A DNA stretch of 64,000 nucleotides from Lachnospiraceae bacterium (GTDB taxonomy: Bacteria; Bacillota; Clostridia; Lachnospirales; Lachnospiraceae): assembly GCA_017453065.1 (NCBI GenBank), contig JAFTKW010000004.1, forward strand, positions 1-64,000. Reading direction: 5' to 3'. The position numbers were made by a program, and so were the translations under genes. Of this stretch, positions 1-64,000 are shown piece by piece (position 1 is the stretch's first letter; every line of letters begins with the position of its first letter). The notes under the pieces were generated by a model that saw nothing but the letters and a program-made list of their open reading frames with translations, made no database searches and was not told the DNA's origin.

Positions 1-27
1 AAAAAAGTATTCTGAGGGGATTTCTAG

Positions 28-159
28 TTGAAGGATTATATTGAAGAGAGAGCCATAGGCATCGGTGTTTACATCATTGAAAACAACGCTACCGTCAGAC
101 AGACAGCGAAGGCATTTGGGGTATCCAAGAGTACCGTACATGTGGAAGTAACAATATAG
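28..159 (+). pseudogene. spoIIID: 5' part of split spoIIID (sporulation regulator)
   Basis: SpoIIID is a small DNA-binding regulator that acts in the mother cell during sporulation. The frame starts at TTG 28 behind the ribosome binding site GAGGGGA (14-20). It reads like the SpoIIID N-terminus: MKDYIEERAIGIG, then ENNATVRQTAKAFGVSKSTVH, which is the helix-turn-helix. After the His codon at 139-141 the family pattern (KDVTxRL) is lost, and element-derived codons run to TAG at 157-159. The missing C-terminal half lies in the same orientation at 12462-12596. As it stands the product would be a 43-residue fragment. The gene may be rebuilt by excision of the intervening element, so 'pseudogene' describes only the present layout. 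Confidence 0.9.
137..141. other. Left attachment site core of spoIIID element (attL, TACAT)
   Basis: The left junction reads ACCGTACATGTGGAAGTAAC and the right junction (12453-12472) reads ACCATACATAAAGACGTAAC. TACAT is the longest string shared exactly at the point where spoIIID coding sense stops on the left and resumes on the right. A short core is typical of large serine recombinases. The exact crossover dinucleotide cannot be read from one sequence; ACC just upstream is also shared. Confidence 0.7.
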
Positions 160-210
160 AGCGGTGGAAAAGCAAATTGATTTGGTCAATTGAATAGGCT
201 GAAATTAAGA

Positions 211-250
211 GCACTCTCAGGTAGAAACTTGGGGGTGTTTTTGGTATAGT
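211..250 (+). promoter_or_regulatory. Promoter repeat copy A, upstream of araC-type gene
   Basis: This is the first of three related promoters. It has a -35-like TAGAAA (222-227), a 17-bp spacer and -10 TATAGT (245-250). The preceding GCACTCTCAGGT is identical to copy B at 1258. The repeat continues past the -10 as AGGAT. It is the likely promoter for the gene at 342. The hairpin that is perfect in copy B is degraded here. The stretch 160-341 holds nothing else recognisable. Confidence 0.6.
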
Positions 251-341
251 AGGATGTAGGTATAGTTAAAAATTATCCCAAGAACTATCAAAAAATCTTC
301 TTCATAATTGTGTATCATTATTATTGGAAGGAGCGTATGTG

Positions 342-1229
342 ATGCGTAATATTGAAGTGGTGCAACGGATGATTGATTGGATTGAAGAAAATATGGAAGA
401 GGGACCGACTTTGCAAAAGGTTTCCAATGCGGTAGGTTACTCGCCATGGTACTGTTCCTGCATGTTTCATGATATTACTGGAATGACTATGAAATCTTAT
501 GTGGCGGGAAGAAGACTTGCAATGGCTACTGAGAAAATCAGAGATACAGAGGAACGGATTCTAGATATAGCTTTCCAATATGGTTTTTCTTCACAGGAAG
601 CTCTGACGAGAGTATTCAAAGAACAGTACGGGTGCACACCGGCTGTATACAGAAGAGAAAATAGACCTGTACCAATGACAATACACAAGCATGTGCTTTT
701 TCCGGAATATGATGAAAAGAGGATAAAGACAATGGAAGAAACAAGATTAGCGGTTCGTGTAGAACACATTCCTGCACATAAGTATTTAGGAATTTGGGAA
801 GAAAAGGCTTCAAATTATTGTGATTTTTGGAACTATCATGACTGTGATGAAGTGTGTGGATTTGTAACGAGCATGGACAAGATGGCGCATCCGATTGTTA
901 CGGCGCATACTGCCGGATGGAAAATGAAAGGTGATAAAAAGGTTTATTTCTATGGAACAGGAGTGCCTACGGACTATGAGGGAGCAATACCCAAAGGATT
1001 TGAAATAAGAGAAGTTCCCGTAAGTGATTACCTTGTGTTTTCCTACCCAGTTTTTGACTTTATGTCAGAAAATGCGGATGTGATGGGTGCAGTAGAGAAA
1101 TTGGCATTTTCTTTTAATCCGGCAGAGATGGGATATGAGTGGAACGATGAGGAATGTCAGATTTATCAGAGGCACTATCCTGAAAAGTTGGGTTATCAGG
1201 TAGTGAGACCTGTGAAAAAAATGAAATAA
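342..1229 (+). CDS. AraC-family regulator with GyrI-like effector domain
   Basis: A transcription factor with a two-helix AraC DNA-binding domain at the N-terminus (about residues 5-105) and a GyrI/AraE-type ligand-binding domain in the C-terminal part (about 130-290). The first helix-turn-helix includes TLQKVSNAVGYSPWYCSCMF. The second contains ILDIAFQYGFSSQEALTRVF, followed by the typical GCTPAVYRR. The start ATG 342 follows GGAAGGAG (326-333) with 8-bp spacing. Such proteins usually sense small molecules and control resistance or transport genes. Here the gene is alone between promoter copies A and B, so its target is unknown. It is the first cargo gene of the spoIIID element. Confidence 0.88.
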   Translation: MRNIEVVQRMIDWIEENMEEGPTLQKVSNAVGYSPWYCSCMFHDITGMTMKSYVAGRRLAMATEKIRDTEERILDIAFQYGFSSQEALTRVFKEQYGCTPAVYRRENRPVPMTIHKHVLFPEYDEKRIKTMEETRLAVRVEHIPAHKYLGIWEEKASNYCDFWNYHDCDEVCGFVTSMDKMAHPIVTAHTAGWKMKGDKKVYFYGTGVPTDYEGAIPKGFEIREVPVSDYLVFSYPVFDFMSENADVMGAVEKLAFSFNPAEMGYEWNDEECQIYQRHYPEKLGYQVVRPVKKMK

Positions 1230-1257
1230 GATACAACTGAATAAGACAAGACCAGGA

Positions 1258-1297
1258 GCACTCTCAGGTGGAAATCTGAGAGTGCTTTTGGTATAAT
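1258..1297 (+). promoter_or_regulatory. Fused terminator and promoter (repeat copy B)
   Basis: A perfect 10-bp stem, GCACTCTCAG (1258-1267) and CTGAGAGTGC (1276-1285), is followed by TTTT: a terminator for the araC-type gene. The 8-nt loop contains TGGAAA (1269-1274), which lies 17 bp from -10 TATAAT (1292-1297), so the same 40 bp also looks like the promoter for the operon starting at 1346. Copies A (211) and C (4641) keep the -35-like box, the 17-bp spacing and the -10 but not the perfect stem. Confidence 0.7.
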
Positions 1298-1345
1298 GGG
1301 ATACATGAATAATCTGTTAGGATGATAGAGATGGAAGGTGACGTG

Positions 1346-1813
1346 TTGAGAGTTTTATATACGGGATTTAAAGGGAAAAATAATTCATCTTATCAGTTGC
1401 TAGCCAAGATTTCTGGGCAGAAATTGTTTCTGGCCAATTCATTTGATGGCTTGAAGAAGGATATTATGAATGTTGTAGAAGAATATGATTTGGTTGTAAT
1501 GTTTGGCTTAGATACAAGACTAAAAGACGCAGTTAGAATTGAAAAGGTTGCAGAATGGGAGAATGAGAAGATAATTACACAGTTAGACTGTGATGAGATA
1601 CATACAAATATGGTGTCATGCGGCATCTGTTGCGCTGTATCAAATATACCAACAAGGTATTTGTGTAATGCTGCATACTTTCATATGTTGCAGAAGTTCT
1701 CTGGGAAAGTAGTGTTTATTCATATTCCACCACTGAAGAATATGTCGGAAAGTATGGTGTGTAAAATTTTGGAAAGCTTAGAGAAGATAGAAAGGAACTG
1801 TAAATATGTTTGA
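1346..1813 (+). CDS. Pyroglutamyl-peptidase I-like (C15 family) protein
   Basis: About 155 residues, resembling Pcp, the cysteine peptidase that removes N-terminal pyroglutamate. It opens with RVLYTGFKGKNNSSYQLL, like the Pcp start VLVTGFxPFxxxNPS. The three catalytic positions can be matched: Glu in RIEKVAE, Cys in RYLCNAAYF and His in VFIHIPPL. It is shorter than typical Pcp (about 200-215 residues), so it is divergent and its substrate may differ. I chose TTG 1346, with GGAAGGTG at 1333-1340, because the family begins right there; ATG 1322 or 1331 would add residues outside the family. It overlaps the next gene by 8 bp, so the two are probably translated together. Confidence 0.7.
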   Translation: MRVLYTGFKGKNNSSYQLLAKISGQKLFLANSFDGLKKDIMNVVEEYDLVVMFGLDTRLKDAVRIEKVAEWENEKIITQLDCDEIHTNMVSCGICCAVSNIPTRYLCNAAYFHMLQKFSGKVVFIHIPPLKNMSESMVCKILESLEKIERNCKYV

Positions 1814-2102
1814 AGAAATAACATTTCCTGAACATGAGTATGAGTCAATTCAAAATTATTTAAATAAACTAGGGTATTGTTATACCACGAGAGTATATAA
1901 AGAAATTGGAAAATACAGAGTTGGAGAATTATATATTGCCCCATGGGGTGATGTGTTGAGAATAGATGAAGTTAAAAAATATTGGAAAGTATCGGATCGT
2001 CCGTTCTATGACGAAATGAATGATGACGAAAAGATAGAAATTCGTAAATATTCTGAGGATATAGGATTGCCATATGAATTTATAAAATTTTCTAAAGTAT
2101 AG
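1806..2102 (+). CDS. ASCH/PUA-like small protein
   Basis: A 98-residue protein with the look of an ASCH (PUA-like) RNA- or nucleotide-binding fold. A basic YTTRVYKEIGKYRVGELY is followed by APWGDVLRIDEVKKY, then RPFYDEM and a C-terminal EIRKYSEDIGLPYEFIKF. The pattern of a strand pair, conserved Gly-Asp/Glu and a late helix is ASCH-like. The assignment rests on motif feel, not on any search. It overlaps the Pcp-like gene by 8 bp. No catalytic residues can be assigned with confidence. Confidence 0.5.
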   Translation: MFEEITFPEHEYESIQNYLNKLGYCYTTRVYKEIGKYRVGELYIAPWGDVLRIDEVKKYWKVSDRPFYDEMNDDEKIEIRKYSEDIGLPYEFIKFSKV

Positions 2103-2149
2103 TATGATTACATTTCGACAGCGATTAATTTTAATTTGGAGTGATGATT

Positions 2150-2677
2150 ATGAAGTTAGTGTTTCCTAGTTTGCGTTATAAAGAAAAAGCAGTACAGTTT
2201 ATAAATGAATTTTACCAATATGATTCTGAGATTAACGGGAGTGGAGGATTAGACAGATATTTGAAAGAATCTACTTACGAAGAATGGTTAAAGAAAGTTC
2301 TTACTGATATCGATATTGCAAATGTTCTGCAATCAAGAGTTCCAGCCTTAACCTATTTTTACATTCGTGAAGAAGATGATAAAATACTTGGAATGATAAA
2401 TATTAGATTAGCAGGAAATGAGTTCATCAAAAGAGAAGGTGGTCATATAGGATATTGTATAAGACCGACCGAAAGGCGGAAACATTATGCAACAGATATG
2501 TTGAATGATGCTTTAAAGGTTTTTGATACACTATGCATCAAAGAAGTTATTTTAACATGTTACAAATCCAATATAGCATCTGCAGGTGTTATTAAGAATT
2601 GCAACGGAGAACTGGTTGAAGAGTTTTATAGCGGCACTTATAAGAAAGAAATACAAAAATATATAATCAGAAGATAG
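2150..2677 (+). CDS. GNAT family N-acetyltransferase
   Basis: About 175 residues. The C-terminal half has the GNAT core: KILGMINIRLAGNEF (strand pair), GHIGYCIRPTERRKHYATDM (acetyl-CoA loop, an R-K-x-x-A variant of Q/RxxGxG/A) and CYKSNIASAGVIKNCNGEL, where the small-molecule acetyltransferases carry N-xx-S. The substrate is unknown. ATG 2150 is favoured because GGAGTG lies 7 bp upstream; ATG 2144 is possible. It lies in the promoter-B operon, 47 bp after the ASCH-like gene. Confidence 0.85.
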   Translation: MKLVFPSLRYKEKAVQFINEFYQYDSEINGSGGLDRYLKESTYEEWLKKVLTDIDIANVLQSRVPALTYFYIREEDDKILGMINIRLAGNEFIKREGGHIGYCIRPTERRKHYATDMLNDALKVFDTLCIKEVILTCYKSNIASAGVIKNCNGELVEEFYSGTYKKEIQKYIIRR

Positions 2678-2745
2678 ATAAATTCAAATATGTAGGCATA
2701 GAGAATTTGAATTTGTCAAAACAACTATCATTAGGGAGAATGGAT

Positions 2746-3420
2746 ATGCAGCAATTGATTAAGAAAGAAAATGTAAGAATTAAGATTATAGGAGATAGTA
2801 TTGCTGCAGGTGGAGGAAGTACGCAGAGTTATAAAACAGACCAACTGATTTTTGAAGATACGAAAAAATTTTTTGGGCGAGTTGCTCCCAATAGTTGGTG
2901 GGGGTTGTTGGAAGCTTATTTACATACGATTAATTCTACGTTGACTATAGTAAATAATGGCTGCGGTGGAGCATATTCATATCAGATTAAAGAACATCTG
3001 GAAACGTTGATTTCACAAGAGGATGATATTGTGTTTGTTTTGCTGGGGTTAAATGACAGAAAACGATCAAACGGACTTAAGGAACTTAGAGAGAATCTTG
3101 AAAATATAATTGAAAGGTTAATTGCATGGGAAAAGAAAATAGTAATACTTACTCCTAATCCGTCAATATATTGCAATGAGTATTATGAAAATAGAATCTA
3201 TCACACAGATCAGATTGTAGAAATATTAAAAGATGTGGCGATGAATAAGGGAGTTTTATTGATAGACAATTATCGATTTATTCTGGATTATTTGGCTGCG
3301 CGCGAGCAGAAAATCGATGACATAATATTCAATGCTGATGGTGGAGGGGATGGATTGCATCCTGGTGATTTTGTTCAGAAATTAATGTTTGAAAATATTA
3401 TTTCTGAATTAGATATCTAA
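2746..3420 (+). CDS. SGNH/GDSL-type esterase or lipase
   Basis: About 225 residues with the SGNH hydrolase blocks. Block I is IIGDSIAAGGG with the catalytic Ser. Block II is in NNGCGGAYS. Block III is LLGLNDR with the Asn. Block V is DGLHPGD with the catalytic Asp and His near the C-terminus. No signal peptide, so it is probably cytoplasmic. These enzymes cleave esters of varied substrates, for example acetyl groups on sugars. The start at ATG 2746 sits 6 bp after AGGGAGA; an upstream TTG at 2707 has no clear binding site. Confidence 0.85.
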   Translation: MQQLIKKENVRIKIIGDSIAAGGGSTQSYKTDQLIFEDTKKFFGRVAPNSWWGLLEAYLHTINSTLTIVNNGCGGAYSYQIKEHLETLISQEDDIVFVLLGLNDRKRSNGLKELRENLENIIERLIAWEKKIVILTPNPSIYCNEYYENRIYHTDQIVEILKDVAMNKGVLLIDNYRFILDYLAAREQKIDDIIFNADGGGDGLHPGDFVQKLMFENIISELDI

Positions 3421-3454
3421 AAAAGCAAACTTGATTATGGTGGAGATGTGCGTA

Positions 3455-3907
3455 ATGGGAATAGTCTACAAGAAGCTTACTGAGGCAGAATTAGATACTT
3501 TTATTAATATGAGAATACAACAACTTCGTGAAGAAGGAGCAACGGAAGAAATTGATTTAACCCTCAATCTCAAAGATTATTACAATAGACACATGGCTGA
3601 AGGTACTTTTGTGTCTTGGCTTGCATTGGATGGGAATAAAATTATAGGAACTAGTGGAATGTCTTTTGTGGAAAGACCACCTATATTTGGATGCCCCAGT
3701 GGTAAGATGGGAATATTGTCTAGCATGTATACTAATCCTAGTTACAGGCGACAAGGTATTGCTAAAGAATTGCTTACCCGCGTAGTGAATGAAGCAAAAG
3801 AATATGGTTGTGGCACAGTGCAAATAACAGCATCAGACATGGGGGTTAAATTGTATTCTGCGTTTGGTTTTCAGCATAATGAAAATTATATGTATTACAA
3901 ATTGTAG
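3455..3907 (+). CDS. GNAT family N-acetyltransferase
   Basis: About 150 residues. A standard GNAT order is seen: WLALDGNKIIGTSGMSF, GKMGILSSMYTNPSYRRQGI (strand 4 into the RRQGIA acetyl-CoA loop) and MGVKLYSAFGFQHNENYM at the end. The closest feel is to single-domain enzymes that acetylate small amines or protein N-termini; no substrate can be named. ATG 3455 is chosen since TGGAG (3440-3444) sits about 10 bp upstream. It directly follows the SGNH gene in the same operon. Confidence 0.87.
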   Translation: MGIVYKKLTEAELDTFINMRIQQLREEGATEEIDLTLNLKDYYNRHMAEGTFVSWLALDGNKIIGTSGMSFVERPPIFGCPSGKMGILSSMYTNPSYRRQGIAKELLTRVVNEAKEYGCGTVQITASDMGVKLYSAFGFQHNENYMYYKL

Positions 3908-3943
3908 AGAACACAAATTTTGAAACTGATATGAGGGAACATA

Positions 3944-4351
3944 ATGGTGATTGCGATATCAATTCAAATAACACTTTGGATATGGTTTTGGGGCTGTACT
4001 ACGACATATCGTGCTGGAAAGTACTTGTTAGTAGAAGGGATGGGGATTAAAAGCGCGGAGTTTGTAATGCTTTGTCTATATAGTATCGGACTTGTTTCTT
4101 ACCATTTCTTTCAACCGGTTGGGAAATGGATTTTATTAGTCATATTGTTACTTTGGTTTATCGTGCAGTTTCTCTGCCACTGGTACTATACAATTTTTGG
4201 GGCAAGTGACAAGAAGATAAAAGGATATAACGAATGTTTTAGAGATACAATTCGTATCTTCCCCATGAGCGAAAAGCGACTTGTGCCAGATTTGTATCAT
4301 ATCATTCTTCACATCCTGATTTTGGCAAACATTGTCTGTTGCCTCATATAA
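3944..4351 (+). CDS. Small integral membrane protein, unknown function
   Basis: A 135-residue protein with four likely membrane segments: residues about 3-18, 38-53, 59-83 and 118-135. The last two are separated by a charged cytoplasmic loop (ASDKKIKGYNECFRDTIRIF). No family was recognised. The ribosome binding site GAGGGAAC lies before ATG 3944. It is the last gene before the terminator at 4487 and probably belongs to the promoter-B operon. Confidence 0.6.
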   Translation: MVIAISIQITLWIWFWGCTTTYRAGKYLLVEGMGIKSAEFVMLCLYSIGLVSYHFFQPVGKWILLVILLLWFIVQFLCHWYYTIFGASDKKIKGYNECFRDTIRIFPMSEKRLVPDLYHIILHILILANIVCCLI

Positions 4352-4486
4352 AGAAAACAAATCCCAATTTGTAGTGAATAGAATCTTTAAGTATATAAGA
4401 AAGAATGTCTCAGTGTAAAAAGAGTTAGTATAGTATTACATATGTTTACAGTAGGCACTGATGTGCTAGGCTGTTGCAAGAACGAT

Positions 4487-4528
4487 AGGCTCTGGTTTCT
4501 ATTAAAAGGTAGGAATCAGAGCCTTTCT
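4487..4528 (+). terminator. Rho-independent terminator of the promoter-B operon
   Basis: Arms AGGCTCTGGTTTCT (4487-4500) and AGGAATCAGAGCCT (4511-4524) pair with two mismatch or wobble positions and are followed by a short T-rich run. A second inverted repeat, CTGATGTGC near 4459 and GCACATCAG near 4543, encloses this hairpin, so the RNA could fold into a longer structure. The small reading frame across 4442-4627 lies on this structure and is not counted as a gene. Confidence 0.65.
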
Positions 4529-4640
4529 TATTTGCCGATCGGCACATCAGCGGGTTCATACTGTCAACATATGAGAAGAGGTTTGTTTTCGATAAAGTGT
4601 TTTCGCTGTTGGATTGGAGATAAGTAGGGGCCTTCTTAGG

Positions 4641-4669
4641 TGGAAATAGGATAAACTTTTTGATATAAT
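4641..4669 (+). promoter_or_regulatory. Promoter repeat copy C, upstream of FRG gene
   Basis: TGGAAA (4641-4646), 17 bp, TATAAT (4664-4669), then GGGATAC as in copy B. The shared AGGTGGAAAT and TATAATGGGATAC blocks tie it to copies A and B. The hairpin arms are not kept here, which suggests the promoter part is what is selected. Confidence 0.65.
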
Positions 4670-4712
4670 GGGATACAATATATGGGATTAGTACAAATGA
4701 TGGGGGTGTGGG

Positions 4713-6038
4713 ATGTTTTTCTTTTTCTTTGATGAAAACTTAAGTGATAATGTTATAGTGCAAGAAGCATTTCATAAGCAATGTTTTAAAAAAATATTGG
4801 AGACGGGATATTGTGATATGAATCTCTTTTTCGGTAAACCTAAAATAAAGAGAGAAACGATAGCTTATGAATTGGAAACAAGAAAATCTTCTCTGGCAAG
4901 TCTATTTAAAAACAACTATCCGCGAAGTATAGATGAAGCAACAAAAAAGTTGGGAGAAGTATTGGAGAAACTAGTTTGGGAAGAAGAGGGAATAGACAGC
5001 TATGTAGAATTTGCCATTGTGTATTATATTTATAAATCGCTACCTACGAATGAAAAAAAAGAAGATTTTACACGAGGCATTCTACAAGCATGGCGAGAGC
5101 AGGAGAGAGAAAGCAGTAACATAGAAATATATGATATGGATTTGCGTATATCAAATGGTATAGTTTTTGATAACAACACCATTGAATTGCATATAGTCAA
5201 TACGATAAATCAATATATTGCGTTATTAGATAAAATTGGCGAAAGTAAGGACAAGCTGTTCTTTAGAGGACATAGTAATGTATCATATCAGTTGATTCCG
5301 TCAGTGTTTAGAAAAAAGGAATGGATAGAGAATGAGAAACTAATGTATCAAGAACTATTGATTAATTGTGCGAATGACTTTAATCAAATAGAAGGTCATC
5401 TTGCGACTTTGGCTGAAATGCAGCACTATGGTTTGCCAACAAGATTGCTAGATGTTACCCAAAATCCTCTTGTAGCATTGTACTTCGCTTGTGAAGGAGC
5501 GGATAATAATTCGGGTGAAGTTATTGCCTTTAGGGTGTGCAGGGAAGATATTAAATATCCGCAAAGTGATACAGTGACTATTCTTGCTTCTTTGCCGCTG
5601 TTTACATACGAAGAGCAAAAGGATTTTTATGAAAAATCTATAAGCTATTATGGGAAAGTGGAAGATTTTAATAAGGATATCGAGAGATTAGTTCATGAAG
5701 TTAGAATGGAGAGACCTGGATTTGTAGGAAAAATACAGCAAGAGGACTTAAGAAAGTGTATAGTGGTGATTCCATCCAAAAATAATAGAAGATTAGAAAA
5801 ACAGGAAGGAGCATTTATTGTCTGCGGACTTTTAGAAGAACATTATGGGAATAAAAAGAAAAATACGATAGATGAAATGAGAGTTCGTAGTAAAGAAGGA
5901 AAGAAATTGGTTTGTATAATTAATGGAAAGGATAAATTACTGAGACAATTGAACTCACTTGGAATTAATAAGAGTAAGGTTTATCCGGAAATAGACGATG
6001 TTGCAGATTATATAAAAAATAATATTAATGATCTATAA
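4713..6038 (+). CDS. FRG-domain protein
   Basis: A 441-residue protein. The FRG domain begins near residue 185 with LFFRGHSNVSYQLIPSVFRK, the family's signature Phe-Arg-Gly, and continues with AEMQHYGLPTRLLDVTQNP and ALYFACEG. FRG domains are found in bacterial proteins that often sit on mobile elements and are suspected toxins or defence factors; the biochemical role is not settled. Residues 1-180 are helical and unrecognised. It is a single-gene unit between promoter copy C and the terminator at 6062. A defence role is inferred from its neighbours. Confidence 0.8.
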   Translation: MFFFFFDENLSDNVIVQEAFHKQCFKKILETGYCDMNLFFGKPKIKRETIAYELETRKSSLASLFKNNYPRSIDEATKKLGEVLEKLVWEEEGIDSYVEFAIVYYIYKSLPTNEKKEDFTRGILQAWREQERESSNIEIYDMDLRISNGIVFDNNTIELHIVNTINQYIALLDKIGESKDKLFFRGHSNVSYQLIPSVFRKKEWIENEKLMYQELLINCANDFNQIEGHLATLAEMQHYGLPTRLLDVTQNPLVALYFACEGADNNSGEVIAFRVCREDIKYPQSDTVTILASLPLFTYEEQKDFYEKSISYYGKVEDFNKDIERLVHEVRMERPGFVGKIQQEDLRKCIVVIPSKNNRRLEKQEGAFIVCGLLEEHYGNKKKNTIDEMRVRSKEGKKLVCIINGKDKLLRQLNSLGINKSKVYPEIDDVADYIKNNINDL

Positions 6039-6061
6039 AAGGGAGATATAATAACATGTAT

Positions 6062-6103
6062 ACCGATGGGACCATATAAATGTGTTCTCATCGGTTTTTT
6101 TCT
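6062..6103 (+). terminator. Rho-independent terminator after FRG gene
   Basis: The arm ACCGATG (6062-6068) pairs with CATCGGT (6089-6095), with a few further base pairs inside, followed by a run of seven T. Confidence 0.7.
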
Positions 6104-6216
6104 AGTTATGATTGGGTGTTAGGGGAACCCTAAAGTGAATGCCCTAGACATTCAGCAGTCTCGTGCGTAAAGTTCATGCAACTTTATGCGTATCCTGCTT
6201 TGCTTTTGTTTCATAC

Positions 6217-6297
6217 AGTCTCATTTTGTGAGAATAGTCTCGTTTTGTGGAAAACCTTATATTTACTGGGTTTGTAGCGGTTTCACAATTTGAGACT
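6217..6297. repeat. Three copies of a 14-bp repeat (AGTCTCNNNTTGTG)
   Basis: AGTCTCATTTTGTG (6217-6230) and AGTCTCGTTTTGTG (6236-6249) are direct repeats 19 bp apart. CACAATTTGAGACT (6284-6297) is the same word inverted. They sit in the 460-bp gap between the FRG gene and the small gene at 6499. This looks like a binding site cluster for a regulator or an accessory recombination protein; which one is unknown. The rest of 6104-6498 shows no gene. Confidence 0.6.
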
Positions 6298-6498
6298 GGC
6301 TAGTTGAGAGTTTTTGCGAGTTCAAAAAGAGAGACTAATTTTTTCTCTAAATGTAGACACAAATTTTTGCACTTTTTTAGCAATCAGCTTTTTTTGACCC
6401 TAAGTACTAAATGTGAGGAAAACAACAGGTATAACCTGAGAATCAATCTCATAGTATTGGAAAGAAGGACAAGCAAAACAGGGAGGTGGAGATTCCGT

Positions 6499-6723
6499 TT
6501 GAAGCAAAGGAAATTGAATTATCGCTTTCATAATCCGAATTCGGCGGAGGATACCGCTGAATTCTTGTGTAAGCTTTTGATTGAAGCAAACACATGTAAG
6601 GTTGAACGAGCGATTGAAGAGGCTGCATTAAAGTGTGCAGAGGAAAGTGAGTACATAGCAGAGTCGGGGAAACTGGAAATGGTGGAAGAACCGGTGAGAA
6701 TAAGACGGAGAAGAGCAAGGTAG
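6499..6723 (+). CDS. Small basic protein typical of clostridial mobile elements
   Basis: A 74-residue protein beginning MKQRKLNYRFHNPNSAEDTAE and ending in a run of Arg. I recall similar short proteins (LNYRFHNPN, then a helix with KVERAI) next to recombinases in clostridial elements, but know no function. TTG 6499 is chosen because GGGAGGTGG (6481-6489) sits 9 bp upstream and the family starts there; a longer frame from 6304 has no binding site. Being small and basic, it could be a recombination directionality factor, but this is a guess. Confidence 0.55.
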   Translation: MKQRKLNYRFHNPNSAEDTAEFLCKLLIEANTCKVERAIEEAALKCAEESEYIAESGKLEMVEEPVRIRRRRAR

Positions 6724-6739
6724 AGATGCCTTGCTTTTT
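6714..6739 (+). terminator. Terminator overlapping end of small basic protein gene
   Basis: AGCAAGG (6714-6720) and CCTTGCT (6729-6735) form a 7-bp stem around an 8-nt loop that contains the stop codon, followed by T. Confidence 0.65.
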
Positions 6740-6783
6740 CTGTAATCATAAGGAACGTGAAGAACAACTTAAATTGCAGAGAG

Positions 6784-6839
6784 AAATTTGAGTTGTTTTT
6801 TGAGTTTTTAATAAGAAAGTGAAGAAACTCAAATTTTTT
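6784..6839 (+). terminator. Second hairpin with T-run before the AbiL pair
   Basis: AAATTTGAGTT (6784-6794) and AACTCAAATTT (6826-6836) are perfectly complementary over 11 bp and are followed by T. The large loop contains a further copy of TTTGAGTTTT. It could be a terminator or a binding site array for a factor recognising TTTGAG, which recurs at 6862-6900 and 6948-6962. The rest of the gap to 7020 has no gene. Confidence 0.4.
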
Positions 6840-7020
6840 AAGTTAAAATTTTAGTTCCTATTTGAGTTTTGTTTTTCTTTTGAGATGCTTATGGGTATGC
6901 GAAGTACTTGTAAAATTGTTGAAAATATAATTACGGGGCGAAATATGAGATAAAATCTCAAATATCCGTTGCAAAATGAGAAAAGTAGGATATAATAAAG
7001 ATAGAATGGAGGTAAAAGAT

Positions 7021-8247
7021 ATGTTATGTCAATTTACTGTTAAAAATTACAAAAGTATAAGAGATGAAGTAACTTTTGATATGCAGGCGGCTGCAATTTC
7101 AGAACATAAAGATAGAATAATCAAAGATGTGGATGGTGAATTGTATTTGCCGGTATCTGCTATTTATGGTCCTAACGGCGGAGGTAAGTCTAATGTATTA
7201 GAAGCAATTAATACACTGGTAGCTAAAATTTTACGCCCTATTTATGCGACAGCGGATACAGAAGGGCATGCATTTTTGCAGAAAAGGATAATTGTTGAAC
7301 CATTTGTTTTTTTAGAAGAGTACAGAGAGAGTCCGACGGAATTTGAACTATTCTTCCGTACAGATTCTGCAGAGTACAGATATATTCTGCATGTGAAACG
7401 TGACGTTGTTATTTATGAAAGTTTAGATAGGGTTAAACTTGAAACAGGAAGACGCTCTGCATTATTTACAAGAGATGAGAAAGGTGTTGATTTGAAGGGA
7501 GCATTTGCTAGATTAAAAGTAAGTGACGATTTATCAAAAACACTTGCATTGCTTTCCTACTTGGGTATCGCCTATAAAGAAAATGCAGTAGTTAAAGATG
7601 TATTGAATTGGTTTGAATTCGGTATAGATTTCTTGAATTACGGTAATCCAATGCAGGAACTTAGAATGGCTATTTCTTCATCTGAAGAGGTGAAGCATTT
7701 GATGCTTGATATGATTCAGGAAATGGATCTGGATATCGTTGATTTCAGAGTTGAAGAAAAAGAGAACGATATGATTGAAGTGTTCACAAAGCATCGTGTG
7801 AATGATGTGGAGACAGAACTTGAGTTGGCAGATGAGTCTAGTGGAACAAAGAAGTTATTTGGTCTGCTTCCTTTTATTGCAGCAAGTTTGCTTACAGGAA
7901 CTACCCTTGTGATTGATGAGTTAGACGCAAAGATTCATCCGGTATTGTTGCGTCATATCATAATGATGTTCAATGATATGGAAATCAATAGCCACAAAGC
8001 TCAGTTGATATTTACATCACATGATTTGTCTACAATGAACAACGATGTATTCCGCAGGGACGAAATCTGGTTTGTTGCAAAAGGAAAGGCACAAAATTCA
8101 CAGTTATATTCATTGGTAGAGTTTAAGGATGCTAAAGGTGGTTCTGTCAGAAACGATGAAAAATATGACAAGAGATATCTTGAAGGCAGATATGGTGCTG
8201 ATCCATACCTCAAAACAATTATAGATTGGGGGAAAGTTAATGCCTAA
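7021..8247 (+). CDS. AAA ATPase, AbiLi/RloA-like defence ATPase
   Basis: A 408-residue SMC/OLD-like ATPase. Walker A is GPNGGGKSN (residues 50-58). The Walker B region is TLVIDELDAKIHP (about 297-309), followed by AQLIFTSHDLSTMNN, the D-loop/His switch of the AAA_21 family. The start ATG 7021 follows ATGGAGGT at 8 bp. It overlaps the next gene, an RloB-like protein, by 8 bp. This ATPase plus RloB pair is the layout of the AbiL abortive-infection system, in which the ATPase is thought to sense infection and the RloB partner acts on nucleic acid. The defence role follows from the family and pairing. Confidence 0.82.
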   Translation: MLCQFTVKNYKSIRDEVTFDMQAAAISEHKDRIIKDVDGELYLPVSAIYGPNGGGKSNVLEAINTLVAKILRPIYATADTEGHAFLQKRIIVEPFVFLEEYRESPTEFELFFRTDSAEYRYILHVKRDVVIYESLDRVKLETGRRSALFTRDEKGVDLKGAFARLKVSDDLSKTLALLSYLGIAYKENAVVKDVLNWFEFGIDFLNYGNPMQELRMAISSSEEVKHLMLDMIQEMDLDIVDFRVEEKENDMIEVFTKHRVNDVETELELADESSGTKKLFGLLPFIAASLLTGTTLVIDELDAKIHPVLLRHIIMMFNDMEINSHKAQLIFTSHDLSTMNNDVFRRDEIWFVAKGKAQNSQLYSLVEFKDAKGGSVRNDEKYDKRYLEGRYGADPYLKTIIDWGKVNA

Positions 8248-8941
8248 AAAAGCCGGAATGGAGAAGTGGAAGAAGAAGCGTCGCCAAGAGCATATGGAGC
8301 AGAAGCTATATAGGTATTATATCTTTTGCGAAGGCCAACAGACGGAGCCATTATACTTTGCGGGATTTAAGAAGCTGATTGAGGAAAATCCTGTTTACAA
8401 GGATATGGTGCTGATTGAGATAGAACCTTGCCAGGCAGAAACTATGCGTGTGATTGGTATGGCAGAGAATTATGTGAAGAAGAACAAAATCAAGAAGGGG
8501 CAAATCTGGTGTGTCTATGATAAAGATAGTTTTCCACCAGAACGCTTCAATGGTGTCGTAGAGCGTGCGGAGAGTCTGAATAAAGCAAATCCAGAATTAC
8601 AATATCATACGGCATGGAGTAATGAATGCATTGAGTTTTGGTTTTTACTTCACTTTGCATACTATACTGCGAATAATCACAGGGCGGAGTATATCACATT
8701 CTTAAATGACAAGTTCAAGGAGCTTGGAATTGGAAAATATCAAAAGAATATGCAGGATATCTTTAAGATTCTTTTAGAGCATGGCAATCCAAAACTTGCG
8801 ATTCGCTATGCGAAGCGAATTATTAAAGATGGAGAAGGTAAAACCCCGACAGAAATTGCACCGGGAACTAAGGTGTATGAGTTAGTGGAGGAACTGGCGA
8901 AATATTTGCCAGAGGAAGTACAAGAACGATTCATTAATTAG
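8240..8941 (+). CDS. RloB-like TOPRIM protein (AbiLii-type)
   Basis: A 233-residue RloB-family protein. A basic N-terminus is followed by YRYYIFCEGQQTEPLYFAGF, in which CEGxxTEPxYF is the RloB signature. VWCVYDKDSFPPERFN then carries the acidic DxD of a TOPRIM-like fold, and SNECIEFWFLLHF the third conserved acidic position. RloB is the presumed nuclease partner of the upstream ATPase. Translation is coupled through the 8-bp overlap. An aberrant feature was not seen; all recognisable acidic residues are kept. Confidence 0.85.
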   Translation: MPKKAGMEKWKKKRRQEHMEQKLYRYYIFCEGQQTEPLYFAGFKKLIEENPVYKDMVLIEIEPCQAETMRVIGMAENYVKKNKIKKGQIWCVYDKDSFPPERFNGVVERAESLNKANPELQYHTAWSNECIEFWFLLHFAYYTANNHRAEYITFLNDKFKELGIGKYQKNMQDIFKILLEHGNPKLAIRYAKRIIKDGEGKTPTEIAPGTKVYELVEELAKYLPEEVQERFIN

Positions 8942-9038
8942 TATGGAAGGGTTAAGGTGGATGTTGATACAATTATTCCACGGTCAAAGAATGTATTAGA
9001 AAAATTACTGTAAAGGAAACATCAAGGAGGTAGATATA

Positions 9039-9716
9039 ATGGATATCACAAAAAGAAAAAGAAGTAAAATAATTATAGATATGATCCAAGGCAATATTGA
9101 TGTTGCTCAAGCACTAGAGATTTTAGATTTATTATTAGAAGATCTAAACGATGAAAGCATCAAAAAATGGGTTAAAAATGAGATTAATGGATATAGTGAA
9201 GATGAATCTGTTCCTAAATATAGAAAAGCTAATGCAGAAATTATAGGCACCGTAAAAACATATACTGCAGTAATAAGTCGATACAATATACCAATTCCTT
9301 TAGAAGATGCAAAAGAATTGTGTGTTATTGATATTAGAGACGGACTTAACGAAATTGTTCAAATGGCAACTGCGGAAAAAGAAACTGATTCTCACGCATT
9401 ATCGATACCACTAAATATTGCTTATATAAATTCTATTGCTTGCATAAATGGTGAAGTAACACATGCTCATAGACAATTGAGTATGTATACATACAATAAT
9501 ATTTTGGGAAGCTTAAAATCTAAAATTCTATCTATTTTTAAAGAACTTGAAAAGAGTTATGGAAATTTGGATGAATACTATATAGACTTTCAAAATGATA
9601 TAAAAGAACAAGAAACCACTAAAAATATAACAAATATAATTTTTGATAATTCAATTAAAATTGGAGACAAAAACAAATTTGATGACAGTATAATAGGAAA
9701 TAACAATAATGAATAA
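9039..9716 (+). CDS. AbiTii-domain protein with GNNN-repeat tail
   Basis: A 225-residue protein. Residues 1-90 match the AbiTii abortive-infection domain: a helical start, then KKWVKNEINGYSEDESVPKYR and AEIIGTV. The tail (about 195-225) has KNITNIIFDNSIKIGDKNKF followed by DDSIIGNNNNE, a short repeat that looks like a turn-rich beta-solenoid. The next gene starts inside this stop codon and encodes the same IGNNN word. A binding site AAGGAGG precedes the ATG. AbiTii proteins take part in phage-induced abortive infection; the mechanism is not known to me. Confidence 0.75.
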   Translation: MDITKRKRSKIIIDMIQGNIDVAQALEILDLLLEDLNDESIKKWVKNEINGYSEDESVPKYRKANAEIIGTVKTYTAVISRYNIPIPLEDAKELCVIDIRDGLNEIVQMATAEKETDSHALSIPLNIAYINSIACINGEVTHAHRQLSMYTYNNILGSLKSKILSIFKELEKSYGNLDEYYIDFQNDIKEQETTKNITNIIFDNSIKIGDKNKFDDSIIGNNNNE

Positions 9717-9867
9717 AATAGGAAACAATAATAAAATTAAGAATTCTATTATCGGAAACAATAATAATGTCTCAGAGAAAAAAGATAATCATTTAATTAC
9801 TATAATTATTACAATTACAACAGGTATAATTATTGGTGGAGTATTATATTTTTTAGGTTGGAATTAA
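9709..9867 (+). CDS. 52-residue membrane protein, probable AbiTii partner
   Basis: This short gene starts at ATG 9709, overlapping the AbiTii stop by 8 bp, and ends at TAA 9865-9867. Residues 1-22 read MNKIGNNNKIKNSIIGNNNN, repeating the motif at the end of the AbiTii protein (IGDKNKFDDSIIGNNNN). After a charged linker (VSEKKDNH) comes one hydrophobic helix of about 22 residues, starting LITIIITITTGIIIGG, and a short tail ending in GWN. The layout suggests a single-pass membrane protein whose cytoplasmic tip docks onto AbiTii. It has no known family that I recognise. Confidence 0.7.
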   Translation: MNKIGNNNKIKNSIIGNNNNVSEKKDNHLITIIITITTGIIIGGVLYFLGWN

Positions 9868-9978
9868 ATATAATTTTATGGCGTAAATCTAATGGACAAA
9901 AGCAATTTCAAATAATTACAAGAAGTATGCCATAGGTAATGATTTGTATTATATAATAAACTAAAGGGATGATAAAAT

Positions 9979-10716
9979 ATGGAAAAGTATTTAGAGATAT
10001 TATCAAATTTAATAACAGCAGATAATGTGGCGCTTTTATCAGTTGTTATTACGGTTCTTATTTTTATTTTTACTAGGCGTTTAGAAATCAGACATAAAAA
10101 GCATGATGATAAGAAGATACAGTACTTGAAACTTATTGAACTTATGGAAAAGAATTTTTCAAGTACTCGTAAAAATAAAAAGGGAGAAGTTGTTTTAACA
10201 GACGATTTAAAGAAACTATTTTTTGACACAGGAGCTTCATTATTAATGTATGGATCAAGAAAGGTCTATCGTTTATACATACTATTTAGAGAGTTTACGA
10301 GTAATCCATTGATTAAGCAATGCAAATATTATGACGAGAGGATTGCATTGCATATTATGTCAGAAATATTAGTCACTATGAGAAAAGAGGTTGGATTGAG
10401 TTATTTTAGCAGTGTAACTAATAATGAGGCGTTGGCTTTTTTTGTAAATGATATCTCTTGTAATCCTAATGCAAAGAAAGAGGCAATTAGAGCCAAGTTT
10501 TGTATAAGGATGATAAAATTTGAACTGTGGATGATGGATAGAACACAATTTGTGTGGATGAATAAAATATATTTAGGTTTTATAAAGCCAATTCTAGCGA
10601 TAGTGGGAATAGCTATTAAGTATATAGTTATGATTCCTTTGGGGAGAATTATAGCGAAAATCTTTCCAAAGTTTGCTGAAGATATAATGAAAGAGACGAA
10701 GAAATCAAAGGATTAA
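9979..10716 (+). CDS. Membrane-anchored protein of unknown function
   Basis: A 245-residue protein with one N-terminal membrane segment (about residues 18-33, VALLSVVITVLIFIF) and a hydrophobic stretch near 195-225 (IKPILAIVGIAIKYIVMIP). Between them is a helical, charged soluble region. No family was recognised. Its place beside AbiTii and AbiL genes suggests a defence role, but the sequence alone gives no mechanism. AAGGGATGAT precedes ATG 9979. Confidence 0.55.
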   Translation: MEKYLEILSNLITADNVALLSVVITVLIFIFTRRLEIRHKKHDDKKIQYLKLIELMEKNFSSTRKNKKGEVVLTDDLKKLFFDTGASLLMYGSRKVYRLYILFREFTSNPLIKQCKYYDERIALHIMSEILVTMRKEVGLSYFSSVTNNEALAFFVNDISCNPNAKKEAIRAKFCIRMIKFELWMMDRTQFVWMNKIYLGFIKPILAIVGIAIKYIVMIPLGRIIAKIFPKFAEDIMKETKKSKD

Positions 10717-10776
10717 TATTTTGAGAACTATTAAATAATTGTGTGGGTTAAAATTTAAAAATAAATCTTCAAGAAG

Positions 10777-10801
10777 GCAAGAGGAAAACTCTTGCTTTTT
10801 T
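10777..10801 (+). terminator. Terminator before the recombinase gene
   Basis: GCAAGAG, GAAAA loop and CTCTTGC (10777-10795) are followed by six T. It insulates the recombinase from the cargo genes, so the recombinase must have its own promoter within 10802-10867. No clear sigma-A or sigma-E boxes could be fixed there. Confidence 0.75.
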
Positions 10802-10867
10802 CTATTTCTTACAATAAAATAATAGTCGTAACAGAACGCTACAACTCTAACAGAAAGGTGGTTAAAC

Positions 10868-12463
10868 ATGAACATAGCAGCATACTGCCGAGTTTCCACA
10901 GATAAAGAAGACCAGCTCAACAGTTTAGAGACTCAGAAAGAGTTTTTCTTAGAATATACAAAACGTACAGGGGACAACCTTATCAAATTATATGCAGACG
11001 AAGGTATTTCCGGAACCAAAATCAAGAATCGTAAAGAATTCCAACGTATGCTTGCAGATGCGGAAAAAGGATTATTCGATATGGTGGTAGTAAAGGACAT
11101 TTCTCGCTTTGCTAGAAACACGGTGGACTTATTACAGAGTGTCCGTAAGCTGAAATCGCTTGGTATCGAAACACAGTTCCTTACCGCAAACATGACTAGC
11201 ATGGGTAACTCTGAATTTGTATTAACCATCTTTGGTGCATTGGCTCAGGAAGAAAGTGCCAACACTTCTAAACGTATCAAATTCGGCAAGAAGATGAATG
11301 CAGAAAAAGGTCGAGTTCCTAATATTGTCTACGGATATGATAAGACTATTGGTGACTATTTCAATCTATCCATTAATGAAGAGGAAGCAATGGTTATCCG
11401 CCAGATGTTCACTTGGTATACCGAAGAAGGTTACGGTGGGGCTAAGATTGCCAATATGCTCAATGAACGTGGAGTAAAAACCAAACGAGGAAATAATTGG
11501 AGTCAGAATTCCGTATGCCGTATTCTGACTAACGAGATATACACTGGAAAGATTATTAATGGTAAAGAGGAAGTGTCGGACTTCCTTACCGGTCAGAGAA
11601 AAGAAAAAGATGAGTCGGAATGGTTAGTAACCCTTCGTCCAGAGCTTCGTATTATCGATGATGAAACCTTTGACAGGGCGCAGGAGATTTTAAAAGGTCG
11701 TCACGATTCCTTTAAGCTGACTCATGAGCGTCAAAGCAACAAGTATTTATTCTCTACATTGATTAAGTGTAAGGATTGTGGTTGGTCCTTCCGTAGAAGT
11801 GTCCGACAATATAAGAATACCTATGTACGTTGGGTATGCTCCGGTCACAATGGTCGTGGTGCGGATAGTTGTCCAAATGCGATTACAGTAGATGAAGAAG
11901 AATTGATTCAGGTATTGCAGGAGTACTTCCAGGATGTACTTAGTAAGAAGAAAAAAGTAATCGACCATGTGATTAAAGAGTTTCAACGTGTCTACAAAGC
12001 GAAGGATGAAAATGTAGAATACGAAAAAGAATTAACAGCAGAGTTAAACAGGCTTCGTAGATCACGTGAGAAATATATGGATATGTACACCGATGATTTG
12101 ATTTCCAGAGAGGAATTGAATGAGAAAATCGGTGGAATGAGAAAAGAGATTGATAGATTGGAAAATGAACTAAAGATGGTGTCTTACAATCTGACAAAGG
12201 GAGAGCAGTTGGAAGCGATTTTGAACAGCACCTTCAAAGCGATGGAAGATATTACCGATGTTCATGAAATGACCAATACACAGTTAAAGCGTCTTATCAA
12301 TAAAATTGAAGTGGACAAGGATGGTAACGTAGATATTTATCTACGTCTTATTGGTGACTTAGGATTAGACGAAGCCGTGCTTATCGAAGGCTCAGAAGAC
12401 AACGAAACCGACCAAGAAACATCCACAAACGAAACCGTTCCAAATCGTCACAACCATACATAA
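10868..12463 (+). CDS. Large serine recombinase
   Basis: A 531-residue site-specific recombinase. The resolvase domain starts IAAYCRVSTDKEDQLNS with the catalytic Ser, and includes VVVKDISRFARNT and EFVLTIFGALAQEES. The recombinase domain (about 160-260) holds GVKTKRGNNWSQNSVCRIL. A zinc ribbon follows: CKDCGWSF with CSGHNGRGADSC. A coiled coil near 380-450 and an acidic tail complete the Tn4451/TndX-like plan. The stop TAA uses T12461 of the attR core and two bases from spoIIID, so excision changes the C-terminus: in the circle the frame would continue for 18 codons to TAG at 195-197. It probably inserts and excises the 12.3-kb element. Confidence 0.92.
   Translation: MNIAAYCRVSTDKEDQLNSLETQKEFFLEYTKRTGDNLIKLYADEGISGTKIKNRKEFQRMLADAEKGLFDMVVVKDISRFARNTVDLLQSVRKLKSLGIETQFLTANMTSMGNSEFVLTIFGALAQEESANTSKRIKFGKKMNAEKGRVPNIVYGYDKTIGDYFNLSINEEEAMVIRQMFTWYTEEGYGGAKIANMLNERGVKTKRGNNWSQNSVCRILTNEIYTGKIINGKEEVSDFLTGQRKEKDESEWLVTLRPELRIIDDETFDRAQEILKGRHDSFKLTHERQSNKYLFSTLIKCKDCGWSFRRSVRQYKNTYVRWVCSGHNGRGADSCPNAITVDEEELIQVLQEYFQDVLSKKKKVIDHVIKEFQRVYKAKDENVEYEKELTAELNRLRRSREKYMDMYTDDLISREELNEKIGGMRKEIDRLENELKMVSYNLTKGEQLEAILNSTFKAMEDITDVHEMTNTQLKRLINKIEVDKDGNVDIYLRLIGDLGLDEAVLIEGSEDNETDQETSTNETVPNRHNHT
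12457..12461. other. Right attachment site core of spoIIID element (attR, TACAT)
   Basis: TACAT at 12457-12461 matches attL 137-141. To its left is recombinase coding sequence; immediately to its right (12462) spoIIID sense resumes with AAAGACGTAACCGAC, encoding KDVTD. Confidence 0.7.
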
Positions 12464-12596
12464 AGACGTAACCGACAGACTTGCGCAGTTAAATCCATCT
12501 CTGGCATCTGCAGCGAGACAAGTGCTAGATGTAAATAAATCTGAGAGACACATTAGAGGTGGCATGGCTACCAAGGAGAAGTACTTAGGAAAATAA
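12462..12596 (+). pseudogene. spoIIID: 3' part of split spoIIID
   Basis: This 44-codon segment plus stop encodes KDVTDRLAQLNPSLASAARQ, then VLDVNKSERHIRGGMATKEK and YLGK, the C-terminal half of clostridial SpoIIID including the basic region with RHIRGG and the end KEKYLGK. It has no start codon or ribosome binding site of its own and is in the recombinase's other frame. Joined to 28-141 at TACAT it gives an 82-residue protein of normal length. No frame damage is seen on either side, which argues for recent insertion or for regular repair by excision. Confidence 0.9.
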
Positions 12597-12766
12597 AGTT
12601 GCGCTTTTGGGGGCGTGTTTTTTGGAAATAATATCAAGAAATGAACGTAAAATGTGGTTACTTTGCTAAGTGTGCAGAACAGGATTTCTGTGCTATGATG
12701 AACGAAGAATATCGCTTTGTCTGAGAAACGAGTTGCAAGGCATGGCGTATATATGGAGGTTTTTCT

Positions 12767-14914
12767 ATGCACAAAATCATTAACGGAACATCGATAGATT
12801 TGGGAACCTGTTACTATCCTGAGCATTGGCCAGAGCATTTGTGGGCTTCAGATTTAGAGCGCATGAAGGCAGTGGGAATTGGGACCATCCGAATTGCAGA
12901 GTTTTCCTGGTCTTTGGTGGAGCCGGAAGAAGGGAAATTTACCTTCGAGTTCTGGGACAAATTCATGACGCTTGCGCAGGAAAAAGAGATGCAGGTAATC
13001 TTCTGCACACCTACAGCAACGCCACCAGCATGGATGAGTTATAACTATCCAGAGATCCTCAATACAGATATGGATGGGCATGCATACACTCATGGGGCGC
13101 GCAGGCATTACAACTACAACTCACCTATCTTTCGGGCCTTTACAGAGAGAATCGTAGAAGCCTTGGCACAGCATTATGGTGGACACCCTTCCATCATTGG
13201 ATGGCAGCTTGACAATGAGTTTAACTGTGAGAACAGTGAGTTTTATAGCCAAAGCGACAGCATTGCCTTTAGAGACTTTTTGAAAAAGAAATATGAAAGC
13301 CTAGAGCGATTGAACGAGGCTTGGGGTTGTGCGTTTTGGAATCAGCAGTATACGGACTGGCAGCAGGTAGATGTGCCTCGAAGAACCAATTCGAGTACGG
13401 TCAATCTACACAGAGTGCTGGATTATCGCAGATTTATCTCAGAGAGTGTTTGCAGTTACGCTAAATTACAGGCAGACATCCTGAGAAAATATATGAAACC
13501 AGATGACTTCATTACCACCAACGGCATCTTTGCCAATATCGACTGGAACCGTTTGACAGATGAGAGCCTAGATTTCGTTACTTATGATTCCTATCCCAAC
13601 TTTGCATATTGTTTAGATGATTACAAAAAAGAGGAACCTTTCAAAGACAGATGGTGGAGTAAAAATCTTACAGAGATTCGTGCGATTTCACCTCACTTTG
13701 GAATCATGGAGCAGCAGAGTGGAGCCAATGGATGGAACAGCCGCATGGAGGCTCCAAGTCCTAAACAGGGGCAGATGACTCTCTGGGCATTGCAGAGTAT
13801 CGCTCACGGAGCAGATTATGTCAGCTTTTTCCGCTGGCGCACCTGTACCTTTGGAACCGAGATTTACTGGCATGGTATCCTGGATTACTCAGGAAGAGAC
13901 AACCGTAGATTGGCAGAAGTAAAGCGCGTGCATGACAAAATGCTGGCACTGAAGGATATGGCTGGAGCAAAGTTGGTAGCTCAGGTTGCGGTACTGAAAG
14001 ACTACGACAATATCTGGGATGCAGACGAAGACAAATGGCATAGCAGAGTCGATAGAGTCAGCCAGGACAATTTGTTTTATGAATTGCAGGAAAGTCACAC
14101 ACCATTTGACTATGTGTACCTACCTTGTGAGGCAGGGTACTCTCATGGCGTAAAGGGCGGTGACCAATCCAAAGCAGGAGAGGTTACAGAGTGTGAGTAC
14201 AAGATGTTACTTGCAAAACTATCACAGTACAAGGTAATCTTTTACCCACACCCTTCTATTATGACAAAGGAAAGGGCGCAACTGCTTAAGGACTATGTAG
14301 CACAGGGTGGCAAACTTATTTTTGGATGCCGCAGTGCTTACAAAGATTTAAACGCTAAGTGTGTGATGGACTATCTTCCAGCATTGATTGGTGATCTTTG
14401 TGGAACAGATATTCCTGAATATAGCTTTATTTCTCCAGTAGATGGTCCTATCTATGTGCAGTGGGGAGATGATATCTTGGAGGCAGCAGTCTTCACTGAT
14501 ATGCTTAGACCAGTAGGAGATGGAGCCAAGGTGCTTGCAACCTATCCTATCAATAGTAGTTTTTCAGGGGAAGCAGCTCTCATAGGAAATAATTATGGTG
14601 AAGGTGAGTGTTATTATTTCGGCGGTGCTTTTGGCAAGGGAACAGTAAAAGTATTCTTGGAAAAACTGGGTGTGGCAGAACCACACGCAGAGGTTATCAG
14701 TCTTCCAAAAGAATGTGAGCTGGTGGTTCGCGAAAAAGATGGCAAGGAATATTTCTTTGTGTTTAACTACGGAAATCTAGCTACATCCTTTAACCTACTT
14801 GAAAAGATGCAGGAATTGGTTGGCCCCTATGTGGAAAGTGGAAGCAAGCAGAAATGCATTGGAAACCAGCACATTGATGCCTACGGCGTAAGAGTGTTTG
14901 TAAGAGAACTATAA
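12767..14914 (+). CDS. Beta-galactosidase, GH42 family
   Basis: A 715-residue glycoside hydrolase family 42 enzyme that removes terminal beta-galactosyl residues from oligosaccharides. It starts DLGTCYYPEHWPEHLW, typical of the family. The acid/base Glu lies in GWQLDNEF (about residue 150) and the nucleophile Glu in FGIMEQQSG (about 313). The TIM barrel is followed by a trimerisation (flavodoxin-like) domain from about 400 and a small C-terminal beta domain. There is no signal peptide, so it is cytoplasmic. The start follows TATGGAGG. The gene stands alone between spoIIID and a terminator at 14935. Confidence 0.93.
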   Translation: MHKIINGTSIDLGTCYYPEHWPEHLWASDLERMKAVGIGTIRIAEFSWSLVEPEEGKFTFEFWDKFMTLAQEKEMQVIFCTPTATPPAWMSYNYPEILNTDMDGHAYTHGARRHYNYNSPIFRAFTERIVEALAQHYGGHPSIIGWQLDNEFNCENSEFYSQSDSIAFRDFLKKKYESLERLNEAWGCAFWNQQYTDWQQVDVPRRTNSSTVNLHRVLDYRRFISESVCSYAKLQADILRKYMKPDDFITTNGIFANIDWNRLTDESLDFVTYDSYPNFAYCLDDYKKEEPFKDRWWSKNLTEIRAISPHFGIMEQQSGANGWNSRMEAPSPKQGQMTLWALQSIAHGADYVSFFRWRTCTFGTEIYWHGILDYSGRDNRRLAEVKRVHDKMLALKDMAGAKLVAQVAVLKDYDNIWDADEDKWHSRVDRVSQDNLFYELQESHTPFDYVYLPCEAGYSHGVKGGDQSKAGEVTECEYKMLLAKLSQYKVIFYPHPSIMTKERAQLLKDYVAQGGKLIFGCRSAYKDLNAKCVMDYLPALIGDLCGTDIPEYSFISPVDGPIYVQWGDDILEAAVFTDMLRPVGDGAKVLATYPINSSFSGEAALIGNNYGEGECYYFGGAFGKGTVKVFLEKLGVAEPHAEVISLPKECELVVREKDGKEYFFVFNYGNLATSFNLLEKMQELVGPYVESGSKQKCIGNQHIDAYGVRVFVREL

Positions 14915-14934
14915 ATTGATATTGAATTGATTTG

Positions 14935-14996
14935 AAATCCTATTTTGTATCGAGGATCTGTAAGAGTTCCTCATGCAGAATAGGATTTTATATTTT
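14935..14996 (+). terminator. Terminator of GH42 gene
   Basis: AAATCCTATT (14935-14944) pairs with AATAGGATTT (14979-14988). A smaller hairpin lies inside (GAGGA/TCCTC). T-rich sequence follows. Confidence 0.75.
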
Positions 14997-15073
14997 TTTC
15001 ATATACTTAGTATTGATAGGAAAAGTTTCTATATATTATAATATTTCTAGTTTTGCAGAAAGGTAAGTATTGG

Positions 15074-16096
15074 ATGACGAAACAACAGTTAATGAAAAAG
15101 GGGCGCCAGATTGCGGTTAAAGCTTTAAAGATTGGAATAGGAAGTTGTATCGCTATATTGCTGGCAGAGTTTTGTGGACTTCAGAATTCGGTTTCGGCAG
15201 GAACCATTGCACTTTTGACTATTTTGAGTACCAGATGGGATACGTTCCGTTTGGCATATACTCGCATTATTTCTTTTTTCGTAACGGTATTGGTTTGCTA
15301 TTTGGCATTTCACCTGGGCAGTGGCTGGGTGCAGTATGGTATAGCGGTTATAGTCATTGTCATTTTCTGTGATGTGGTAGGGTGGAGCAACAATCTTTCT
15401 GTTAATGCGGTTATTGGAGCACATTTTTTCACGTCTAATGATTTCAGTATCAGTTTCATTTGGAATGAGTTTTGCCTTCTTCTGTTTGGTATCGGTGTTG
15501 CAATCGTGTTGAGTTTGTTCACAGACAATAAGGGAAGCAAGAGAGCCATCGTGCACCATATGCATTATGTGGAAAAACAGATGAAGGTTATCTTGGGAGA
15601 ACTAGCGGGCTATTTGAGCCATCAGGAGATGGACCATAGCGTCTGGGATGATGTGGCGAATCTGGAAGAGGAAATCAAGGGATTCATAGAGGAAGCCTGC
15701 AAATACAGAGACAATGCGGTAGGCGGCAAGCGCCCAGAGCATTATAGTGACTATTTTGAAATGCGCCTTCAGCAGATTGCGATTTTGAGAAGTCTGCACC
15801 AGGAACTGAAGCGCATTCGCAGCATGACAGAGCAAGGCAAAAAGGCTGCAGAGTATCTATTGTTTATGAGAGACAGAGTAGATGATGTTCATTCATTAGA
15901 TGACCAGTATCAGAAACTTCACAGTATGCTAGAAGAGATGAAATTGGAGCCACTTCCTAAAACAAGAGATGAGTTTGAAAGTAGGGCGATTCTTTATCAT
16001 GTGCTTTTAGATTTGGAGGATTATATTCTAATTAAGATGCGTTTTGTGAGTGAACTGACCGAGGAAGAGCATAGGGAGATATTTGTGCGTAGTTGA
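15074..16096 (+). CDS. Aromatic acid exporter family (FUSC-like) membrane protein
   Basis: About 340 residues. Four to five membrane segments lie in the N-terminal half, for example SCIAILLAEFCGL, VTVLVCYLAFHL, YGIAVIVIVIFCDVV and FCLLLFGIGVAIVLSLF. A cytoplasmic helical domain with the C-terminal ArAE-type layout follows (from about residue 165). The motif NSVSAGTIALLTILSTRWDTF is typical of the ArAE_1 family. Members are thought to export aromatic acids or related compounds. ATG 15074 follows AGAAAGG at 10 bp. It is monocistronic. Confidence 0.8.
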   Translation: MTKQQLMKKGRQIAVKALKIGIGSCIAILLAEFCGLQNSVSAGTIALLTILSTRWDTFRLAYTRIISFFVTVLVCYLAFHLGSGWVQYGIAVIVIVIFCDVVGWSNNLSVNAVIGAHFFTSNDFSISFIWNEFCLLLFGIGVAIVLSLFTDNKGSKRAIVHHMHYVEKQMKVILGELAGYLSHQEMDHSVWDDVANLEEEIKGFIEEACKYRDNAVGGKRPEHYSDYFEMRLQQIAILRSLHQELKRIRSMTEQGKKAAEYLLFMRDRVDDVHSLDDQYQKLHSMLEEMKLEPLPKTRDEFESRAILYHVLLDLEDYILIKMRFVSELTEEEHREIFVRS

Positions 16097-16207
16097 GTCT
16101 TGATAGTCCAGAAGTATAGAAATTCGAGCGGTAAAATCTCCATTTTAGTTCGATAGCATAGTGGTGCGCAAAGCATGATGAACAGTGGGTTTAAAGGTAA
16201 AATGAGT

Positions 16208-16231
16208 AGACTTTTTTGTCGAAAAAAGTCT
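16208..16231 (+). terminator. Perfect hairpin downstream of exporter gene
   Basis: AGACTTTTTT, GTCG loop and AAAAAAGTCT form a perfect 10-bp stem. Its A/T-rich base could terminate in either direction. The gap 16097-16303 contains nothing else recognisable. Confidence 0.5.
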
Positions 16232-16303
16232 GCATGAGCGATGATTTGGAAAAAATCATAAATGTTCGTTTAAATTTCTTATAATGTTTGTGAAAAAATA
16301 TAT

Positions 16304-16331
16304 TTTACATTAACCAAAAAATGTTTATAAT
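16304..16331 (+). promoter_or_regulatory. Promoter of guaA
   Basis: TTTACA (16304-16309), 16 bp, TATAAT (16326-16331), giving a leader of about 38 nt. A second TATAAT-like box lies at 16280-16285 behind AATGTTCGTTT, a word resembling half of a PurR box. No purine riboswitch core was found. Confidence 0.6.
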
Positions 16332-16375
16332 GTTAAGCATAAAAAATGCATATTTTATGCAAGAAAGAGGAAAAG

Positions 16376-17668
16376 ATGAAACAAGACATGATTGTAATTC
16401 TGGACATGGGAAGTACAGCGAATCCAGCTCTTGCAAGAGCGATTCGTGATTTGGGTGTATACAGCGAGATTCATCCACACGATATTACTCCTGAAGGCCT
16501 GAAGGCACTTAATAATGTAAAGGGTATTATTTTAAATGGTGGTGAAAACCGCGTAGTAGACGGCGTGGCTGTTGAAGTGGATCCAGCAATCTATGACTGT
16601 GGTTATCCAGTAATCGCTATCGACCATCCTACTGCAACATGTGCCCAGAAATATGATGCTATTCCAGAAGAAGCAGTTCTCAAATCTTTCGTGTTTGATA
16701 CTTGCGGATGTGAAGCAAACTGGAACATGAAGAACTTTATTGAAGATCAGGTTGAACTTATCCGTCGACAGGTTGGCGATCGCAAAGTGCTTCTTGCTTT
16801 GTCTGGTGGTGTTGACTCTTCCGTAGTAGCAGCACTTTTACTGAAAGCAATCGGTGACCAGCTTGTATGTGTTCATGTAAATCATGGCTTGATGCGTAAG
16901 AATGAGTCTGAAAATGTTGTAGAAGTATTTGGTAAACAGCTTAATGCGAACCTTATCTACGTAGATGCTACAGACAGATTCTTAGATAAATTGGCAGGTG
17001 TCGCAGACCCTGAACAGAAGAGAAAAATTATTGGTGCGGAATTCATTCGTGTATTCGAAGAAGAAGCTAGAAAATTGGAAGGTATCGACTTCCTTGGACA
17101 GGGTACAATCTATCCTGATATCATCGAAAGCGGAACCAAGACTGCAAAGGTTGTTAAGTCCCACCACAACGTAGGTGGCCTTCCTGAGGATCTTCAGTTT
17201 GAACTTGTAGAGCCTCTGTTGCAGCTCTTCAAAGATGAAGTTCGTGCATGTGGCGTAGAACTTGGCCTTCCAGCAGAGATGGTATATCGTCAGCCATTCC
17301 CAGGTCCTGGACTTGGCGTACGTTGTCTTGGCGCAATCACAAGAGATCGCTTGGAAACTCTTAGAGAATCCGACGCAATCCTTCGTGAGGAGTTTGCAAA
17401 GGCTGGCCTTGACAAGAAGGTATGGCAGTACTTTACTGTAGTGCCTGATTTCAAAGCAGTAGGTGTTAGAAATCACGAAAGAAGCATGGGCTACATGGTA
17501 GTTATCCGTGCCGTAAACACCATCGACGCTATGACAGCTTCTATCGAAAGACTTGACTATGACTTCCTTGAAAAAGTTGTAGCAAGAATCACCGAAGAAG
17601 TTCCAAGCGTATCCAGAGTATGCTACGAACTTACTCCAAAGCCAGTAGCTACTATTGAGTTTGAATAA
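16376..17668 (+). CDS. guaA: GMP synthase with truncated glutaminase domain
   Basis: A 430-residue GMP synthase, the enzyme that aminates XMP to GMP. The ATP-pyrophosphatase domain is complete: P-loop LALSGGVDSSVVAALL, HVNHGLMRKNES, and the C-terminal dimerisation part with QPFPGPGLGVRCLG and ending TPKPVATIEFE. The N-terminal amidotransferase domain is only about 110 residues instead of about 190, and has AIDHPTATC where the nucleophile motif GICYGMQ should be, with no His-Glu pair. It may therefore depend on free ammonia or another glutaminase. ATG 16376 follows AAAGAGGAAA. The last codons form the attachment site of the 34-kb element. Confidence 0.85.
   Translation: MKQDMIVILDMGSTANPALARAIRDLGVYSEIHPHDITPEGLKALNNVKGIILNGGENRVVDGVAVEVDPAIYDCGYPVIAIDHPTATCAQKYDAIPEEAVLKSFVFDTCGCEANWNMKNFIEDQVELIRRQVGDRKVLLALSGGVDSSVVAALLLKAIGDQLVCVHVNHGLMRKNESENVVEVFGKQLNANLIYVDATDRFLDKLAGVADPEQKRKIIGAEFIRVFEEEARKLEGIDFLGQGTIYPDIIESGTKTAKVVKSHHNVGGLPEDLQFELVEPLLQLFKDEVRACGVELGLPAEMVYRQPFPGPGLGVRCLGAITRDRLETLRESDAILREEFAKAGLDKKVWQYFTVVPDFKAVGVRNHERSMGYMVVIRAVNTIDAMTASIERLDYDFLEKVVARITEEVPSVSRVCYELTPKPVATIEFE
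17657..17668. other. Left direct repeat of guaA-integrated element (attL)
   Basis: GAGTTTGAATAA, the final three codons of guaA plus stop, recurs exactly at 51826-51837 where the element's genes end. The 3' end of guaA is a well-known integration site for genomic islands. Integration here keeps guaA intact. Confidence 0.75.
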
Positions 17669-17676
17669 TCGCATAA

Positions 17677-17718
17677 AGTCTGGGAAGCCTTTTAAACAGG
17701 GCGTTCCCGGGCTTTTTC
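17677..17718 (+). terminator. Terminator just inside the element, after guaA
   Basis: AGTCTGGGAA (17677-17686) and TTCCCGGGCT (17704-17713) form a 10-bp stem with G-T pairs, followed by T. It comes from the element side of the junction, while a likely original guaA terminator sits beyond the right repeat at 51869. Confidence 0.7.
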
Positions 17719-17788
17719 TTTTGCTCTGCTACTAAAATGCTACTAACAGCATTTGGGGCAACTATTCTTATTCGCATCGTTTTGTTTC

Positions 17789-18958
17789 TTATATAGCTTT
17801 TCGTTGGGGCATCGGGATAACCTTTCCGGATGCCTTTTCCAATGTATCCAGAAGTGGATTGCCCATTGGAGGTTCCTGTGTTGGTGTAACCGGTACATTA
17901 GCTGCAAGTTGTTCCAGATTGGTGACAAGCTCCTGCTGTTTGTGTGGAAACAGGTGGGAGTAAGTATTCAGTGTTGTGGATACCTTTTCGTGTCCCAGTC
18001 TGTCAGCGAGGATAAGTGCATCACAGCCCTGATTGATAAGTAAACTGGCGTGGGAGTGACGGATGTCATGAATTCGTATTCTCTTCACACCGGTTTTCTT
18101 ACTGCCACGCTCCATCTCATGGGAGAGGAAGTGCTTGGTAGCCGGGAACAGTCTTTCATTAGGGGAAAGCATATATCTTGTATCCATATAACTTTGCAGC
18201 TCCTGACACAGGAAATCGGGAATTGGAACCTTGCGCTTACTTTTCTTTGTTTTTGGCGGAGTGATAATATCCTGTCCGTTCAGACGCTGATAGGTTTTGT
18301 TGATATCAATCTGTTTTGCAACAAGGTCAATATCGGCAGCAGTAAGTGCCAGAAGTTCTCCTTCACGCATTCCTGTCCAGTAGAGTACCTGAAAGCAGAT
18401 ATAGGCGAGTGGCTTATCCTTGATACCTTCACGGAAGGTGATATACTCATCGTAAGTCCAGTAATCCATTTCTTCTGCTTTTGCCTGTCCCATACTTCCA
18501 GCCTGACCACAAGGATTCGTATTCAAATCATAGAATCGTTTTGCATAATTGATAATGCAGGACAGCTGATTGTTGATGGTCTTCAGATAGGTTTTAGAAT
18601 AACCATTTGGAGAGTTCATCAACTGATTCTGCCATCTGCGCACATCCGAAGCCTTAATCTCATTGATGGGCTTCTTCCCGAAGAAGGGCAGAATGTGGTT
18701 TTCACAAATATGCTTCTTGGTCAGAATGGTTGACTGTTTTAAACGGGCAGTCATATCTTCCATATAAAGTTCGTAGAGACTCTGGAAAGTCATATCCGGG
18801 TTAGCGGACTGCTTTTCAAGAAATTCTCTTTCAAATGCTAAGGCTTCCTTTTTGGTGGCGAAACCTCGTTTCCACTTTTGGCGGTTGTTGCCCTGCCAGT
18901 CCGTATAGTAGAACTTGCAGAACCATTTACCAGTTTTATTATCTTTATAAGCTGGCAT
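17789..18958 (-). CDS. Tyrosine site-specific integrase
   Basis: About 389 residues, with the Tn916-type plan: an N-terminal arm-binding domain (MPAYKDNKTGKWFCKFYYTD), a SAM-like core-binding domain and a catalytic domain. Catalytic residues are seen as Arg in TGMREGELLAL, His-x-x-Arg in IHDIRHSHASLL, His in DRLGHEKVS and Tyr in TLNTYSHL. ATG 18958 follows GGAGATGATATTT on the reverse strand; an upstream in-frame ATG at 18997 lacks a binding site. It lies next to the attachment site at the end of guaA and probably drives integration and excision of the 34-kb element. Confidence 0.93.
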   Translation of the reverse strand: MPAYKDNKTGKWFCKFYYTDWQGNNRQKWKRGFATKKEALAFEREFLEKQSANPDMTFQSLYELYMEDMTARLKQSTILTKKHICENHILPFFGKKPINEIKASDVRRWQNQLMNSPNGYSKTYLKTINNQLSCIINYAKRFYDLNTNPCGQAGSMGQAKAEEMDYWTYDEYITFREGIKDKPLAYICFQVLYWTGMREGELLALTAADIDLVAKQIDINKTYQRLNGQDIITPPKTKKSKRKVPIPDFLCQELQSYMDTRYMLSPNERLFPATKHFLSHEMERGSKKTGVKRIRIHDIRHSHASLLINQGCDALILADRLGHEKVSTTLNTYSHLFPHKQQELVTNLEQLAANVPVTPTQEPPMGNPLLDTLEKASGKVIPMPQRKAI

Positions 18959-19122
18959 AAATATCATCTCCTTTGTGCGTAAATTTGTCTGCTGCAATCA
19001 GCAGACTATGTATATCACCAAATCTGTAAGGTATAACAAAAGACCGGTGTTCCAAAGGTTATGATATAATCTACATTTCTATGGTATTACTTTTGGTCTG
19101 AAGAATCAATCCTGTTGTTAAT

Positions 19123-19704
19123 TTAATTCTCCATATCCTCAGAAGTGCTGAGCCTGCTGTCGGAATAATAGCGGATAATATCCCTTTGCCATTGCAGATG
19201 ATCTTCGTGGGAGCGCTTGTTTTTGACGTGATTCATCCAGTTTTCTATGAAGAGACAAAAGTCTGCATCATATTTGCCGCTGCCTTTTCCGTTGATGGTA
19301 AAAGAGGCAGACCATTCGCTGTCCTGCGGTGGTTTGTTCAGCGAAATTTCAAAATTCAGGTCTTCCGGATGACTGCATATCATAAGAAGCGCATTCATAA
19401 TATCCCCGAGGCTGTTAAAGGAATATTGTTTTTCTTCGAAATTCTCCGCCTGTGTCCCTGCAATTGCCTTTGGCATAATACCAATAATTTCAAACCATGG
19501 CATATCCAGTGCATTCCCTATTTCTTTTAATACAGGAATTCCTGCGATAATTTCGCCGGATTCATACTTTTGTACCGTTCGTTCCGCTTTGTCAATCATG
19601 GAAGCCAGCATCTTCTGGCTGATTTTTTTGGAACGGCGGGCTTTTTTGATTGCAGCGCCGATTTCCTGAGAACTGAATGATTTATAAGATTCTTCCGGGT
19701 TCAT
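19123..19704 (-). CDS. XRE-family repressor of the mobile element
   Basis: A 193-residue protein. The N-terminal Cro/CI-type helix-turn-helix is at about 12-68: IGAAIKKARRSKKISQKMLA, with ERTVQKYESGEI as the recognition part. The C-terminal part is not recognised and lacks a visible Ser-Lys self-cleavage motif. It is transcribed away from the excisionase/parM side, with four copies of ACACGAA-type words between them, as expected for a switch repressor. It probably keeps the element quiet. Confidence 0.85.
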   Translation of the reverse strand: MNPEESYKSFSSQEIGAAIKKARRSKKISQKMLASMIDKAERTVQKYESGEIIAGIPVLKEIGNALDMPWFEIIGIMPKAIAGTQAENFEEKQYSFNSLGDIMNALLMICSHPEDLNFEISLNKPPQDSEWSASFTINGKGSGKYDADFCLFIENWMNHVKNKRSHEDHLQWQRDIIRYYSDSRLSTSEDMEN

Positions 19705-19737
19705 AACCTCACCATCCTTTACTATATGATTCTTTGA

Positions 19738-19868
19738 ACACGAATTAAAATGTGCGGTGATTCGTGTTCTTGAAATAATATATCACAGAATAACACGAAT
19801 TACAAGTGCATATTTTTGAAAATATGTATTGACAATGCGTGAAATGTGTATTAAGATAAAACACGAAC
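19738..19868. promoter_or_regulatory. Divergent control region with four ACACGAA operators and a promoter
   Basis: AACACGAATT occurs at 19737-19746, inverted (ATTCGTGTT) at 19760-19768, again at 19792-19801, and as ACACGAAC at 19861-19868. A rightward promoter has TTGACA (19829-19834), 17 bp and TAAGAT (19852-19857); the last operator overlaps its start point. The XRE protein encoded at 19123-19704 is the obvious candidate repressor of both directions. Confidence 0.75.
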
Positions 19869-19944
19869 TCAAAGTACGTATTTACAAACGAAAGATTTAC
19901 TGAAATACGGAAAGGGGAAAAACAAAAGGAAAGGAGGTCCGGGT

Positions 19945-20220
19945 ATGGTCAGTACGAACGAAACTTTTATAAAGGTCGATGACGTCATGAAGATTCTGGG
20001 CGTGGGAAAGACCAAGGCATATGACTTTATAAAAATCTGTAATGCAGAACTTGCCGGCAGGGGTTACTTCGTCATGAGAGGCAAATGCCCCCGCAAGTAT
20101 GTGGAACAGAAGATTTACGGGTATGAAGACGATTATGATCCGTCAGAGGATTTGCAAAGAATCCCCATGGTGGCAGAAGAGTCAGAGTATATGGTAAATG
20201 AAAAAGCCCCTTCCAAATAG
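19945..20220 (+). CDS. Excisionase-like HTH protein
   Basis: A 91-residue protein with a winged HTH/MerR-like start: FIKVDDVMKILGVGKTKAYD, then FIKICNAELAGRGYFVMRG and KCPRKYVEQKIYGYE. This is the Xis-like form often found after the control region in clostridial integrative elements. AAAGGAGGTCCGGGT precedes the ATG. It is the first gene after the repressed promoter. It could assist excision or act as a regulator; the two cannot be told apart here. Confidence 0.65.
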   Translation: MVSTNETFIKVDDVMKILGVGKTKAYDFIKICNAELAGRGYFVMRGKCPRKYVEQKIYGYEDDYDPSEDLQRIPMVAEESEYMVNEKAPSK

Positions 20221-20405
20221 GAAAGGACCTGTTTGCAAAGCCGAGCCTTGCTATGTATCTCGCAAATACATTATAGCAAAATGCTCCGGCTCCTGCAATC
20301 AGAAGTTACTTGAAAACTGAATAAGATTAAGCCGTAAGGCAGGGAGGTAAAATCCTCTGCTCGCCTGAAGGCTCGCATTTTGATTGCAAAACAAGGAGGA
20401 TTTGT
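20221..20405 (+). promoter_or_regulatory. Structured leader before parM-like gene
   Basis: No gene. TTGCTATGTAT (near 20248) can pair with ATAC and ATAGCAA around 20265-20280, enclosed by GAGCC and GGCTC. A second GC-rich part, GCCGTAAGGC and the GCCTGAAGGC that follows, lies at 20331-20372. The region looks like a folded RNA leader or terminator-type structure; its function is not known. AAGGAGGATTTGT gives the binding site for the next gene. Confidence 0.45.
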
Positions 20406-21326
20406 ATGTATTTGGAAGAACAGAAGATTTTATTATGCGGCATTGACCATGGATTTTCTACCATGAAAACCGCACATTACGTGTTTGAAAACGGTGTAAA
20501 GGAATTGGGTGGTGAAGCCTCGCTTCTGACCAATACCATGATTGTGAATGGCAGGTATTTCAAGGTTGGCGAGGGAAGACTTCCGCTAAAGGATACAAAA
20601 GTTGAGGATGAGGATTACTTCTTATTAACACTGGCTGCCATTGCTAAGGAAATGGATTATTACGGATTAAGTGATACAGAAGTCTATATCGCAGCCGGAT
20701 TACCATTTACAAGGTTTGGACAGGAAAAGGCAGACTTTAAGGAGTATCTGAATCCGGACAGTATGGAATTTCAGTACAACGGAAAAGAATACCATATTAC
20801 TTGCAAAGATGTTTTCCTGTATCCCCAGTGTTATGCAGCGGTTGCTGACAGACTTGGAAAACTTCCGGCGGAGCTTCTGATTGTGGATATTGGAAGCAAG
20901 ACTGTAGACATCATTCATACCAGAAAGCATGTGCCTGTGGAAAGTGACTGTATCACTATTCCATCAGCATTGATTCATTGTATGGCAAATATCAACAACG
21001 TGGTTTACCGGAAGACCAACCGTACCCTTACTGAGGAGCAGATTCAGCAGGTTATGATGTATGGAAATGCTCCATATTCGGACAAGATGGTACAGATTGT
21101 CAGAGAGGAACTTGGGGTGTTTGCCAGAGGAATTGAAGCGACATTAAAGGAACACGGATTTGACCCGGAAATGATGGCAGTTGTATATGTTGGCGGTGGG
21201 GCAAGTGTGATGAAGCGTTTCGGTTCCGTCTATGGAAGGCACATCATGCACATCGAGGATGTCAAGGCGAATGCCCTTGGGTATGAGTATCTGGCGCATC
21301 AGCAGTTGAAACGTAAGATGCAGTAG
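20406..21326 (+). CDS. ParM/StbA-like actin ATPase
   Basis: A 306-residue actin-fold ATPase of the ParM/StbA group. It has ILLCGIDHGFSTMKTAHYVF (phosphate 1 loop), LLIVDIGSKTVDII (phosphate 2) and VVYVGGGASVMKRF (adenosine motif). ParM filaments push plasmid copies apart. Such genes also occur on integrative elements that spend time as circles. The next gene looks like its ParR adaptor, 19 bp downstream, and a repeat cluster follows at 21833. Confidence 0.85.
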   Translation: MYLEEQKILLCGIDHGFSTMKTAHYVFENGVKELGGEASLLTNTMIVNGRYFKVGEGRLPLKDTKVEDEDYFLLTLAAIAKEMDYYGLSDTEVYIAAGLPFTRFGQEKADFKEYLNPDSMEFQYNGKEYHITCKDVFLYPQCYAAVADRLGKLPAELLIVDIGSKTVDIIHTRKHVPVESDCITIPSALIHCMANINNVVYRKTNRTLTEEQIQQVMMYGNAPYSDKMVQIVREELGVFARGIEATLKEHGFDPEMMAVVYVGGGASVMKRFGSVYGRHIMHIEDVKANALGYEYLAHQQLKRKMQ

Positions 21327-21345
21327 ATACCGGAAGGGAGGCAGT

Positions 21346-21804
21346 ATGGCATATGATGACAGCGTGACAGTCAGCTTCCGTCTGAATCTAAACCGGGAAG
21401 AGGATATGGAAATCCAACGGTTTCTTATGGAAGAAGCCAGGAACCCAAGTTACGGAGGTAAAAGCAAGTTCATAAAAAGTGTGTTGATAAGGGAAATTCA
21501 GGGCATAAAAAGGGAAAACAATGATAATCGCCTTGTTTGTGAAATGAATACCCAGAGGACAGCACTTCAGGATGCAGTGTCCGAAGAAGCCGACCGGGTT
21601 ATTGAAACAATGAAACTGATTGTCAAAGATGAAGTGGAGCGGCTTGCCGGCATACAGATTGAAAAGAAAAAGCAGACAGAATCTGAAACGACAGAACCAA
21701 TGTCGGAAGGGATTAAGGAACCGGAACTATGTTTTGGAGAAGTTCCGGAAAGTTCCGGCGAGGATGTGTCAGAAGATGTGATGGCTTTTCTGGAAGATTT
21801 GTAG
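21346..21804 (+). CDS. ParR-like adaptor (ribbon-helix-helix)
   Basis: A 152-residue protein. The start, SVTVSFRLNLNREEDMEIQR and then FLMEEARNP with KSKFIKSVLIREI, fits a ribbon-helix-helix DNA-binding domain. The rest is a charged, acidic tail ending EDVSEDVMAFLEDL, which in ParR proteins is the part that contacts the filament. The assignment leans on the ParM neighbour. GGAAGGGAGG precedes the ATG. Confidence 0.7.
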   Translation: MAYDDSVTVSFRLNLNREEDMEIQRFLMEEARNPSYGGKSKFIKSVLIREIQGIKRENNDNRLVCEMNTQRTALQDAVSEEADRVIETMKLIVKDEVERLAGIQIEKKKQTESETTEPMSEGIKEPELCFGEVPESSGEDVSEDVMAFLEDL

Positions 21805-21832
21805 AAGACAGGTCGGGAAAAGTTAATACACT

Positions 21833-21937
21833 CGGTATTACAAGGGTGTTTCGTTGTAATACCGGGTGTGGTACAGATTATTTTATGGTAATACCGGGAG
21901 TAATACGGAAAAGTATCTGTAATACAGCGGGTATTAC
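21833..21937. repeat. Cluster of six GTAATAC/GTATTAC words (parC- or oriT-like)
   Basis: GTAATAC occurs at 21856, 21888, 21900 and 21919 in direct orientation and inverted (GTATTAC) at 21835 and 21931. The first inverted pair forms an 11-bp palindrome arm, CGGTATTACAA with TTGTAATACCG. The cluster sits directly after the ParR-like gene and before the oriT hairpins, a fitting place for a centromere bound by ParR or for relaxosome sites. Confidence 0.65.
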
Positions 21938-21938
21938 T

Positions 21939-22037
21939 TATATAGGGGTCCGAAGGACCTATATAGCAGAGGGTTTTAGGGGGAGTAAAATCCCCCTAAC
22001 CAGATTTTGTGAAACGCATGGCGTTTTACGTATCTGG
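21939..22037. other. Probable oriT: three consecutive hairpins
   Basis: Hairpin 1 is TATATAGG with CCTATATA (21939-21965), including GGTCC/GGACC. Hairpin 2 is TTAGGGGG with CCCCCTAA (21976-21999). Hairpin 3 is CCAGAT, GTGAAACGC, ATG loop, GCGTTTTAC, ATCTGG (22000-22037). Dense inverted repeats just upstream of mobC and a relaxase are the usual form of a transfer origin. The nick site cannot be fixed. Confidence 0.65.
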
Positions 22038-22079
22038 CAAATTTTCTCTACACACAGTTAGAAAAAAGGAGGGATTTCT

Positions 22080-22421
22080 ATAGGAAGAAGAGGACAGTTA
22101 ATAGAACCAAGAAAGAATTTTACCATCCGCTTGTCGGATGAGGAACGTGAGCAGGCAGAATATGATGCCCGGGTTAACAACATGAAAGTGTCGGATTATG
22201 TAAGATATCTGATTACACATGGTGGCAGGTTGGACACAGCGCTTACTCGTGACAGACGGGATTTGATTCGTCAGATTTCCGGTCTTTGTAACAATTACAA
22301 TCAGATGACGAGAGTTGCTAACGGGTGCGGATATGTATTTGACAGCACCATGAGGAATGGGAATCAGCTGATTGAACAGATAAAAGAAAAACTACAGGAG
22401 GTGGTAAGCAGATGGCAATAA
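22080..22421 (+). CDS. MobC-like relaxosome accessory protein
   Basis: A RHH-type mobilisation protein: FTIRLSDEEREQAEYDARVN, then KVSDYVRYLITHGG and DLIRQISGLCNNYNQMTRVANGCG, the MobC signature (GxNxNQxxRxAN). Coding sense continues upstream of the TTG at 22131 as GRRGQLIEPRKN, and a strong binding site AAAGGAGGG lies at 22066-22074. The only in-frame codon at the right distance is ATA 22080, so this gene appears to start with a rare ATA or to have lost its ATG. The stop overlaps the relaxase start by 10 bp. Confidence 0.75.
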   Translation: MGRRGQLIEPRKNFTIRLSDEEREQAEYDARVNNMKVSDYVRYLITHGGRLDTALTRDRRDLIRQISGLCNNYNQMTRVANGCGYVFDSTMRNGNQLIEQIKEKLQEVVSRWQ

Positions 22422-24457
22422 CTAAGATGATGCATATGAAGGCAAGCAGCAAAGCCAGAATTGACATTCATCTGGAGCATTCCATCAATTATATTCTACA
22501 ACCGAAAAAACTTGGCAAGGCAAATCTGGTGGGCGGTAGTAACTGCCTGCCGGATATGGCTTACCGGCAGATGAAAGCAACCAAGCAGATGTTTGGCAAG
22601 ACGGGAGGAAGGCAGGGCTATCATTTTGTGATATCCTTGAAACCGGGTGAGGGTACACCGGAGATTATGTATGATATTGGTATGAGATTTGCAGAGGAAA
22701 CATTTCATGGGGAGTATGAAGCAGTAGTGGCTGTTCATACAGACCGAAATCATCTTCACGCCCACATCGTAATAAACAGTGTAAATATGGTAACGGGATA
22801 CAAGTTCCAGTGTCGGGATGGAGACTGGAAATACCGTTTCCAGCCCATCACCAATAAGCTCTGTGAAGAATACGGACTGCATATTACACCGGCTGAATAC
22901 AGCAAGGAACCCACGAATAAGGCAAGACCACAGTGGGAGCGAGAGCAGGTATTTTCCAAATGGATTAAACAGGATGCTTTGTTTTGTGCCATCAATGCAG
23001 AAAATATGGAGCATTTTATCTTCCTGTTGGAAAAGTTGGGATTTGAAGTAAAGCAGGGTAAGCATATCGCTGTAAAGGTTCCGGGAATGAAGCGGTTTAA
23101 AAGACTTGACACCATTTCGGAGGATTTGAGCAGGGAAAGTCTGGAAGCCATGTTCAAATACGGCGATGCCAGTCTGGTATCACCTGTAAATTACTCGACA
23201 TCTTTAATGCCGGTAAGAAAAGCAATTCTTACACCATACCAGAGAAAATGCTATACAAGGATGTATCGTTTACGTCTGGCAGAGAAAAAACGCTTTACCT
23301 ATAAATCTGCTTATCTGTATGAGCAGATACGAAAACTGCATGAATTGCAGGAGGAGTATCTGGTGGTGGTCAGGTATGATGTGAAGTCATTTCTGGATTT
23401 GTTTCGGCTAAAGCAACGATTACAGCGTGTGGATGAGGAACTGTGTAAGGTGCAGAAGGAAATGTATCGGGACAGGGCATTGCAGAAGCGGTCATGCAAG
23501 ACAGAAGCGGATAGGGATTTGTTCGAAGCGTCAGAGGATGATTATCGGGAGCGGCTGGAGCAGATAAAGCTACAAAAGAAGGACAATCTTAAGAAGCTGA
23601 AAGCAGTGGAACGGTGTCTTGGAAGAGACGGAAGTCTGTTGGAGGCAGAACTGGAGTACTGGATACCCGTGGATGATATGGTGGATTTGGCAGATGTAGA
23701 AAAAGACGCAGTACCGGGGAATCCATATCGTGTGCAGGAAGATGTAGTGGCGGCAGACTTGATTACAGAATCGTTTGTAGAAACAATTACAGAGGCTGTT
23801 GCTGAGGATGAGATTACAGCAGAGGTTGAAACGATTGTGGAGACTGCAACTGCAGGTGTTAGCACAGAGCCAGAAATTGAAGTTGTAGAGGATGCGACGG
23901 TTGCAGAAGCAGATATTGATGAGAAAGAGAGTGTCGCACCTGGTCTGGAGCAGGATGAGGTTCACAAGGTTGGTGAAACAATGAAATTACCATCTGATAA
24001 AACTGAATATATGCGAATGAATGTAGCTGAAAAAGTTTGTTGTTATCCGTTTGATGATAAGGGAACAGACGCAGCATTTGAGATGGTTCAGGCTTATTTT
24101 GAAAAGATAGGTATGGACACAAGTTTTCATTCTGTATATGAGGAATCAAAGCTTCTGACAGATTATTATGAGAAACAGAAGGCAGAAGAATTTATCGGAG
24201 AAAGAGCAGAACGGGTAATAGAGACAATGAAGTTTCTGGGAATTCATTCGGGTAGAATTGCAGAGTATTCAGCAGATGTGTTGTCTGAGGCGTTTGGCTT
24301 CGGAGATATGGAGTATTTTGCCGGAATGAAGCTGTTTAACAAGGTAATCGACAGACTGGGAGTTGATATGGATCAGCAGAGGCGTTATGAAGTGTTTGAC
24401 CGGATTTATGAGGAAGGAATGCGAGAGAAGGTACAAAGATTAAAACCCAAAAGATAA
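22412..24457 (+). CDS. Relaxase (MobA/VirD2-type, MOBP)
   Basis: A 681-residue relaxase that nicks oriT and pilots the strand. The N-terminal domain has HLEHSINYILQPKKL, GYHFVISLKPGEGTPE, and the metal-binding triad in VHTDRNHLHAHIVINSVN. The middle (about 280-400) is a basic coiled coil. Residues 430-530 form a very acidic, Val/Thr/Glu-rich linker, and a small helical domain ends the protein. GGAGGTGGTAAGCAG precedes ATG 22412. It is translated together with MobC. Confidence 0.92.
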   Translation: MAITKMMHMKASSKARIDIHLEHSINYILQPKKLGKANLVGGSNCLPDMAYRQMKATKQMFGKTGGRQGYHFVISLKPGEGTPEIMYDIGMRFAEETFHGEYEAVVAVHTDRNHLHAHIVINSVNMVTGYKFQCRDGDWKYRFQPITNKLCEEYGLHITPAEYSKEPTNKARPQWEREQVFSKWIKQDALFCAINAENMEHFIFLLEKLGFEVKQGKHIAVKVPGMKRFKRLDTISEDLSRESLEAMFKYGDASLVSPVNYSTSLMPVRKAILTPYQRKCYTRMYRLRLAEKKRFTYKSAYLYEQIRKLHELQEEYLVVVRYDVKSFLDLFRLKQRLQRVDEELCKVQKEMYRDRALQKRSCKTEADRDLFEASEDDYRERLEQIKLQKKDNLKKLKAVERCLGRDGSLLEAELEYWIPVDDMVDLADVEKDAVPGNPYRVQEDVVAADLITESFVETITEAVAEDEITAEVETIVETATAGVSTEPEIEVVEDATVAEADIDEKESVAPGLEQDEVHKVGETMKLPSDKTEYMRMNVAEKVCCYPFDDKGTDAAFEMVQAYFEKIGMDTSFHSVYEESKLLTDYYEKQKAEEFIGERAERVIETMKFLGIHSGRIAEYSADVLSEAFGFGDMEYFAGMKLFNKVIDRLGVDMDQQRRYEVFDRIYEEGMREKVQRLKPKR

Positions 24458-24463
24458 ACTAAA

Positions 24464-24508
24464 TGTCGCCGACTGTGCGACCTACTCTGTTAGTTCTGTA
24501 GATATAAT
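24464..24508 (+). promoter_or_regulatory. Shared operator site 1 with promoter (vWA operon)
   Basis: TGTCGC (24464-24469), N7, GCGACC (24477-24482), then 20 bp to -10 TATAAT (24503-24508). No -35 box matches TTGACA. The same 19-bp site is found at 26608, 27217 and 29240. Confidence 0.8.
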
Positions 24509-24539
24509 GTGATTATGAGATAGATAGGAGGTAAATCAC

Positions 24540-25202
24540 ATGAATGCAGAATTAACAGAGTTAGTATTCATTTTAGACAGAAGTGGTTCGATGAATGGAC
24601 TGGAAAGTGATACGATAGGTGGATTTAATGGAATGATTTCCAAACAAAAAGCAGAGGGGGAGAAAGTAAATGTTACAACGATAATTTTTGATGATGAAGT
24701 TGAAATTATACATGATAGATTCCCAATTGATATTATAGAGCCATTGACAGATAAAGAATATTATGTGCGAGGCTGTACGGCTTTATTAGATGCTGTGGGT
24801 CAGTCAATCAAGAAAATAGAAAATGTGGAGAAACATCTACCGGATGAACATAAAGCAGGAAAAGTTATTTTTGTGATAACAACGGATGGATTAGAAAATT
24901 CAAGCGTGGAATATGGTTACAATGACATCAAAAAGATGATTGAAGCAAAAAAAGAATGTGGTTGGGAGTTCCTTTTCCTTGGAGCAAATATTGATGCTGG
25001 TAAGGAAGCAGAAAAAATGGGAATTGCAAGAGAGCGTGCTGTTACTTATGAGAATGACTGTAAGGGTGTGGCGATAAATTATGAAACAGTTGGAAGAACT
25101 GTTATGAAAGCTATTAAAAACAGAGATTGTAGGGTGGAAATAGATGAAAATTGGGCCGATGAAATTGTGGAATATCGAAAGAGCAAGAAAGGAGAAGTAT
25201 AA
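24540..25202 (+). CDS. TerY-like vWA-domain protein
   Basis: A 220-residue single vWA domain. The MIDAS metal site is complete: FILDRSGSM near residue 10, the Thr region in YYVRGCTALLDAVG, and FVITTDGLENSS. TerY-like vWA proteins work with a Ser/Thr kinase and a PP2C phosphatase in stress and conflict systems; both partners occur further along this element. It is first in an operon with a MazF-like toxin and a GNAT, driven by site 1. ATAGGAGGTAAATCAC precedes the ATG. Confidence 0.85.
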   Translation: MNAELTELVFILDRSGSMNGLESDTIGGFNGMISKQKAEGEKVNVTTIIFDDEVEIIHDRFPIDIIEPLTDKEYYVRGCTALLDAVGQSIKKIENVEKHLPDEHKAGKVIFVITTDGLENSSVEYGYNDIKKMIEAKKECGWEFLFLGANIDAGKEAEKMGIARERAVTYENDCKGVAINYETVGRTVMKAIKNRDCRVEIDENWADEIVEYRKSKKGEV

Positions 25203-25203
25203 T

Positions 25204-26016
25204 ATGGTTAGTGGAGTTCAAAAAGCATTTCCGGCATGTGTTAGAGGTATTAGGCGTGGAGATGTTTATTATGCGGATTTTGGCAGTGTTGAAGATGCTG
25301 TAGGACATGAATTGGCAAAAAAGCGTCCTGTATTAATTATTCAAAATAACCTTGGGAACAAGAAATCAACCACTACGATATGCTTATGTTTGTCAACAAA
25401 GTGTAAGTATGGTTTGCCGTATCATGTTCATTTTAATGATTTGAATATTGTAAGCAGAGAAAGCGACATTTGTGCAGAGCAGATTAAGACGATAGATCAG
25501 TGTAGATTGGAACAGTACCTTGGAAATGTAGGTAGTGCGGTTATGGAACAGGTAGATAAAGCTTTGGTTATTAGTTTAGGAATTAAAGGCGTGGATTTAT
25601 CTGATATTGTTGCTGTACAGGAACCAGAAGTTGTTGAGGAACCGCAGGAGACACTCAGTATCTTCCAATACATGGGAGAACAGCTTCGCTTTTGGCAGGA
25701 CATAGAAATAAAGGTTTCTCTCATAAAAACAGAGATTGCAAGATTGGATGAAGAAATTAATTCTATTATGAATTACATAGAAGAAACCAATTATAATGCT
25801 GCTCAGGGATATAAAGTTTATAAAGTACTACGTGACAAGCAAGTTGAACGAAAAGCTTTGATTAAAGAAGTGATTTGTTTAGAATCTGTTATTGAACATG
25901 TAGATACAGAAAAAACGGGTCAGGCTTTTCAAGACAGTATTAAATTAGCTGATGAGAAAATTAAAAAAGCAAATAAGATTACTTTTGTTAAGGAACTTAT
26001 GGAAGAGGCGGTGTAG
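25204..26016 (+). CDS. MazF/PemK-like toxin domain with coiled-coil extension
   Basis: A 270-residue protein. Residues 10-120 match PemK/MazF endoribonucleases: IRRGDVYYADFGSVEDAVGH, KKRPVLIIQNNLGN and the late SDICAEQIKTIDQCRLEQYLG. The C-terminal half (about 150-270) is an unusual helical extension, with ILRDKQVERKALIKE-like heptads. No antitoxin gene is adjacent; the extension, the vWA protein or the GNAT could control it. It starts 2 bp after the vWA stop, at ATG 25204 behind AAGGAGAAG. Confidence 0.82.
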   Translation: MVSGVQKAFPACVRGIRRGDVYYADFGSVEDAVGHELAKKRPVLIIQNNLGNKKSTTTICLCLSTKCKYGLPYHVHFNDLNIVSRESDICAEQIKTIDQCRLEQYLGNVGSAVMEQVDKALVISLGIKGVDLSDIVAVQEPEVVEEPQETLSIFQYMGEQLRFWQDIEIKVSLIKTEIARLDEEINSIMNYIEETNYNAAQGYKVYKVLRDKQVERKALIKEVICLESVIEHVDTEKTGQAFQDSIKLADEKIKKANKITFVKELMEEAV

Positions 26017-26022
26017 CATATT

Positions 26023-26478
26023 ATGAGAGAAATTAGAAACGTGGTTAGTTCCGATTTAGAAAGTATTAAACTGATTTATGAAAAGGCTTTTGATAGAAGT
26101 GAAGGAGTTTTGAAATATTATCAAGGCTTTCCAGAGTATGTGGAATTTTGTATCAAACAAAGATATGCATATGTTGCGGTTGGTGAAGATATTGTATGTG
26201 GTGTGTTGCTTGCATATGTGATACCTGATATGTTAGCCGGAAATGTGGTTTATATTGAACTACTGGCTGTGATGCCGGAGTATCAAAGAAAAGGCTTTGG
26301 TACTGAACTTCTAAATAAGGTGAAGGAAGATGCACAAAACAACGGTATTGTTGAATTATCTTTGAGGACAGGGTGTTATATGGATTCCTATCAGATATAC
26401 AAAAATTATGGCTTTAGAGATACGAGAGATGATCATAGATATATGGTCATGAATATTAAGAAAAGGACTGATAAATAG
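26023..26478 (+). CDS. GNAT family N-acetyltransferase
   Basis: A 151-residue GNAT. VVYIELLAVMPEYQRKGFGTELL is strand 4 with the acetyl-CoA loop QRKGFG; SYQIYKNYGFRDTRDD is the end of the core. It is the third gene of the vWA/MazF operon, 6 bp after the toxin stop. Its place next to a MazF-like gene is notable, since toxins of the GNAT type exist, but nothing in the sequence distinguishes a toxin from a metabolic acetyltransferase. Confidence 0.87.
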   Translation: MREIRNVVSSDLESIKLIYEKAFDRSEGVLKYYQGFPEYVEFCIKQRYAYVAVGEDIVCGVLLAYVIPDMLAGNVVYIELLAVMPEYQRKGFGTELLNKVKEDAQNNGIVELSLRTGCYMDSYQIYKNYGFRDTRDDHRYMVMNIKKRTDK

Positions 26479-26483
26479 TTAAC

Positions 26484-26516
26484 GGCCAAGGTGGATTCTG
26501 CCTTGGCTAATTTTCT
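26484..26516 (+). terminator. Terminator of vWA/MazF/GNAT operon
   Basis: GGCCAAGG (26484-26491) and CCTTGGCT (26501-26508) form an 8-bp stem, followed by TTTTCT. Between here and 26607 nothing is coded. Confidence 0.75.
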
Positions 26517-26607
26517 AATTACGGTAGGAACTGATGATTGAAGAGCAGGGAGGGCAAAAGATTATCATAGAGAAAATCAACGAAGCGTGATATACTATAT
26601 GCGATGA

Positions 26608-26650
26608 TGTCGCTTTTGGGGCGACCAACAGAAAAAGCTTACATGATAAT
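26608..26650 (+). promoter_or_regulatory. Shared operator site 2 with promoter
   Basis: TGTCGC (26608-26613), N7, GCGACC (26621-26626), then 18 bp to GATAAT (26645-26650). It drives the gene at 26708, whose binding site is AAGAGGAGG. Confidence 0.78.
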
Positions 26651-26707
26651 ATGATGTTAGAGAAAATATGCGTTTCTCAAAAGGAAATATAAGAGGAGGC
26701 AGAAAAG

Positions 26708-27214
26708 ATGCTTACAGAAGAAATACGATTGTCTTTAGAAAAATATTTAGCAGAGAATTATGTTGAGACTTCTGAACGATATGCAGACTATGCATTGAAT
26801 GTAGACAGTGTAAAAGAGTCAGATAAATGTTTTTCGAAAAAAGAGAGTTTTTCCTTGGAGGAACTTGTAAATGAAGTAGGAGAGAGTTTTCATGAAATGC
26901 TTTTCTTAAAAATAGATATGAGTGGTATGACCGATGTTGAAGTGTATAAAAGAGCAAATATGGATCGAAAACTTTTTTCGAAGATAAGAAGTAACCCGGC
27001 ATATCATCCTAGAAAGCAGACAGTGCTTGCATTGGCAATTGCATTAAAATTGGATTTGGATGGAACGGTAGATTTGCTTTCAAGAGCAGAATATGCCTTA
27101 TCTCCGGGAAATAAAGGAGATTTAATTGTGAAGTATTTTATAGAGAGAGGAATCTATGATATCCAAACAATAAATTTTGCATTGTATGAATATGATTTGC
27201 CGATATTGGGATAA
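26708..27214 (+). CDS. Lambda-repressor-like HTH protein of conflict locus
   Basis: A 168-residue protein. Residues about 60-140 form a degenerate Cro/CI-like helical bundle: FHEMLFLKIDMSGMTDVEVY, KRANMDRKLFSKIRSNPAYH and PRKQTVLALAIALKLDLDGT, with a C-terminal FINxAL-like helix pair (DIQTINFALYEYDLPILG). Residues 1-50 are acidic and unrecognised. It is alone on promoter site 2. It is one of two HTH proteins in the regulon and so a candidate for the factor that binds the shared site. I know similar proteins from Lachnospiraceae stress islands but no function. Confidence 0.6.
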   Translation: MLTEEIRLSLEKYLAENYVETSERYADYALNVDSVKESDKCFSKKESFSLEELVNEVGESFHEMLFLKIDMSGMTDVEVYKRANMDRKLFSKIRSNPAYHPRKQTVLALAIALKLDLDGTVDLLSRAEYALSPGNKGDLIVKYFIERGIYDIQTINFALYEYDLPILG

Positions 27215-27216
27215 TA

Positions 27217-27260
27217 TGTCGCTTTCGTGGCGACCTGCTGACTGGAAAAAAGGATATACT
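27217..27260 (+). promoter_or_regulatory. Shared operator site 3 with promoter (caspase operon)
   Basis: TGTCGC (27217-27222), N7, GCGACC (27230-27235), then 19 bp to TATACT (27255-27260). It begins two bases after the stop codon of the preceding gene. Confidence 0.8.
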
Positions 27261-27300
27261 TAGCATAGAAACAAAAATGTCTTTGGATATGGAGGTTGTT

Positions 27301-27651
27301 ATGGAAGAGTATATTACAGAAGCTGAGTTTCAGACACTTATGGAAGAAATTTTGGAAAAGTTGAAAAATCATCAGATTACAGAATGTACACAACTGTTAG
27401 AGCAGGTTATGAAAGATGCAGAAGAAAATGAAAAGTATATTGATCATACTTATATTGGACAAGTGAAAAGTAAGAAACGCCTTACAAAGATTTCTGAAAT
27501 TACTACTATGCTAGAGAAAATGACAAGTGAGCAGATAGATAATGTTCACTGTTATACAGTAAACGAATTTGATGAACCAAATCATGAGGCAGAGGCTTTG
27601 GAAGCCATTGTGCGATTGAGTAAGGAACATGCACGAATGCAGAATGAGTAG
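27301..27651 (+). CDS. Small acidic protein preceding caspase gene
   Basis: A 116-residue helical, charged protein (MEEYITEAEFQTLMEEILEK ... LSKEHARMQNE). No family was recognised. ATG 27301 lies behind GGAGG at 27290-27294. It ends 14 bp before the caspase-like gene in the same operon, so it may be its regulator or inhibitor; nothing in the sequence proves this. Confidence 0.6.
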   Translation: MEEYITEAEFQTLMEEILEKLKNHQITECTQLLEQVMKDAEENEKYIDHTYIGQVKSKKRLTKISEITTMLEKMTSEQIDNVHCYTVNEFDEPNHEAEALEAIVRLSKEHARMQNE

Positions 27652-27665
27652 AGAGGAGTAACAGC

Positions 27666-29207
27666 GTGATAAATAAGAACCTGTATGCCTTGTTGATAGG
27701 CGTTGGCGATTATTCAAAAATGAATACTGGAAATTTGCCGACGTATAAAATGGATTTGGCTTTGTTGGGGACTGCACTTACTTTTAAATTGAAATTGGCC
27801 AAGGAAAATATGCGTTTGATGTCGGGGGATGATAATAATGGATATGTTTCTGCGACAGATTTAGCAAGAGCAATCTCTGGTTTTAAGAAGTTGCTGGGAG
27901 AGGAAGATACTTTTATCTTCTATTTCTCTGGTCATGGAAGCAATAAAAGCCTTGTTTTTAGTGATGGACAAGTGGAATTACAAAGCTTGATTGATTTTGT
28001 GGAAAAGCTTCCGGCTAAAAATAAAATAGTTATTTTGGATTGTTGTTATTCTGGCGATTTTACAACTGCCGGAGCAAGAGAGATGCAGTTTGAGGAATCA
28101 ATTGCGGATTTTGCAGGGCATGGAATTGCCATTATGGCATCATCGGCAGCAAATGAGGTGTCAAGATTTGGACCAGATGGAAATGGAAGTGTATATACAG
28201 GACTTTTATCAGCATCAATTATAACAAATAAGAATGTGCATAAAGGTTTGCTTTCGCTTACGGATATTAATGATGAAGTACAAAGAATGATGAAAGGCTG
28301 GAATGAGAAGAATCCTGAAAAAGTACAGCATCCCATATTCCGCAGCAGTATGGGCGGAACAATTTATTTTCCTGTTGAAGAATATCATCCATATAAACAA
28401 AAACAGTTTTTTAAAGAAACAAGAACATATACTATTGTAAGCGTAAAACCATTGAGTTCTGGGAAATATAAGAGATTGTGTGCTTTTATAATACCTAAAT
28501 CAGATGTGGGATTAAAGGAAATGGCACACATAACGAAGGAAGTTGCCAGAGCAATTAAGTATCAAAAAATTTATTCTACACAGGCTAGTGAAAAGCATTT
28601 TAGAGGAACTCCGGCAAGAGCTGTTTGGTGCTATTTTGGAAAAGACGAAACAGACATTATAAATCACAATCATTTTGCGTATACAATCTGGGCGGCAGAT
28701 GATGAAATGAGAAAATTGTATTTTGGAGAAAGAAAAAATTCTCAGGTGTATAAGGGGATTTATATTTGGGAAAATGATTCCTATGAGATGATTAAGAAAA
28801 TCCAAGTACCAACAGTGACAAGAAATGAGTTTATCGAAATGAATAAGAAGCTGTTGGTGTCAATTGTGTCTCTTGCAGAGAAGTTCATTGTAGATATGCA
28901 GGAAGTTGCAAATCAGGTAATAAGTATAGAAGAAATGCAGAGTAAGTATGGAGATTGGATAAAGGAGGTAAAAATTCAGTATCTAAAATTGACAGATTTG
29001 GATGTTGCACCAATAGATTTGCATGATTGGTCTGCTGAAATTGAAAGTTTGGCGGGCAGAATTTTAGATATGTCTCTGCTACTCGAAAACGATAAGGGAA
29101 ATGGAGTGATTGGAGAAAGAGAATTGTGGCTCATTAATCATGCTATAGATTGTTATAATGAAGGTTTGGAAAAACTGAAAAAGATAGAAGAGAATATCGT
29201 ATTATGA
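27666..29207 (+). CDS. Caspase-like (C14) protease
   Basis: A 513-residue protein. Residues 1-215 are a caspase fold: LYALLIGVGDYS, the catalytic His in FYFSGHGS (His 90), the catalytic Cys in VILDCCYSGDF (Cys 127) and IAIMASSAANEVSRFG. The C-terminal 290 residues are unrecognised and contain a possible sensor or partner-binding domain. Bacterial caspases act as proteolytic effectors in several conflict systems and can cause cell death. GTG 27666 is the start, behind GAGAGGAGTAAC. Its control by site 3 ties it to the kinase and helicase locus. Confidence 0.85.
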   Translation: MINKNLYALLIGVGDYSKMNTGNLPTYKMDLALLGTALTFKLKLAKENMRLMSGDDNNGYVSATDLARAISGFKKLLGEEDTFIFYFSGHGSNKSLVFSDGQVELQSLIDFVEKLPAKNKIVILDCCYSGDFTTAGAREMQFEESIADFAGHGIAIMASSAANEVSRFGPDGNGSVYTGLLSASIITNKNVHKGLLSLTDINDEVQRMMKGWNEKNPEKVQHPIFRSSMGGTIYFPVEEYHPYKQKQFFKETRTYTIVSVKPLSSGKYKRLCAFIIPKSDVGLKEMAHITKEVARAIKYQKIYSTQASEKHFRGTPARAVWCYFGKDETDIINHNHFAYTIWAADDEMRKLYFGERKNSQVYKGIYIWENDSYEMIKKIQVPTVTRNEFIEMNKKLLVSIVSLAEKFIVDMQEVANQVISIEEMQSKYGDWIKEVKIQYLKLTDLDVAPIDLHDWSAEIESLAGRILDMSLLLENDKGNGVIGERELWLINHAIDCYNEGLEKLKKIEENIVL

Positions 29208-29213
29208 AATGTG

Positions 29214-29236
29214 GGCATCCGGAAGGGTGCCTTTTT
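29214..29236 (+). terminator. Terminator of caspase operon
   Basis: GGCATCC, GGAA loop and GGGTGCC (29214-29231), then TTTTT. Operator site 4 begins 4 bp later. Confidence 0.75.
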
Positions 29237-29239
29237 AAA

Positions 29240-29283
29240 TGTCGCCATCATAGCGACCTATCAAGAAATGTGTATGATAAGAT
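29240..29283 (+). promoter_or_regulatory. Shared operator site 4 with promoter (helicase/kinase operon)
   Basis: TGTCGC (29240-29245), N7, GCGACC (29253-29258), then 19 bp to TAAGAT (29278-29283). The leader to the first gene (29445) is about 155 nt, longer than at the other sites, so a further promoter in between is possible. Confidence 0.72.
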
Positions 29284-29444
29284 GGGTAGGTAGGAAGTTG
29301 TCATTCTGGATAATGTTGGTGCAAAAAAATGAGCCTTTGGTTTGAAAAAATAGACCATTCATGATACAATAATAACCAATAGTATGAAAATAACTATATG
29401 TGAATTTATTGAATGTATGTGGATGAAAGAGTACGAGGTGTGTC

Positions 29445-29663
29445 ATGGCAATTTCTTATAATAATCTGTGGAAAATTTTAATTGATAAAAATATGAATAA
29501 GGGAGACCTGTGTAATAAGGCTCAGATTAGTAAAGGAACTATGGCGAAAATGACAAATAATGAACCGGTGACTTTAACGGTTATTGAAAAAATATGTGAT
29601 GTCCTACAATGTGATATCGGGGATGTTGTTCAAATTGCAGATATTAACAAGGACGGGAGATAG
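29445..29663 (+). CDS. Small XRE (Cro/CI) regulator
   Basis: A 72-residue Cro/CI-type helix-turn-helix protein: LWKILIDKNMNKGDLCNKAQ, ISKGTMAKMTNNEPVTLTVI and EKICDVLQCDIGDVVQI, the usual single-domain YozG-like form. It is the first gene of the helicase operon, ending 5 bp before the next ATG. It may bind the shared TGTCGC-N7-GCGACC site; that is untested. Confidence 0.88.
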   Translation: MAISYNNLWKILIDKNMNKGDLCNKAQISKGTMAKMTNNEPVTLTVIEKICDVLQCDIGDVVQIADINKDGR

Positions 29664-29668
29664 TTGAT

Positions 29669-32600
29669 ATGAGTGAAGCACTTTTAGATAAAAAATTTGA
29701 ATATTGGCAAAACCAGCTTCTGGACTTGGGAAAAAGAAATCGAATGATAAATTACAGGGAAACCAAAAGAGCAACATTAAAGTTGGTAGAACCTGGATTT
29801 GAAGAATTATTCAGACGAGTGGCTGTAGATGAAGATGAGTTGACATTTCAGAGTCCTATCGATAAGAACTCCGATATTAGAACATATTCATTACTTTCGT
29901 TGTTGGAAACTTTATCATGTCCAATACCTGTTAATGTTGGAGATATAAAAACAGAAGGAAGTATTCTGGAACGGCAGAAGACATTGAAACATTTAAGATC
30001 TAAGTCTCGTTTGGCTTTGGATGAACAAGGTACAAATATCTTATATATGGTGTCCGGATTTGTGGAATGGAGAGAGAAAAATGATGCATCATCTGCATGG
30101 ATAAAATCTCCGCTTATTTTAGTACCGGTATCATTGATACTTGAATCATTAAATGCACCTTATGTCTTGAAAAAATACGAAGATGATGTAGTTGTCAATC
30201 CTACGTTGGCATATCTGTTTGAAAGAGATTATGGAATAACCCTTCCTTCATTTGACCCGGAAGAACAGTCTATTAACGAATTTATGGACGAAATGGAGAA
30301 GTTGGTTGATAGAAGAGGATGGAGAATTGTTCGAGAGAATAGTATTGGATTGGTGTCTTTCTTAAAGATTAATATGTATAAGGATTTGTGCAACAATGAG
30401 GAAGGTGTAAAAAGTAATCCAATAATTCGTGCTTTTGCAGGAGAGAAGAGTACATTATCAGATATTCCGGAAGAACTATATAATTACAATCACGACAGCA
30501 TACCAGCAATAGAAACTTATCAGGTGGTAAATGCAGATTCGAGCCAACAGGATGCAATTTTGCTATCTCAAAAGGGCATAAGTTTTGTAATGCAGGGACC
30601 TCCGGGAACTGGTAAGAGCCAGACAATAACGAATATTATTGCACAAGGCTTAGCTGATGGAAAAAGAATATTATTTGTATCAGAAAAAGCAGCAGCTTTG
30701 GAGGTGGTTCATAAAAGATTATCAGAAGTTCATTTGGCTGATTTTTGTTTAGCATTACATAGCTATAAGGCGAATAAGAAAGATGTTCTGGAAGAGCTGG
30801 GAAAAAGTTTGGAACTGAGACCTATTAAGGTTAAGGCTGAGGAAACAGCAAAATTAACAGAACTAGATACGTTAAAAGAATTTTTGACTAAATATGTATC
30901 TGACATACATGAAGAGAAGATGCCTTTGGAGATGAGTCTTTATGAGGTATATGGTGCGTTAGTTGCATTAGAGGACACAATCGAATTACCATTAGAAATT
31001 GAATCTGTAGAAAAAATGACAAAAGATCAAGTGAATCGGCTTGGTTTGCTTGTTGTGGATTTTGATAAGGCAAAAAGTAATTTGGGGGATATGTGGTATA
31101 AGAATCCTTGGAATGGAACAAACATCGTAAATGTCACATATGATTTATCAAATCAGATAAAGGATAAATTAGCGCGGGTTTTATACAATATTAAAGCAGT
31201 ATTAGAAGATTTGGAACAAATTCAGGTGTCTGAAAAAGATAAGGCTGCTTTGGTATTAAATAATTTGGATGCATATGTACAATTGGTGAAAGTATGCAAG
31301 GAGTGCGGCGGTATTCCTGAAACTTGGATTGGAAATAGTGTCATTGTAAATGAAATGAAAGAACTTGCCTCATCTTTAGAGGAAAAGAGAACACTTATAA
31401 TTCAAAATAGAAATAACTTGGATGAAGTATTCTCATCAGGTTTTTTTAAGCTGGATGCTACTAATAAAGTGGCAATAATGAAAAAGTTAATAAAATGCAT
31501 TGAAACTGAGTTGCGCTTAGAGGCTACTAAATGGAATGAGTATATTCAGTGTGTAAAAAACGAGGCTGGATATGTAAACGCTCTTTATGTGACATTGGAT
31601 AAAATGGTGCATGAAATTAATGGACTTTGTGAAGAACTAGGCATTGAAAAACCAAGTACGGTTAGTGAATTATTAAATAGTTATACATTGTACAGCATTC
31701 TTTGTGCAAAGCATCTTGTATGTGAGGAGTGGTTCGATAATAACACAGAAGAAGTAGTCCGAGTTATTGATGATTATGAGAAACAGTGTGCTCATTTAGA
31801 TAAATTACAAGGTTTGATACTTGAAATCTGTACATCGGAAATTTTTAAAAACATACTTGATGATGAATATATTAGTAGTATAGTAGCAGCAAAAGATGTA
31901 AATAGATTTAAATATATTAAGTGCTTAGATTTTGAAGCATTAAGCGATTATTTAAATGCACGTCATAAAGAATATGATGATATAAAAGGAATTTATGATG
32001 AGATTTATAGCAGTATTTATCAAAAGGTAAATGCTGTATTAGAGTTGCCTGATAAATTCATTGATATTGAAAAAACGATACAAATTCTTAATTTGCTTGT
32101 TAGAGATGTACTGCCGGGAGATAGATGGTTTGATACAAATGACGATGCTCGCTTTGATGAATATATTACATTATGTATTGAGAAGAGAACAAAACATGGG
32201 CAATTGAAAAATGAAGTAGAGGAGAGTTGGGATAGTGGCGTATTTGGCTTAGATTATAAGGTATTGTTGAATCGTTTTCGTGTTGAATATCAAGGCTTTT
32301 TTAAGATTTTGAAAAAATCATATAGAGATGATATGAAGCTACTAAAAGGGTTGTATAGGTCAACAACTGGGGCGTTAAAGGGAACGGACGTTGTAGTTTC
32401 TATGCTGGAAAAAGTAGAACAAGTGGCTGAATTAGAAAAGTGGTTTGCAGATAATGAAACAATGCTGCGAGGTCTTTTGGGTGGAAAATTCAGTTTTGTA
32501 AATTCTGATTTCGTGCAAATAAAAGAAGACAAGATCGCATTTAAAAAATGCTATTTATCTGAGGGCGTAGGCTCAAAATTATTGCTTTATATTGATAAAT

Positions 32601-35600
32601 ACAATCAAAGTGATAAGTCTTATTTTATATTTGCCGCAGAGCTGTTGGGAAAATTACATAATGCTATAAAAGCAATTGAATCGGAAATAATACAAGACGT
32701 TTTCTTGCATTGCACAATTGATTCATCTTTGAAAATATTAAATAAAGATATAGATTTGATGCAGGATATGCTGAAAAAATATGAAGATGTTAAGCATTTA
32801 TTTATTGCACCTGAGAAACTAACGGTTCTTGAGTATTGTACCGCTATAGAGAATATAAAAAAATATCAAGAAGATAGCAAGAAAAAGTCTGGTATGGAAA
32901 CCGAGTTAAGAGCCATGCTGGGGGATAAATTAGATACTGAAATAAATAATTTGCAGCTGTTTAAACAGGGACTTCAAGCGGTAGAACTTTTAAAAAAGAG
33001 GTTTGTTAATGTTCCTAAGACTATTAGAGACATAATGATAAATGAGGACTTCTCAACAGCCTTGGAATATACGGAAGAACTTGCAAATAAAACGGTATCA
33101 GATTTGAGTGAGAAGTTACAAATCGCAGATGTAAAGGATTATATATGTGAAGAACTTCAAAAAAGAATTGAAAGTTTATTATATAACTGTGAAGAGCTTC
33201 AAAGCGAAAGCGAAGAGGTGACAGCATTTTGTAAGGCATCTAAAGATGATGTTGATGTGATTGAATGTTTGGAAAAATTGGAATATGAACAAAACTATTA
33301 CAGAGCATTATCCAATAATGCTGCCAATTATATGAATAAATTTGGCTCATTGTATGGGGGTGAGAGTACCGATTGGAGTCAGGTTTTATTAGTTGTGCAG
33401 AAATGCATATTAATGAATGAACTTGCAGCTAAACTCCAGTGGAATAAGTCACAGTGTGAAAACTTATTACAAAGTAATTCATTGGGTGTGTCGCAAGAAA
33501 ATATTGAGGGCCATGCTTGTGGTTTACTTAATTGTGAAGTAGAGTATGCATGGATATGTAGTTTATTTGATAATTCGGTTAAATTCATGGAAATGGATTT
33601 AAAAAAGCTTTTTGTGAGATGGAATAACTGTATGGAACAGCTTGCGACTTTGGATACATGGATAGATTTCCGTGATTGTCGTAAAAAATGTTGTGAAGCT
33701 GGTCTGGAACAGTTTGTTTTAGGTGCAGAAGACGCATATTATATGTCTGGTACATTAATAAACTCTTTTATGAAGATGTTTTATCTTAAATGGGTTGAAG
33801 TCAATTGTGCAGGAACGGATGCCGTGGCACAATTTAGAGCTCGTATTCAAGATAGTAAAATTGAAAGATATTGTGAATTGGATGCTCATCAGCTTCCGGT
33901 GGCACAGATGCGTATAAGGGAAAAGTTGATTTCTGATATGCCAAATCGTAATAATTTCAATCGTGCGACTGATGAAATGGGAATTTTGCTGCATGAGTTG
34001 AATAAAAAGAGAAAAATTATGCCATTGCGAAAATTGTTTAGAACAATACCGAATTTGTTGCTAAAGCTAAAACCTTGTTTGATGATGTCGCCACTTTCCG
34101 TTTCATACTTTTTAGAGGCAGAAACATATAAGTTTGATATGGTGATTTTTGATGAGGCATCACAGATATTCCCTCAAGACGCAATTGGTGCGATTTGTAG
34201 AGGTAAGCAGGTTGTTATTGCGGGAGATAGTAAACAGTTGCCTCCTACAAGCTTCTTTGCAGCAAGTACAAACAATTTGGATGGTGAATATGATTCAGAA
34301 GAGGAAGAAGAGGAAGTGATTTATGACTCTATACTAGAAGAAGCTACCAATAGTTTGCCTAACAGATCTTTATTATGGCACTATCGAAGCCGAAACGAGG
34401 ATTTAATTGCATTCTCAAATCAGGAAATTTATAAAAACAAGCTTACAACATTTCCAAGTAGTAATACGGTGGCTGCTGATTCCGGAGTTGAGTATGTATA
34501 TGTTGAAAATGGTACATATTCAGGTAGATGTAATATTCAGGAGGCAAGGAAATGTGTTGAGCTTATAAAAGAACATATTACCAAGCATCCTGAACGTTCA
34601 CTAGGAATTATTGCTTTTAGTGAGAAACAACAGGCGACTATAGAAGAAGCAGTACATAGATTCCGCGAAAGCAATCCTCGTTATGAAAAATTCTTTGCAG
34701 AGGACAGGGAGGAACCTTTCTTTGTTAAAAATTTGGAAAATGTACAGGGAGATGAGAGGGATACTATCATTTTTAGTATCTGCTATGCAAAAGATCCGAA
34801 CGGAAGAATGTTTATGCGTTTTGGTCCATTAGGACATCAAGGCGGTGAAAGAAGACTAAATGTTGCTATTACAAGAGCAAAACACAATATAAAATTGGTT
34901 GGCTCAATTATGCCATATGATATCGATTTGAGTAAAACTAAGTCAGAAGGTATCAGAATGCTAAAGGAATATATTGAATTTGCAATGAAAGGTAGTAGCG
35001 TATTACGTCCATATAAAAATCCTAATGCTTTGTATGATACGGATGAGTTCTGTAACGGTATATGTAAATTTTTGGAAAATAGAGGATATAGCGTTAAACA
35101 GTATGTTGGAAACTCTGAGTACAAAATTGATATTGCAGTAGAGCATCCAAATTATCCGGGGTGCTATGTTGCAGGTATTGAATGTGATGGAAATTCTTAT
35201 TTGATGGCTAGAACTACAAGGGATAGAGAACATTTAAGAAAATCTATTCTGGAGCAAATGGGCTGGAAAATGTACCGTGTTTGGTCAACCGAATGGATCA
35301 ATAATAAGGTTGGGGAGCAGAAGAGATTATTAGATTTTATAGCTGATTCCATTAGAACCTATAAGAAGGGTGATGATAAAGCAAAAATCTCTATGCCAAA
35401 GCAAGAAGATAGCGTTCAAGTTGAGGTTTTGCAAAAAAAAGCAGAAGAACCGAAAAAATTGAGTTTTCCGTATTATCGAATGGGTGATTGGAGACATGCA
35501 GAATATGATTATGGGAAAAGCAATTTACAAAATTTATCTACCAGAATTAGAGCGGTTGTAGAAGTTGAGCAGCCAATACATTTGGACGTATTGTATCGAA

Positions 35601-35998
35601 GACTGGCAAGTGCGTTTGGTAATGAAAAAGCGACTAAACCTGTAAGAGATACCATTGATCAAGCGTTGAACAGGGTAATGGCCAATGAAATTGTAATAGA
35701 GGATGGGTTTGTACGTTTTAAAACTTTCACAGATATTCGTGCAAGAATTCCTATGGGTATACAGGATAGAAATATAGAATATATTTCAAAGCCTGAAATT
35801 GCCGATGCGATGTTGACTGTAATTAAGAATTCTTTTGGAATTGATAGAGATGCTTTGTGCGCAGAAGTAACAAGTATCTTTGGATATGATAGAATGGGGC
35901 CTAAAATTACAAAAGCTATGAATGATACGATTGATTATATGTTAAATAAGGGCATGGTTATCATTATGGATGGAAAAATGCATATCAAGGAGGCATAA
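29669..35998 (+). CDS. Giant DUF4011 - SF1 helicase - Vsr-like nuclease - DUF3320 protein
   Basis: A 2,109-residue protein. The N-terminal DUF4011 has YWQNQLLDLGKRNRMINYRE. Walker A is GPPGTGKSQTITNII near residue 310. After about 1,100 residues of helical insert come the DEAS box (IFDEASQIFPQDA, about 1,494) and the remaining SF1 motifs (AGDSKQLPPTSFF, RSLLWHYRSR, NVQGDERDTIIFS, RRLNVAITRAK). A Vsr/MTES_1575-type nuclease follows near 1,790-1,890: YKIDIAVEHPN, AGIECDG and GWKMYRVWSTEW. A DUF3320 end (HLDVLYRRLASAFG) is near 1,960. This architecture is known from phage-defence candidates. It is probably a nucleic-acid translocase with a nuclease. Confidence 0.88.
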   Translation: MSEALLDKKFEYWQNQLLDLGKRNRMINYRETKRATLKLVEPGFEELFRRVAVDEDELTFQSPIDKNSDIRTYSLLSLLETLSCPIPVNVGDIKTEGSILERQKTLKHLRSKSRLALDEQGTNILYMVSGFVEWREKNDASSAWIKSPLILVPVSLILESLNAPYVLKKYEDDVVVNPTLAYLFERDYGITLPSFDPEEQSINEFMDEMEKLVDRRGWRIVRENSIGLVSFLKINMYKDLCNNEEGVKSNPIIRAFAGEKSTLSDIPEELYNYNHDSIPAIETYQVVNADSSQQDAILLSQKGISFVMQGPPGTGKSQTITNIIAQGLADGKRILFVSEKAAALEVVHKRLSEVHLADFCLALHSYKANKKDVLEELGKSLELRPIKVKAEETAKLTELDTLKEFLTKYVSDIHEEKMPLEMSLYEVYGALVALEDTIELPLEIESVEKMTKDQVNRLGLLVVDFDKAKSNLGDMWYKNPWNGTNIVNVTYDLSNQIKDKLARVLYNIKAVLEDLEQIQVSEKDKAALVLNNLDAYVQLVKVCKECGGIPETWIGNSVIVNEMKELASSLEEKRTLIIQNRNNLDEVFSSGFFKLDATNKVAIMKKLIKCIETELRLEATKWNEYIQCVKNEAGYVNALYVTLDKMVHEINGLCEELGIEKPSTVSELLNSYTLYSILCAKHLVCEEWFDNNTEEVVRVIDDYEKQCAHLDKLQGLILEICTSEIFKNILDDEYISSIVAAKDVNRFKYIKCLDFEALSDYLNARHKEYDDIKGIYDEIYSSIYQKVNAVLELPDKFIDIEKTIQILNLLVRDVLPGDRWFDTNDDARFDEYITLCIEKRTKHGQLKNEVEESWDSGVFGLDYKVLLNRFRVEYQGFFKILKKSYRDDMKLLKGLYRSTTGALKGTDVVVSMLEKVEQVAELEKWFADNETMLRGLLGGKFSFVNSDFVQIKEDKIAFKKCYLSEGVGSKLLLYIDKYNQSDKSYFIFAAELLGKLHNAIKAIESEIIQDVFLHCTIDSSLKILNKDIDLMQDMLKKYEDVKHLFIAPEKLTVLEYCTAIENIKKYQEDSKKKSGMETELRAMLGDKLDTEINNLQLFKQGLQAVELLKKRFVNVPKTIRDIMINEDFSTALEYTEELANKTVSDLSEKLQIADVKDYICEELQKRIESLLYNCEELQSESEEVTAFCKASKDDVDVIECLEKLEYEQNYYRALSNNAANYMNKFGSLYGGESTDWSQVLLVVQKCILMNELAAKLQWNKSQCENLLQSNSLGVSQENIEGHACGLLNCEVEYAWICSLFDNSVKFMEMDLKKLFVRWNNCMEQLATLDTWIDFRDCRKKCCEAGLEQFVLGAEDAYYMSGTLINSFMKMFYLKWVEVNCAGTDAVAQFRARIQDSKIERYCELDAHQLPVAQMRIREKLISDMPNRNNFNRATDEMGILLHELNKKRKIMPLRKLFRTIPNLLLKLKPCLMMSPLSVSYFLEAETYKFDMVIFDEASQIFPQDAIGAICRGKQVVIAGDSKQLPPTSFFAASTNNLDGEYDSEEEEEEVIYDSILEEATNSLPNRSLLWHYRSRNEDLIAFSNQEIYKNKLTTFPSSNTVAADSGVEYVYVENGTYSGRCNIQEARKCVELIKEHITKHPERSLGIIAFSEKQQATIEEAVHRFRESNPRYEKFFAEDREEPFFVKNLENVQGDERDTIIFSICYAKDPNGRMFMRFGPLGHQGGERRLNVAITRAKHNIKLVGSIMPYDIDLSKTKSEGIRMLKEYIEFAMKGSSVLRPYKNPNALYDTDEFCNGICKFLENRGYSVKQYVGNSEYKIDIAVEHPNYPGCYVAGIECDGNSYLMARTTRDREHLRKSILEQMGWKMYRVWSTEWINNKVGEQKRLLDFIADSIRTYKKGDDKAKISMPKQEDSVQVEVLQKKAEEPKKLSFPYYRMGDWRHAEYDYGKSNLQNLSTRIRAVVEVEQPIHLDVLYRRLASAFGNEKATKPVRDTIDQALNRVMANEIVIEDGFVRFKTFTDIRARIPMGIQDRNIEYISKPEIADAMLTVIKNSFGIDRDALCAEVTSIFGYDRMGPKITKAMNDTIDYMLNKGMVIIMDGKMHIKEA

Positions 35999-36001
35999 GA
36001 T

Positions 36002-37693
36002 ATGGCTAACGAAACACAGCTTAATAAAGAATTAGTTGGTGGAAATGCAACTGTAATAAATAGGAGTTTTCAGCAGAATGGTAGTGCTACAGTAATAAAT
36101 CCGATTGCTGCCGGTACATCAGAGTTATCTGCAGGGCAAGTTCTGTGCGGAAAATATTCTGTTGTGAAGAAAATGGATATTGTGACAGGTGAAGCGGATT
36201 TATATTTAGTTGAATATAATAATGTCCAATATGTTGCAAAAATCTATAGGAGAAAGGTGGCCATTAAGCCTGAAATCTCGCAAAAACTCATGAATATTAA
36301 ATCGAAGTATGTTGCTGCAATTTATGAGACAGGAGAGGTAAATGGCTTTCCAATGGAAATAATTCCGTATTATAGGTATGGTAGTCTCCAAGGTAGAAAA
36401 TATACTTATGAGCAGTTGAAAAGAGATGTCATTCCTAGTTTAAATGAAGGTTTGAAAGTACTGCACGATAATGGAATTCTTCACAAAGATTTGAAGCCTT
36501 CAAACATAATGGTTGGGGATAACCTAAAAGATGTGGCAATTATTGATTTCGGAATCAGTTCTGCCAGAGAAGATAATAATACGATCATTGTTACAAAAAC
36601 CGGTATGACACCGGAGTATTCTGCACCAGAGACATTCCGGAATCTGTTTTTGGAAGAGTCGGATTATTATTCATTAGGAATTACGTTATATGAGTTGTTT
36701 TGTGGTTATACACCATATAACAATATGGAGCAAGAAGCTATCGAGCAGTATATATCGGTGCAAAGAATACCGTTTCCAGATGATATGCCGGAAGATTTAC
36801 AGAATTTGATTGCTGCTTGTACATATTATGATATTACCAACAGAAAGAACAAGTCTAATCCAAATAGAAGATGGACGTATGAAGAAGTAAAGAAATGGTG
36901 TAGTGGTATTAAGCAAGTTATTCCGGGTGAGGGAATTGGGAATGCCAAAGTAGGAGATATGAATCCTTACAAGTTTATGGGTGAAACTTATGTGGAGGTA
37001 GCAGAGCTTACAAAAGCATTGGCATTGAATTGGAATGAAGGAAAGAAACAATTGTTCCGTGGTATTTTGTCCGGATTTTTTAAAGGCTGTAATCCGGAAT
37101 TGGCAGGTTACTGTATTGATTCCGAAGAAGAGGCAACTCGCATTAATGGTAGAGATGATATGATATTTTGGAAACTGTTATACAAGTTAAGTCCAAATAC
37201 AACTGATTTCTACTGGAAAGGACGAGCATATCAAGGATTACCGGCACTTGGCAGGGAAGTTTTAGAAAAGTTATGGAAGAGTGACACCAGCAGTGACTCA
37301 TATTATTATGAAATCCTAGAGGAGAAGATGCTTTCAAATTATGTGGCTATTAAAGCAGATAAGAATAAAGCATTAGCAGATGCAGTAAAAGGATTAGAAG
37401 ATGGACACAAGATGGCTGATACTGGACGTGCTAAAAAGAAGAATCTGTATTTGATGGCATATATGTTATCTGGACAAAAGCTTATGCATTTCGATGGTAA
37501 AGAGTTTAGAACAGTTGGCGAATTTGCAGATTATATGAAAGAACTTTTAGATGAATCATATGAAAAGTTTGAAGCTGTATGTCATAAGCTTATTGACTAT
37601 GAAGATAATTTGGATGTGCAATTTGAAAGCTGGTTATTGGCACTTGGAAAGAAGAAAGAACTTAATTCTTGGAGAGAAAATATTCGAGGATAG
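36002..37693 (+). CDS. Ser/Thr protein kinase
   Basis: A 563-residue kinase. The kinase domain spans about residues 45-300: catalytic loop HKDLKPSNIM (about 161), IDFGISSA with DFG (about 182), APETF as APE motif and DYYSLGITLYELFCGYTPY. The VAK lysine is in YVAKIYRRK. The N-terminal 45 residues contain two copies of a Thr motif, NATVIN and SATVIN, possible phosphosites for the FHA protein of this operon. The C-terminal 250 residues are helical and unrecognised. ATG 36002 follows AAGGAGGCATAAGAT, 3 bp after the helicase stop. Confidence 0.9.
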   Translation: MANETQLNKELVGGNATVINRSFQQNGSATVINPIAAGTSELSAGQVLCGKYSVVKKMDIVTGEADLYLVEYNNVQYVAKIYRRKVAIKPEISQKLMNIKSKYVAAIYETGEVNGFPMEIIPYYRYGSLQGRKYTYEQLKRDVIPSLNEGLKVLHDNGILHKDLKPSNIMVGDNLKDVAIIDFGISSAREDNNTIIVTKTGMTPEYSAPETFRNLFLEESDYYSLGITLYELFCGYTPYNNMEQEAIEQYISVQRIPFPDDMPEDLQNLIAACTYYDITNRKNKSNPNRRWTYEEVKKWCSGIKQVIPGEGIGNAKVGDMNPYKFMGETYVEVAELTKALALNWNEGKKQLFRGILSGFFKGCNPELAGYCIDSEEEATRINGRDDMIFWKLLYKLSPNTTDFYWKGRAYQGLPALGREVLEKLWKSDTSSDSYYYEILEEKMLSNYVAIKADKNKALADAVKGLEDGHKMADTGRAKKKNLYLMAYMLSGQKLMHFDGKEFRTVGEFADYMKELLDESYEKFEAVCHKLIDYEDNLDVQFESWLLALGKKKELNSWRENIRG

Positions 37694-37707
37694 AAAGAAG
37701 GGCTGAT

Positions 37708-38466
37708 ATGGATTGGTTTGCTAAATTGCAGCTATTAGCAATAGGATTTATCTGTGTAGCATATCCTATTCTGCTATTCATTATGATTTGGTCGCAACCG
37801 ACTTATGTTATAATATCGTATTTTATTTGGATTGCTTGTATGTTGGGCTGGATTTGTATGGGAGAGAAAAAGAAAATTTCTGAGTTTATTGTGCCAGTAC
37901 TAATTATGTTGTTGATATTTACATGTATTTATGCTTCAGGATATTCAGAGCGTGACTTTGAAGAAGAACCATTTTTTATATTGGCAACTCCTGCACTTAG
38001 CACGCCTGCCTTTTGCTACATTGGTTATAAAATGGCGGTCTCTAGGCAAAGCAAGAAAATGGAACAAATACGCATATGGATAAAGAGTTTGAACGAATGT
38101 TATAAGAAAAAGATTGAGGGTTCAAATAAAGTAATAACATTGATTCAAAACGCTTATTCAGATGAAAAGAAAATTGAAAGAATGCTGCGTTTACTGGATG
38201 CCTGCAGTGGGAATGATTTGCAGAATTGTTTTGGAAAAAAGGTAATTGAAGCAAATCAAGAGTCGATTGTTCAAATTAAGGATATTGTTGATAAATATTC
38301 ACTTCCTATGGAGTTTGCAAATAAAACATTAGGAGATATCTTAGATGAGATGCTGCTTTTAAAAAATGAATATAAAAATAAAATTCACTCGGAAAAACAA
38401 GTTAAAATTGGTTCTTATAAGGAAATAAAACATGAGTACGATATGGTGTGTTTAAGGAAGAAGTAA
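37708..38466 (+). CDS. Membrane protein with helical cytoplasmic domain, unknown
   Basis: About 252 residues. Three or four membrane segments lie in residues 1-105 (LLAIGFICVAYPILLFIMIW, IISYFIWIACMLGWICM, FIVPVLIMLLIFTCIYA, LSTPAFCYIGYKM), followed by a charged helical domain. The next gene has the same layout and the two C-terminal domains share small features, such as ANKTLGDI against SDKTISEI, so they may be distant paralogues forming one membrane complex. ATG 37708 is behind AGAAGGG. Confidence 0.62.
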   Translation: MDWFAKLQLLAIGFICVAYPILLFIMIWSQPTYVIISYFIWIACMLGWICMGEKKKISEFIVPVLIMLLIFTCIYASGYSERDFEEEPFFILATPALSTPAFCYIGYKMAVSRQSKKMEQIRIWIKSLNECYKKKIEGSNKVITLIQNAYSDEKKIERMLRLLDACSGNDLQNCFGKKVIEANQESIVQIKDIVDKYSLPMEFANKTLGDILDEMLLLKNEYKNKIHSEKQVKIGSYKEIKHEYDMVCLRKK

Positions 38467-38504
38467 TATTGGATCGGTAGTTACTGTTGGAAGGGAGGTT
38501 AGGA

Positions 38505-39191
38505 ATGGACTCAAAAGGACATGTTATGAGTGTTGGATGGATGGTGTTTTTATTAATTTTGTCATTACTATATATTTTTGCAGGGGAGTTGTTGCCGACA
38601 ATAGTTGTGGTAATTTGGATGATTTGTCCGTTTATTACGAAAATATGTGATTTTGATGAGTATGTGAATTTGATTCCTAATATTCTTTTTGCTTTAATAT
38701 GTGGAAATGCTATGTTTGGGGATGTTTTGATTATTGCATTAGGGGAAGCTTTTTTGAGTTTTATAATGTCAACAGGATATGTAGATTTTGTGTATAGCTT
38801 GGTAGATGATGTTCGGCATAAAAGAAGAACGGAATTAGTAGAAAATGTGAGAATAAGAATTAGACAAAGAATGGATGTATATAAAAAAATAGCAGATATT
38901 CTTTCTGGAATACAAAAACATCCAAAAGCGGAGAAACTTATTGAACTTTTATCAATATGTTCTACCACCACGATTAGAGCAACCTATATAGAAAAGCAAA
39001 ATCTAAAAAATATTGATTTATTGAGGCAAGCAGAGGAAATAAATAATCAGAATACGTTGAGGTTAAATTTTAGTGATAAAACAATTTCTGAAATAAAAAG
39101 CGATATAGATAAGAGAGTAGATGATTTACGAAATGATGAAAAAAGGCTAGAAGGATACAGCATATATGAACTTAAGCATTACAATATATAG
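38505..39191 (+). CDS. Membrane protein with helical cytoplasmic domain, unknown (paralogue of previous)
   Basis: About 228 residues. Hydrophobic segments lie at about 8-45 (VGWMVFLLILSLLYIFAGEL, PTIVVVIWMICPFI) and 60-95. A helical, charged C-terminal domain (about 100-228) ends RLEGYSIYELKHYNI. The preceding protein ends with the similar YKEIKHEYDMV. Family unknown. GGGAGGTTAGGA gives the binding site for ATG 38505. Confidence 0.6.
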   Translation: MDSKGHVMSVGWMVFLLILSLLYIFAGELLPTIVVVIWMICPFITKICDFDEYVNLIPNILFALICGNAMFGDVLIIALGEAFLSFIMSTGYVDFVYSLVDDVRHKRRTELVENVRIRIRQRMDVYKKIADILSGIQKHPKAEKLIELLSICSTTTIRATYIEKQNLKNIDLLRQAEEINNQNTLRLNFSDKTISEIKSDIDKRVDDLRNDEKRLEGYSIYELKHYNI

Positions 39192-39294
39192 AGAATGGAT
39201 TGTAAATTAAAAATACGAGAGTTATATAAGTAGAATTTTTCGTTTACATAAGATTAAATGTTGATAAAAATGATTAATCGAAGGAGCGATATAT

Positions 39295-40587
39295 ATGAGT
39301 GGTCCAAAATCAACGAGATATACATTAACTCCAGAGCAACGAAAGATATTGGCAGAAGCTAGGGAGCGTGAAAGAAAAACAAGACGTGAGATGGATAAGC
39401 TACAGCAGAATAAGAATGAAATTGCCACTTTGAAAAGTAATTTGGAAACAGCTAAAAAAAATGTTGATATGCTTGTTGAAAGACTCGGAACGGGTAAAGA
39501 AGAGCAGACTAATATCCGTACTTCGTTAGCAGAAATTCAGGAAGTGATTCAAGAAGCTGGTATTATAAATGAACAAAGTGGATTGGAAAAGTTACAATCC
39601 ATTAATGCTAAAATACAAACTACTATGAAAAGTGCAAAAAAGGCAAAGGCCTTATATGAAGGAAAGAGTAAAGAAATTGCGGATAAACTGTCAACAGATA
39701 TAGATGACAGCATCAGTACTGGGATGATGATTAGAGTGGAAGAAGCAATCGTGAAACCATTGAGCCATCTGGAAGCACAGCATAAAAAAATAGATGAAGT
39801 GTTAAATTCTGTTCAGGCATTGAGTATTAGCCGCGAATTACAAGAAGAATGTGTGGAAATACGCCGGAAAGCTCATGAAATATCAAATGATGGTTTTATA
39901 GATAATTATTATGCAATGACGGTACTTCCGTTTGTAAAGAAATGCAAAGCATATGATGAGCAGCTTGCAGAGTATGGAGAAGAATTTGAAGAACTTATTT
40001 CCAAGCATAGGTATTATAGTGAGTATTTAGAGCTTCCTATAGTACAGTTTGTATTTTCTATGGACAAATTAGAAACATTACGACTGGAAGTAGAAAATTT
40101 GGAGAAACAATGTGAGCAGTTAGAAGAACAGAGACATATTTCAGAAAGTCTTGATGAAGTTATGCGTGAAATGGGTTATCACGTTGTTGGTAGTCGGGAG
40201 GTTGTCAAAAAGAGTGGCAGAAAGTTTCGTAATGAACTCTATCATTTTTCAGAAGGGGCAGTTGTTAATATTACATATGCCGCAAATGGTCAGATATCTA
40301 TGGAACTTGGTGGAGTTGATACTTGCGACAGAGAACCATCAGAAACAGAATGTGTAGCTTTATGTAATGAAATGACCGAATTTTGTGGAGATTTTCAAGA
40401 AATAGAGAAACGACTGAAAGAGAAGGGGGTAGTATTGGCAAATAGAATTTCAATGTTACCACCTGTTGAAGACTATGCACAGATTATTAATATTAGTGAG
40501 TATGAAATGACGGAAGAAGTTGATGCTCTTGAAGTGGTATCTAAGAAACAGGGCGAAAACAGAAAACAAGCATTAAGAAGAGAGTGA
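39295..40587 (+). CDS. Coiled-coil protein with MSGPK N-terminal motif
   Basis: A 430-residue protein. The first 20 residues, MSGPKSTRYTLTPEQRKILA, are a motif I recall from large coiled-coil proteins next to FHA and kinase genes. Residues 25-110 and 250-290 are long coiled coils (EMDKLQQNKNEIATLKSNLE). A small mixed domain near 290-400 includes GYHVVGSREVVKKSGRKF and ISMELGGVDT. It is probably a scaffold or a structural part of the complex. GAAGGAGCGATATAT precedes ATG 39295. Confidence 0.6.
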   Translation: MSGPKSTRYTLTPEQRKILAEARERERKTRREMDKLQQNKNEIATLKSNLETAKKNVDMLVERLGTGKEEQTNIRTSLAEIQEVIQEAGIINEQSGLEKLQSINAKIQTTMKSAKKAKALYEGKSKEIADKLSTDIDDSISTGMMIRVEEAIVKPLSHLEAQHKKIDEVLNSVQALSISRELQEECVEIRRKAHEISNDGFIDNYYAMTVLPFVKKCKAYDEQLAEYGEEFEELISKHRYYSEYLELPIVQFVFSMDKLETLRLEVENLEKQCEQLEEQRHISESLDEVMREMGYHVVGSREVVKKSGRKFRNELYHFSEGAVVNITYAANGQISMELGGVDTCDREPSETECVALCNEMTEFCGDFQEIEKRLKEKGVVLANRISMLPPVEDYAQIINISEYEMTEEVDALEVVSKKQGENRKQALRRE

Positions 40588-40591
40588 TTGT

Positions 40592-41194
40592 ATGGAAAAA
40601 TTTAAAATATGTCCAGTGTGTGGAATGCATAATAAACCCAATATGATTGAATGTCTTGGATGTGAGACAGACTTAACAAGTGTAAAAGCTACAGATGAAG
40701 AAACAGAGAAGACAAAGAATGACGCTCAAGAGAGTGAAGTATCAAAATCACAAGAGGAATATGTAAGAATGTGTGATTGTGGTGCTGTTAATTCAGCTAC
40801 AACTAAGAAATGTACTGAATGTGGAGAAGATATTTCTGATATTGCACCGACATTGAACGAACAAAGAAGCGAATGTGTTTTTGTTATGGCATCTGTAGAT
40901 GGAACCTATGTATTTGAAATTAAAGAAGGAGAAGTAGTAATTGGCCGGGAACATGAGATGAAGGAATATCTTATGAATAAACTATATGTAAGCAGACAGC
41001 ATGCAAAGCTAATTAAAGAGGCTGATAGGGTGTTTATTGAAAATTTGAGTGGAACCAATTATACGTTTGTAAATAATCAAAGAATTGCAGAAAGAACTGA
41101 ACTGAAATTTGATGATGAAATTGGATTGGGCGGCAATGAAGTAAATGGAAAGCGTCAGGATGAGGCTGCATATTTGGTGTTAAGGAGCATTTGA
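40592..41194 (+). CDS. FHA-domain protein with two zinc ribbons
   Basis: A 200-residue protein. A first zinc ribbon CPVCGMHNKPNMIECLGCET (residues 8-27) and a second, CDCGAVNSATTKKCTECGED (about 60-79), precede an FHA domain (about 105-195). The FHA has the phosphothreonine-binding elements VVIGREHEM, LYVSRQHAKL and ENLSGTNYTFVNN. FHA domains bind phosphothreonine, and the operon supplies a kinase and a phosphatase. It is likely the phospho-reader of the system. Confidence 0.9.
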   Translation: MEKFKICPVCGMHNKPNMIECLGCETDLTSVKATDEETEKTKNDAQESEVSKSQEEYVRMCDCGAVNSATTKKCTECGEDISDIAPTLNEQRSECVFVMASVDGTYVFEIKEGEVVIGREHEMKEYLMNKLYVSRQHAKLIKEADRVFIENLSGTNYTFVNNQRIAERTELKFDDEIGLGGNEVNGKRQDEAAYLVLRSI

Positions 41195-41760
41195 TGTATA
41201 TAGCAAGAATTCTTTATCCAGTAAGGGTGTTAGGACCGGGGAATCGAATTGGTATATGGTTTGCCGGATGTAAGCATAGGTGTAAAGGGTGTAGCAATCC
41301 AGAACTTTGGAGTATCAATGAAAAATATTTTGTCACCATAGAACAAGTAGAGAGATTGATAAGAAGTGTTGCTACGGAAAATGAAATTGATGGATTTACA
41401 ATTACCGGCGGTGATCCGATGGAACAGGCTTCTGAAATTGCGGATTTATTGGAAAAAGTAAAAGATATTTCGGAAGATGTTATGTTATATACAGGATATG
41501 AAATTGCGGAATTGACATCTGATATGCATACAAAGCTGTTGGATAAAGTTGCTGTATTGATTGATGGAAGGTATGAGGAAGATTTGAATGACAACTCATT
41601 TTTGAGGGGTTCTTCAAATCAGACTATACATATATTGAAAAAACAATATAGCGATAAGTACCATAATTATATTAACAATAATCAGAATGAAATACAGAAT
41701 TTTATGATAAATAATGAAGTAGTGTCAGTTGGCATTCATAAGAAGGATTTCAGATTTTAA
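41194..41760 (+). CDS. Radical SAM activating-enzyme-like protein
   Basis: A 189-residue protein of the NrdG/PflA activating-enzyme type. The iron-sulphur motif is GCKHRCKGCSNPELWS (Cys-x3-Cys-x2-Cys), with the glycine-rich FTITGGDPMEQ and a later LIDGRYEEDLND. Such enzymes normally activate a glycyl radical partner, but no ribonucleotide reductase or formate lyase gene is near. Its ATG shares a base with the FHA stop (TGATG), so it is part of the operon. Its partner in this locus is unknown. Confidence 0.85.
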   Translation: MYIARILYPVRVLGPGNRIGIWFAGCKHRCKGCSNPELWSINEKYFVTIEQVERLIRSVATENEIDGFTITGGDPMEQASEIADLLEKVKDISEDVMLYTGYEIAELTSDMHTKLLDKVAVLIDGRYEEDLNDNSFLRGSSNQTIHILKKQYSDKYHNYINNNQNEIQNFMINNEVVSVGIHKKDFRF

Positions 41761-41772
41761 GGAGGTAAGCAG

Positions 41773-43659
41773 ATGAGCGAATTTATCCCAAAATGGCAAA
41801 AAGAATTGGATATATTTAATAAAATCAAGCCTATTATTATATTGGAAGGTAATGTGCTTGATAAGTATCAATATCCGGGAGATGATAACATGCAGAGCGG
41901 AAGCATTTTACGCTTGACAGAGTATTTGCATTATCATTTCAAGAACGCAGGTTATCAAAACATTGCTTTTTATGACAATATCAGAGGGTTTTACAATAAT
42001 TCGGAAGAAGGATATATTCAGAATTTTGCTCAATTGGTGCATGCAAATGTATCTAATAATTGTATTTCAGCTGAGTTCAAAGGGAGAAATGCCACAGCTG
42101 CTAATTTCGCCAGAGATGCGTTAATCCAAAATCAAGAAGCCACGGTTGTAGTAATGGATTTTGCTTCAAGATATATTACATCTCCAGACAATATGGAACA
42201 GTCCGAAGTTGATAGTTTTACAGTATTAATGCAGGCTTCATTGGAAGGTAAGGATGTAAAAACAGAGAAAGGTGTCCTGAAAAACCTTGTGGTTTTAATT
42301 GTAAATAAAGTTAACGATATACCCGCTTGGTTTTATTTGGAGAACCCAAATGTAAAAGCTATTACTTTAAGAACACCGGAGAAAGAGGAACGAGAATTAT
42401 TGGTAAAGGGAGACAACTTCCCAACGTTCTTTGCTGGAGACATTTATGTTGATGAATTCGAATACTATCAGGATAATCCGAATGAGTTGGATAAAATACA
42501 GGATAGATTTGTTGCATTAACGGAAGGGTTTAGTTTTACTGAATTAAATGGTCTGAGACGTTTATGTAAAAATGAAAGAATACATATAAAAGATATGTGT
42601 GATGTCATTGACTTGTATAAGTATGGCATTAAAGATAACCCATGGAACAAATTGAGCATTTCTGAGTTGAAAACAGCAGAAGATGATTTCAGAGCTAGAG
42701 TAAAAGGGCAGGATTATGCAATTACTAAAACTTTGGATATTATAAAGAGAGCTGTTACAGGAATGGCCGGAGTGCAGACAGCATCTCATGGAAAGCCAAA
42801 GGGTGTACTATTTTTTGCTGGACCTACAGGTACCGGTAAAACAGAAACCGCCAAGACTTTAGCAGAAAAATTATTTGGAGATGAGAAATGCTGTATTCGA
42901 TTTGATATGAGTGAATATGGACAATCGCATAGTGATCAGAAGTTACTTGGAGCACCTCCCGGATATGTTGGATATGAGGCCGGAGGACAGTTGACTAATG
43001 CTGTGAAAAACAATCCATTTTCTATATTATTATTTGATGAAATTGAGAAAGCGCATCCTTCAATCTTGGACAAGTTTCTTCAGATATTAGAAGATGGAAG
43101 AATGACAGATGGACAAGGTAATACGGTGTATTTTTCAGAGTCAATTATTATATTTACAAGTAATCTGGGAATATATCAGAATACACCAACAGGTGAGCGT
43201 GTACCGGTAGTGACATCAGAACTATCTTATGAAGAAGTTCAGACTAAGGTCAGGGAAGGAATAGAACGTTACTTTAAGCTTGAATTAGGTAGACCTGAGA
43301 TACTGAATCGAATCGGCGAAAATATAGTTGTATACGACTTTATTAGAGAAGGCGTTGCTGGTGAGATCCTTGATTCACAGATTAAGAGAATCTGCAACAA
43401 TTTGAAATCAGATAAGAACATCAGCTTGGCAATATCAGATAAGGCACATGATACATTGTTAAGCAGTGCAATTGGAAATCTTGATAACGGTGGTCGAGGT
43501 ATCGGTAACATTGTAGAGAGCTTGCTTATTAACCCACTTTCAAGATATATGTTTGACAATGAATTATTCTCGGATTGTGAGATTACTATTGATGCTATCA
43601 ATATTGAAAATATGACATACTCATTAGAATGTACATATTCATCAGTTGGTAGTGTATAG
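41773..43659 (+). CDS. ClpB-like AAA+ unfoldase with a degenerate first domain
   Basis: A 628-residue protein. The C-terminal half is a ClpA/B D2-type AAA+ module: Walker A FAGPTGTGKTETAKTLAEKL (near residue 350), pore loop GAPPGYVGYEAGG, Walker B ILLFDEIEKAHP (near 419), sensor FTSNLG, and a D2-small end. The N-terminal 300 residues resemble an AAA domain that has lost Walker A: KPIIILEGNVLDKY, TVVVMDFASRYI, LVVLIVNKVNDIP. No ClpB middle coiled coil was seen. It may unfold or remodel proteins of the system. AAGGAGGTAAGCAG precedes the ATG. Confidence 0.86.
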   Translation: MSEFIPKWQKELDIFNKIKPIIILEGNVLDKYQYPGDDNMQSGSILRLTEYLHYHFKNAGYQNIAFYDNIRGFYNNSEEGYIQNFAQLVHANVSNNCISAEFKGRNATAANFARDALIQNQEATVVVMDFASRYITSPDNMEQSEVDSFTVLMQASLEGKDVKTEKGVLKNLVVLIVNKVNDIPAWFYLENPNVKAITLRTPEKEERELLVKGDNFPTFFAGDIYVDEFEYYQDNPNELDKIQDRFVALTEGFSFTELNGLRRLCKNERIHIKDMCDVIDLYKYGIKDNPWNKLSISELKTAEDDFRARVKGQDYAITKTLDIIKRAVTGMAGVQTASHGKPKGVLFFAGPTGTGKTETAKTLAEKLFGDEKCCIRFDMSEYGQSHSDQKLLGAPPGYVGYEAGGQLTNAVKNNPFSILLFDEIEKAHPSILDKFLQILEDGRMTDGQGNTVYFSESIIIFTSNLGIYQNTPTGERVPVVTSELSYEEVQTKVREGIERYFKLELGRPEILNRIGENIVVYDFIREGVAGEILDSQIKRICNNLKSDKNISLAISDKAHDTLLSSAIGNLDNGGRGIGNIVESLLINPLSRYMFDNELFSDCEITIDAINIENMTYSLECTYSSVGSV

Positions 43660-43717
43660 GAAGAGAATTATACAATGATGTGTATAAGAATAAAGTTAAG
43701 ACTTGGTAGGTGAGTAT

Positions 43718-44458
43718 ATGAAAATATGTGTTTATTCCAAAATAGGAGAAGGAAAGTGTGTATGTGAAGATGCTGCAATGGTTGCAGGTACGATTATTTC
43801 GGATTCCTATTTTGAAATCCAAACTGAACAAACACATACTGTTGCCATAGCAGATGGTGTTGGAGGTAATGCAGGTGGTGAATGTGCAAGTAGATATGTG
43901 CTTGAGAAATTGAATGAAGTATCTGCGGCAGACGTATCAGCCGAATATCTCAAACAGTTTATTGAGGGTGTTAATAATAAGTTATTGCATTATGCGTCGA
44001 GTTCTTCGGGAAAAGAGAACATGGCTACTACGCTTACCGGTTTAATTATGACTTCTGATAGTGGTTATTTGTTTCATGTGGGAAATACAAGAATATATGG
44101 TTTGCAAGGAAACTATTTAAAACAGCTGACAGAGGATCAAACTACATATCAGTGGTTGCTTAATATAGGGCAAATAGATGCTGCCGAGAAATGCAATAAA
44201 AATGAAATTACACATTGCTTGGGTGGTGGTAATACTCAATATGCTAGTGCAGTTTGTGTAAAGGAATATGATACCTTAAATGCATATAAAAGGCTTTTGC
44301 TAACGACTGATGGAATACATGAATATGTATCGATAGATGAACTTGAAGATTTTATGTCTGGAGAACTGTCAGAAGCAACAATGCAACTATTGGTAGATAA
44401 AGCAAAAAGAAATGGTTCTTCAGATGATCAAACAATTATAGTTATAGATAGGATGTGA
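43718..44458 (+). CDS. PP2C-type Ser/Thr phosphatase
   Basis: A 246-residue PP2C phosphatase: CVCEDAA, VAIADGVGGNAGGECAS (metal-binding DGxGG), TTLTGLIM, YLFHVGNTRIYGL, LLTTDGIHEYV (second metal Asp) and SSDDQTIIVI at the end. It would reverse the kinase encoded at 36002. A kinase, phosphatase, FHA and vWA set is the TerY-P type of signalling. ATG 43718 is behind TAGGTGAG. Confidence 0.92.
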   Translation: MKICVYSKIGEGKCVCEDAAMVAGTIISDSYFEIQTEQTHTVAIADGVGGNAGGECASRYVLEKLNEVSAADVSAEYLKQFIEGVNNKLLHYASSSSGKENMATTLTGLIMTSDSGYLFHVGNTRIYGLQGNYLKQLTEDQTTYQWLLNIGQIDAAEKCNKNEITHCLGGGNTQYASAVCVKEYDTLNAYKRLLLTTDGIHEYVSIDELEDFMSGELSEATMQLLVDKAKRNGSSDDQTIIVIDRM

Positions 44459-44462
44459 GAAT

Positions 44463-45404
44463 ATGGGATTAAGATTTCGAAAGAGTGTAACGCTTTGTAA
44501 AGGTGTAAAACTTAATTTTGGGAAATCTGGTATGAGTGTTAGCGTTGGTGGTAAGGGTTATCGAAAAACAATTAATACTAAGGGACAAGTTACTACCAGT
44601 ATGGGAATTCCGGGAACAGGAATATATTATACAGATACTAAAAAAATTGGAGGAAATAAGCAATCTAGTTCTCGTAAGAATACAAGCATCAGCAATTATG
44701 GACAGAGTGATTTTATTGAATCACAAGAAGAGTATGCAATCAATAGTACGGTTGAAGAGTATCTTAATCCAACAGAACAGGCAACTCAAATAGAAGCGGA
44801 ACCAAGTGAAGTGTCGTATAATTACGAAGAAGATGCGGGAGATATAGAAGAATCAAAGATGTCTGTTTCGTTAGATGATATAAAGAAGCTTTATTTAAAA
44901 AGTGATGAGGCAATAGACTGGACGGAAATTTTGGTTAGTGCGTCTGCAGATGATGTGTTTATGGAGCCAGAGGCTTGGAAATTTTTAAAAAACATTTCAC
45001 GTAAAGTATTATCAGGAGACATAGATGCTTACTTGGAAACCATTGAAAAAATGCGTCCGGTTGATGATTTGTTGGATTATGGAAGTGATTTTGAATTTGG
45101 TACTGATAATCCAAATTCGATGGAAGTTGAATTTCGCATAAATGCACATAATATGTTACCGGATGTAAATGTGGTTGGTGTGGAAACTTACGAACAGATT
45201 TTCAAAGAATATGTATGTGCAAGCTCAATTAGAGTCGCTCGTGATCTATTTGCATTGTTACCTGTTAAATATGTAATTGTATATGCGAAAAAAGAAGATG
45301 AAGTAGTATTACAAGCAAGATTTGATAAAAATGAAGTGCAAAAAATTAATTTTAAGGAAGAAAGCGGTGTGAAAATTATCGAAAGATTCATACTTAATGA
45401 TTAA
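44463..45404 (+). CDS. DUF4236-domain protein
   Basis: A 313-residue protein. The N-terminal 55 residues are DUF4236: MGLRFRKSVTLCKGVKLNFG, SVSVGGKGYRKTINTKG and GIPGTGIYY. The central part is acidic and low complexity; the C-terminal 180 residues are helical and then mixed, without recognised family. The role is unknown. It starts 4 bp after the PP2C stop. DUF4236 proteins occur widely in bacteria with no agreed function. Confidence 0.75.
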   Translation: MGLRFRKSVTLCKGVKLNFGKSGMSVSVGGKGYRKTINTKGQVTTSMGIPGTGIYYTDTKKIGGNKQSSSRKNTSISNYGQSDFIESQEEYAINSTVEEYLNPTEQATQIEAEPSEVSYNYEEDAGDIEESKMSVSLDDIKKLYLKSDEAIDWTEILVSASADDVFMEPEAWKFLKNISRKVLSGDIDAYLETIEKMRPVDDLLDYGSDFEFGTDNPNSMEVEFRINAHNMLPDVNVVGVETYEQIFKEYVCASSIRVARDLFALLPVKYVIVYAKKEDEVVLQARFDKNEVQKINFKEESGVKIIERFILND

Positions 45405-45419
45405 GAATGAACTTTTTAA

Positions 45420-46409
45420 ATGACGCTTATGAAAAGAAAAAATATTTATATATGGATTTTGTTAGTATGTTCTTTTGTTCTTTTATGTCATGGTTGTGCA
45501 GAACATAATAATGAAAATTATACAGGTGTACAAGATGTTGTAAGCAGCTCTACAGAAGTTCTAACCGAGTCAGATGAAACCAATGATGATTATATGGTTG
45601 ATAGTGCAGATATATTATCGATTATTCCAGAGTTTTCCGGAGATGCATATATCGTAATAAATAATAATACTCCATATTTTACATCGGAAGAAAAGGAGTG
45701 CAAAAGTGCATTCGAGATATATAGTGACTTGGATGAACTAGGACGTTGTGGAGTTGCCTATGCCAATATTTGTAGAGAAATAATGCCGACAGAAGAGCGA
45801 GGAGCAATTGGGCAAATTAAACCATCTGGATGGCAGTTAGTTAAATATGATATTGTTGACGGAAAATATCTTTATAATAGATGTCATTTGATTGGATATC
45901 AGTTGGCAGGGGAAAATGCAAATGAAAAGAATTTAATAACTGGAACTAGATTCTTAAATGTTTCTGGTATGTTATCATTTGAAAATATGGTCTACGACTA
46001 TGTGAAGGAAACGGAAAAACATGTTTTGTATCGGGTAACTCCGCTTTATAATGAAAATAATTTGGTGGCTACAGGTATTTTAATTGAAGCATATTCAGTT
46101 GAGGATGAAGGAGCCGGTATATGCTTTAATGTGTTCATATATAATAGTCAGCCAGGGATAGAAATAGATTATGCTACTGGCAATAGTTGGCTTGTGGAAG
46201 ACGAGACCGATTTTGTCGATAGAAACACAACGCTTCCTACGGAAGATACAATAGATAAATATGTGTTGAATACAAATACAAAAAAGTTTCATTTGTCAAC
46301 ATGCGATAGTGTTAGTGAAATGAAGGAAAAAAATAAAAAAGAAGTTGAAGGAACCAGAGAAGACATTATCAAGGATGGATATTCGCCATGTGGGAGATGT
46401 AATCCATAG
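45420..46409 (+). CDS. Secreted lipoprotein nuclease (DNA/RNA non-specific endonuclease)
   Basis: A 329-residue lipoprotein. A signal peptide with lipobox LLCHGC suggests anchoring on the outer face of the membrane. The nuclease core is YLYNRCHLIGYQLAGENANE (a D/NRxH-type motif with catalytic His) with NLITGTRFLNVSGMLSFE. The C-terminal 50 residues form a Cys/His module, VLNTNTKKFHLSTC and GYSPCGRCNP, known from secreted clostridial nucleases. It could degrade incoming or external DNA. ATG 45420 or 45429 is possible; neither has a strong binding site. Confidence 0.82.
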   Translation: MTLMKRKNIYIWILLVCSFVLLCHGCAEHNNENYTGVQDVVSSSTEVLTESDETNDDYMVDSADILSIIPEFSGDAYIVINNNTPYFTSEEKECKSAFEIYSDLDELGRCGVAYANICREIMPTEERGAIGQIKPSGWQLVKYDIVDGKYLYNRCHLIGYQLAGENANEKNLITGTRFLNVSGMLSFENMVYDYVKETEKHVLYRVTPLYNENNLVATGILIEAYSVEDEGAGICFNVFIYNSQPGIEIDYATGNSWLVEDETDFVDRNTTLPTEDTIDKYVLNTNTKKFHLSTCDSVSEMKEKNKKEVEGTREDIIKDGYSPCGRCNP

Positions 46410-46445
46410 AAAGAACTAAAAACTAATGAGCAAGAAGGTGCAAGT

Positions 46446-47240
46446 ATGAATCTATATGAACGAGATTATACAATCATATTAACAGAAGAAGAGAAAGAGG
46501 CATATGAAAAGGAAAAGGCCTATGCAAGTATACCGACAGTAAAAAATAATAGAGGTTTTCCTAGATTTTCACATCCGAAAAAAGAGGTGAGGGACTTTCT
46601 GTGGCAAATAAGGTCATATTTTCCTAACAATTATTTGCATTTTAGAAAATATAAAGAAGAAATTGATTTTGAGATAGAAGCAAAAATGTTTGCGGAAGTA
46701 TTATCAAGTTCGGTAAATGAACAACAATTTCAAAAATATATAAAAGAAAATAGAAAGTGGTTTATCCCGGGCTCAATCTTTTTGGATTATAATTTTGGTC
46801 ATCATGATGCGTATCTGTTTCCGGAACAGAAATTAGGAACAGATTATATTGCTGATTATATGATGATAGGAAAAAATTCAGATGGTTATAGTATTGTTTT
46901 AGTAGAATTTGAAAATGCAAATACGGATTTTATTCTCAAAACAGAGAATACGGAAGCAGAGAGTGTACGAAAGGGATTGACGCAAATAAGAGATTGGAAA
47001 CGTTGGCTGGATTCTAATAGAGATTTTTTCTTGAGGAATATCGGTTTGATTAATCATGGATTAGATATTCCGACATATAGGATATATTACTATCTTGTGG
47101 TTAGTAGAAGAGAGTATATGAATGATAGAGCTACAGAACTGAGAAGCCAATTGATGTATGAGATGCAAAACTTAAAAATTGTATCATTTGATAGGTTGGT
47201 TGATAATGTATGTAAGCTAGAAGAGTATAATTCATGGTAA
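46446..47240 (+). CDS. Shedu-like (DUF4263) nuclease
   Basis: A 264-residue protein matching the Shedu SduA nuclease domain in its C-terminal two thirds: VNEQQFQKYIKENRKWFI, DYIADYMMIG and IVLVEFENANTDF, with a helical stretch QIRDWKRWLDSN. The core is a PD-(D/E)xK-like fold. The family's ExK appears as ExE (VEFEN), so activity may be altered. Shedu is a single-gene antiphage system. GAAGGTGCAAGT precedes ATG 46446. It lies after the helicase operon and may have its own promoter. Confidence 0.72.
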   Translation: MNLYERDYTIILTEEEKEAYEKEKAYASIPTVKNNRGFPRFSHPKKEVRDFLWQIRSYFPNNYLHFRKYKEEIDFEIEAKMFAEVLSSSVNEQQFQKYIKENRKWFIPGSIFLDYNFGHHDAYLFPEQKLGTDYIADYMMIGKNSDGYSIVLVEFENANTDFILKTENTEAESVRKGLTQIRDWKRWLDSNRDFFLRNIGLINHGLDIPTYRIYYYLVVSRREYMNDRATELRSQLMYEMQNLKIVSFDRLVDNVCKLEEYNSW

Positions 47241-47336
47241 AATGTTCTTGATGTAACTATTATTCGGTTAGTTATATGGAAAAATGAAAAGGCGATTTCA
47301 AGAATAAAGAATAAATAAACGAAGAAGGTGAAGATT

Positions 47337-48449
47337 ATGAGTGAACTAATGCGTCTTGATGAGGAATATAGAAGTTGGATACAGGAACTTGGAGATAGAT
47401 ATAGAACAAGCCAGATTAAAGCCTCTATTCGTGTGAATAATGAGATGTTAATGTATTATTGGTCGGTAGGAAAGGATATTACAGAGAGACGTGCCGACAG
47501 TAAGTGGGGAAATAAATTTTTTCAAAATATGAGCATGGATATGTCTGATATGATTCCTAATGCAAAGGGATTTTCTCCAACTAATTTACGTTATATGATG
47601 CGTTTTTATGGACTTTTTAAAGATATCGCAATTGTTCCCCAAGTTGGGGAAAGATTGCTGGAAAATAATGGTAATCAAATTGTTCCCCAAGTTGAGGAAC
47701 AATTTGAAATGGCATCGAATAAAGTTTTTATGATTCCATGGGGACATATAAAGTTATTGATAGATAAGTGCCATGATAATCCGAAAAAATTTGATTTTTA
47801 CATTGATAAAGTTATTGAAAATAACTGGTCGAGGGCTGTTTTGTTGAATTTTTTAGGAACGGACTTATATGAACGTCAGGGACAAGCAATCACCAATTTT
47901 CAATATACATTACCAAAAGGAAATGGTGATTTGGCGCAGGAAATAACCAAGGATCCATATAATTTCGACTTTGTAGCAATTCGCCAAGGATATAATGAAA
48001 AAGAATTGAAAGATGCGTTAATGGACAATGTACAGAATTTTTTGATGGAACTCGGAACCGGATTTGCATTTGTAGGAAGAGAATACAGATTGCATGTTGG
48101 AAATACAGAGCAGTATATTGATATGTTGTTCTACAATATCAAGCGTCATTGTTATGTGGTTGTTGAAGTGAAGGTTGTGGAATTTGAACCGGGATTCATT
48201 TCGCAGACTGCCACATATGTTTCTGCGGTAAATCATACTCTTAAGGGCGAAGGTGATACACAGACGATAGGGCTTCTTATCTGTAAGACCAAGGATAATA
48301 TATTGGCAAAATATGCGGTTGAAACATCCACAGAGCCAATAGGAATATCTGAATATGAATTGAATGCGTTGATGCCGAAAGATTTCAAGGGTACATTGCC
48401 TACGATAGAGGAATTGGAACAAGGATTGAGCGAGGATACAGTGAACTAG
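47337..48449 (+). CDS. YhcG-like PD-(D/E)xK nuclease (DUF1016)
   Basis: A 370-residue protein. The N-terminal DUF1016 part has IRVNNEMLMYYWSVGKDI and FSPTNLRYMMRFYGLF. The C-terminal YhcG nuclease domain has FVGREYRLHVGNTEQYIDML (Asp of the active site) and CYVVVEVKVVEFEPGF (ExK). Homologues are found near restriction systems and mobile elements. Between about residues 100 and 120 there is a short internal repeat, AIVPQVGERLLENN and QIVPQVEEQFEMA. ATG 47337 follows GAAGGTG; it is preceded by a 96-bp gap. Confidence 0.88.
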   Translation: MSELMRLDEEYRSWIQELGDRYRTSQIKASIRVNNEMLMYYWSVGKDITERRADSKWGNKFFQNMSMDMSDMIPNAKGFSPTNLRYMMRFYGLFKDIAIVPQVGERLLENNGNQIVPQVEEQFEMASNKVFMIPWGHIKLLIDKCHDNPKKFDFYIDKVIENNWSRAVLLNFLGTDLYERQGQAITNFQYTLPKGNGDLAQEITKDPYNFDFVAIRQGYNEKELKDALMDNVQNFLMELGTGFAFVGREYRLHVGNTEQYIDMLFYNIKRHCYVVVEVKVVEFEPGFISQTATYVSAVNHTLKGEGDTQTIGLLICKTKDNILAKYAVETSTEPIGISEYELNALMPKDFKGTLPTIEELEQGLSEDTVN

Positions 48450-48540
48450 GAAAGACGAAGAAAACGCAGAATTCGAATGAAATGATGAAATTGTGGATAT
48501 ATTATGACTGAAGGTCAATCAAGAATTTTGACAGGAGGTT

Positions 48541-49635
48541 ATGATGTGTATACTGGAGCAATTATTAGAAGATTATGAGAATAAACTCAGAGAAGAAGAT
48601 AAGAAGAACGAAAATAAAAGAATAAAAACAGCACAATACGATTTTTATCTTCCGAAAATAAGAGATTATTTTATCCCATTTATACGGAATTTTATTGAGA
48701 AAAATAATGTGTCATATATAGGAGATGAGGAAACATTTTTTAATGAACGATTTTCTCGTGATGAAATTATATTGGCGACTGTATATTATGTAGAAAATTG
48801 TCCGCAAAAGAGAAAGACGAGCGATAGCCAAAAAAGAAGTATAACTACAATATTGGATTTTCTAAATTCATTTAATAATTTCTTTGAACTAATTTTGTCT
48901 GTTAGGTTTAGAATGAGACACCTTTATTATTTGAAGCCTTTTCAAGATAAGCTAATTGGTGAAATAAGAGATAAACTTCATGAAAAGGGAATAACGATAG
49001 TAGATGTTACAAGCTATCCCGCAATACAACAAAGAGAGGTCGATTTTATAATTGATTTTTTTGAAAATAAAAAGAAATTGACAGAGATACAACGCCAAGT
49101 ATGGATTTTATTTCAGATGTCACTTTTATATGGGGTTTCAATGGGGACATTGGGAGATATAATGGTAGAAGATATTGATTTGGAAAGGCGAACTCTTAGA
49201 ATTTTAAGCAAGGATAGAACCACAAGTATTTTTTTAGAAATGCCGTATGAAATGTATCTATTAGTAAACGGACATATTAAAGAAAATGATTTACAGAAAG
49301 GACAGAGACTTTTCTATACAAAAGGAAAGAAAGAGGCTCCGGTTCAGAGTTCCCTATATTCATATATAATGAATGTAATTGTTGATGAGTATAAAGAGAA
49401 AGTTTGTGATGACGAGACGGTATTGAGAAGATTTACGCAATACGGAATGGTAAGATATGCAATTATACAGATGCTTAATGCAAATGTAAACATAGCGCAT
49501 ATAGTAGATCTAACAGGGGTTGATGTTGAGTTTGTTATGAACTGTAGAGAAGAAGATATGTATGAGAGTAAAAATCTGAGTGATTATTTGAATATAAAAT
49601 TACGAACTATAAAAATATTTTCAGCTTTTAATTAG
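48541..49635 (+). CDS. Degenerate tyrosine-recombinase-like protein
   Basis: A 364-residue protein. The C-terminal half follows the tyrosine recombinase fold: TLGDIMVEDIDLERRTLRIL, then RRFTQYGMVRYAIIQMLNAN and VNIAHIVDLTGVDVEFVMN, in the place of the usual LRHTFAT, GxxxxxIQxLLGH part. The catalytic Arg, His, Arg and Tyr are not in place, so it is unlikely to recombine DNA. It may have kept DNA binding or another role. AGGAGGTT precedes the ATG. It lies among defence genes and not next to an attachment site. Confidence 0.5.
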   Translation: MMCILEQLLEDYENKLREEDKKNENKRIKTAQYDFYLPKIRDYFIPFIRNFIEKNNVSYIGDEETFFNERFSRDEIILATVYYVENCPQKRKTSDSQKRSITTILDFLNSFNNFFELILSVRFRMRHLYYLKPFQDKLIGEIRDKLHEKGITIVDVTSYPAIQQREVDFIIDFFENKKKLTEIQRQVWILFQMSLLYGVSMGTLGDIMVEDIDLERRTLRILSKDRTTSIFLEMPYEMYLLVNGHIKENDLQKGQRLFYTKGKKEAPVQSSLYSYIMNVIVDEYKEKVCDDETVLRRFTQYGMVRYAIIQMLNANVNIAHIVDLTGVDVEFVMNCREEDMYESKNLSDYLNIKLRTIKIFSAFN

Positions 49636-49694
49636 TGGAGAAATTTTTAGCTTTGCTATACTAAGAAGTTCTTTCTTGAGCGGGAATGAGATGA

Positions 49695-50870
49695 ATGTGT
49701 ATGGGTAAAAATATTAAAATAAATAATTCGGAACCATGCCTTTGTGGGAGTGGACAGAAATTTAAGGATTGTTGTAAAGCAAAAATGTTTACATCTACCA
49801 CAAGATATTCGGAAGATATACTCAATAATCCGCAACGTGTAAATGCCATACTGCAAAATATGATGGATAAAACAGATTTTAAGACATGTGTTTATCCGGA
49901 CAAGTCGTGTTGCAAACTTCCAATAAAAAATGCGCATACACTCCAAAATAATGGAGTATTATCTGCTGTATCTGAGTTGGAACATGTTATGGTTACTGAT
50001 CCGCTTAACAAGGTGAGAAAAGGATATATTACAAGAAAAATAAGTAAAAATAAAGCTACTACATTTTATGGATTCTGTGAATATCATGATAGCTATTTGT
50101 TTAAAGATATTGAACTTAAAGAATACAAGAATGAAATAAAACAAAACTTTCTTTTTGCATATAGGGTGCTTGCACAAGAGTATCATAAAAAGGAAAGAGT
50201 TATTTCTTCGCTACAAAATTGTGTAAAAGAAAATCCGTCAATATTAATTAGTCCTATTATGGTTGAAAACTATCGAATGATGGATTTGGCAAGAAAAGAT
50301 ATCAGAGAATTACTAGATATATTTAATACATCATATATGAATCAAAATTTTGATATTCTATATAATTATGTATATAAATTCGAAAAGCAATGCCGGTTTG
50401 CAGTAACTACAATGTATGTTCCGGCATCTACTTTGGATGGGGAAGAATTAGTTGATATATATTCTAAAGAAAAGGATAGGTTGCCTTCTGTGTTTTTAAC
50501 GATAATTCCTGTTAATGACTGTTCGTATCTAATTATGAGTTGTTTAAAATTGGATTATGCAAAAGTAAAGAAATATTTCGATGATATAGAAAAACTTGAT
50601 GAAAATAAATTAAAGCGATTTCTAAATTGGACTTTACCAACTTATAGTGAAAATATAGTATTAAGTCCTAAATTATGGGAATCGTGGAGTGAAAAAGCAA
50701 AAAATCAATATGAACGTATCGTATCCGGTATGGGAGGAGACTTCGAGAAAATGTTGAATCGTGAATTCCCATTTGAAACATACGAGGATATGGAAATTGC
50801 ATTAAAAACGCAGTTGGGAATTATAGATATGAATAATGTTCCTCAATATGATTTGTTTTTGGTTGAATAG
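49695..50870 (+). CDS. SEC-C motif protein
   Basis: A 391-residue protein. The SEC-C zinc motif opens it: NNSEPCLCGSGQKFKDCCKA (residues 9-28). The rest is unrecognised and contains further Cys/His residues (CVYPDKSCCKLPIKNAHTL, FCEYHDSYLF) in the style of an HNH-like or treble-clef metal site, then long helices. SEC-C modules are common in proteins that act on nucleic acids or proteins. The start could be ATG 49695 or 49701. It is the last forward gene of the element. Confidence 0.68.
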   Translation: MCMGKNIKINNSEPCLCGSGQKFKDCCKAKMFTSTTRYSEDILNNPQRVNAILQNMMDKTDFKTCVYPDKSCCKLPIKNAHTLQNNGVLSAVSELEHVMVTDPLNKVRKGYITRKISKNKATTFYGFCEYHDSYLFKDIELKEYKNEIKQNFLFAYRVLAQEYHKKERVISSLQNCVKENPSILISPIMVENYRMMDLARKDIRELLDIFNTSYMNQNFDILYNYVYKFEKQCRFAVTTMYVPASTLDGEELVDIYSKEKDRLPSVFLTIIPVNDCSYLIMSCLKLDYAKVKKYFDDIEKLDENKLKRFLNWTLPTYSENIVLSPKLWESWSEKAKNQYERIVSGMGGDFEKMLNREFPFETYEDMEIALKTQLGIIDMNNVPQYDLFLVE

Positions 50871-50892
50871 TAAGAGATGATATTTATAAGCA

Positions 50893-50927
50893 ATCCAACC
50901 ATCAGAGAAAGTTCCTGATGGTTGGAT
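50893..50927. terminator. Bidirectional terminator between SEC-C gene and reverse genes
   Basis: ATCCAACCATCAG (50893-50905) and CTGATGGTTGGAT (50915-50927) are perfectly complementary over 13 bp, placed between the two converging genes. Confidence 0.85.
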
Positions 50928-50951
50928 GAGAGTTATTGTTTTATGATTTGA

Positions 50952-51206
50952 TTAGTAATTAAACCAATTCATTGCATCCACATAATCTTGCAAGCCATTT
51001 TCCTTCAACGCAAGTTTAGCATAAGTAAGCGGTGAATCCTCCGCCAACCGGTACAGATACACAATATCATTCGGTTCATTGAAGATAACGGAAGAATTAC
51101 ATTCTTTACAACGGATAACAAGAATGGAATTTTCGCAGGTATTGACAATAATGGAGTCTGTAGCAGGTTCGTACATTCCGAACTGGAAATTAAGATTGTT
51201 GTTCAT
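50952..51206 (-). CDS. Small protein downstream of MobC-like gene
   Basis: An 84-residue protein (MNNNLNFQFGMYEPATDSII ... CKECNSSVIF ... GLQDYVDAMNWFNY) with a CxxC pair. No family was recognised. ATG 51206 lies behind GGAAGGAGAC on the reverse strand and overlaps the end of the preceding RHH gene by 17 bp, so the two form a small operon. Confidence 0.6.
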   Translation of the reverse strand: MNNNLNFQFGMYEPATDSIIVNTCENSILVIRCKECNSSVIFNEPNDIVYLYRLAEDSPLTYAKLALKENGLQDYVDAMNWFNY

Positions 51207-51570
51207 GACAGTCTCCTTCCCACAGATATTTGGCACCATCTAATAGGTCAATAATAGCTGTAAGCATATTGGTGTATTCAATCTGTAATTCCTTAATAGC
51301 TTCTAAGGCGGGAAGTGTATCAGGAGTGGCATCGGTAGAGGTAAATGCCTGTTGCATTTCAAGTAATTGCAGATACAGTGCATTAACAGTCTGTACCAGC
51401 GGATATATAGTTTCCTTCTTGCCAACAACGCAGATACGGTTGTAGATGCAGGAGCGGACGAAGTAATCTTGTTTCTTCATTCCGCTGGCAAGAATGCGTG
51501 CTTCAATTTGTTTGCGTTCAGCATCAGAAATTCTGAAACTAATGGTTGGATTTTTATGTTGATTGCTCAT
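51190..51570 (-). CDS. MobC-like ribbon-helix-helix protein
   Basis: A 126-residue protein that starts like plasmid mobilisation accessory proteins: PTISFRISDAERKQIEARIL, ASGMKKQDYFVRSCIYNRIC, then a helical TVNALYLQLLEMQ region. It lies near the right end of the element on the opposite strand. Reverse-strand binding site GGAGC precedes ATG 51570. It could help transfer or regulate the element. Confidence 0.65.
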   Translation of the reverse strand: MSNQHKNPTISFRISDAERKQIEARILASGMKKQDYFVRSCIYNRICVVGKKETIYPLVQTVNALYLQLLEMQQAFTSTDATPDTLPALEAIKELQIEYTNMLTAIIDLLDGAKYLWEGDCHEQQS

Positions 51571-51825
51571 AGTTATGCTCCTTTCATAGTTGGTGTGGCA
51601 GCAGGTATGATTGACAACCTGATAGCCACAGGAATTTATTCATTGTGAGTAATAAAAAAGCAGATTATATCAAGCCGATGGAAAAACATCCGGTTCAGAT
51701 ACTGCAACTAATTTGCTACTGAAAACTTTGAAAACGATGCGAAAAGAGCAGTATTTTGCGAAATGGATGCGTCAAAAATGTAGGAAATATCAGCATTTGA
51801 GAGTTGCCGATAAAAACTTCGGAAA
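51571..51825. other. Non-coding right end of the guaA element
   Basis: No gene is seen. A short hairpin (CCGATGGAAAAACATCCGG, 51674-51692) lies in it. By comparison with other tyrosine-integrase elements, this stretch next to the right repeat may contain integrase arm-binding sites, but no clear repeats were found. Confidence 0.4.
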
Positions 51826-51837
51826 GAGTTTGAATAA
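51826..51837. other. Right direct repeat of guaA-integrated element (attR)
   Basis: GAGTTTGAATAA, identical to guaA 17657-17668. It has no coding role here. The original downstream sequence of guaA should begin at 51838. Confidence 0.75.
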
Positions 51838-51868
51838 GCTACAAGCCGTGCATGACGAAAAATAAGGA

Positions 51869-51908
51869 AGCCGTGGAAATGCATTTATGTATTTCTGCGG
51901 CTGATTTT
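51869..51908 (+). terminator. Likely original guaA terminator, displaced by the element
   Basis: AGCCGTGGAAATGCAT (51869-51884) and ATGTATTTCTGCGGCT (51887-51902) form a long stem, followed by GATTTTATTTT. It begins 32 bp after the right repeat, so before integration it would have stood directly behind the guaA stop. Confidence 0.7.
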
Positions 51909-51919
51909 ATTTTGAGGAA

Positions 51920-52035
51920 TATACGGCGACAGCCGTTCATGAGCGTAACGAAGTGTAGCGAATGAGCACGGCGTAAGTAGCGAAGCGGATTGCGAATGAA
52001 TCGGCGTGCTGGCGCCGCAGACGAGGTCTATTTAA
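51920..52035. repeat. GC-rich intergenic repeat-like structure
   Basis: Words such as GTAGCGAATGAGCACGGCG, AAGTAGCGAAGCGGA and GAATCGGCGTGCTGGCGCC recur in variant form, and GAGCACG can pair with CGTGCT. The base composition is clearly richer in G and C than in the neighbours. It resembles repetitive extragenic elements of Clostridia, but only one copy lies in this window. Confidence 0.4.
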
Positions 52036-52208
52036 TTCTTAGAGTTCGTATGGCATTTCTTTAGTGCCGTATCCTTATTTCCTTTATTAATAAAAACAAG
52101 TGAATAACTGGAGTGTTGACACCAAATATGACACCACATATAATGTAGATAGGAGGCATCTTAATGTCAAACTGGTAAAACAGCTTGTAGAAAGTGAGGC
52201 CAAAAAGG

Positions 52209-52571
52209 ATGAAGACACTGAATGATTATATGGAAATGTCTTACCGCATGGAAATAGTAGAGGACAGGGATGAAGGTGGTTTTGTGGTTTCTTATCCCGA
52301 TTTACCAGGTTGTATTACCTGTGGAGAGACCATTGAGAGTGCAGTGGCAAATGCAATAGATGCAAAAAAGGCATGGCTAGAAGCGGCGCTTGAAGAAGGA
52401 ATTAATATACATGAGCCAGACAGTTTAGAAGACTATTCGGGGCAATTTAAATTAAGGATCCCTCGTAGTCTCCACAGAACGCTAGCAGAACATTCACAGA
52501 AAGAAGGGGTTAGTATGAATCAATACTGCGTATATCTGCTGTCGCGAAATGATGCGATTTATGCCAAATAG
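52209..52571 (+). CDS. HicB-family antitoxin, apparently orphan
   Basis: About 120 residues. The HicB fold is clear: YRMEIVEDRDEGGFVVSYPD, LPGCITCGETIESAVANAID and AKKAWLEAALEEGI, followed by a RHH-type DNA-binding end RIPRSLHRTLAEHSQKEGVS. HicB normally neutralises the HicA RNase encoded beside it, but no HicA frame is seen. ATG 52209 is chosen by family start; a short open stretch before it (about 52104-52211) may be the tail of a lost partner. It may work as a regulator alone. Confidence 0.85.
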   Translation: MKTLNDYMEMSYRMEIVEDRDEGGFVVSYPDLPGCITCGETIESAVANAIDAKKAWLEAALEEGINIHEPDSLEDYSGQFKLRIPRSLHRTLAEHSQKEGVSMNQYCVYLLSRNDAIYAK

Positions 52572-52587
52572 GACCTCGATTTAGGTG

Positions 52588-52617
52588 TTGACATACCCAC
52601 ATACCTAGTGCTAGTAT
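52588..52617 (+). promoter_or_regulatory. Promoter of the attenuated GNAT gene
   Basis: TTGACA (52588-52593), 18 bp, TAGTAT (52612-52617). It precedes the leader peptide. Confidence 0.6.
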
Positions 52618-52646
52618 ACTAAGAAAATCAACCAAGGAGAATTGAA

Positions 52647-52709
52647 ATGAACTTTAAATTACATTCATCATCTCATAAGACCACTTCAACCAGACGTATT
52701 TGCTTATAA
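52647..52709 (+). CDS. 20-residue leader peptide
   Basis: ATG 52647 lies 6 bp after AAGGAGA and the frame stops at TAA 52707-52709. The product is 20 residues, MNFKLHSSSH then KTTSTRRICL. It overlaps one arm of an RNA fold (52674-52682), as in genes controlled by ribosome stalling. Confidence 0.65.
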   Translation: MNFKLHSSSHKTTSTRRICL

Positions 52710-52839
52710 CTGAGATTTGTGCACAGTTGTAAGTCGGTAGGTCTTATGTGTCTGTGCATAGATGAGAATGTAATAGCAGTTTATATATTTTCATTGAAAG
52801 GAAAGCACCAGACATATAGACATGTTTGGTGCTTTTTTT
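52674..52839 (+). promoter_or_regulatory. Transcription attenuator upstream of GNAT gene
   Basis: CATAAGACC (52674-52682, in the leader peptide) can pair with GGTCTTATG (52740-52748). GCACAG (52721) can pair with CTGTGC (52752-52757). A strong terminator follows: AGCACCAGACAT (52804-52815) with ATGTTTGGTGCT (52822-52833), then seven T. The leader peptide plus alternative stems plus terminator is typical of drug-inducible attenuation, for example of ribosome-targeting antibiotic resistance genes. Confidence 0.65.
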
Positions 52840-52885
52840 GTGTAAAGTCATTTCATTTTTGGCGAAAAAAGAGGAGGAGAGTATA

Positions 52886-53335
52886 ATGATGACAACGATT
52901 GCTAACGACCTGAAACTACAAACCGATGAAATCAAGTTAGTCCTAGAAAAAGTGGCTGAAGGGGATCCGGAAAAGGGCTGGGTGCCAGCCTACCATTTTG
53001 CAATTTGCGATACGAAGGGGACCAAGATGGGTGTGTGCGATTTGCGAATTGGACACAACGACCTGTTATACTATGGCGGAAACATTGGCTATCGCATAGA
53101 GGAAGAATATAGGGGGAATCATTATGCTGGGAAGGCGTGCTTGCTTTTGTTTGAATTGGCTAGAAAGCATGATTTAAAATATGTGATTATCACATGCAAT
53201 CCTGACAACTACCCATCCAGAAAGACATGCGAGTATGCAGGGGGCAAATTGCTTGAGATTGTAGAAGTACCGGAAGGCAATGATATGCGAGAAAGAGGAG
53301 AAACGCAGAAGTGCATCTATAAGTTTGTACTATGA
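52886..53335 (+). CDS. GNAT acetyltransferase under attenuator control
   Basis: About 149 residues. GNAT core: GVCDLRIGHNDLLYYGGNIG, YRIEEEYRGNHYAGKACLLL (acetyl-CoA loop RGNHYAG) and YVIITCNPDNYPSRKTCEYA (with N-xx-S-xx-T). This looks like the RimJ/L-type that modifies small molecules or N-termini. ATG 52886 lies behind GAGGAGGAG; 52889 is also possible. The attenuator upstream suggests that it is induced when ribosomes stall, so an antibiotic-related role is possible but not shown. Confidence 0.85.
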   Translation: MMTTIANDLKLQTDEIKLVLEKVAEGDPEKGWVPAYHFAICDTKGTKMGVCDLRIGHNDLLYYGGNIGYRIEEEYRGNHYAGKACLLLFELARKHDLKYVIITCNPDNYPSRKTCEYAGGKLLEIVEVPEGNDMRERGETQKCIYKFVL

Positions 53336-53363
53336 TGAAAAATGATACAGTGGGGAGATAATT

Positions 53364-53744
53364 ATGCAGTATAAATATATGAGAATACAAGGACGAGAAA
53401 CTTCCTGGATAACTAAATACCCGAAAGGGATTTTCGGAATGTGCTGGCGCATGATTATGGATGGACGGATGGAAAAAGAAGACGAAGAAATCTTTCGCAC
53501 TATTGATCAGTGGTTTGTAGCTAATCTTCCAGAGCCTGAGGCATGCAAAAACGGTGAAAAGGTGATTACCTTTTTCAAGACAGAAACGACTGGGGAGATG
53601 CTTGAAAAAATTGCACCAGCCATGTCCATATTGGACAAATACGAACATCCTTACGATGTGGTATATACCAACTTTGTAGGCACCATAGTTTACGAGGATG
53701 AATGGCAAGTTGCAGTTAAGGTAGAAGGAGGGAAAATGATATGA
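53364..53744 (+). CDS. Conserved-looking protein, unknown function
   Basis: A 126-residue protein (MQYKYMRIQGRETSWITKYP ... VYTNFVGTIVYEDEWQVAVKV). No family was recognised; it looks soluble with an alpha/beta mix. Binding site GGGGAGAT before ATG 53364. It overlaps the next gene by 4 bp, so the two are translated together. Confidence 0.65.
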   Translation: MQYKYMRIQGRETSWITKYPKGIFGMCWRMIMDGRMEKEDEEIFRTIDQWFVANLPEPEACKNGEKVITFFKTETTGEMLEKIAPAMSILDKYEHPYDVVYTNFVGTIVYEDEWQVAVKVEGGKMI

Positions 53745-54565
53745 CAAACAAAATCTTATGTTCCACAGGAGCAATCACAGGAAAAAGAAATAACTACGAT
53801 TACACACTTCTAGAGAAACTTGCACAGCAGTTAGAGTGCGATGGATTTGAACTGATGATAGATAGGGATTGGTATGAAAAAAGAGAGGAACTGAAAGCAT
53901 ACCTAAAAGAAAAAGCCTTTTACATACCAGTAGTCCACTGCGAAAAAGAAATTGGAGAGTTGATTAGCAAAGGAAGCGAAGAGGAACTTGAGCAGGCTTT
54001 CAGAGAATTTGAAATGGACTGCGATATAGCAAAAGCCGTAGGGGCAGAGAAACTGGTTTTGCACCTGTGGGGTGGACTAGCATCTGATGGTAACTTTCAA
54101 AGAAATATCGATGCCTATCCCTCTCTGAATGAAAAAGCATGTGAATATGGTCTTGAACTTATGATTGAAAATGTAGTCTGCAACGTGGAGGATCCACTTA
54201 AGCATTTGTGTGAGCTGCGAATTCTCTATCCAAATATCAAGTTCGTATTTGATACAAAGATGGCTGCATTTCACGATCAATTAGAACTCTTATATGAGCC
54301 GGAATATGCATGGCTCTGGGAAGAAGGCTATATTCAGCATTATCATGTAAATGATTACGCAGGCGGATACAAGGATTGGCCGAACCTTAGAACTTTACCA
54401 GTGGGAAAAGGAAGGTTAGATTTGGAACGTTTCCTTCAGTTCGTACGAGAAACGGGATACGAGGGATATTTTACAGCAGAAGGAAATGCACAATTGGGTG
54501 ATGGGCAGGTAGATGTAGATATCCTTAATGAACAATTCAGACGAATCAGAGAGTATATGAGCTAG
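53741..54565 (+). CDS. Sugar phosphate isomerase/epimerase (AP-endonuclease-2 fold)
   Basis: A 274-residue TIM barrel of the xylose isomerase-like family. Motifs: DGFELMIDRDWY, KLVLHLWGG, ELMIENVV (metal Glu), IKFVFDTKMAAFHD (metal Asp), IQHYHVNDYAGG (metal His region) and GYEGYFTAEGN. The substrate is unknown. It is followed by a terminator at 54573 and is coupled to the upstream unknown protein. Confidence 0.85.
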   Translation: MTNKILCSTGAITGKRNNYDYTLLEKLAQQLECDGFELMIDRDWYEKREELKAYLKEKAFYIPVVHCEKEIGELISKGSEEELEQAFREFEMDCDIAKAVGAEKLVLHLWGGLASDGNFQRNIDAYPSLNEKACEYGLELMIENVVCNVEDPLKHLCELRILYPNIKFVFDTKMAAFHDQLELLYEPEYAWLWEEGYIQHYHVNDYAGGYKDWPNLRTLPVGKGRLDLERFLQFVRETGYEGYFTAEGNAQLGDGQVDVDILNEQFRRIREYMS

Positions 54566-54572
54566 AATGAAG

Positions 54573-54612
54573 AGAACAGAAAAGTCAAATGGCATTTCTG
54601 TTCTTCTTTTTA
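54573..54612 (+). terminator. Terminator after sugar isomerase gene
   Basis: AGAACAGAAA (54573-54582) and TTTCTGTTCT (54595-54604) pair perfectly, followed by TCTTTTT. Confidence 0.8.
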
Positions 54613-54728
54613 TGCATTTAACGCGGCAAAACGTTAGTGTACGAAAGTTCGTCAAGAAATAAACAATATAGCATAATTGAGAGAAATATGTTATGATAAC
54701 AAATATATAAAATGGAAAGTGGTGTATT

Positions 54729-55496
54729 GTGCCTATGGTTTATGATTTACAAAAGGCAAGCCTCTGGAAAAGAGTCGCTGCGTGGATGTTTGATGCGATT
54801 CTTGTGGGGGTTTTAGCGGTAGGAATAGGATTCCTTTTGTCCGTGCTGTTTGGGTATGACGGTTACAGTCAGACAGTGGAGAACGCCTATAGCCATTACG
54901 AGGCCGAATATGGAATTACCTTTGACATTTCTCAGGAAGCATATGAAACCATGTCTGAGCAACAACGCATAGACTATGAAACTGCTTATGAAGCACTCCT
55001 CAAAGATGAGGAAGCAATGTATGCTTACAATATGATGCTGAATCTATCGCTGATGATTACATCTCTGGGAATCTTTGTGGCAATTTTGTTGTGGGAGTTC
55101 GTGTTCCCACTATTTTTTGGGAATGGACAGACATTAGGAAAGAAAATATTTGGACTGTGCCTTATGAGAGTGGACGGAGTCAAAGTAAATAATGTACAGC
55201 TGTTTGCTAGAGCACTTTTGGGAAGATATGCGATTGAAGTAATGATTCCGGTGGCAATTCTCCTGATGCTTTTCTGGGGAACGGTTGGACTGTTTGGCAC
55301 ACTGTTTTTGTTGGGACTGTTGATTGTACAGGTAGTGTGTATGCTTGTGACGAGGACCAATTCTGCGATACATGATTTACTGGCAGGCACAGTGGTTGTA
55401 GACATGGCAAGTCAGATGATTTTTAATAGCACAGAAGAGTTGATTGAGTTTAAAAAGAAAGTCGCAGCAGAGCAAGCTATGCGACAGACTTATTAA
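54729..55496 (+). CDS. RDD-family membrane protein
   Basis: A 255-residue protein. The RDD signature is in ASLWKRVAAWMFDAILVGVL (Arg, Asp, Asp) and NGQTLGKKIFGLCLMRVDG. Three or four membrane segments are visible (about 17-40, 90-118, 165-195, 200-215). A long soluble loop lies between segments 1 and 2. Some RDD proteins exchange ions, but most are of unknown role. GTG 54729 or ATG 54735 is possible behind GGAAAGTGG. Confidence 0.85.
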   Translation: MPMVYDLQKASLWKRVAAWMFDAILVGVLAVGIGFLLSVLFGYDGYSQTVENAYSHYEAEYGITFDISQEAYETMSEQQRIDYETAYEALLKDEEAMYAYNMMLNLSLMITSLGIFVAILLWEFVFPLFFGNGQTLGKKIFGLCLMRVDGVKVNNVQLFARALLGRYAIEVMIPVAILLMLFWGTVGLFGTLFLLGLLIVQVVCMLVTRTNSAIHDLLAGTVVVDMASQMIFNSTEELIEFKKKVAAEQAMRQTY

Positions 55497-55534
55497 TAAA
55501 ACAAATGAAATAACACATAGAAAGGGAAAATGTA

Positions 55535-56566
55535 ATGAAAGTAACCTTGCAGAATTTGACAAAAATATTTCCTAGTAGAGACAAAAAATTAGGAAAAGAA
55601 GTTGTTGCAGTGAATGATTTTACATTTGAGATTCCAGACGGAAAACTGATTGGCCTTCTCGGCCCATCTGGTTGCGGAAAAAGTACCACTCTTTACATGA
55701 TTAGTGGTCTTCAGAAACCTACCTCTGGAAAAATCTTTTTTGGAGAGGACGATGTGACTGAACTGTCTACAGAAAATCGTGGTATTGGCTTGGTGTTCCA
55801 AAACTATGCACTGTATCCACATATGACAGTAAAGCAGAATATTATGTTCCCACTTATGAACTTAAAAGGGGCAGACAAACCTAGTAAGGCTGAGATGCAA
55901 CAGCGCGCTTACGAAGCAGCAAAATTGGTACAGATTGATGAACTGCTGGATCGTAAACCAAACGAACTGTCAGGTGGTCAGCAGCAACGTGTTGCCATTG
56001 CTCGTGCACTTGTTAAGATGCCTCGCGTTCTTTTGTTGGACGAGCCTTTGTCCAACTTGGATGCAAGACTTAGATTGCAGACTCGTGAAGAAATTCGCCG
56101 TATTCAGAAAGAGACAGGTATTACAACTGTTTTTGTTACACATGACCAGGAAGAAGCGATGTCTATTTCCGACATGATTGTAGTAATGAAACTGGGTGTT
56201 ATTCAGCAGATTGGTAAACCGCAGGAGGTTTATGATGATCCAACAAATCTGTTTGTAGCGAAATTCCTTGGAACTCCACCTATCAATGTGTTGGAAGGAA
56301 AAGTGAGTGAAGGCAAGGTATACATTGGCGAAGATGTAGTAATGGAAGTTACAGGAGTTGCAGATCAGGAAGTGATCATCGGTATTCGCCCAGAAGGTTT
56401 TGAGTTGGATGCAAATGGACCATTCCATTGTCAGCTTAGCAACGTAGAAGTTATGGGAAGAGATGTAAGTATCGTGGCTACTCATCCTGCATCTATCAAT
56501 CCTTTTATTCGTTCTATTATTAATGCAGACAACAAAGTTGAAGCTACTCAGGGAACTATAAACTGA
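55535..56566 (+). CDS. CUT1 sugar ABC ATPase (MsmK/UgpC-like), C-terminus frameshifted
   Basis: The ATPase subunit of a carbohydrate-type importer. Walker A GPSGCGKST, Q-loop VFQNYALYPHMT, signature LSGGQQQR, Walker B VLLLDEPLSNLDARL and the His switch VTHDQEEA are intact, followed by an OB/TOBE-type domain. The frame ends at TGA 56564. In the other frame, codons from CTG 56563 to TAG 56629-56631 read LKPHKFFLFNKETEERIRFE then VK, the expected MsmK C-terminus. A single-base deletion near 56561 therefore removes about 22 residues. It may be a real mutation or a sequencing error. Confidence 0.9.
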   Translation: MKVTLQNLTKIFPSRDKKLGKEVVAVNDFTFEIPDGKLIGLLGPSGCGKSTTLYMISGLQKPTSGKIFFGEDDVTELSTENRGIGLVFQNYALYPHMTVKQNIMFPLMNLKGADKPSKAEMQQRAYEAAKLVQIDELLDRKPNELSGGQQQRVAIARALVKMPRVLLLDEPLSNLDARLRLQTREEIRRIQKETGITTVFVTHDQEEAMSISDMIVVMKLGVIQQIGKPQEVYDDPTNLFVAKFLGTPPINVLEGKVSEGKVYIGEDVVMEVTGVADQEVIIGIRPEGFELDANGPFHCQLSNVEVMGRDVSIVATHPASINPFIRSIINADNKVEATQGTIN

Positions 56567-56632
56567 AGCCTCATAAGTTTTTCTTGTTTAACAAGGAGAC
56601 AGAAGAGAGAATTCGTTTCGAGGTGAAGTAGT

Positions 56633-57577
56633 ATGGTTGATAATAAACAACAATGGAAAGCGTGGCTTTACTTGTCACCCGCAATTGTTCTTCTTTTGAT
56701 ATTTACGGTTTGGCCTATTATTAACACCGTACGAATGGCCTTTTTGGAAAACTATAGTGGTCTGAAAGCCGTAGCAGGAATGAAGTTTGAGTTCGGTTTG
56801 GGCAACTTCGTGAAGGTTATGGAATACAAGAGGTTTTTACAGTGTTTGAAAAATACAGTATTGCTCTGTGTGTTGACAGTGCCAATCTCAACGATTTTGG
56901 CATTGCTCATTGCAGTAACACTTAATTCTATTAAGTTTTTGCAGAAAGCATTACAGACAATCTTTTTCCTGCCTTACGTTACAAACTCTATCGCAATCGG
57001 TATGGTTTTTGCTGCGATGTTCAATGTGGTAGGTTCCTTTTATGGTACTGAAAATGAGTTGATTGTTACTGCAGGTATCATCAACAACGTGATTGAGTTT
57101 TTTGGCGGAACACATGTAAACTGGATTAACTATGGTTCCAGTTATGAAGCAAATATGTTTGTTATGGTAGTGTATATCGTATGGAATGCATTGCCATTTA
57201 AGATTTTGGTATTGCTTGGAGGACTTCAGAGCATCAACAAGCAGTACTATGATGCTGCCAAGGTTGACAGTGCACCAAGACATCGTGTATTTACACATAT
57301 TACTGTGCCGCTTCTCAGCCCAATGCTTGCGTACGTTATTATCACAGGTTTTATCGGTGGATTCAAAGAATACACCAGTATCGTAGGTATTTTTGGCGAA
57401 ACAATGGGACCTCCAGATGATGCAGGCAGACTGAATACTATGGTTGGATTTATTTATGATGCATTGGAAACAAATAGCCAGGGTCGTGCCAGTGCGGCAG
57501 CGTTAATTCTGTTTGGTATCATTCTTGTTGTAACTCTGATTAACAACTGGGTTAGCAAGAAGAGAGTACATTACTAA
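56633..57577 (+). CDS. ABC sugar permease (MalF/UgpA-like)
   Basis: A 314-residue permease with six membrane segments. The EAA loop reads YYDAAKVDSAPRHRVFTHIT followed by VPLLSP. The start KQQWKAWLYLSPAIVLLLIF is typical of the CUT1 MalF-type subunit. The second gene of the importer operon, its ribosome binding site (GAGGTGAAG) lies inside the restored end of the ATPase reading frame, which supports that frame as the original one. Confidence 0.92.
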   Translation: MVDNKQQWKAWLYLSPAIVLLLIFTVWPIINTVRMAFLENYSGLKAVAGMKFEFGLGNFVKVMEYKRFLQCLKNTVLLCVLTVPISTILALLIAVTLNSIKFLQKALQTIFFLPYVTNSIAIGMVFAAMFNVVGSFYGTENELIVTAGIINNVIEFFGGTHVNWINYGSSYEANMFVMVVYIVWNALPFKILVLLGGLQSINKQYYDAAKVDSAPRHRVFTHITVPLLSPMLAYVIITGFIGGFKEYTSIVGIFGETMGPPDDAGRLNTMVGFIYDALETNSQGRASAAALILFGIILVVTLINNWVSKKRVHY

Positions 57578-57592
57578 TAGGAGGTGGAGACA

Positions 57593-58480
57593 TTGGCTGA
57601 AAATAAAGTTATGCAAGAAAAGAATATGCAAATGGTTTCCATCAGGCAAAGGATTATGCGCTTTGCAGTACTGTTTGCTACCTATGCTTTTTTGATTGCA
57701 ATTGCAATCATTGTACTTTTCCCTTTCTATTGGATGATTATTTCATCGCTGAAGACATTGGAAGAATATCGACTAAGTGTGCCAACATTTTGGCCTAAAC
57801 GAATTATGCTCGGCAACTATGCGGATGCATTTACCACTGCAAGTTTAGGAAGGTTGTTCTACAATACCTTGATTGTAGGTGTGGTTTCCACAATCCTCAG
57901 TTTGATTATTACAGTGTTATCTGCCTTTGCATTTGCAAGACTAGAGTTTAAAGGTCGTGAAACTATGTTCGCAGCACTGCTTGCGACCATGATGATTCCA
58001 GGGGAACTTTTTACTATTACAAACTATTCAACAGTTACATCCTTTGGATGGATGAACACTTATACGGTTTTGATTGTGCCGTTTCTTGTCAGTGTGTTTT
58101 ATATTTTCCTGTTGCGTCAGAACTTTATGCAGATTCCTGATGAACTTTATCTGGCGGCGAAAGTAGATGGAACTTCTGATTTGAAATATTTGTGGAAGGT
58201 TATGGTGCCACTTAGCTTGCCAACATTGATTTCCATCACTATTTTGAAAATGATGGGTGCATGGAACTCCTATATTTGGCCTAGATTGGTGGCAAACGAC
58301 GAAGCACACCGCTTGATTACTAACGGTCTTCGTAATGCATTTACGGAAACCACAGGAGACGTAAACTATCCTGTGCAGATGGCAGCTGTTGCCATTGTAT
58401 CCGCTCCGCTGTTCCTAGTCTTTATTTTCCTTAGAAAATATATTATGGCTGGCGTAAGTAGAAGTGGTATTAAAGGTTAA
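57593..58480 (+). CDS. ABC sugar permease (MalG/UgpE-like)
   Basis: About 295 residues, six membrane segments, EAA loop ELYLAAKVDGTSDLKYLWKV then MVPLSLPTL. It ends KYIMAGVSRSGIKG, typical of CUT1 MalG-type subunits. TTG 57593 is chosen because AGGAGGTGG (57579-57587) is 5 bp upstream; GTG 57584 lies in that binding site. Confidence 0.9.
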   Translation: MAENKVMQEKNMQMVSIRQRIMRFAVLFATYAFLIAIAIIVLFPFYWMIISSLKTLEEYRLSVPTFWPKRIMLGNYADAFTTASLGRLFYNTLIVGVVSTILSLIITVLSAFAFARLEFKGRETMFAALLATMMIPGELFTITNYSTVTSFGWMNTYTVLIVPFLVSVFYIFLLRQNFMQIPDELYLAAKVDGTSDLKYLWKVMVPLSLPTLISITILKMMGAWNSYIWPRLVANDEAHRLITNGLRNAFTETTGDVNYPVQMAAVAIVSAPLFLVFIFLRKYIMAGVSRSGIKG

Positions 58481-58536
58481 TCGACGTGATACACGTCTTT
58501 AACAAGATACATAATAGAAGAAAGGAAACAAAAATC

Positions 58537-59991
58537 ATGAAAAGAAGAATCGTGGCAATACTGCTGATGATGGTTATGCTCTTTACAATGCTGACCGGTT
58601 GTGGCAGTACTCCTAGCAACGACAAAGAAACAGTTGAAGGTGGGGAGACAACTGTTACAGCTACCGGCAACTTTACCGTTCCAGAGGGCGGTTATGACGG
58701 AAGCGAAGTTACCATTGTTTTCTACAATACAATGGGAGCAAATTTAAGCGCAGTATTGGAGACATACATTGTTGAGTTCAACAAATTGTATCCAAACATT
58801 ACAGTAGTTAGCACAAATGTAGGTAACTACGATGACTGTAGAGACCAGATTTCTACAGAAATCACTGTAGGCAACCAGCCAAACTTGGCTTACTGCTATC
58901 CTGACCATGTAGCACTGTACAATCTGGCACAGGCAGTTACAACATTGGATTCCCTGATTGCAAGCCAGGAAACAGTCACACTAGCTGATGGCACAACAGA
59001 GATTTTAGGTCTTACAGATGAACAGAAGGCAGACTTCATTGAAGGTTATTACAACGAAGGTAAATCCTATGGCGATGGCTTGATGTACACAATGCCATTC
59101 TCTAAATCCACAGAAGTTATGTACTACAACAAAGACTTCTTTGAGGCAAATGGTCTTTCTGTTCCAACAACTTGGGATGAGTTAGAAGCTGTATGCGCAA
59201 AGATTAAGGAAATCGATCCTGACTCTATTCCTTTGGGATATGACTCTGAAAGTAACTGGTTCATCACAATGTGTGAACAGTATGGCTATCCATACACAAC
59301 AGCAGAAGGTGATGACAACTTCTTGTTTGACAACGAGCAGAACCATGCATTCGTGAAGAAATTCAATGAATGGTATAACAAAGGATATTTGACAACACAG
59401 ACCCTGTACGGAGCATATACTTCTGGTTTGTTCACATCTACAAACGAAGTTAAGAGTTACATCTCTATTGGATCTTCTGCAGGTGCAACATATCAGCGTC
59501 CAGCAGCCAATGCAGATGGCACATATCCTTTCGAAGTAGGTATTGCTACAATTCCACAGGTAGATGCATCCAAGGCAAAGGTTATCTCTCAGGGCCCTAG
59601 CGTTTGTATCTTCCAGAAAGAGAATCCTCAGGAAGTAATCGCTTCCTGGTTGTTCCTTAAATACCTTACAACAAACGTAAACTTCCAGGCTGAATTCGGA
59701 ATGGCTTCTGGTTATGTTCCAGTACTTAAGTCTGTTGGTGATCATCCAATCTATTCTGAGTTCATTTCAAAAGCTGATGGTGGAAACAACATTACTGCTT
59801 TGTCTGCACAGGTTTGCTTGGCTCAGAAGGATGCATATTATACATCCCCAGCATTCAACGGTTCTTCCGAGGCTCGTACTCAGGTTGGTGCATTGATGGC
59901 TAAGTGTCTTGCTTTCACTTCAGGTGATATTGACGCTCAGATTGCTGATGCGTTTGCAGATGCAGTTGCAGAGTGTGAATACTCTAGGTAA
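58537..59991 (+). CDS. ABC extracellular solute-binding lipoprotein
   Basis: A 484-residue lipoprotein with signal peptide and lipobox MLTGCG. It has the family-1 solute-binding layout: VTIVFYNTMGANLSAVLETY, an inner DQISTEITVGNQPNLAYCYP, MPFSKSTEVMYYNKDFFEAN, and the helical end. The substrate is unknown. It is coupled to two unusual lipoproteins next door, a SNase-like one and an OB-fold one. AGAAAGGAAAC precedes ATG 58537. Confidence 0.92.
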   Translation: MKRRIVAILLMMVMLFTMLTGCGSTPSNDKETVEGGETTVTATGNFTVPEGGYDGSEVTIVFYNTMGANLSAVLETYIVEFNKLYPNITVVSTNVGNYDDCRDQISTEITVGNQPNLAYCYPDHVALYNLAQAVTTLDSLIASQETVTLADGTTEILGLTDEQKADFIEGYYNEGKSYGDGLMYTMPFSKSTEVMYYNKDFFEANGLSVPTTWDELEAVCAKIKEIDPDSIPLGYDSESNWFITMCEQYGYPYTTAEGDDNFLFDNEQNHAFVKKFNEWYNKGYLTTQTLYGAYTSGLFTSTNEVKSYISIGSSAGATYQRPAANADGTYPFEVGIATIPQVDASKAKVISQGPSVCIFQKENPQEVIASWLFLKYLTTNVNFQAEFGMASGYVPVLKSVGDHPIYSEFISKADGGNNITALSAQVCLAQKDAYYTSPAFNGSSEARTQVGALMAKCLAFTSGDIDAQIADAFADAVAECEYSR

Positions 59992-59996
59992 TTTTG

Positions 59997-61358
59997 ATGA
60001 AACAATTTAGAATTCTTCTTATTTATTTGATTTTGGGATGCTTTTTAATTACGGGCTGTGGGAAGCAAGATCTTCCCGCAGAATCCGAAACTGAGATAGG
60101 ATCAGTAGAGCCTTCCGAAGAGGTTGAAATAGAAATCGTAGACCACGCAGGTTCAGTGAAACTGAATATGAATTCATCTACGATAAAGCAGGAGGTTACC
60201 GTCAAAACTTTTGTAGATGGTGACACTACTCACTTTAATGTTCCAGAGTCAATCATGCCGGACGGGATATTTAAAGCCAGATATCTGGCAATTAATACAC
60301 CTGAATCTACAGGAAAAATCGAGGAATATGGTAAAGCGGCATCGAATTTCACCAAAGAGAAATTGTCCGCTGCCACATCTATTATTATAGAATCTGAGAC
60401 AGACTCCTGGGATCCAGATTCTACGGGCGGCAGATACCTTGTCTGGGTATGGTATAAAACAGAAGGTATGAAAGAGTACCGCAATTTAAATATTGAGATT
60501 TTGCAGAACGGTTTGGCCCTTGCCAATAGTGCTGGAAGAAACCAATATGGCGATACCTGTCTGGCTGCTATTGCGCAGGCAAAATACCAGAAGTTAAATA
60601 TGTATTCAGGCCAGAAGGACCCAGACTTCTATTACGGAGAAGCAGTGGAATTGACACTGAAGGAACTGCGTGCGAATATTGAGAACTACAAGGATATTAA
60701 AGTAGCGTTCTCAGGTATTATTTCAGCAAATAGCGGTACCCAAGGTATATATGTGGAAGACTATGATCCAGAAACAGATATGTACTATGGAATGTATATA
60801 TATTATGGACATAATCTTTCGGGTACTGGGTTAGATATATTGTCTGTTGGCAATGAAGTGAGAATTGTGGGATCTGTTCAGTATTATGAGGGCGGTGACA
60901 GCTGGCAAGTGTCAGATTTAACCTACCGAATGATGAAGCCTGACGATCCAAACAACATTCAGAAACTTAGTGAGGGACACAGCGCTTCTTTCAAATTGAC
61001 AGAGGCGGATACCTTCGTAAATGAAGAAGTGACAGTCCAGCTTGAAGAAAAGGCAGTTACACTTCCTTACGCTCAAATGGCACTTGGCACTTCCGTAGAA
61101 ATGAAAGGATTAAAGGTTGTAGAAGTTTATACCACAGACAACCCAGATTCCTCTTCTGACGGAGCTATGACCCTTACCTGTGAATGTGACGGCGTGACTG
61201 TGACTGTGCGTACCATCGTCCTTTTGGATGAAGATGGAAATCGCATCACAGCAGATGCTTATGAAGGAAAGACTATTGATGTGAAAGGTATCGTTGATTC
61301 TTTCGACGGGGAGTACCAAATCAAAGTCTTTAGTGCAAAAAATATATTGATTAATTAA
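59997..61358 (+). CDS. Thermonuclease-like (SNase) lipoprotein with OB-fold domain
   Basis: A 453-residue lipoprotein (lipobox LITGCG). The SNase domain covers about residues 65-205: KTFVDGDTTHFN, ARYLAINTPES (Arg and Glu of the active site; the family's Asp of DTPE is Asn here), EEYGKAASNF and GGRYLVWVWY (second Arg). Residues 215-310 form an OB-like domain (KDIKVAFSGIISANSGTQGI, VGNEVRIVGSVQYYEGGD). It is probably a surface nuclease, and its place in the ABC operon suggests feeding on nucleic acid. ATG 59997 is preferred to TTG 59994. Confidence 0.82.
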   Translation: MKQFRILLIYLILGCFLITGCGKQDLPAESETEIGSVEPSEEVEIEIVDHAGSVKLNMNSSTIKQEVTVKTFVDGDTTHFNVPESIMPDGIFKARYLAINTPESTGKIEEYGKAASNFTKEKLSAATSIIIESETDSWDPDSTGGRYLVWVWYKTEGMKEYRNLNIEILQNGLALANSAGRNQYGDTCLAAIAQAKYQKLNMYSGQKDPDFYYGEAVELTLKELRANIENYKDIKVAFSGIISANSGTQGIYVEDYDPETDMYYGMYIYYGHNLSGTGLDILSVGNEVRIVGSVQYYEGGDSWQVSDLTYRMMKPDDPNNIQKLSEGHSASFKLTEADTFVNEEVTVQLEEKAVTLPYAQMALGTSVEMKGLKVVEVYTTDNPDSSSDGAMTLTCECDGVTVTVRTIVLLDEDGNRITADAYEGKTIDVKGIVDSFDGEYQIKVFSAKNILIN

Positions 61359-61375
61359 TCGAGAAGGAGCTAACC

Positions 61376-62728
61376 ATGAAGAAAATGTCTATCTGGGCAC
61401 TGCTGTTGGCAATGAGTATTTCAATGCTTACAGGCTGCTCCAATGAAGAAACAAAAGAACCTGCTACCGAATCAACACCATCATCTGTTGTTGAGAGTGT
61501 AGAGGAAGAATCTGGCCTTGACGATGCGGTTGCATATGTTAAGACTATTTACAAAAAAGAAGATGGCAAAACTACAGCAAAGGATTATCAGAGAGTTGGT
61601 TCTGTTCCAGTTGGTGCAAAAACATTTGAAATCACTTGGACAGTAGATGTTGCTGAGGATATCGTTTCCGTTGTTCGTGGAGAAGACGGAATGGTTACAA
61701 TTGATGTAAATGAAGAAAATCCAGAAGAAGTTGCATATGTTCTTACAGCTTCCTTGACAGACGGTACTGATACTGAGACACTTACTTGGAACCATGTGCT
61801 TCCAGCGGGTAAGAAATTGGATAGTTTGACTTATGCAGAAATCGTTGCTTTGGCTTACGCTGTAGCAGATGGCGATGTTACAGAAGATACATATCGTTTA
61901 TTCGGTACTGTTACAAGCATTGATACTGCATGGAGTGATGAGTACAAGAATATCACAGTTACTATCGCTGTTGCGGGTTGTGAAGAACAGCCTATTATGT
62001 GCTACCGTCTTTCCGGCGAAGGCGCACAGGACCTTAAGGTTGGCGATGCTATCACTGTAGAAGGTCAGTTTACAAACTACAAAGGAACTATCGAATTTAA
62101 CAAAGGTTGTGTACTCGTTGGTTATGGCGAATTCGTTGACCAGAGCGCTCTCTTAGAAGCTGCATTTGCTTTGGGCGAGGGAGATTCCATGGATGAAGTT
62201 TCCATTTTGACAGGTGTTATTTCTGAGATTCCTACAGCATGGAGTGATGAGTATCAGAACATCACTGTAAATTTGGACTTCGATGGAAAGACACTTCAGT
62301 GCTATCGTCTCTCTGGCGAAGGTGCAAAGGATTTGGTAGTAGGCCAGACAATCACTGTTGTTGGTACTATCAAAAACTACAAGGGTCTTATCGAGTTTGA
62401 CAAAGGATGTAAACTGGTTCCTAACGATGCATATCATTCTGTAAAGAACGCTATTGGCGCTTATAAGTTGCAGGATGGCGAAGCACAGGAAGTTGCTAAG
62501 ACTATTACAGGTACAATTTCTACCATCGATACAGCATGGAGCGATGAGTATCAGAACATCACTGTTACTATCGTTGTTGCTGGCTTAGAAGATTACCCAA
62601 TCATGTGCTACCGTCTCTCTGGCGAAGGCGCAAAGGATTTGGCAGTAGGTGATGTGATCACTGTTACTGGTATCATTAAAAACTACAAAGGTACAATCGA
62701 ATTTGATAAAGGATGTACACTTAACTAG
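61376..62728 (+). CDS. Lipoprotein with three OB-fold-like repeats
   Basis: A 450-residue lipoprotein (lipobox MLTGCS). Three repeats of about 65-70 residues start near 172, 277 and 377: each has a G-T/V-x-S/I-x-I start, then TAWSDEYQNITV, CYRLSGEGAKDL, VGDxITVxG, IKNYKGxIEFDKGC. These are OB-type (YhcR/BOF-like) folds. The first part has a domain like DxKTxxKDY. OB domains of this type bind nucleic acid or sugar. It is the last gene of the ABC operon. Confidence 0.8.
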   Translation: MKKMSIWALLLAMSISMLTGCSNEETKEPATESTPSSVVESVEEESGLDDAVAYVKTIYKKEDGKTTAKDYQRVGSVPVGAKTFEITWTVDVAEDIVSVVRGEDGMVTIDVNEENPEEVAYVLTASLTDGTDTETLTWNHVLPAGKKLDSLTYAEIVALAYAVADGDVTEDTYRLFGTVTSIDTAWSDEYKNITVTIAVAGCEEQPIMCYRLSGEGAQDLKVGDAITVEGQFTNYKGTIEFNKGCVLVGYGEFVDQSALLEAAFALGEGDSMDEVSILTGVISEIPTAWSDEYQNITVNLDFDGKTLQCYRLSGEGAKDLVVGQTITVVGTIKNYKGLIEFDKGCKLVPNDAYHSVKNAIGAYKLQDGEAQEVAKTITGTISTIDTAWSDEYQNITVTIVVAGLEDYPIMCYRLSGEGAKDLAVGDVITVTGIIKNYKGTIEFDKGCTLN

Positions 62729-62753
62729 TTCTTTAGGAACTTAATAAGTAAAT

Positions 62754-62786
62754 AAAAGACCGTATCGTAAGATACGGTCTTTTTTG
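62754..62786. terminator. Bidirectional terminator between OB lipoprotein and surE
   Basis: AAAAGACCGTATC (62754-62766), GTAA loop and GATACGGTCTTTT (62771-62783), a perfect 13-bp stem followed by T on the forward strand and A-rich on the other side. Confidence 0.9.
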
Positions 62787-62830
62787 ATGCGTATTAGTTG
62801 GCATATTGCCGAAATTAATTTTTTTTGAAA

Positions 62831-63553
62831 TTATTTATTGAGTGCAGAAAGTTCTTCGTACACATCGATGCAAGTCTTGTTGGTAGTCAATGGAGAGATG
62901 GAAATATATCCATGGAAGGTTGCATCTGTGTCCAAGGTATCATCATTTCTATCTGTCCAGATAGAATAACCGTGTGGACGGTACATATTATCACCAATTG
63001 GAATGAAATCATCCGTGTAATATGGACCTCCCTGCCTTGTAATCTTTATTCCTTTTGGAGAAGCGGGAATGTTGATGTTGTAGATATCGTTCTTTTCTAA
63101 CAATTGATGCTTGAAAACATATTCAAAAATGTAATCTAACTGTCTTGTGGCAAAGTCATAGGCCTCTGGTGGAGTAGACAAAGAGATGGCTTTAAGGCCT
63201 AGGTTAACAGCCTCTAAGGCTGCCCCGACAGTGCCTGAGTACATCATATCTACGCCCACATTTAATCCTTTATTGACACCAGAAATAACAAGATCGAATT
63301 CCATTTTAAGCCCCAGGACAGCAAAGCGAACGCAATCTGCTGGAGTAGAGTCTACAGCCCAAACCTTGATGCCAGGTTCTAACTCTATTTCTTTGGCTTC
63401 AAAAGGCTTGTGTATTTCAATGCCATGGCTTTTGCCACTTTGTTCAAACTTTGGAACTGCAGTTGTGACAGTGCCTAATTTATTACACCATTTAATCAAT
63501 GGTAGAAGTTGAGAGGCATTCATGCCATCATCATTTACAATCAATATTCTCAT
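62831..63553 (-). CDS. surE: 5'/3'-nucleotidase SurE
   Basis: A 240-residue phosphatase that removes phosphate from nucleoside monophosphates and short polyphosphates. It starts MRILIVNDDGMNASQLLPL (metal-binding DD), with QSGKSHGIEIHKP, DSTPADCVRFAV and LVISGVNKGLNVGVDMMYSGTVGAALEA. ATG 63553 gives the family start; ATG 63565, 12 bp upstream, directly touches the GAGGA binding site. The gene overlaps or touches the preceding nanoRNase gene and is probably coexpressed with it. Confidence 0.92.
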   Translation of the reverse strand: MRILIVNDDGMNASQLLPLIKWCNKLGTVTTAVPKFEQSGKSHGIEIHKPFEAKEIELEPGIKVWAVDSTPADCVRFAVLGLKMEFDLVISGVNKGLNVGVDMMYSGTVGAALEAVNLGLKAISLSTPPEAYDFATRQLDYIFEYVFKHQLLEKNDIYNINIPASPKGIKITRQGGPYYTDDFIPIGDNMYRPHGYSIWTDRNDDTLDTDATFHGYISISPLTTNKTCIDVYEELSALNK

Positions 63554-63555
63554 AT

Positions 63556-64000
63556 TTATAGCCATTCCTCATGAGTTTCTTTATATTCTTTTATTAAGGT
63601 GTCTGCATCATGAAGCAGTGCATCTACTTCCTCTCTGCTATATACAGTGGCGCCACTGGCACAAGCGTGTCCGCCGCCATTATATTTTTCTGCAATAGAA
63701 TTGATATGTACAAAGCGAGAACGAAGACGTACACGAATGCTCCCTTTTTCGTCACCGGTTTCGATGAAGGCTAGCCAACTGATGCAACCACGGATGGAAT
63801 CCAAATTTCCTATGCAAGCACTGGCTTGCTCCAAGGAAAGGTTGAATTCTTCTTGCATTGCTCTGTCTATGTAAATATAGGCAACGCCATTAGGAGTGAT
63901 TTGCATACGCTGGTAAATGTGCGCTTTGAATTTCAGATATTCGTAAGCCTCTAAATATAAACGGGCATATAAGATATCTGTATCTACACCTATATCCAGT
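63556..64000 (-). CDS. DHH/DHHA1 phosphoesterase, NrnA-like (partial)
   Basis: The C-terminal part of a bifunctional oligoribonuclease/PAP phosphatase. The DHHA1 motif NGGGHACASGATVYS lies in EKYNGGGH, with LRSRFVHINSIAEKY before it. The frame continues without a start to the window edge (LDIGVDTDILYARLYLEAYE), so the N-terminal DHH domain is outside. The stop lies 2 bp before the surE start. It degrades nano-RNA and 3'-phosphoadenosine phosphate. Confidence 0.88.
   Translation of the reverse strand, partial: LDIGVDTDILYARLYLEAYEYLKFKAHIYQRMQITPNGVAYIYIDRAMQEEFNLSLEQASACIGNLDSIRGCISWLAFIETGDEKGSIRVRLRSRFVHINSIAEKYNGGGHACASGATVYSREEVDALLHDADTLIKEYKETHEEWL

Follow-up and report, generated by a model that had tools for sequence, protein, structure and literature searches.

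The spoIIID gene of a Lachnospiraceae bacterium is split by a 12.3 kb element whose final gene encodes a large serine recombinase. The best explanation of this arrangement, and one that we consider very probable from comparisons among genomes, is that the element is excised in the mother cell and that its excision rejoins spoIIID. In dozens of bacterial species related elements interrupt spoIIID at this codon, and some phages carry such elements too; together they form a large and apparently undescribed family. The initial annotation knew of no described element in spoIIID, and none was found in a literature search that took in few subscription papers and no preprints.

SpoIIID precedes sigK in the mother-cell cascade, and programmed DNA excision would thus be shifted to an earlier mother-cell step. 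With 76 loci in a kept sample from species-representative genomes, the element is not a single-strain oddity. Gene-content predictions of sporulation would score many gut Lachnospiraceae as spoIIID-negative, yet these bacteria may sporulate. Several carriers are isolates, which opens the claim to direct testing. The recombinase, the candidate directionality factor and the 30-bp att sites could also yield a new orthogonal integrase set.

The split gene and its attachment sites

The window is the 64,000-nucleotide stretch of DNA that was analysed. In it spoIIID is interrupted after codon 38, and the two halves lie on the same strand, 12,320 bp apart. Joined, they keep an intact frame of 82 amino acids, as the initial annotation had read from the open reading frames, and both match the family model TIGR02844. 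The gene, its boundaries and the recombinase are placed as follows.

28..141, + strand: spoIIID 5' half, 38 codons, TTG start (TIGR02844 match 1-41)
137..167, + strand: attL, with core TACAT at 137-141 plus the left attP arm, which is conserved across 38 pairs and forms an inverted repeat with its right counterpart
10792..10820, + strand: recombinase promoter, sigma-A-like, TTGCTT -17- TAAAAT, read by eye in a conserved upstream region
10828..10838, + strand: conserved box GTAACAGAACG, similar both to the attP arm and to the SpoIIID consensus of C. difficile; GTAACNGA in 57/70 distinct recombinase upstream regions
10868..12463, + strand: large serine recombinase, 531 aa (Pfam; PHROG 95 integrase)
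12431..12461, + strand: attR, in which the right attP arm is followed by core TACAT at 12457-12461, from arm/core comparison over left/right pairs
12462..12596, + strand: spoIIID 3' half, 44 codons and stop (TIGR02844 match 34-79)

The recombinase carries the Resolvase, Recombinase and Zn_ribbon_recom domains (Pfam) of a large serine integrase. Its place as the last gene of the element, proposed earlier, is confirmed, and its stop codon overlaps the att core. The closest full-length solved structure is YokA of SPbeta, a distant match (profile E 3.9e-11).

The 5-bp core TACAT of the initial annotation is present at both element ends, and it probably narrows to CA. Within the contiguous core, the CA of the His38 codon is the sole part shared without exception across 38 left/right pairs, so CA is most likely the crossover dinucleotide. 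The attP arms match as an inverted repeat at 15.6 of 26 positions, against 8.8 for shuffled arms. The element thus shows two features expected of a large serine integrase: attP arms in inverted repeat, and a central dinucleotide that attL shares with attR. An intact attP was present on four of the seven viral contigs examined. A scan of viral contigs with a degenerate attP pattern gave no matches; four viral contigs with variant attP sites were nonetheless found through the protein.

TIGR02844 has three matches in the window's own genome: the two halves, and a fragment of 24 codons where contig C17 ends. This fragment is a 101-bp assembly overlap with the first bases of the window. An intact spoIIID was not found above the family cut-off in this assembly, which is 84.7% complete, so that a copy could lie in the missing DNA. 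The contig break at the window start was considered as a trace of excised molecules and rejected, since those 101 bp are located on the upstream side of the core.

An assembly artefact or binning error that joined unrelated halves is scarcely credible. The window does come from a metagenome-type assembly, as do most carrier genomes, and contig C39 begins at spoIIID. However, isolates show the same split structure, Schaedlerella arabinosiphila DSM 106076 and Blautia sp. An81 among them, and both halves lie on a single contig in 30 cases.

A family of elements at one codon

The family spans the Lachnospiraceae and the Oscillospiraceae. Of the recombinase-family loci, 80 were kept, and 76 of these abut the identical point of spoIIID, flush with it; all 76 C halves end in a stop codon. 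Both sides were inspected in 48 pairs: the C half is open in 48 and the N half is open to the core in 44, the other four N halves being cut by contig ends (two) or not matched by the search patterns (two). A search of 48 element genomes showed spoIIID only in pieces in 46 (42 with both halves, four with the C half only). In a set of 99 genomes the recombinase accompanies a split spoIIID in 8 of 12 cases, and it was not found in any of the six genomes where an old N half persists next to an intact spoIIID. Plasmid records gave no recombinase match at 1e-80; phage records at 1e-60 yielded two unannotated fragments.

Sporulation capacity of the carriers

The split could instead mark a conventional integrative element, or a prophage, which inserts at a conserved site in spoIIID and disables sporulation, its carriers heading to asporogeny and its excision being rare and unregulated, as in transfer. 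We consider this improbable. It draws on the presence of the same recombinase in temperate-phage-like contigs and in a relaxase-bearing relative, and on two genomes: Christensenella G128 has the recombinase and neither a spoIIID nor a spoIVA match, and carrier G142 has no spoIVA match. The split halves also have dN/dS values (0.157 and 0.177) roughly double those of intact genes (0.078 and 0.098), so some relaxation of the halves is possible. Yet full-length spoIVA is retained in 45 of 49 carriers (the window's own genome included), and the C halves are open at all 76 loci. The lineages free of the recombinase have an intact spoIIID again, and the promoter architecture ahead of the small ORF described below is sigma-E-like; both argue against carriers drifting to asporogeny.

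The dN/dS values were dropped as proof of selection after insertion, because the nearest neighbours are mostly different species and such pairs do not isolate the post-insertion period. Sporulation data were not found in the literature for any carrier, and the part of PMC11352710 that was covered says nothing on spores of Schaedlerella.

A candidate directionality factor and its putative promoter

A small ORF of the element is proposed as the missing partner of the recombinase.

6429..6457, + strand: sigma-E-like promoter of the candidate factor, GTATAAC -14- CATAGTAT; pattern in 41/44 distinct homologous upstream regions
6467..6472, + strand: GGACAA box just downstream of the promoter, possible SpoIIID site; after TCATA in 26/44
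6499..6723, + strand: candidate recombination directionality factor, 74 aa, KLNYRFHNPN family; small ORF in 73/96 loci

The small ORF may instead be a further cargo gene that moves together with the recombinase, with excision driven in another way. Searches of Pfam, PHROGs, NCBIfam and solved structures gave it no family match, and 23 of 96 recombinase loci are without it, part of these being cut by contig ends. It sometimes lies 113-170 bp ahead of the recombinase; kilobases of cargo often separate the two (4.2 kb in the window). Against this, it is the feature common to elements of differing cargo, phage contigs included, and its family was found in six of 99 genomes (the window's own among them), all six carrying the element or a remnant. 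Known directionality factors are themselves small and dissimilar (PMC5025042). A mere passenger thus seems unlikely to us, and the ORF is retained as the candidate factor.

Upstream of the small ORF the pattern TAnn-14-CATA occurs in 41 of 44 distinct cases, compared with 0.76 (max 4) in dinucleotide shuffles and 1.13 (max 4) in random windows from the same loci; the pattern was picked after inspecting the alignment, and these two sets are its controls. An independent matrix from spoIVA promoters placed 9 of the 44 regions over the 95% shuffle level, where about two are expected. Few pass because their -10 is CATAG- and not CATAC-. The candidate factor may therefore be under sigma-E control. 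The GGACAA box that follows may be a SpoIIID site. Sigma-E control of the recombinase was rejected: its upstream region is sigma-A-like by eye, and the sigma-E pattern occurs in just 2 of 70.

Proposed excision and inheritance

The element, consisting of an integrase, the candidate factor and variable, often defensive cargo, is integrated in spoIIID at the codon for His38. The recombinase would be made from its sigma-A-like promoter and by itself would only integrate. In the mother cell, together with the factor, which would be under sigma-E control, it would recombine attL with attR, so that the element is released as a circle and the reading frame of spoIIID is restored; sporulation could then proceed. 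The forespore would retain the element, which would thus be inherited. In B. subtilis SpoIIID acts in the mother cell (PMC517825), as it would in this host. The likeness to skin noted in the initial annotation is strengthened by the shared codon across the family, the open halves, the 46 of 48 genomes with spoIIID only in pieces, the retained spoIVA and the candidate factor.

A more elaborate reading is offered tentatively, and we doubt it more than we favour it. It combines a self-limiting switch, started by sigma-E alone and shut off by SpoIIID, with a site in spoIIID at which anti-phage genes are parked across the family. Rejoined SpoIIID would bind the GGACAA box where the factor's transcript starts and might also bind the recombinase promoter at its GTAACAGAAC box. 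Both promoters would be shut, closing the excision window and preventing re-integration. Temperate phages and defence islands would share one recombination module, and spoIIID would be a site free of cost since the mother cell dies.

Relationship to known sporulation elements

A close likeness is to the C. difficile skin element, in which the recombinase is transcribed from a sigma-A promoter and a small directionality factor from a sigma-E promoter (PMC5025042). Both elements have a large serine recombinase, interrupt the gene of a mother-cell regulator in frame and show the same division of promoters, which here refers to promoter-like sequences; the target there is sigK and here spoIIID. 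The C. difficile factor also requires SpoIIID (PMC5025042), and the product of the gene targeted here is what switches excision on in that species. As SpoIIID is the missing product in the spoIIID element, sigma-E alone would have to suffice for the factor.

The gin element of Bacillus cereus, which is not prophage-like, is a small element in gerE, a short mother-cell transcription-factor gene, and is excised in sporulation (PMC5595907). It has another target and host group and is described from one strain, whereas the spoIIID elements are a family with large cargo. In the SPbeta prophage of Bacillus subtilis a phage-borne serine integrase and a small factor (SprA/SprB) rejoin spsM (PMC4191935); unlike spoIIID, spsM is a spore-polysaccharide gene and not a regulator, and the integrase is distant. 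The yin element of Clostridium botulinum (yabG) and vfbin (spoVFB) also intervene in other sporulation genes (PMC10747680), and spoIIID is absent from the interrupted-gene list given there.

Cargo of the element

The remaining genes of the window element are as follows.

324..1229, + strand: AraC-family regulator (Pfam HTH_18)
2141..2677, + strand: GNAT acetyltransferase (Pfam)
2707..3420, + strand: GDSL-type esterase (Pfam)
3431..3907, + strand: GNAT acetyltransferase (Pfam)
4713..6038, + strand: FRG-domain protein, candidate defence family PDC-S15 (Pfam FRG; PADLOC)
6976..8247, + strand: AbiLi-type ATPase (PADLOC AbiLi 4.9e-87)
8240..8941, + strand: AbiLii / RloB-like (PADLOC; Pfam RloB)
9039..9716, + strand: AbiTii (Pfam; PADLOC)
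9979..10716, + strand: protein without Pfam or PADLOC match

The names given earlier to the AbiL-type pair, AbiTii and the FRG protein agree with PADLOC (AbiLi/AbiLii) and Pfam (AbiTii, FRG). The description as a defence island holds in part: AbiL-type pairs recur in 7 of 12 complete elements. In other elements the cargo is very different, so defence is a recurrent cargo and not what defines the element. Pfam and PADLOC named no phage structural, packaging or lysis genes among ten window ORFs and further small ORFs; the PHROGs comparison in the window covered the recombinase and the small ORF. No relaxase or mobilization gene was named among the scanned ORFs of the window. In the relative L035 a MobA-like reading frame was seen by eye.

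The interrupted spoIIID gene

The initial annotation proposed that spoIIID lies in two halves that can be rejoined in frame, with a large serine recombinase as the last gene of the intervening element. Both points hold: the joined halves encode 82 residues, and between them a run of cargo genes ends with a 531-aa recombinase.

Features of the spoIIID element in the window
28-141, 5' half (N half) of spoIIID, within which the window starts; from the sequence
6499-6723 (+), small ORF, candidate excision factor
10828-10838, GTAACAGAACG box, conserved, following the -10 of the recombinase promoter; from upstream-region comparison
10868-12463 (+), large serine recombinase
12462-12596, 3' half (C half) of spoIIID; from the sequence

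The spoIIID sequence at the core completes the recombinase stop codon (12440-12463). In the excised circle the frame would thus extend into the left arm, and the C-terminus would be altered.

A second intact spoIIID was named as refuting the proposal; a family-model search of the same genome, an assembly of 2.73 Mb in 45 contigs that is 84.7% complete, returned no spoIIID above the TIGR02844 cut-off. Another contig, C17, shares its terminal 101 bp with the start of the window. By eye, it carries a sigma-E-like promoter region of spoIIID and includes genes, for example for a methionyl-tRNA synthetase, that resemble cargo of a relative (G030).

No description of an element in spoIIID was found in the open-access literature, a scope that excludes preprints and most subscription papers. 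A 2023 paper lists sigK, spsM, spoVFB and gerE as interrupted sporulation genes and adds yabG (PMC10747680).

A recombinase family at one codon

Genomes representing individual species were scanned for the recombinase; 286 relatives came up, and the analysis used the 80 best. The recombinase end coincides with the start of the C half in 76 of these 80 loci, and all 76 C halves close with a stop codon. One further contig (L129) runs out within the C half, and three loci (L092, L117, L139) showed no C half at the recombinase. Comparison with related genomes, which the annotation had suggested, found spoIIID intact in 70 of 99 genomes around the window (its own included), in pieces only in 12 and without a match in 17. 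The best eight recombinase matches among the 99, with identity down to 40% and including another family, all lie directly before a C half; five weaker ones (32-40%) were left aside. Most genomes compared are metagenome assemblies; isolates among the carriers belong to Blautia, Schaedlerella, [Ruminococcus] torques, Mordavella, Pseudoflavonifractor and Angelakisella. On 30 contigs with both halves the element has a median size of 12.3 kb and spans 3.8-18.8 kb, with one of 64 kb. In one genome (G055) the C-half contig (L048) starts exactly at TACAT and another contig stops inside the N half, close to the core; this would be expected if the assembly branches there between inserted and other forms present together.

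The proposed 5-bp core TACAT is shared by both ends of the element (137-141 and 12457-12461), but within the core only two bases of the His38 codon, C and A, agree on both sides in every one of 38 pairs, and the longer agreement in the window is partly chance. When the left arm is compared with the right arm in reverse complement, 15.6 of 26 positions match (shuffled arms, 8.8). Related recombinases occur on seven viral contigs, four of which (L144-L147, three being near copies) have an uninterrupted attP behind the gene and neighbours of phage DNA polymerase, ligase, ribonucleotide reductase and endolysin families. The recombination module therefore also lives in phages.

Cargo

The annotation proposed that its cargo would make the element a defence island. 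Defence does recur, with AbiLi in 7 of the 12 complete elements (those short enough to fit within the fetched flank), but other elements carry an MmeI-type methyltransferase, KwaB-like and ParE-like proteins, a rolling-circle Rep, or HepT with a nucleotidyltransferase. Defence is common cargo, yet it is not what defines these elements.

A candidate excision factor and its predicted control

One small ORF (consensus KKRKLNYRFHNPN) is common to elements of differing cargo. It was found in 73 of 96 loci, a few of them places fetched twice, and has no match in Pfam, PHROG, NCBIfam or solved structures. In some loci it lies 113-170 bp before the recombinase; in others, the window among them, cargo separates the two by kilobases. 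Six of the 99 genomes have it: five combine a split gene with the recombinase, and the sixth (G006) retains a remnant of the element. This distribution is as expected of a directionality factor for the recombinase, for which the ORF is a candidate.

Of 44 distinct sequences upstream of the small ORF, 41 contain the pattern TAnn-14-CATA, which was chosen after the sequences had been looked at. Dinucleotide shuffles reach 0.76 on average (maximum 4) and random windows drawn from those loci 1.13 (maximum 4); other spacings occur in 0 to 14 of the 44. The spoIVA promoters of carriers also have the 14-bp spacing, although their picking favoured it. An independent spoIVA-promoter matrix placed 9 of the 44 regions above the 95% shuffle level (2 expected) and 1 of 70 recombinase regions. 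In 26 of the 44, GGACAA stands no more than 14 bases after TCATA (against 0.04); GGACAAG is the SpoIIID core in B. subtilis. The recombinase promoter is conserved and, by eye, sigma-A-like, and a GTAACNGA box occurs in 57 of 70 recombinase upstream regions. This GTAACNGA/GTAACAGAACG box is similar to the attP arm and also to KRTAACARK, the consensus for SpoIIID of C. difficile (PMC5025042), and may serve autoregulation or SpoIIID control.

According to the same paper, the C. difficile skin recombinase is constitutive and sigma-A dependent, and its factor needs sigma-E and SpoIIID (PMC5025042). The spoIIID elements appear to divide control alike, sigma-A-like for the recombinase and sigma-E-like for the candidate factor. 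They differ from skin in that SpoIIID cannot be a prerequisite before its own gene is rejoined, so in the simplest model sigma-E alone would turn on the candidate factor. SpoIIID would come in afterwards and plausibly repress from boxes close to the start sites.

Remnants, repair and arrays

In six genomes (G006, G036, G045, G048, G057, G076) an N half is left over next to an intact spoIIID. The recombinase was found in none of these six and is present in 8 of the 12 pieces-only genomes. A stretch of about 180 bp, promoter and N half, is duplicated at the far end in G057 and G006, restoring a full spoIIID. The pattern suggests that elements arrived repeatedly, lost excision and were then repaired, as would be expected if SpoIIID is needed.

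Serial arrays of promoter and N-half units, partly decayed and with differing cargo between, occur at spoIIID in four genomes (L218 in G133, L219 in G134, L220 in G125, L232 in G124); G133 has three units in tandem. In G053 an AbiL pair lies directly 5' of an intact spoIIID, with no recombinase seen within the stretch (L238 2121-6284), which looks like a repaired scar.

Sporulation genes in carriers

The spoIIID search covered 48 of the 80 kept genomes: 42 have both halves, four the C half only, one (G143) an intact copy with a C half and one (G128) nothing. The dN/dS of split halves (0.157 and 0.177) is about twofold that of intact genes (0.078 and 0.098; sequences used, 33 and 23 of 38, and 28 and 23 of 30). 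SpoIVA exceeded the cut-off in 46 of 49 genomes (the window's own included), full-length in 45 and in two pieces in G135; it is split and under the cut-off in G130, and the search found none in G128 and G142. Sigma-K matches occur in 49 of 49, eight passing the strict cut-off, which says little since the B. subtilis control also fails.

In G109 (L090) and G141 (L094) the sigK-like matches are fragmentary, 24-118 and 108-223 on separate contigs of G109 and 23-114 in G141; sigK may be interrupted there too. The spoIIID search in G141 found two C halves and no N half. The two-piece spoIVA genes of G130 and G135 have different break points, and another large serine recombinase adjoins the 3' piece in both. 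spoIIID is likewise split in both, and the G130 spoIVA pieces share a contig, 252 kb apart.

Split spoIVA genes
G130 (Pseudoflavonifractor sp. Marseille-P3106): L227 331-792; L228 2687-4621 with ~4489 onward
G135: L229/L230
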